Shown piece after piece: positions 1 through 9,823 of a stretch of DNA of 9,823 nt. The notes under the pieces are model-generated. The model saw nothing but the letters and a program-made list of their open reading frames with translations, did no database searches and had not been told where the DNA came from. This stretch comes from Chloroflexia bacterium (GTDB lineage: Bacteria > Chloroflexota > Chloroflexia > Thermomicrobiales > JALYUS01), in assembly GCA_025924435.1 (NCBI GenBank), contig JAICIL010000159.1, forward strand, positions 1 to 9,823. The letters run 5' to 3'. Made by a program: the position numbers and the translations under genes. The first letter of the stretch is position 1. Each line of letters opens with the position of its first letter.

Positions 1-293
1 AGCGAGCCGCTTTCCCAGTACGAGTCGTCATCGGCGAACGCCACGTACCGGGTACGGGCCCGTTCCACTCCGATGTTGCGAGCGGCCGCGCCGAGGTTGC
101 GTTCCAGCCGCACCACGTCCGCGCCGGGCACCCGGCTCGGCCGGTCGGAACCGTTGTCGACGACGATCACCCGCGCCCGGTGATGGCGCAGCGTCTCGGC
201 CAGCCGGTCGGGCCGGTTGCGGGTGGCGACGACGATCGTCACGTCGTCGGTCTCGACCGGGGTCGCGACCCGGTCCGGAGTGGTCAGGGACAT
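1..293 (-). CDS. Family 2 glycosyltransferase, N-terminal part (runs off window)
   Basis: Reading the minus strand from the ATG at 293 gives 97 open residues to the window edge. The start is typical of GT-A fold family 2 glycosyltransferases, which transfer a sugar from a nucleotide-sugar donor. A first beta strand VTIVVATRNRPDRL (residues 18-31) is followed by VIVVDNGSD (42-50), RNLGAAARNIGVERA (65-79) and the acidic metal/nucleotide-sugar site YVAFADDDSYW (83-93, D88-D90). The acceptor and donor sugars cannot be told from this part. No strong ribosome binding site precedes the ATG, so the start could differ. Very GC-rich codons and the style of the protein suggest an actinobacterial source, unlike the genes to the right. 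It lies 45 bases downstream of the chrA remnant on the same strand. Confidence 0.82.
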   Translation of the reverse strand, partial: MSLTTPDRVATPVETDDVTIVVATRNRPDRLAETLRHHRARVIVVDNGSDRPSRVPGADVVRLERNLGAAARNIGVERARTRYVAFADDDSYWESGS

Positions 294-338
294 GGCGCGC
301 GGAATACCCGCGCTGCGGACGCTAAACACGGGAAACGA

Positions 339-611
339 TCAATGACCGGTCGCGACGATGACGACGCCGGCGGCAGCGGCCGCCAACAGCGTCAGGACGG
401 GTCCCCGGCGCAGGCCCAGCGTGAGACCGGCGGCGCCGGCCAGCACCGCGTACTGCCAGGGCCGGCTCAGCGCCAGGGCGAGCGGCACCGTCGAGCCGAG
501 GATCGCGCCGATCGCGGCCGGCGCGGCGCCGTCGAGGAAGGCGCGGACCCGGCGGTCGGCCCGCAGCCGGTCGAACCGGTGGGCGCCGAGCAGGATGAAG
601 GCGAACGCAGC
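339..611 (-). pseudogene. chrA: ChrA-type chromate transporter, C-terminal remnant
   Basis: The minus strand from about 611 to the TGA at 341-339 encodes the end of a chromate transporter (CHR family), a membrane protein that exports chromate. Visible family features are FAFILLGAHRFDRLR, then AFLDGAAPAAIGAILGSTVPLA. Both match the usual 'lGAP.F.RLR...raFLdG...aaiGAI' block, and two further hydrophobic segments end in GVVIVATGH. Only about 88-90 residues remain, while full ChrA proteins are about 380-450. Upstream of F605 the frame has no ChrA-like sequence and no start codon or ribosome binding site; the bases there belong to a different gene in another frame. So the gene is cut at its 5' side, by recombination or by a chimeric assembly. 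The identity of the C-terminus is fairly sure; the cause of the truncation is inferred. Confidence 0.62.
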
Positions 612-694
612 GTCAGCCGTCGCCGCGCGTCGCGCAGGAGGGCGGGATCGCCGGTGAGATAATCCGATATGAGTTGCGTCGGTTGCCGGGCCAT
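606..694 (-). pseudogene. Start of an unknown gene, truncated at the junction
   Basis: An ATG at 694-692 has a good ribosome binding site (CAGGAG, about 8 bases upstream). It opens MARQPTQLISDYLTGDPALL, followed by RDARRR. After about 25-30 residues the frame runs into bases that encode ChrA in another frame, so the remainder (to a stop at 467) is probably not real protein. I do not recognise the family. The gene is supported by its start context and by a complete copy of the shared response-regulator-like promoter at 752-806, 58 bases upstream. It therefore probably belonged to the same regulon as the secreted protein and the FMN-binding/RnfD operon. The exact end of authentic sequence is uncertain, between about 605 and 640. 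Confidence 0.42.
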
Positions 695-751
695 CGCGAA
701 TGCTCCTGTGTCCTGTGCCGTCGGATCGCGCATATCACGATCCTTTGCGGC

Positions 752-806
752 AGGATAGCGGTTGCATATGAGAGGAGCCGGGGCCGAAAATGAGAAAACG
801 ATGAGA
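752..806 (-). promoter_or_regulatory. Phased TCTCA-repeat promoter, copy 1
   Basis: On the minus strand, half-sites TCTCA lie at 806-802, 795-791 and 773-769, that is at offsets 0, 11 and 33. The second half-site is followed by TTTTC. A -10-like TATCCT lies at 757-752. No consensus -35 is visible 17 bases upstream of it, which suits activator-dependent transcription. It faces the truncated gene starting at 694. The 11-bp direct-repeat spacing is that of OmpR/PhoB-family response-regulator sites; binding is inferred. Confidence 0.6.
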
Positions 807-821
807 GGCGGTGCGTGTTGA

Positions 822-863
822 CGGTCAAGGGGATCATCCACATGAGGATGATCCCCTTGACCG
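822..863. terminator. Perfect 18-bp inverted repeat, likely terminator or mRNA-stabilising hairpin
   Basis: CGGTCAAGGGGATCATCC (822-839) is followed by the six bases ACATGA and its exact reverse complement (846-863). The hairpin begins 26 bases past the TAA of the secreted-protein gene (889-891) on the minus strand. It separates that gene from the next promoter, so transcription termination or 3'-end protection is likely. There is no T-run on either side, so it is not a classical intrinsic terminator. An operator or a mobile repeat unit is also possible. Confidence 0.6.
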
Positions 864-888
864 CGGAGCATTGAAGGAAGATGAGCGG

Positions 889-1761
889 TTAGAAATTCGG
901 GGCCGGGACGGGCACGACCTGCGGCCCGGTCGGCGTCACACCGGCGGCGTGCAGAAGTTCGTCGGCGATATGCGCGACGCTCTCGGCTGCCCGGACGGTC
1001 TGGCTCGCCTGATCGTACTTCCCGGCGTTGTAGAGGTCATACGCCTGCTTGTACAGCCCCTGCGCCGTCGTGACATAGAAGGAGAGATCACCCGCCGCGC
1101 TGCTGTTCGCCTTCACGGTGTTTGTCTCATTGACGATGCCCTGATAGGCCCGTGCCAGTTCATTGCTCGACCGCGCCTTCTGCTGATCGGCGGTCGGGGG
1201 CGTCGGCGGCGCGGGGCGCGCGGGGCGGTTGGCGGCGGACGGAAGACCCGTCTCGCCGATGCTGGCGACGATCAGATCGTCCGCGCTGTGCAGAGCTTCC
1301 GACGCCGCGCGGGCGTCGCCGCTCGCCTGCGTCAGGTTATTGGCGGTCAGGGCGCTCTGTGCCTGGCCTTGCAGCGCGCTCGCCTTGTCAATCAGGCTGT
1401 TCACCGTTGTCAGGTCCATCTTGCCATTGGCGAAATCGCGATCCGCCTTGGCGCTCGTGATCGCCTGCGTCAGGTTGCTAATCTCCGTCGTGACCGAGGC
1501 GGTGGTCGGCGTCCGCGCTCCACCCTTCCCTGGCCCATCCGGGCCGCCCGGCCCTCGGCCTCGCATGCCGGGCTGACCCGGCATGCCACCGGGGGCTTGC
1601 GGCGCGTTGCCATTCGTGGCGGCCGGTTGGGTCGTCGTTGCAGAGCCGGTCGCCGGACCTGTGGCCGGGGTCGTGGTCGGGGTCTGCGCGAGGGCAACCC
1701 CGCCGGTGACGCCGAGACCGATCACGGTCGCGGCGATGGCGCTTTTGACAGATCGCTTCAT
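889..1761 (-). CDS. Secreted alpha-helical protein with an internal duplication, function unknown
   Basis: 290 residues, with ATG at 1761 and AAAGGAG about 9 bases upstream. A basic start and hydrophobic core (MKRSVKSAIAATVIGLGVTG) lead to an ALA-Q cleavage site near residue 25, so the protein is exported. Residues 26-88 are a Thr/Pro/Gly/Ala-rich, probably disordered linker. Two helical units follow (about 90-170 and 195-275) around a Pro-rich hinge (178-190). Residues 124-164 and 229-270 align with each other: both show A-x-x-L-x-x-Q-A, then QAS-x-x-x-RAA and finally H-x-AD-(D/E)-L, spaced as in TPR-like helix pairs. No catalytic motif or cysteine is visible. It has its own copy of the phased promoter (1830-1884), shared with the FMN-binding/RnfD operon just upstream, so a role in the same envelope response is inferred. 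I do not recognise a named family. Confidence 0.86.
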   Translation of the reverse strand: MKRSVKSAIAATVIGLGVTGGVALAQTPTTTPATGPATGSATTTQPAATNGNAPQAPGGMPGQPGMRGRGPGGPDGPGKGGARTPTTASVTTEISNLTQAITSAKADRDFANGKMDLTTVNSLIDKASALQGQAQSALTANNLTQASGDARAASEALHSADDLIVASIGETGLPSAANRPARPAPPTPPTADQQKARSSNELARAYQGIVNETNTVKANSSAAGDLSFYVTTAQGLYKQAYDLYNAGKYDQASQTVRAAESVAHIADELLHAAGVTPTGPQVVPVPAPNF

Positions 1762-1829
1762 GGTCGTGCTCTCCTTTGCGGGGTTCGCTCCCGCCGTATC
1801 GTCTGCCGGACCATTTCCGGCACATCTCC

Positions 1830-1884
1830 ACGATAGGGCGGGCGTCTGAGAGAACGGGGCGGTGAAAATGAGAAGATGGTGAGA
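1830..1884 (-). promoter_or_regulatory. Phased TCTCA-repeat promoter, copy 2
   Basis: Minus-strand TCTCA half-sites lie at 1884-1880, 1873-1869 and 1851-1847, with the -10-like TATCGT at 1835-1830. Spacing is identical to copies 1 and 3 (0, 11 and 33, then 11 bases to the -10). It lies 68 bases upstream of the secreted-protein start at 1761 and downstream of the RnfD-like stop at 1915, giving this gene its own promoter. Confidence 0.62.
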
Positions 1885-1914
1885 CCGGAGCGGCGTATCG
1901 CAGGGTTCCGGCGA

Positions 1915-2877
1915 TCAGCGGCGCAGCGATCCGGCATGCTCCAAGGTCAAGGCGCGCCGGTCTGTCGCGGCGATCCCTCCCTGCCGGTCGGCCCGTGCCG
2001 GAGGGAGCAGAGGAGGGCGTGTTCCCGCGCCGGGAGTGGGCTTCACGGCACGCGGACGCGCATGCGTGCGGCGCCACGCCTCCCAGCCATTGCCGATCAG
2101 CAACCCGGCTGGCAGGAAGTAAAGCGCGCCGAGCGTCAGGAAGATCGCGGCGCACGCCACCGCCACCATGACGCCGAACAGCACCTGATCGCGGTAGCGT
2201 GCCGGTGAGGTCGGTGGGTCGGTGAGCATGAAGAAGGCGAAAAAGAGCGCCGCGTTGATGTCCGGCGCGCGGAAGATCTCCGCGGCGTGCCCGGCGTCGC
2301 CAATGAGCGCCGCGACGGTGAAGAGCGCGAGGTAGGAACCGAGGAACGCGAGGACCATCGGCAGTTTGTTCACGCGGTCCGCGATGAAGATCCCGGTGGC
2401 GATCAGGATGAGCGTGAACGGCGCGGGCACATTCGATAGCGCGCCCCACCAACTCTGCTGGTTCGCCGCCAAGAGAAAATAGCCGACGACGAGGGCGAGC
2501 GCGGCGGGATTGAAGATATGCCTGCCGCGCGCCCGGAGAAGGTACTTGGAGTTAACCGCGAGCATCGCCGTGGCGGCGACGATGTGGAACGGTTCCGTGG
2601 GCGCGACGATCAGCGCGACGATCAGACCGGAGAGGAGCGCCCCGCTCGGGAAGAACCAGGCGCTTCGGATGATCCGGCCGAGGATGACATCGAGGAGGGC
2701 GGCGGCCAGCGCCGCGCCGACGGCTTCGGCCACGGCGGCATGCAGGCCCTCATGCGTCGCCGCGAGGGCGGCGAGCAGTGGCAGGACAAGGAGCAGCAAT
2801 CCCTTCGGTGTGCGGAAGAACCGCCGTGCCATCTGAAATCCCGGTGCGATGCGCGGCGCGCGCGTGAGTGCGGTCAT
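1915..2877 (-). CDS. RnfD/NqrB-family membrane protein
   Basis: 320 residues, with AAAGGAT 8 bases before the ATG at 2877. Around nine hydrophobic segments occupy residues 25-265. Family signatures are FPSGALLSGLIVALIVAP (76-93), KYLLRARGRHIFNPAALALV (111-130, the 'FNPAA' motif) and FFMLTDPPTSP (215-225, the 'TDP.TSP' motif). RnfD and NqrB are integral membrane subunits of ion-pumping Rnf/Nqr complexes and can carry a covalent flavin. I see no SGAT-type flavin attachment site here, so this member probably differs. Residues 267-320 are a soluble Arg/Pro-rich tail. The gene starts 39 bases after the FMN-binding gene and is presumably cotranscribed with it. No RnfA, B, C, E or G gene is present, so this is a stand-alone RnfD-like protein that may pass electrons across the membrane to the flavoprotein. 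Family is fairly sure, role is inferred. Confidence 0.85.
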   Translation of the reverse strand: MTALTRAPRIAPGFQMARRFFRTPKGLLLLVLPLLAALAATHEGLHAAVAEAVGAALAAALLDVILGRIIRSAWFFPSGALLSGLIVALIVAPTEPFHIVAATAMLAVNSKYLLRARGRHIFNPAALALVVGYFLLAANQQSWWGALSNVPAPFTLILIATGIFIADRVNKLPMVLAFLGSYLALFTVAALIGDAGHAAEIFRAPDINAALFFAFFMLTDPPTSPARYRDQVLFGVMVAVACAAIFLTLGALYFLPAGLLIGNGWEAWRRTHARPRAVKPTPGAGTRPPLLPPARADRQGGIAATDRRALTLEHAGSLRR

Positions 2878-2916
2878 TGACGGTTATCCTTTCATCCCTT
2901 CCATCGTCTCTCACGC

Positions 2917-3630
2917 TCAGGCCTTCGCTTGCCCGAGCGCGTTCTTGATCGCTCCCTGAAACGCTTGGGAGCTATCCGTTGCGCCGGAGACGAAGTCCAC
3001 CGTCGCGCTCTGTCGCGTCACGACCTGCCCCGGTAGGGTGGCAATGTCCGAGCAGGGGTAGCGGGTGCCGCACTGCGTGATATTCGCGGAGACGATCTTC
3101 CCGCCCTGAACTACGACGGACGCCGTGATGCTGCCATGGCGGCTCGTCCCCGTGCCGGTGTAGGTGCCGTCCTTGTAGGCCGCTGTCGTCGCGGCAGTTG
3201 CCGTGGCGGGGGCTTTGGTGGCAGGCAGCGGGGCAGTCGTCGCGGTGGACGGAGCGGTCGTCGGGAGGGATGCGGCGCCGGTCGCGGTCGCGCTCGGCGC
3301 AATCGTCGTCGCACTTGGCGCTATGGCAGTCGCGCCCGGCGCAACGGCACTCGCGGATGGTGTGAGCAACGGCGATTGGTAGGCGGCGGTCGCGATCATC
3401 GTCGCCGGGCTGTCGGCATTCAGATACGCCGCCGCCGATTGCGTGCGGGCGTACCCGAGGCCATAGACCGAGATGATCGCCGCCGAACCGAGCGCGACAA
3501 TGCCGTTCGCCATCTTCTTATTCTTCCCACCGCCGCTCTTCGCTTTCGCCGCACCGGGAACCGGCGCATCCGGCCCCGGTCGCTGCCGCGACGGTGGTGC
3601 AATCGGTCTTCGTTCATCGTTATCTGTCAT
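2917..3630 (-). CDS. Membrane-anchored FMN-binding domain protein (flavinylation target)
   Basis: 237 residues from the ATG at 3630. This start is preferred over the ATG at 3645 because AAGGAAGG lies just between them, correctly placed for the second. Residues 1-40 are cytoplasmic, Pro/Lys-rich. A membrane segment spans 41-60, then comes a Thr/Ala/Pro linker with a repeated IAPSAT heptad (about 92-150). The FMN-binding domain (153-236) starts DGTYTGTGTSRHGSITASVV, continues QGGKIVSANI and ends VDFVSGATDSSQAFQGAI. D212 and SGAT (215-218) form the D-x-x-SGA-T site where ApbE-type transferases attach FMN to threonine. Two cysteines (C187, C193 in QCGTRYPC) suggest a disulfide or redox pair, as I recall from related proteins. 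It is the first gene of an operon with the RnfD-like gene and carries the phased promoter 3729-3783. It probably acts as an extracytoplasmic one-electron carrier; partners are unknown. Confidence 0.9.
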   Translation of the reverse strand: MTDNDERRPIAPPSRQRPGPDAPVPGAAKAKSGGGKNKKMANGIVALGSAAIISVYGLGYARTQSAAAYLNADSPATMIATAAYQSPLLTPSASAVAPGATAIAPSATTIAPSATATGAASLPTTAPSTATTAPLPATKAPATATAATTAAYKDGTYTGTGTSRHGSITASVVVQGGKIVSANITQCGTRYPCSDIATLPGQVVTRQSATVDFVSGATDSSQAFQGAIKNALGQAKA

Positions 3631-3728
3631 CTGACCTTCCTTCATGAAATGATGCGCCTGCCTGTGGCTCTCGGGGGTGAGTGGCTCCGTCTGGTTTTCC
3701 GTTCACCGGGCGACCCCGGCATAGCATC

Positions 3729-3783
3729 ACGATACGGTGCGCACCTTAGAGGAGAGGTGGGTGAAAATGAGAAAATGGTGAGA
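3729..3783 (-). promoter_or_regulatory. Phased TCTCA-repeat promoter, copy 3
   Basis: Minus-strand half-sites are TCTCA at 3783-3779 and 3772-3768 and TCTAA at 3750-3746. The -10-like TATCGT is at 3734-3729, at the same spacing as copies 1 and 2. It lies about 98 bases upstream of the FMN-binding gene start and drives the FMN-binding/RnfD operon. The bases flanking the first half-site (GCCTCTCA) also match copy 1. Confidence 0.62.
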
Positions 3784-3808
3784 GGCGTGCGGGCCGGCAA
3801 TGCGGAGA

Positions 3809-3834
3809 GTGGCCCGGCAGCAATGCCGGGCCAC
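3809..3834 (-). terminator. GC-rich hairpin after htrA, likely terminator
   Basis: GTGGCCCGGCA (3809-3819) pairs perfectly with TGCCGGGCCAC (3824-3834) around a four-base loop. It starts 24 bases beyond the htrA stop (3859-3861) on the minus strand and just before promoter copy 3. There is no T-run after the stem, so it may be a Rho-assisted terminator or a 3'-end stabiliser. Its distance from the stop is nearly the same as for the hairpin at 822-863. Confidence 0.6.
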
Positions 3835-3858
3835 CGGGAGGAGGGAAGAGGTACGCAA

Positions 3859-4998
3859 TTACGGCGTAGTGCTCGTGTTGCTGCTCGTTGGGTACTCCGC
3901 GAGGGTCGCGGTGAGCGTCTGCGTCTGGCCGTTCCGATCCACGGTGAGCGTCACCGTGTCGCCCGGCTTGAGCGTCACGAGGATACTGCCGAGCGTCGTG
4001 CTGCCATTGAGGGTCGTGCCGTTGACGGCGGTGATGACGTCACCCGCCTGCAAGCCCGCCTTCTCCGCTGGGGTACCCGCTTCGACCTTGCTGATCGCCG
4101 CGCCCTTCGCTGTGTTGAGCGAGTCAACCTGCACGCCGAGGAACGCCTTTGTGCTGACGACCGCGCCGTTGCCCTTGCTCATCAGCGTCTGGGCCGCCTG
4201 CTTCGCGGTATTGATCGGAATGGCGAAGTTCAGTCCCTGATCGCCCTGCGACGCCAGGCCGAGGGTATTGAGGCCGATCACCTGCCCCTGCGCGTTGACG
4301 AGCGGCCCGCCGCTGTTCCCGGGGTTAATCGCCGCGTCCGTCTGGATCAGGCCGGAATAGGTGTCAATCTGCCGGTCAACGCCGGAGACGACGCCCGCTG
4401 TAACGGTGTTCGCGAGGGTCTCAGGGCTGCCAATCGCGACGACGGGCTGACCGAGCCGGACGGTGTTGGAGTCGCCGAGGGTAGCAACGGCCGGCGCTTT
4501 GCTGGGGTCAATCTTCACGACCGCAATATCCTGCGACGGATCGCGACCGACCAGCGTCGCGCTGATTTCGGTGCCGTCGGCGAGTTTGACGCTCAGGGAG
4601 GAGGCGCCGTCCACGACGTGGTTATTGGTGAGGATGTCACCCTTATTGTCGAAGATCACCCCGCTACCGAGGCCGGTCGGCACCGGCGCGGCGCTGCTGT
4701 TGCCGGAACCGGACGCGTTCCCGCCCGGATTCGCTGCGCCACCACCCGGAAAGCCGGGGAGGAGGCCGCGTGCGGTGCGGCGCACGGGCGCGGCGGCCTG
4801 ATTATTGATCACCGTGACGACCGCCGGATCCACCTGCGCCGCGATCTGTTCGGTATTCATCGCGGCACCTGATGGCGTCGCGGGCGCCGCGGCGGCGGAT
4901 GGCCCATGGCCGACCGAAATGTTGACCGTATGGGTGAGCGTGAGGGTAAGGATGAGGGCGAGAACGACCATCCATCCAAATAATCGTTTGACTTGCAT
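3859..4998 (-). CDS. HtrA/DegP-type serine protease with one PDZ domain
   Basis: 379 residues from the ATG at 4998, which has AAGGAG about 10 bases upstream; the frame is open to 5154 but that extension has no ribosome binding site and would bury the signal sequence. Residues 4-28 are a hydrophobic signal anchor, so the protease domain lies outside the cytoplasm. The linker 70-107 is Gly/Asn/Pro-rich. The trypsin-like domain (about 108-275) has a complete triad: H127 in ILTNNHVVDGA, D157 in QDIAVVKID, S229 in NPGNSGGPLV. One PDZ domain (about 286-365) carries the LGVQV and GLQAGDVITAVNG motifs. This is the usual layout of membrane-anchored DegS/PepD-like proteases that degrade or cleave misfolded envelope proteins. 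It stands alone; a degenerate copy of the phased repeat (5083-5109) lies upstream. Function is secure at family level, substrates are unknown. Confidence 0.95.
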   Translation of the reverse strand: MQVKRLFGWMVVLALILTLTLTHTVNISVGHGPSAAAAPATPSGAAMNTEQIAAQVDPAVVTVINNQAAAPVRRTARGLLPGFPGGGAANPGGNASGSGNSSAAPVPTGLGSGVIFDNKGDILTNNHVVDGASSLSVKLADGTEISATLVGRDPSQDIAVVKIDPSKAPAVATLGDSNTVRLGQPVVAIGSPETLANTVTAGVVSGVDRQIDTYSGLIQTDAAINPGNSGGPLVNAQGQVIGLNTLGLASQGDQGLNFAIPINTAKQAAQTLMSKGNGAVVSTKAFLGVQVDSLNTAKGAAISKVEAGTPAEKAGLQAGDVITAVNGTTLNGSTTLGSILVTLKPGDTVTLTVDRNGQTQTLTATLAEYPTSSNTSTTP

Positions 4999-5067
4999 CG
5001 TGTTGGCACTCCTTCTTATGCTTCTGACGGCGTAGATGCACCGCTCTTGAAATGAGTATGGTTCATA

Positions 5068-5109
5068 AAGATAAGCGCGGACTGAGGAGTTGCTGAAACC
5101 GCGATGAGT
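5068..5109 (-). promoter_or_regulatory. Degenerate phased-repeat promoter upstream of htrA
   Basis: On the minus strand ACTCA (5109-5105), TTTCA (5098-5094) and CCTCA (5087-5083) are spaced exactly 11 bases apart. A TATCTT at 5073-5068 could be the -10. The half-sites are weaker matches to TCTCA, the third sits at offset 22 rather than 33, and the gap to the -10 is 9 rather than 11 bases. Membership in the same regulon is therefore only suggested. Confidence 0.32.
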
Positions 5110-5146
5110 GAATTCAGGGTGCAGCATGTGGGCGTCATCGCCGAAT

Positions 5147-5175
5147 TTCCGCATGTCGGGCGCGCGTGCTATCGT
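5147..5175 (+). promoter_or_regulatory. Possible promoter of the cupin / beta-propeller unit
   Basis: TTCCGC (5147-5152) and TATCGT (5170-5175) are 17 bases apart. The -10 is the same hexamer seen in the phased promoters, and the cupin start lies 24 bases further on. The -35 is a poor match, so this is a tentative call. Confidence 0.35.
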
Positions 5176-5198
5176 ACGGCGGACGGGAGGAGGGGGAG

Positions 5199-5552
5199 AT
5201 GAACTATTTTCGCATCTATGCCGACGCGGACGGCGAAAGCCACTTCGCGGATGTCGCGGTCGCCTTGCATGGGCACCCCGGCGGCTCGGAGTATTCGGAT
5301 GTCCACCCGGCCACCGGGGTGATCTTCCGCCGCAGCCCGGCCGATCAGTTCCTTGACTGGCACCCCGCGCCGCGCCGCCAGTTCGTGGTCACGCTCTCCG
5401 GTGAGGCGGAAGTGGAAGCGAGCGATGGCGAGGTGCGCCAGATTGGGCCGGGTACGGTCATGCTGGCTGAGGACCTCACGGGGAAAGGCCACATCACCCG
5501 CGGTGTCGGCAGCGCCGAACGCCTCTCCCTCTTTATTCCCGTGCCCGATTGA
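5199..5552 (+). CDS. Small single-domain cupin protein
   Basis: 117 residues from the ATG at 5199, which directly follows the strong purine-rich site GGGAGGAGGGGGAG; an earlier in-frame ATG at 5166 lacks such a site. After MNYFRIYADADGESHF comes a single cupin beta-barrel: DWHPAPRRQFVVTLSGEAEV (53-72), DGEVRQIGPGTVMLAEDLTG (76-95), then KGHITR (96-101). H55 and H98 are in places where cupins hold a metal, but the full His-His-Glu-His set is not evident, so metal binding is uncertain. Soluble, no signal peptide. Such proteins are common and mostly uncharacterised; substrate or ligand unknown. It is 25 bases upstream of the beta-propeller gene on the same strand, so cotranscription is likely although the two proteins act in different compartments. 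Confidence 0.85.
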   Translation: MNYFRIYADADGESHFADVAVALHGHPGGSEYSDVHPATGVIFRRSPADQFLDWHPAPRRQFVVTLSGEAEVEASDGEVRQIGPGTVMLAEDLTGKGHITRGVGSAERLSLFIPVPD

Positions 5553-5577
5553 GCCGGGCGCAATGAGGAGCTCTATC

Positions 5578-7257
5578 GTGCGAGCACGCGGGCAGCGGCA
5601 ACGGCGATTCGTCCGGGTGGCGCTCTGCGCGCTCATATTCGCTCTCATGCCGCAGGCGCTCCCGCTGCCTGCGCGCGCTGACTCCGTCTCAGCGAACGCG
5701 CCGGTGAACTTCGCTGACCCCGCCTTCCGCGCCCTCTGGCGGCGCACGGACGACCTCGCGCAGGGGCGACGCTCCTATCTCTGGGGGCCGATTGACCGGC
5801 AGACATACGTCATCGCGCGCGAGCCGTATGCGGAAGCGCCGGGGGGATCACGGCTGGTCGAATACTTCGACAAGACGCGCATGGAGCGGACGGACCCGAC
5901 CGCGAGCCGTGCCGCGCCCGGCTTCGTCACGAATGGCCTCCTCGCGACCGAGATGATCACCGGCCGCCTCCAACTCGGCGACAAGACCTTCCAGACCTTT
6001 TCGCCTGCGACCGTCACCATCGCCGGGGATGCGAGCGACCCGGACGGCCCGACCTACGCCACCTTCACGCCGCTGATGGGTGCGCTGCCCCTCGCCGCGA
6101 ACGCACCGGTCACGCAGACGGTGGACCGCAAAGGCACCGTCAGCGGCGGCGGGCCGGGCGGCGTGACGGCGGGCGAACTGGTGCCGGAGACCAACCACCG
6201 CACCGCCTCAGTCTTCCACGATTTCATCTTCGCCACCGGCCCGATCGTGATCGGGGAGCAGACTGCCCAGGGGGCGCCCGCCAATGGCCCGCTATTCGGC
6301 AACGGCTATGCGGGCGGCGTCGGTTTCCCGATCACCGAGGCGTATTGGACGAAGGTGCGCGTCGGCGGCACGCAGAAGCAGGTGCTCGTGCAGGCATTTG
6401 AGCGACGCGTCCTGACCTACACGCCTGACAACCCGGACGGATTCAAGGTTGAGGCGGGCAATGTCGGCCTCCAGTATCTGCACTGGCGCTACGGTGATGC
6501 CCCGCCGCCCGCGCCGAGCCAACGGATCGCCTTCACCGCGAAAGCAGGCAGCAACCCCGCCGCGCTCGTCGTTTCGGACGCGGACGGCAAGAACCGCGCG
6601 ACGCTCGCCAGCCCATCGAGCGACGCGCGCGCCCCGTCGTGGTCGCCGGACGGCACGCACCTCGTCTACGCGGCGGGCGGCAAACTCTTCATCGTCGGCG
6701 CGGACGGCACGAATGCCACCGCCGTCACCGATGGCCCGAACGACGACCTCCCCGCATGGTCGCCGGACGGCACGCGCATCGCCTTCGTGCGCGGGCACGA
6801 TCTCGCCCTCTTGTCCGTCCCGAATGGCGGCGTGACGACGCTCTTCGCGGGCGTGCCGGGTGCCAATGCGGTCGCATGGTCGCCGGACGGCGCCCACGTT
6901 GCGTTCGAACGCGGCACGAATATCGGGACGCTCGACGCGGATGGCTTCAACCTCCAACTGATCCTCGTCGGCACGAACGGCACCGCTTTCCGCGCGCCCT
7001 CCTGGACCCCGGACGGCACGCGCATCATCGCCACGCGCGAGGCGGGCGGCACGCGCACCATCATCGTTACCACGGCGGACGGCAAAGAGCAGCGCGACCT
7101 GACGGCCGGTTCCAGCGGCGCGATCTCGGCGGATGGCCTCCGCGTCCTCACCCTCTCCCCTGCCGGTCGCCTGATCGTGACGGACTTTCAGGGGCAGAAT
7201 CCCCGCCCCCTCTCCTCCGCCAGCGAAACCGCCGCCTTTCCTGCCTGGTCACCATGA
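5578..7257 (+). CDS. Secreted Chloroflexota-type protein with WD40/TolB-like beta-propeller repeats
   Basis: 559 residues from the GTG at 5578, chosen because AGGAG (5566-5570) lies 7 bases before it. The ATG at 5563 overlaps that site and has no site of its own, but remains possible. Residues 1-34 are a signal peptide (RQRRFVRVALCALIFALM, cleavage near PARA-DS). Residues 42-306 are a module frequent in Chloroflexota secreted proteins: NFADPAFRALWRRTD, YLWGP, GGSRLVEYFDKTRMERTDP, FVTNGLLATEMITGR, VPETNHRTASVFHDF, FPITEAYWTKVRVGGTQKQV, FERRVLTYTPDNPDGF, GNVGLQYLHWRYGD. Residues 315-559 hold PD40-like blades: APSWSPDGTHLVYA (352), LPAWSPDGTRIAFV (391), AVAWSPDGAHVAFE (431), APSWTPDGTRIIAT (473), AISADGLRVLTL (515) and a final AWSP. 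The propeller suggests binding to protein or polysaccharide; no catalytic site is visible. It converges on the methyltransferase gene. Confidence 0.93.
   Translation: MRARGQRQRRFVRVALCALIFALMPQALPLPARADSVSANAPVNFADPAFRALWRRTDDLAQGRRSYLWGPIDRQTYVIAREPYAEAPGGSRLVEYFDKTRMERTDPTASRAAPGFVTNGLLATEMITGRLQLGDKTFQTFSPATVTIAGDASDPDGPTYATFTPLMGALPLAANAPVTQTVDRKGTVSGGGPGGVTAGELVPETNHRTASVFHDFIFATGPIVIGEQTAQGAPANGPLFGNGYAGGVGFPITEAYWTKVRVGGTQKQVLVQAFERRVLTYTPDNPDGFKVEAGNVGLQYLHWRYGDAPPPAPSQRIAFTAKAGSNPAALVVSDADGKNRATLASPSSDARAPSWSPDGTHLVYAAGGKLFIVGADGTNATAVTDGPNDDLPAWSPDGTRIAFVRGHDLALLSVPNGGVTTLFAGVPGANAVAWSPDGAHVAFERGTNIGTLDADGFNLQLILVGTNGTAFRAPSWTPDGTRIIATREAGGTRTIIVTTADGKEQRDLTAGSSGAISADGLRVLTLSPAGRLIVTDFQGQNPRPLSSASETAAFPAWSP
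6640..7021 (+). repeat. Repeated WSPDG codons within the propeller gene
   Basis: The 19-base string TGGTCGCCGGACGGCACGC occurs at 6640-6658 and 6757-6775. A close copy starts at 6877 and a weaker one at 7003. Spacing is 117, 120 and 126 bases, about 40 codons, which is one propeller blade. The near-identical codons point to duplication of blades or gene conversion. Confidence 0.7.
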
Positions 7258-7258
7258 A

Positions 7259-7338
7259 AGTGGTCAGTAGCCAGTCGTCAGAATGGATTTGATCCCTCTG
7301 ATTACTGACTACTGGCTACTGACCACTGACGACTGGCG
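7259..7338. repeat. Opposed heptamer tandem repeats forming a long hairpin between convergent genes
   Basis: The right part (7304-7338) is five tandem heptamers of pattern ACTGRCN. The left part (7259-7281) is the same repeat in the opposite orientation. AGTGGTCAGTAGCCAGT (7259-7275) is the exact complement of 7311-7327, and after one mismatch a further GTCAG/CTGAC pair (7277-7281, 7305-7309) extends the stem to 22 of 23 positions. It starts 2 bases after the propeller stop and overlaps the end of the methyltransferase gene, so it may terminate both transcripts. Short heptamer repeats of this kind are known as dispersed elements in some bacterial genomes. Confidence 0.75.
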
Positions 7339-8066
7339 ACGAGCATCAGTTCGGGTTCATCGAGGCGGAGAGGGCGGCGGTCCCAGTGACCGGAGGTGCC
7401 GCCCCAGATATGCGCGACGGCGAAGCCCGTATCGTGGCAGAGGGCGATCAGTTCCGGCGGCAACCAGCGGCGCTCCTTGAGACGCAGGCGTTCGATGCCC
7501 CCCGACGTGTCCGCTTCGTCGGCATAGATTTCTTCGAGTGTCAGCAAATCGAACCGGCCGGGCGCGAGGTCCGCGTCGGTCAACTCGCGGAGGCGGGCGA
7601 AGGCGTTGAGCGTCGTCAGAATGAGCGGCGCCCCGGGTTTCAGGGCGGCATTGAGCGCATGGAGGACGGCGCGGTCGTGGTCGGCGGGGTCATCATCCAG
7701 ATTGAGGATACCGAACGCGCCGCCGCAGAGGCTGAGTGCGGCATCGAACCGTTCGGGCGTCGCGAAGCGTGTCGCGTCCGCCTCGATCCAGGAGACGGTA
7801 ACGCCCGCGCGATCAGCCGCTTTGCGCGCCTCCGCGAGCATGCCGGCGGCAATGTCCACGCCGGTGACCCGGTAGCCCCGGCAAGCCAGTTCCACGGCGT
7901 GCCGCCCCGTGCCACAGCCCATGTCGAGGATGTGGCTACCCGGCGGCAGGCCGCACTCCGCGACGATAAAGTCCGCTTCCGCCCTGGTATTGCGTGTGAA
8001 ATCCTTCTCCGCATAATGGGTGGCGGTTTCGGAGAAGAGTTCCTCCGCCTGATTCGTCGCTGCCAT
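7302..8066 (-). CDS. Class I SAM-dependent methyltransferase
   Basis: 254 residues from the ATG at 8066, with GGAGGG 8 bases upstream; the frame is open to 8324 but without a better start. Soluble. SAM-binding Rossmann fold: HILDMGCGTGRHAVEL (45-60, motif I), VTGVDIAAGMLAEARK (67-82, acidic residue D71 for the ribose), WIEADATRF (93-101), FDAALSLCGGAFGIL (107-121, motif IV area) and LKPGAPLILTTLN (142-154). The second half (160-240) has no motif that names the substrate, so it could act on a small molecule or a protein. The last residues, QWSVASSQ, are encoded by the heptamer repeat at 7304-7338, including the stop codon, so the original C-terminus was altered or extended. Neighbours are convergent (propeller) and divergent (eRF1-like); no operon. 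Confidence 0.9.
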   Translation of the reverse strand: MAATNQAEELFSETATHYAEKDFTRNTRAEADFIVAECGLPPGSHILDMGCGTGRHAVELACRGYRVTGVDIAAGMLAEARKAADRAGVTVSWIEADATRFATPERFDAALSLCGGAFGILNLDDDPADHDRAVLHALNAALKPGAPLILTTLNAFARLRELTDADLAPGRFDLLTLEEIYADEADTSGGIERLRLKERRWLPPELIALCHDTGFAVAHIWGGTSGHWDRRPLRLDEPELMLVASRQWSVASSQ

Positions 8067-8138
8067 CGTGCTCGCCCTCCATATACTTCGTGACGCTATC
8101 CCCGACGACGCTACCCACCGCGTATCACGATCCGTGCA

Positions 8139-8168
8139 ACGACGCGCGACGACGCGCGACGACGCGCA
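8139..8168. repeat. Three 10-bp tandem repeats in the divergent promoter region
   Basis: ACGACGCGCG is present at 8139-8148 and 8149-8158, with ACGACGCGCA at 8159-8168. The copies lie between the divergent methyltransferase (start 8066) and eRF1-like (start 8232) genes. The 10-bp step puts them on one face of the helix, so they could bind a regulator, but simple slippage in GC-rich DNA also explains them. Confidence 0.65.
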
Positions 8169-8231
8169 TGGCACCGCACTTGCCACCATCAGTACGATGC
8201 AATCCGCAACGGTAATCCAGGAGGGAGACCG

Positions 8232-9533
8232 ATGGTATCCGAACACTTCGAGCAAATGACCGATACCCGACCGGACGTGCCACGGACGCCGGCCCTGCGC
8301 GACGATCTGATTGACCTCGCGCAACGCGCCGCCGATCCGGAGCGGCCATACCTGACGGTGTCACTCGATTATCGTCCCGACGGCACGCAGCCGAACCGCC
8401 GCCCCGGTCTTCTCTGGCTCAAGGAACGCGAGCAGGAGCTGGCGGAGACGCTCGGGCCGCGCGGCGCGGCCTTCGACGCGCTCACCGAGGGGATGCAACG
8501 CCTGCATGCCATCCTTGATGACCTGGACGTCGAGCCGCCACAAGGTGTCATCTTCGTCGCGCAGCCCGCCACGGCCGACGTTCGGACGATCCCGCTCGCC
8601 GTGCCGGTCGGAAACAGCGCGAATGTCGCGCCCCGCCCGATGCTCGCGCCCCTCGCGCGTCTCGTCCACGCCTATCCGCCCTTCGCCCTCCTGCTCGCGG
8701 ACTCCCGGCAGGCATTCCTGCACACGTTCATCCTCGGCGCGCTGGAGCGCGAAGTGACGATGGAGAGCGCGTACACGCACCTGACGGCGGGGGCGGTCGG
8801 CAATAAAATGATCGAGCGCAAAGCGCTCAACGCCGTCGAGCAGCAGCTCGAGAACTTCGCCAAGGCCATCGCCGAGGAGACGCGCCGCGTGCTCGATGAG
8901 GATAGTGTGCCGCACCTGATTATCGCGGCGGACGATCAACTGACCGCGACACTGCGCGACCACTTCCCGAAGGAACTCGACGCGAAAGTGATTGGCACCG
9001 TCGCAGCGGACATCCGCGCCACACCCGCCGATCTCCTCGCGCTCGCACTACCCGTCGTCGAGGCGGCGCGGCGAGCGCGGGAGGAGGACATCGTGCAGCG
9101 GATGACGACCGCCGCACTTTCGCGCGGCGGATTGGGTGTCTTCGGCGTCGCGGAGACGCTCGCCGCGTTGCAGGCGGGGCAGGTGCAGGACCTCGTCCTC
9201 GCGGACGACTTCCACGCGCCCGGCTGGGTGGACGACACACTGGAGCTGGTCGGAGCGGGCGCACCGCCACTCGAACATCCGGCGGGCGGCGACCGCGCCT
9301 CTCTCCGGGCGATTGAACTCACTGACGAACTGGTCCATCGTACCCTGCTGACGGGCGGCGCCGTCGCCTTTATCACGATGCGAAATCAGGAAGTGCCCGA
9401 GGACGCGAACGAAGCCGAGGAGACGGGCGGCGAGCGGCAAGGCGCGCCGCGGACGCTCCAGGAGCATGGCGGCGTCGGCGCGATTCTCCGCTTCCGGTTG
9501 GACGAGAATCAGGCGGTGCCGACGCTCCAATGA
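8232..9533 (+). CDS. Bacterial eRF1/Vms1-like protein (baeRF type)
   Basis: 433 residues from the ATG at 8232, with AGGAGG 7 bases upstream. It has the layout of bacterial relatives of the archaeo-eukaryotic release factor eRF1 and of Vms1. An N-terminal domain (20-125: YLTVSLDYRPDG, GVIFVAQ, RTIPLAVPV) leads to the core with PFALLLADSRQAFLHTFILG (150-169), VPHLIIAADDQLTATLRDHF (226-245) and VIGTVAADIRATPADLLALALPVV (253-276). A helical part LGVFGVAETLAALQAGQVQDLVLADDF (301-327) and a C-terminal L7Ae-like domain (362-424, ending GGVGAILRF) follow. Where eRF1-like peptide-release proteins carry a GGQ/GxxQ loop, this one has TAGAVGNKMIERKALN (185-200) without GxxQ, so peptidyl-tRNA hydrolysis by that loop is not supported. 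A role at ribosomes is inferred from the family only. No signal peptide or membrane segment. Confidence 0.82.
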   Translation: MVSEHFEQMTDTRPDVPRTPALRDDLIDLAQRAADPERPYLTVSLDYRPDGTQPNRRPGLLWLKEREQELAETLGPRGAAFDALTEGMQRLHAILDDLDVEPPQGVIFVAQPATADVRTIPLAVPVGNSANVAPRPMLAPLARLVHAYPPFALLLADSRQAFLHTFILGALEREVTMESAYTHLTAGAVGNKMIERKALNAVEQQLENFAKAIAEETRRVLDEDSVPHLIIAADDQLTATLRDHFPKELDAKVIGTVAADIRATPADLLALALPVVEAARRAREEDIVQRMTTAALSRGGLGVFGVAETLAALQAGQVQDLVLADDFHAPGWVDDTLELVGAGAPPLEHPAGGDRASLRAIELTDELVHRTLLTGGAVAFITMRNQEVPEDANEAEETGGERQGAPRTLQEHGGVGAILRFRLDENQAVPTLQ

Positions 9534-9558
9534 TCGTTGTATTCACCAGGAATAGGCA

Positions 9559-9611
9559 GGAAACGGCGGCGCGGCGGCATGCTGTGTCGCCAATTTCCGT
9601 CCGCTGTTTCC
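9559..9611 (+). terminator. Possible terminator hairpin after the eRF1-like gene
   Basis: GGAAACGGCGG (9559-9569) can pair with CCGCTGTTTCC (9601-9611) over 11 positions with one G-U pair. The loop is long (31 bases) and only CGTTTG follows, so the call is weak. Position 25 bases after the stop codon fits termination. Confidence 0.3.
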
Positions 9612-9696
9612 CGTTTGCCCCGATTGGAATAGGCGCAATGCGAGACGTGTTAATGAAGTGTGAAGGATCCGTGACAAAGACGATACAGACGCACGG

Positions 9697-9716
9697 TATA
9701 CTGGCGATCAGATCGC
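9697..9716 (+). promoter_or_regulatory. -10 element with an adjoining 13-bp palindrome (possible operator)
   Basis: TATACT (9697-9702) is a near-consensus -10. The only -35-like sequence, GTGACA (9671-9676), is 20 bases away, which is long. GCGATC-A-GATCGC (9704-9716) is a perfect palindrome covering the expected transcription start, a usual place for a repressor site. Promoter and operator are inferred. Confidence 0.4.
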
Positions 9717-9717
9717 G

Positions 9718-9781
9718 CATCCGCCGGATGGAGGGGGTCGGGGGCTGTCCGAATGGACAGAGCGCCGCTGCCCGAATGGGC
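9718..9781 (+). other. Row of three small hairpins, possible structured leader
   Basis: CATCC-GCC-GGATG (9718-9730), CTGTCC-GAAT-GGACAG (9745-9760) and GCCC-GAAT-GGGC (9770-9781) are three perfect stems in 64 bases. The last two share the loop GAAT. They follow the -10/palindrome directly and the middle one would hold the candidate start codon at 9753. They may act in a 5' leader; chance in GC-rich DNA is possible. Confidence 0.35.
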
Positions 9782-9823
9782 GATGCGAAACAAACGGCGG
9801 CGCGTTATCGTCAAAACCAGAGC
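9753..9823 (+). CDS. Possible start of a gene that runs off the window
   Basis: The ATG at 9753 opens MDRAPLPEWAMRNKRRRVIV (then KTR) to the window end. The basic cluster NKRRRVIVK could precede an export signal or membrane segment just outside the window. GGAGGGGG (9730-9737) lies 15 or more bases before the ATG, which is far. An alternative is the ATG at 9728 in another frame (MEGVGGCPNGQSAAARMGDA), also open to the edge. A promoter-like region (9697-9716) favours some gene starting here, but neither reading is recognisable. Confidence 0.3.
   Translation, partial: MDRAPLPEWAMRNKRRRVIVKTR

Follow-up and report, generated by a model that had tools for sequence, protein, structure and literature searches.

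The window, by which we mean the whole stretch of 9,823 nucleotides of Chloroflexia DNA analysed here, carries three promoter-like elements ahead of different genes (Table 1), and the question that they raise is whether they answer to a common regulator and of what kind this regulator would be. All three fit exactly the minus-strand pattern TCTMA-N6-TCTCATTTTC-N12-TCTMA-N11-TATCST, and each is oriented toward its downstream gene, 57–98 bases before the start codon. The preliminary description had called them identical phased promoters. That description holds for their coordinates, strand and half-site offsets (0, 11 and 33 in 3/3 elements), and also for the TTTTC that follows the second half-site and the TATCST that comes 11 bases beyond the third. 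They are not identical: the third half-site of element 3 is TCTAA, element 1 has TATCCT, and in the near-identical contig of the nearest genome, G001, the first half-site of element 3 reads GCTCA. With up to three mismatches allowed, the full 55-base pattern matches the window three times, always with 0 mismatches, whereas 200 dinucleotide shuffles of the window averaged 0.00 matches. The pattern was derived from the very copies that it matches, so that the shuffle result tells no more than that chance does not explain their likeness.

Table 1. Promoter-like elements and genes of the locus (positions in the window).
Feature	Positions	Strand	Motifs or domain matches	Remarks
Element 3	3729..3783	-	TCTCA, TCTCATTTTC, TCTAA, TATCGT as presumed -10	Precedes FMN-binding/RnfD-like operon
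Element 2	1830..1884	-	TCTCA, TCTCATTTTC, TCTCA, TATCGT	Precedes secreted helical protein gene
Element 1	752..806	-	TCTCA, TCTCATTTTC, TCTCA, TATCCT	Precedes gene 1
HtrA-type serine protease with PDZ domain	3859..4998	-	PF13365, PF13180	Upstream neighbour, same strand
FMN-binding (RnfG/NqrC-type) protein	2917..3630	-	PF04205, 30.5 bits vs cut-off 22	Scanned from 3645
RnfD/NqrB-like membrane protein	1915..2877	-	PF03116 (NQR2_RnfD_RnfE), 49.8 bits vs cut-off 27.7	
Secreted helical protein	889..1761	-	0 Pfam families at E <= 0.01	Ends in VPAPNF
Gene 1, first 29 codons	608..694	-		Start 694, cut at 607/608

The FMN-binding protein has an SGAT motif near its C terminus, within VDFVSGATDSS, SGAT being the flavin attachment site. 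Its gene probably starts at 3630, which has a good ribosome site as judged by eye, rather than at 3645. The RnfD-like protein scores 36.5 bits against NCBIfam rnfD (TIGR01946), short of the threshold of 207, and a search of the gap between the FMN-binding and RnfD-like genes in relatives L019 and L022 found no ORF of at least 120 residues. The secreted helical protein belongs to a family that, counting the window's member, numbers 77 proteins at E <= 0.001. What had been taken for a truncated unknown gene is gene 1, whose cut is caused by the junction at 607/608; the whole gene, of 141 residues, is present in G001 contig C221 (L005:69-494). Near the HtrA gene, a site-like stretch at 5055-5109 scores -0.3, compared with 75–81 for true sites, and it is uncertain whether HtrA is a member of the regulon.

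We consider it probable that the elements are the promoters of one small regulon under an OmpR/PhoB-type response regulator. Operators of this family contain at least two direct repeats spaced about 11 bp centre to centre, and this is the arrangement of the window elements and of a site in the related genome G050, where the offsets 0, 11 and 33 recur. The OmpR/PhoB-type reading of the direct repeats, already put forward in the preliminary description, gains a footprinted precedent for the 0/11/33 layout. As described for ArcA, the trxC-type sites of this OmpR/PhoB-family regulator in Escherichia coli consist of two repeats 11 bp apart and a third 22 bp further, with a 48-bp footprint at trxC (PMC3798270). 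The half-site sequence is different, and the same text has ArcA acting mostly by repression, whereas the spacing to the -10 in the window elements suggests activation. Two dimers of the regulator would occupy some 44 bases in tandem, one at offsets 0 and 11 and the other at 22 and 33, with a presumed degenerate half-site at offset 22. The promoter-proximal half-site would replace the -35 element, and the TATCST 11 bases on would serve as the -10, in a class II-like activation. The output would comprise an extracytoplasmic flavin/electron-transfer pair (FMN-binding plus RnfD-like), the secreted helical protein, gene 1 and possibly HtrA, and such a set of products would be in keeping with a stress or redox response at the cell surface. 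What we infer is that a regulator binds, which regulator it is, what signal it answers and that it activates rather than represses; a small regulon for the cell surface, of a generally known type, is a credible candidate.

How far would such a regulon extend? G001 (92% complete) was searched in place of the source genome, further copies in the window's own strain being possible. In G001, the 21-base core with 3 mismatches finds just the three copies of the locus, in one 3-kb stretch, so that no genome-wide regulon is visible, and a wider regulon in this genome is not supported. Beside the elements, a winged-helix response regulator is absent from both the window and G001 contig C221. The best G001 candidate for the cognate regulator, encoded on contig C13, is a weak one. 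No site lies near it, it has no settled place in the regulator tree, and its 215.2 bits miss the cut-off of 300 of the MtrA equivalog NF040689. A site near a candidate regulator, which the preliminary description suggested looking for, is not supported in G001; two-component genes do accompany the site in some relatives (6/27 sites, see below).

The element also occurs outside the window locus. The full-architecture pattern gave 2 matches outside G001 in 158 genomes of the class (reversed control 0), a slightly looser pattern gave 13 outside G001 in 400 genomes of the phylum (reversed control 1), and the core TCTCANCRTNTTCTCAT gave 9 in the 158 class genomes, 2 of them in G001 (reversed control 0). 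The search of 61 genomes of the order with the 21-base core and 3 mismatches is less clean, with 13 matches (3 in G001) against 3 in the reversed control. The pattern searches together yield 27 distinct looser sites outside C221, from which the 21-base-core matches in G043, G025:C224, G003:C2, G033, G014 and G004 were left out; among these six, the neighbouring genes were listed for G043. Although 88% of the loci of the 27 sites is taken up by called genes, 22 of the 27 sites fall outside them, and a response regulator or kinase gene lies within 1.5 kb of 6/27 sites compared with 1/134 control windows, counts to be read in the light of control windows taken from other genomes, a crude gene caller and the tendency of AT-rich motifs to fall in intergenic gaps. 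Among the six, G475 is a lone receiver without a DNA-binding domain; G155 and G255 represent one site in sister species.

In G050, which belongs to another family of the order, the site has a kinase gene on one side and, on the other, an operon with a homologue of the helical protein (34%, E 1e-28). The full order there is regulator, kinase, site, membrane protein, helical-protein homologue. Regulator, kinase and helical-protein genes are consecutive in G470, and in G053 the helical-protein gene is divergent from a regulator/kinase pair. Thus, a response regulator/kinase pair adjoins relatives of the helical protein in all three genomes, which bears out the tie of this secreted protein to two-component genes. 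Winged-helix regulators stand beside the site in G050, G025, G048 and G077, with only the two-repeat core in G025 and G048 and a weaker site in G077. The regulator tree groups G050 with G470 with good support, and the recognition-helix stretch NVVDVYVRYLR is common to the site-adjacent regulators of G050 and G048. The site-adjacent regulator of G025 branches elsewhere in the tree and differs in its recognition helix; therefore, several regulators may use such sites.

On the other hand, most helical-protein relatives and RnfD operons are without the element. Of the five helical-protein relatives read outside G001, only that of G050 has it, and it is absent near those of G053:C235, G470, G012 and G018. 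The repeat pair TCT[CA]A-N6-TCT[CA]A is found in 0/33 GTDB RnfD loci (L021-L053; in two of them, L034 and L036, the locus starts within the FMN-binding gene). Conservation upstream of FMN-binding/RnfD operons, or of the other helical-protein genes, is not supported by these sets. An RnfD-receiver fusion, P0004, was considered as the regulator and rejected, having no Pfam DNA-binding domain and, by eye, a receiver without the conserved lysine.

The elements might instead be the target of a regulator outside the two-component class, or of several regulators sharing a TCTCAT-type half-site. In keeping with this explanation, 21/27 outside sites have neither a regulator nor a kinase gene within 1.5 kb, the genes downstream of the outside sites are diverse and the site-adjacent regulators belong to different tree branches. 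We nevertheless regard it as unlikely, given that OmpR/PhoB-type regulators typically have head-to-tail repeats about 11 bases apart, whether or not a 22-base step is included (PMC3798270, PMC3353115).

A slightly more doubtful alternative is that a promoter region was copied within the cluster, the likeness of the elements reflecting descent and not a common regulator. Every G001 copy is inside the one 3-kb stretch, and elements 2 and 3 align at 76% identity over 68 bases, flank included; these two appear to share ancestry in part. The preliminary description had favoured selection over recent duplication. In its favour, identity summed over the three element pairs is 74/78 in motif columns and 46/87 in other core columns (compared by Fisher test), a contrast that is partly circular since the columns were chosen for being conserved; the alignment of elements 2 and 3 leaves room for duplication. 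Copying within the cluster does not account for the same architecture in G050, where it precedes an operon with a homologous gene and adjoins a kinase gene, nor for the recurrence of a TCTCAYCGTTTTCTCAT-like core in contexts unrelated to this one, for the most part between called genes. Chance, or a repetitive element with no regulatory role, is highly improbable: the half-sites are short, AT-rich motifs tend to be intergenic anyway, G305 (one of the 27 outside sites) resembles a simple repeat and the order-level search had its 3 reversed matches to 13, but the shuffles gave none in 200, the other reversed controls gave 0, 1 and 0, and all three copies face the downstream gene at 57–98 bases from its start codon.

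If the elements do belong to a small OmpR/PhoB-type regulon, which known system is nearest? MtrA of Streptomyces venezuelae has a half-site TCTCAAG at -34 of mtrA, so that a TCTCA half-site near the -35 region of mtrA's own promoter is a point of likeness; the MtrA consensus differs in being loose, with T1 and C4 alone fixed (PMC13189361). Among solved structures, too, MtrA is the one that the G050 regulator matches best. The MprA box of M. tuberculosis may hold TCTCAG-like repeats, a likeness left out of account here because the literature search brought no confirmation of it. Two-component control of HtrA-type protease genes is described for CutRS in Streptomyces (motif TAWATAAA; PMC12802291) and MprAB in Corynebacterium (motif TKTTAAGAAM; PMC12113857). 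The CutR regulon and the Corynebacterium-type MprA regulon (C. glutamicum) were both rejected, as neither of these motifs is present in the three elements by comparison by eye. The earlier guess of an envelope-stress response finds indirect support in the HtrA gene next door and in G077, where the weaker site is between HtrA and a regulator/kinase pair.

The helical protein has no match to the CpxP/Spy-type Pfam family, which is marked by an LTXXQ motif (0 Pfam families at E <= 0.01), and is hence no detectable CpxP/Spy relative. The likeness of the window system to CpxRA, described as controlling the periplasmic accessory protein CpxP and the protease DegP (PMC4985592), is one of analogy. A role of the helical protein as a CpxP-like inhibitor of its own kinase is putative, and it is the gene neighbourhood in relatives that speaks for it. 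We would tentatively entertain, as a possibility well short of an even chance, an undescribed OmpR-type two-component envelope system of Chloroflexota. It would have an operator of its own, made of TCTCAYCGTTT/TCTCAT repeats at 0/11/33; the VPAPNF-ending helical protein family would be under its control and would exert a CpxP-like, though unrelated, feedback on the kinase, and in this lineage the extracytoplasmic flavin electron-transfer pair would also be commanded by it. If true, such a system would join envelope quality control to redox output. In a narrow search of the open-licence literature, we came across no account of an operator of this kind from Chloroflexota. The motif, tied to a regulator pair, to the secreted helical family and, in one relative, to HtrA, gives the study of envelope stress control in this phylum a testable place to begin, and it allows an initial guess at the function of a helical-protein family that has no Pfam model. 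Weak matches to the helical protein also occur at L148-L150 and L152 (G104, G131, G337 and G276).

All three minus-strand elements fit the pattern TCTMA-N6-TCTCATTTTC-N12-TCTMA-N11-TATCST with 0 mismatches in a search of the window, and 200 dinucleotide shuffles of the window gave no match; their positions and strand are exactly those of the preliminary description. A start codon lies ahead of each site on the same strand. Because a near-perfect inverted repeat (arms CGGTCAAGGGGATCATCC ... GGATGATCCCCTTGACCG, without a clear T run) separates the gene of the secreted helical protein from site 1, this site plausibly begins a separate transcript.

Elements and other features of the window; HtrA to gene 1 follow the order of transcription
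Feature	Position	Strand	Remark	Basis
HtrA gene	4998-3859	-		
Site 3	3729-3783	-	98 bases upstream of ATG 3630, FMN-binding gene	read from sequence
FMN-binding and RnfD-like genes	3630-1915	-		
Site 2	1830-1884	-	68 bases upstream of ATG 1761, helical protein gene	read from sequence
Helical protein gene	1761-889	-		
Near-perfect inverted repeat	822-863		between helical protein gene and site 1	
Site 1	752-806	-	57 bases upstream of ATG 694, gene 1	read from sequence
Gene 1 (cut off)		-		
Imperfect inverted repeat	7258-7335		GTCAGTAGCCAGT type, between two convergent genes	by eye
Bacterial release-factor-like protein	8232-9533		baeRF family 10	

Regulators of the OmpR/PhoB family recognise direct repeats that stand head to tail at 11-bp spacing, and for ArcA at trxC a third repeat lies 22 bp from the second, with 48 bp protected (PMC3798270); this layout is the same as that of the window elements. 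In the latter, the last half-site ends 11 bases upstream of the -10-like TATCST. Such spacing is expected at PhoB-type promoters where the regulator replaces the -35 element. A regulator on the last half-site would then stand in for the -35 element, with TATCST as the -10. Since the layout is like that of ArcA at trxC and the spacing to TATCST is 11 bases, we predict that one phosphorylated OmpR-type regulator is the probable activator of all three promoters. Judged by gene content, the output may be an envelope stress or redox response. This kind of system is already well known; narrow searches of open-licence papers turned up no account of such an operator from Chloroflexota.

The layout supports the OmpR/PhoB-type reading of the preliminary description; any choice of cognate regulator is a guess. 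G001, the nearest genome among those compared (4.4 Mb, 92% complete), has 41 matches to the response regulator of comparison genome G050. Of these, 13 are full-length and take in the C-terminal DNA-binding domain, and one further, partial match covers the same domain. The top match (49%) is on contig C13, where the adjoining kinase reads in two frames; in this C13 regulator the recognition helix has the stretch NVLEVYVRALR, which is similar to NVVDVYVRYLR in G050 and G048. We name it as candidate by guess, because the regulator tree gives it no resolved place, no site lies upstream of it in G001, and, of the 104 NCBIfam models that it matches, none of the 25 listed has a cut-off that it reaches.

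With up to 3 mismatches, the 21-base core occurs at three places in G001, all on C221, the contig matching the locus (reversed control, 1); the weaker core TCTCA-N6-TCTCAT adds one match, within a called gene on C118. A weight matrix made from the three window sites and the G050 site scores the G001 copies at 75-76 and its four source sites at 75-81. In seven G001 stretches, together 88,370 positions, the highest of the listed scores (three per stretch), the three copies apart, is -0.2, and the 99.99th percentile is -4.5. Because the G001 copies are all in C221 and other scores are far lower, the regulon detectable by this motif is a single locus, and a wider regulon in G001 is not supported. 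A stretch upstream of HtrA in the window scores -0.3, a hint, suggestive at best, that HtrA is a regulon member.

C221 matches window bases 608-6289 at 99.7% and has no match to bases 1-607; G+C is 74% in 1-640 versus 67% in the remaining window. The DNA at this end of the window does not belong to the locus. Gene 1, described earlier as a truncated unknown gene, is indeed cut off in the window, but since bases 1-607 are absent from C221, where it continues to 141 residues, the truncation is the product of the 607/608 junction, either in the assembly or in the chromosome. Its family numbered nine proteins in a protein search. Bases 1-607 carry part of a family 2 glycosyltransferase.

Among 158 genomes of the class, the full architecture, with 3 mismatches allowed, was matched in G001, G050 and G493 and in no other (reversed control, 0); with two positions freed, 13 further genomes among 400 of the phylum had one match each (control, 1). 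The core TCTCANCRTNTTCTCAT gave nine matches in class genomes (control, 0), and G001 accounts for two of these. A search for the 21-base core at 3 mismatches in 61 genomes of the order was noisier, with 13 matches (three in G001) versus 3 controls, and TCTCA-N6-TCTCAT gave 12 (control, 3) in six genomes, four of which were chosen for prior 21-base-core matches.

Four pattern searches together yielded 27 distinct places outside C221, neighbouring G025:C409 matches being counted as one; they are partly non-independent, as G155 and G255 share a site in sister species, and the G305 site resembles a simple repeat. Although called genes occupy 88% of the DNA in these loci, 22 of the 27 lie outside them, a count to be read with a crude gene caller and the preference of AT-rich motifs for gaps. 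A response regulator or kinase gene lies within 1.5 kb of 6/27 (for G475, a lone receiver), versus 1/134 control windows, which come from RnfD loci in different genomes and are not genome-matched. Sites also stand upstream of genes that, by eye from their translations, are sigma-70-like (G407, L162), PAP2-like (G493, L083) and for a small secreted protein (G368, L164). On G053:C253 (L139:2667-2722), three copies of TCTCATGTT stand at precisely the offsets 0, 11 and 33. They overlap a gene start next to an apparent ECF sigma factor gene and point the opposite way.

On contig G050:C69 a response regulator gene is followed by the kinase gene (6793-8388), the site at 8462, a membrane protein gene and a homologue of the helical protein (E 1e-28, 34% identical across 246 aligned columns; 98.6 bits versus 20.8 for the best of 60 shuffles). 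On G077:C72 a weaker site, with HtrA on one side and a regulator/kinase pair on the other, points at HtrA; on G025:C409 and G048:C685 sites immediately follow the end of the regulator gene. Helical-protein loci that lack the element are those of G470, where the protein matches the family weakly (E 2e-6), does not end in VPAPNF and is in a row with a regulator/kinase pair, of G053, where it is divergent from such a pair, and of G012 and G018, where a regulator is nearly 5 kb distant on the same contig. The helical family has at least 77 proteins, including the window's own; no member found is assigned to a Pfam family, and VPAPNF or something close to it forms the C terminus of most. The taxonomic group is taken from protein records, where several close relatives of the RnfD-like and helical proteins are labelled Thermomicrobiales or Chloroflexota.

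Conservation of the element before FMN-binding/RnfD operons was not borne out: the repeat was found in 0/33 GTDB RnfD loci, two of which begin inside the FMN-binding gene. The two genes are paired in all 33 (L021-L053, several phyla); in many of these loci ~900 bases separate them, a gap not present in the window. Protein record P0004, a relative of the RnfD-like protein with 71% identity, carries a fused receiver domain (PF00072) that looks degenerate by eye. The C terminus of the window protein (1915-1960) ends in TDRRALTLEHAG plus a few residues, resembling the first residues of that domain, and the protein looks as if it had lost a receiver domain.
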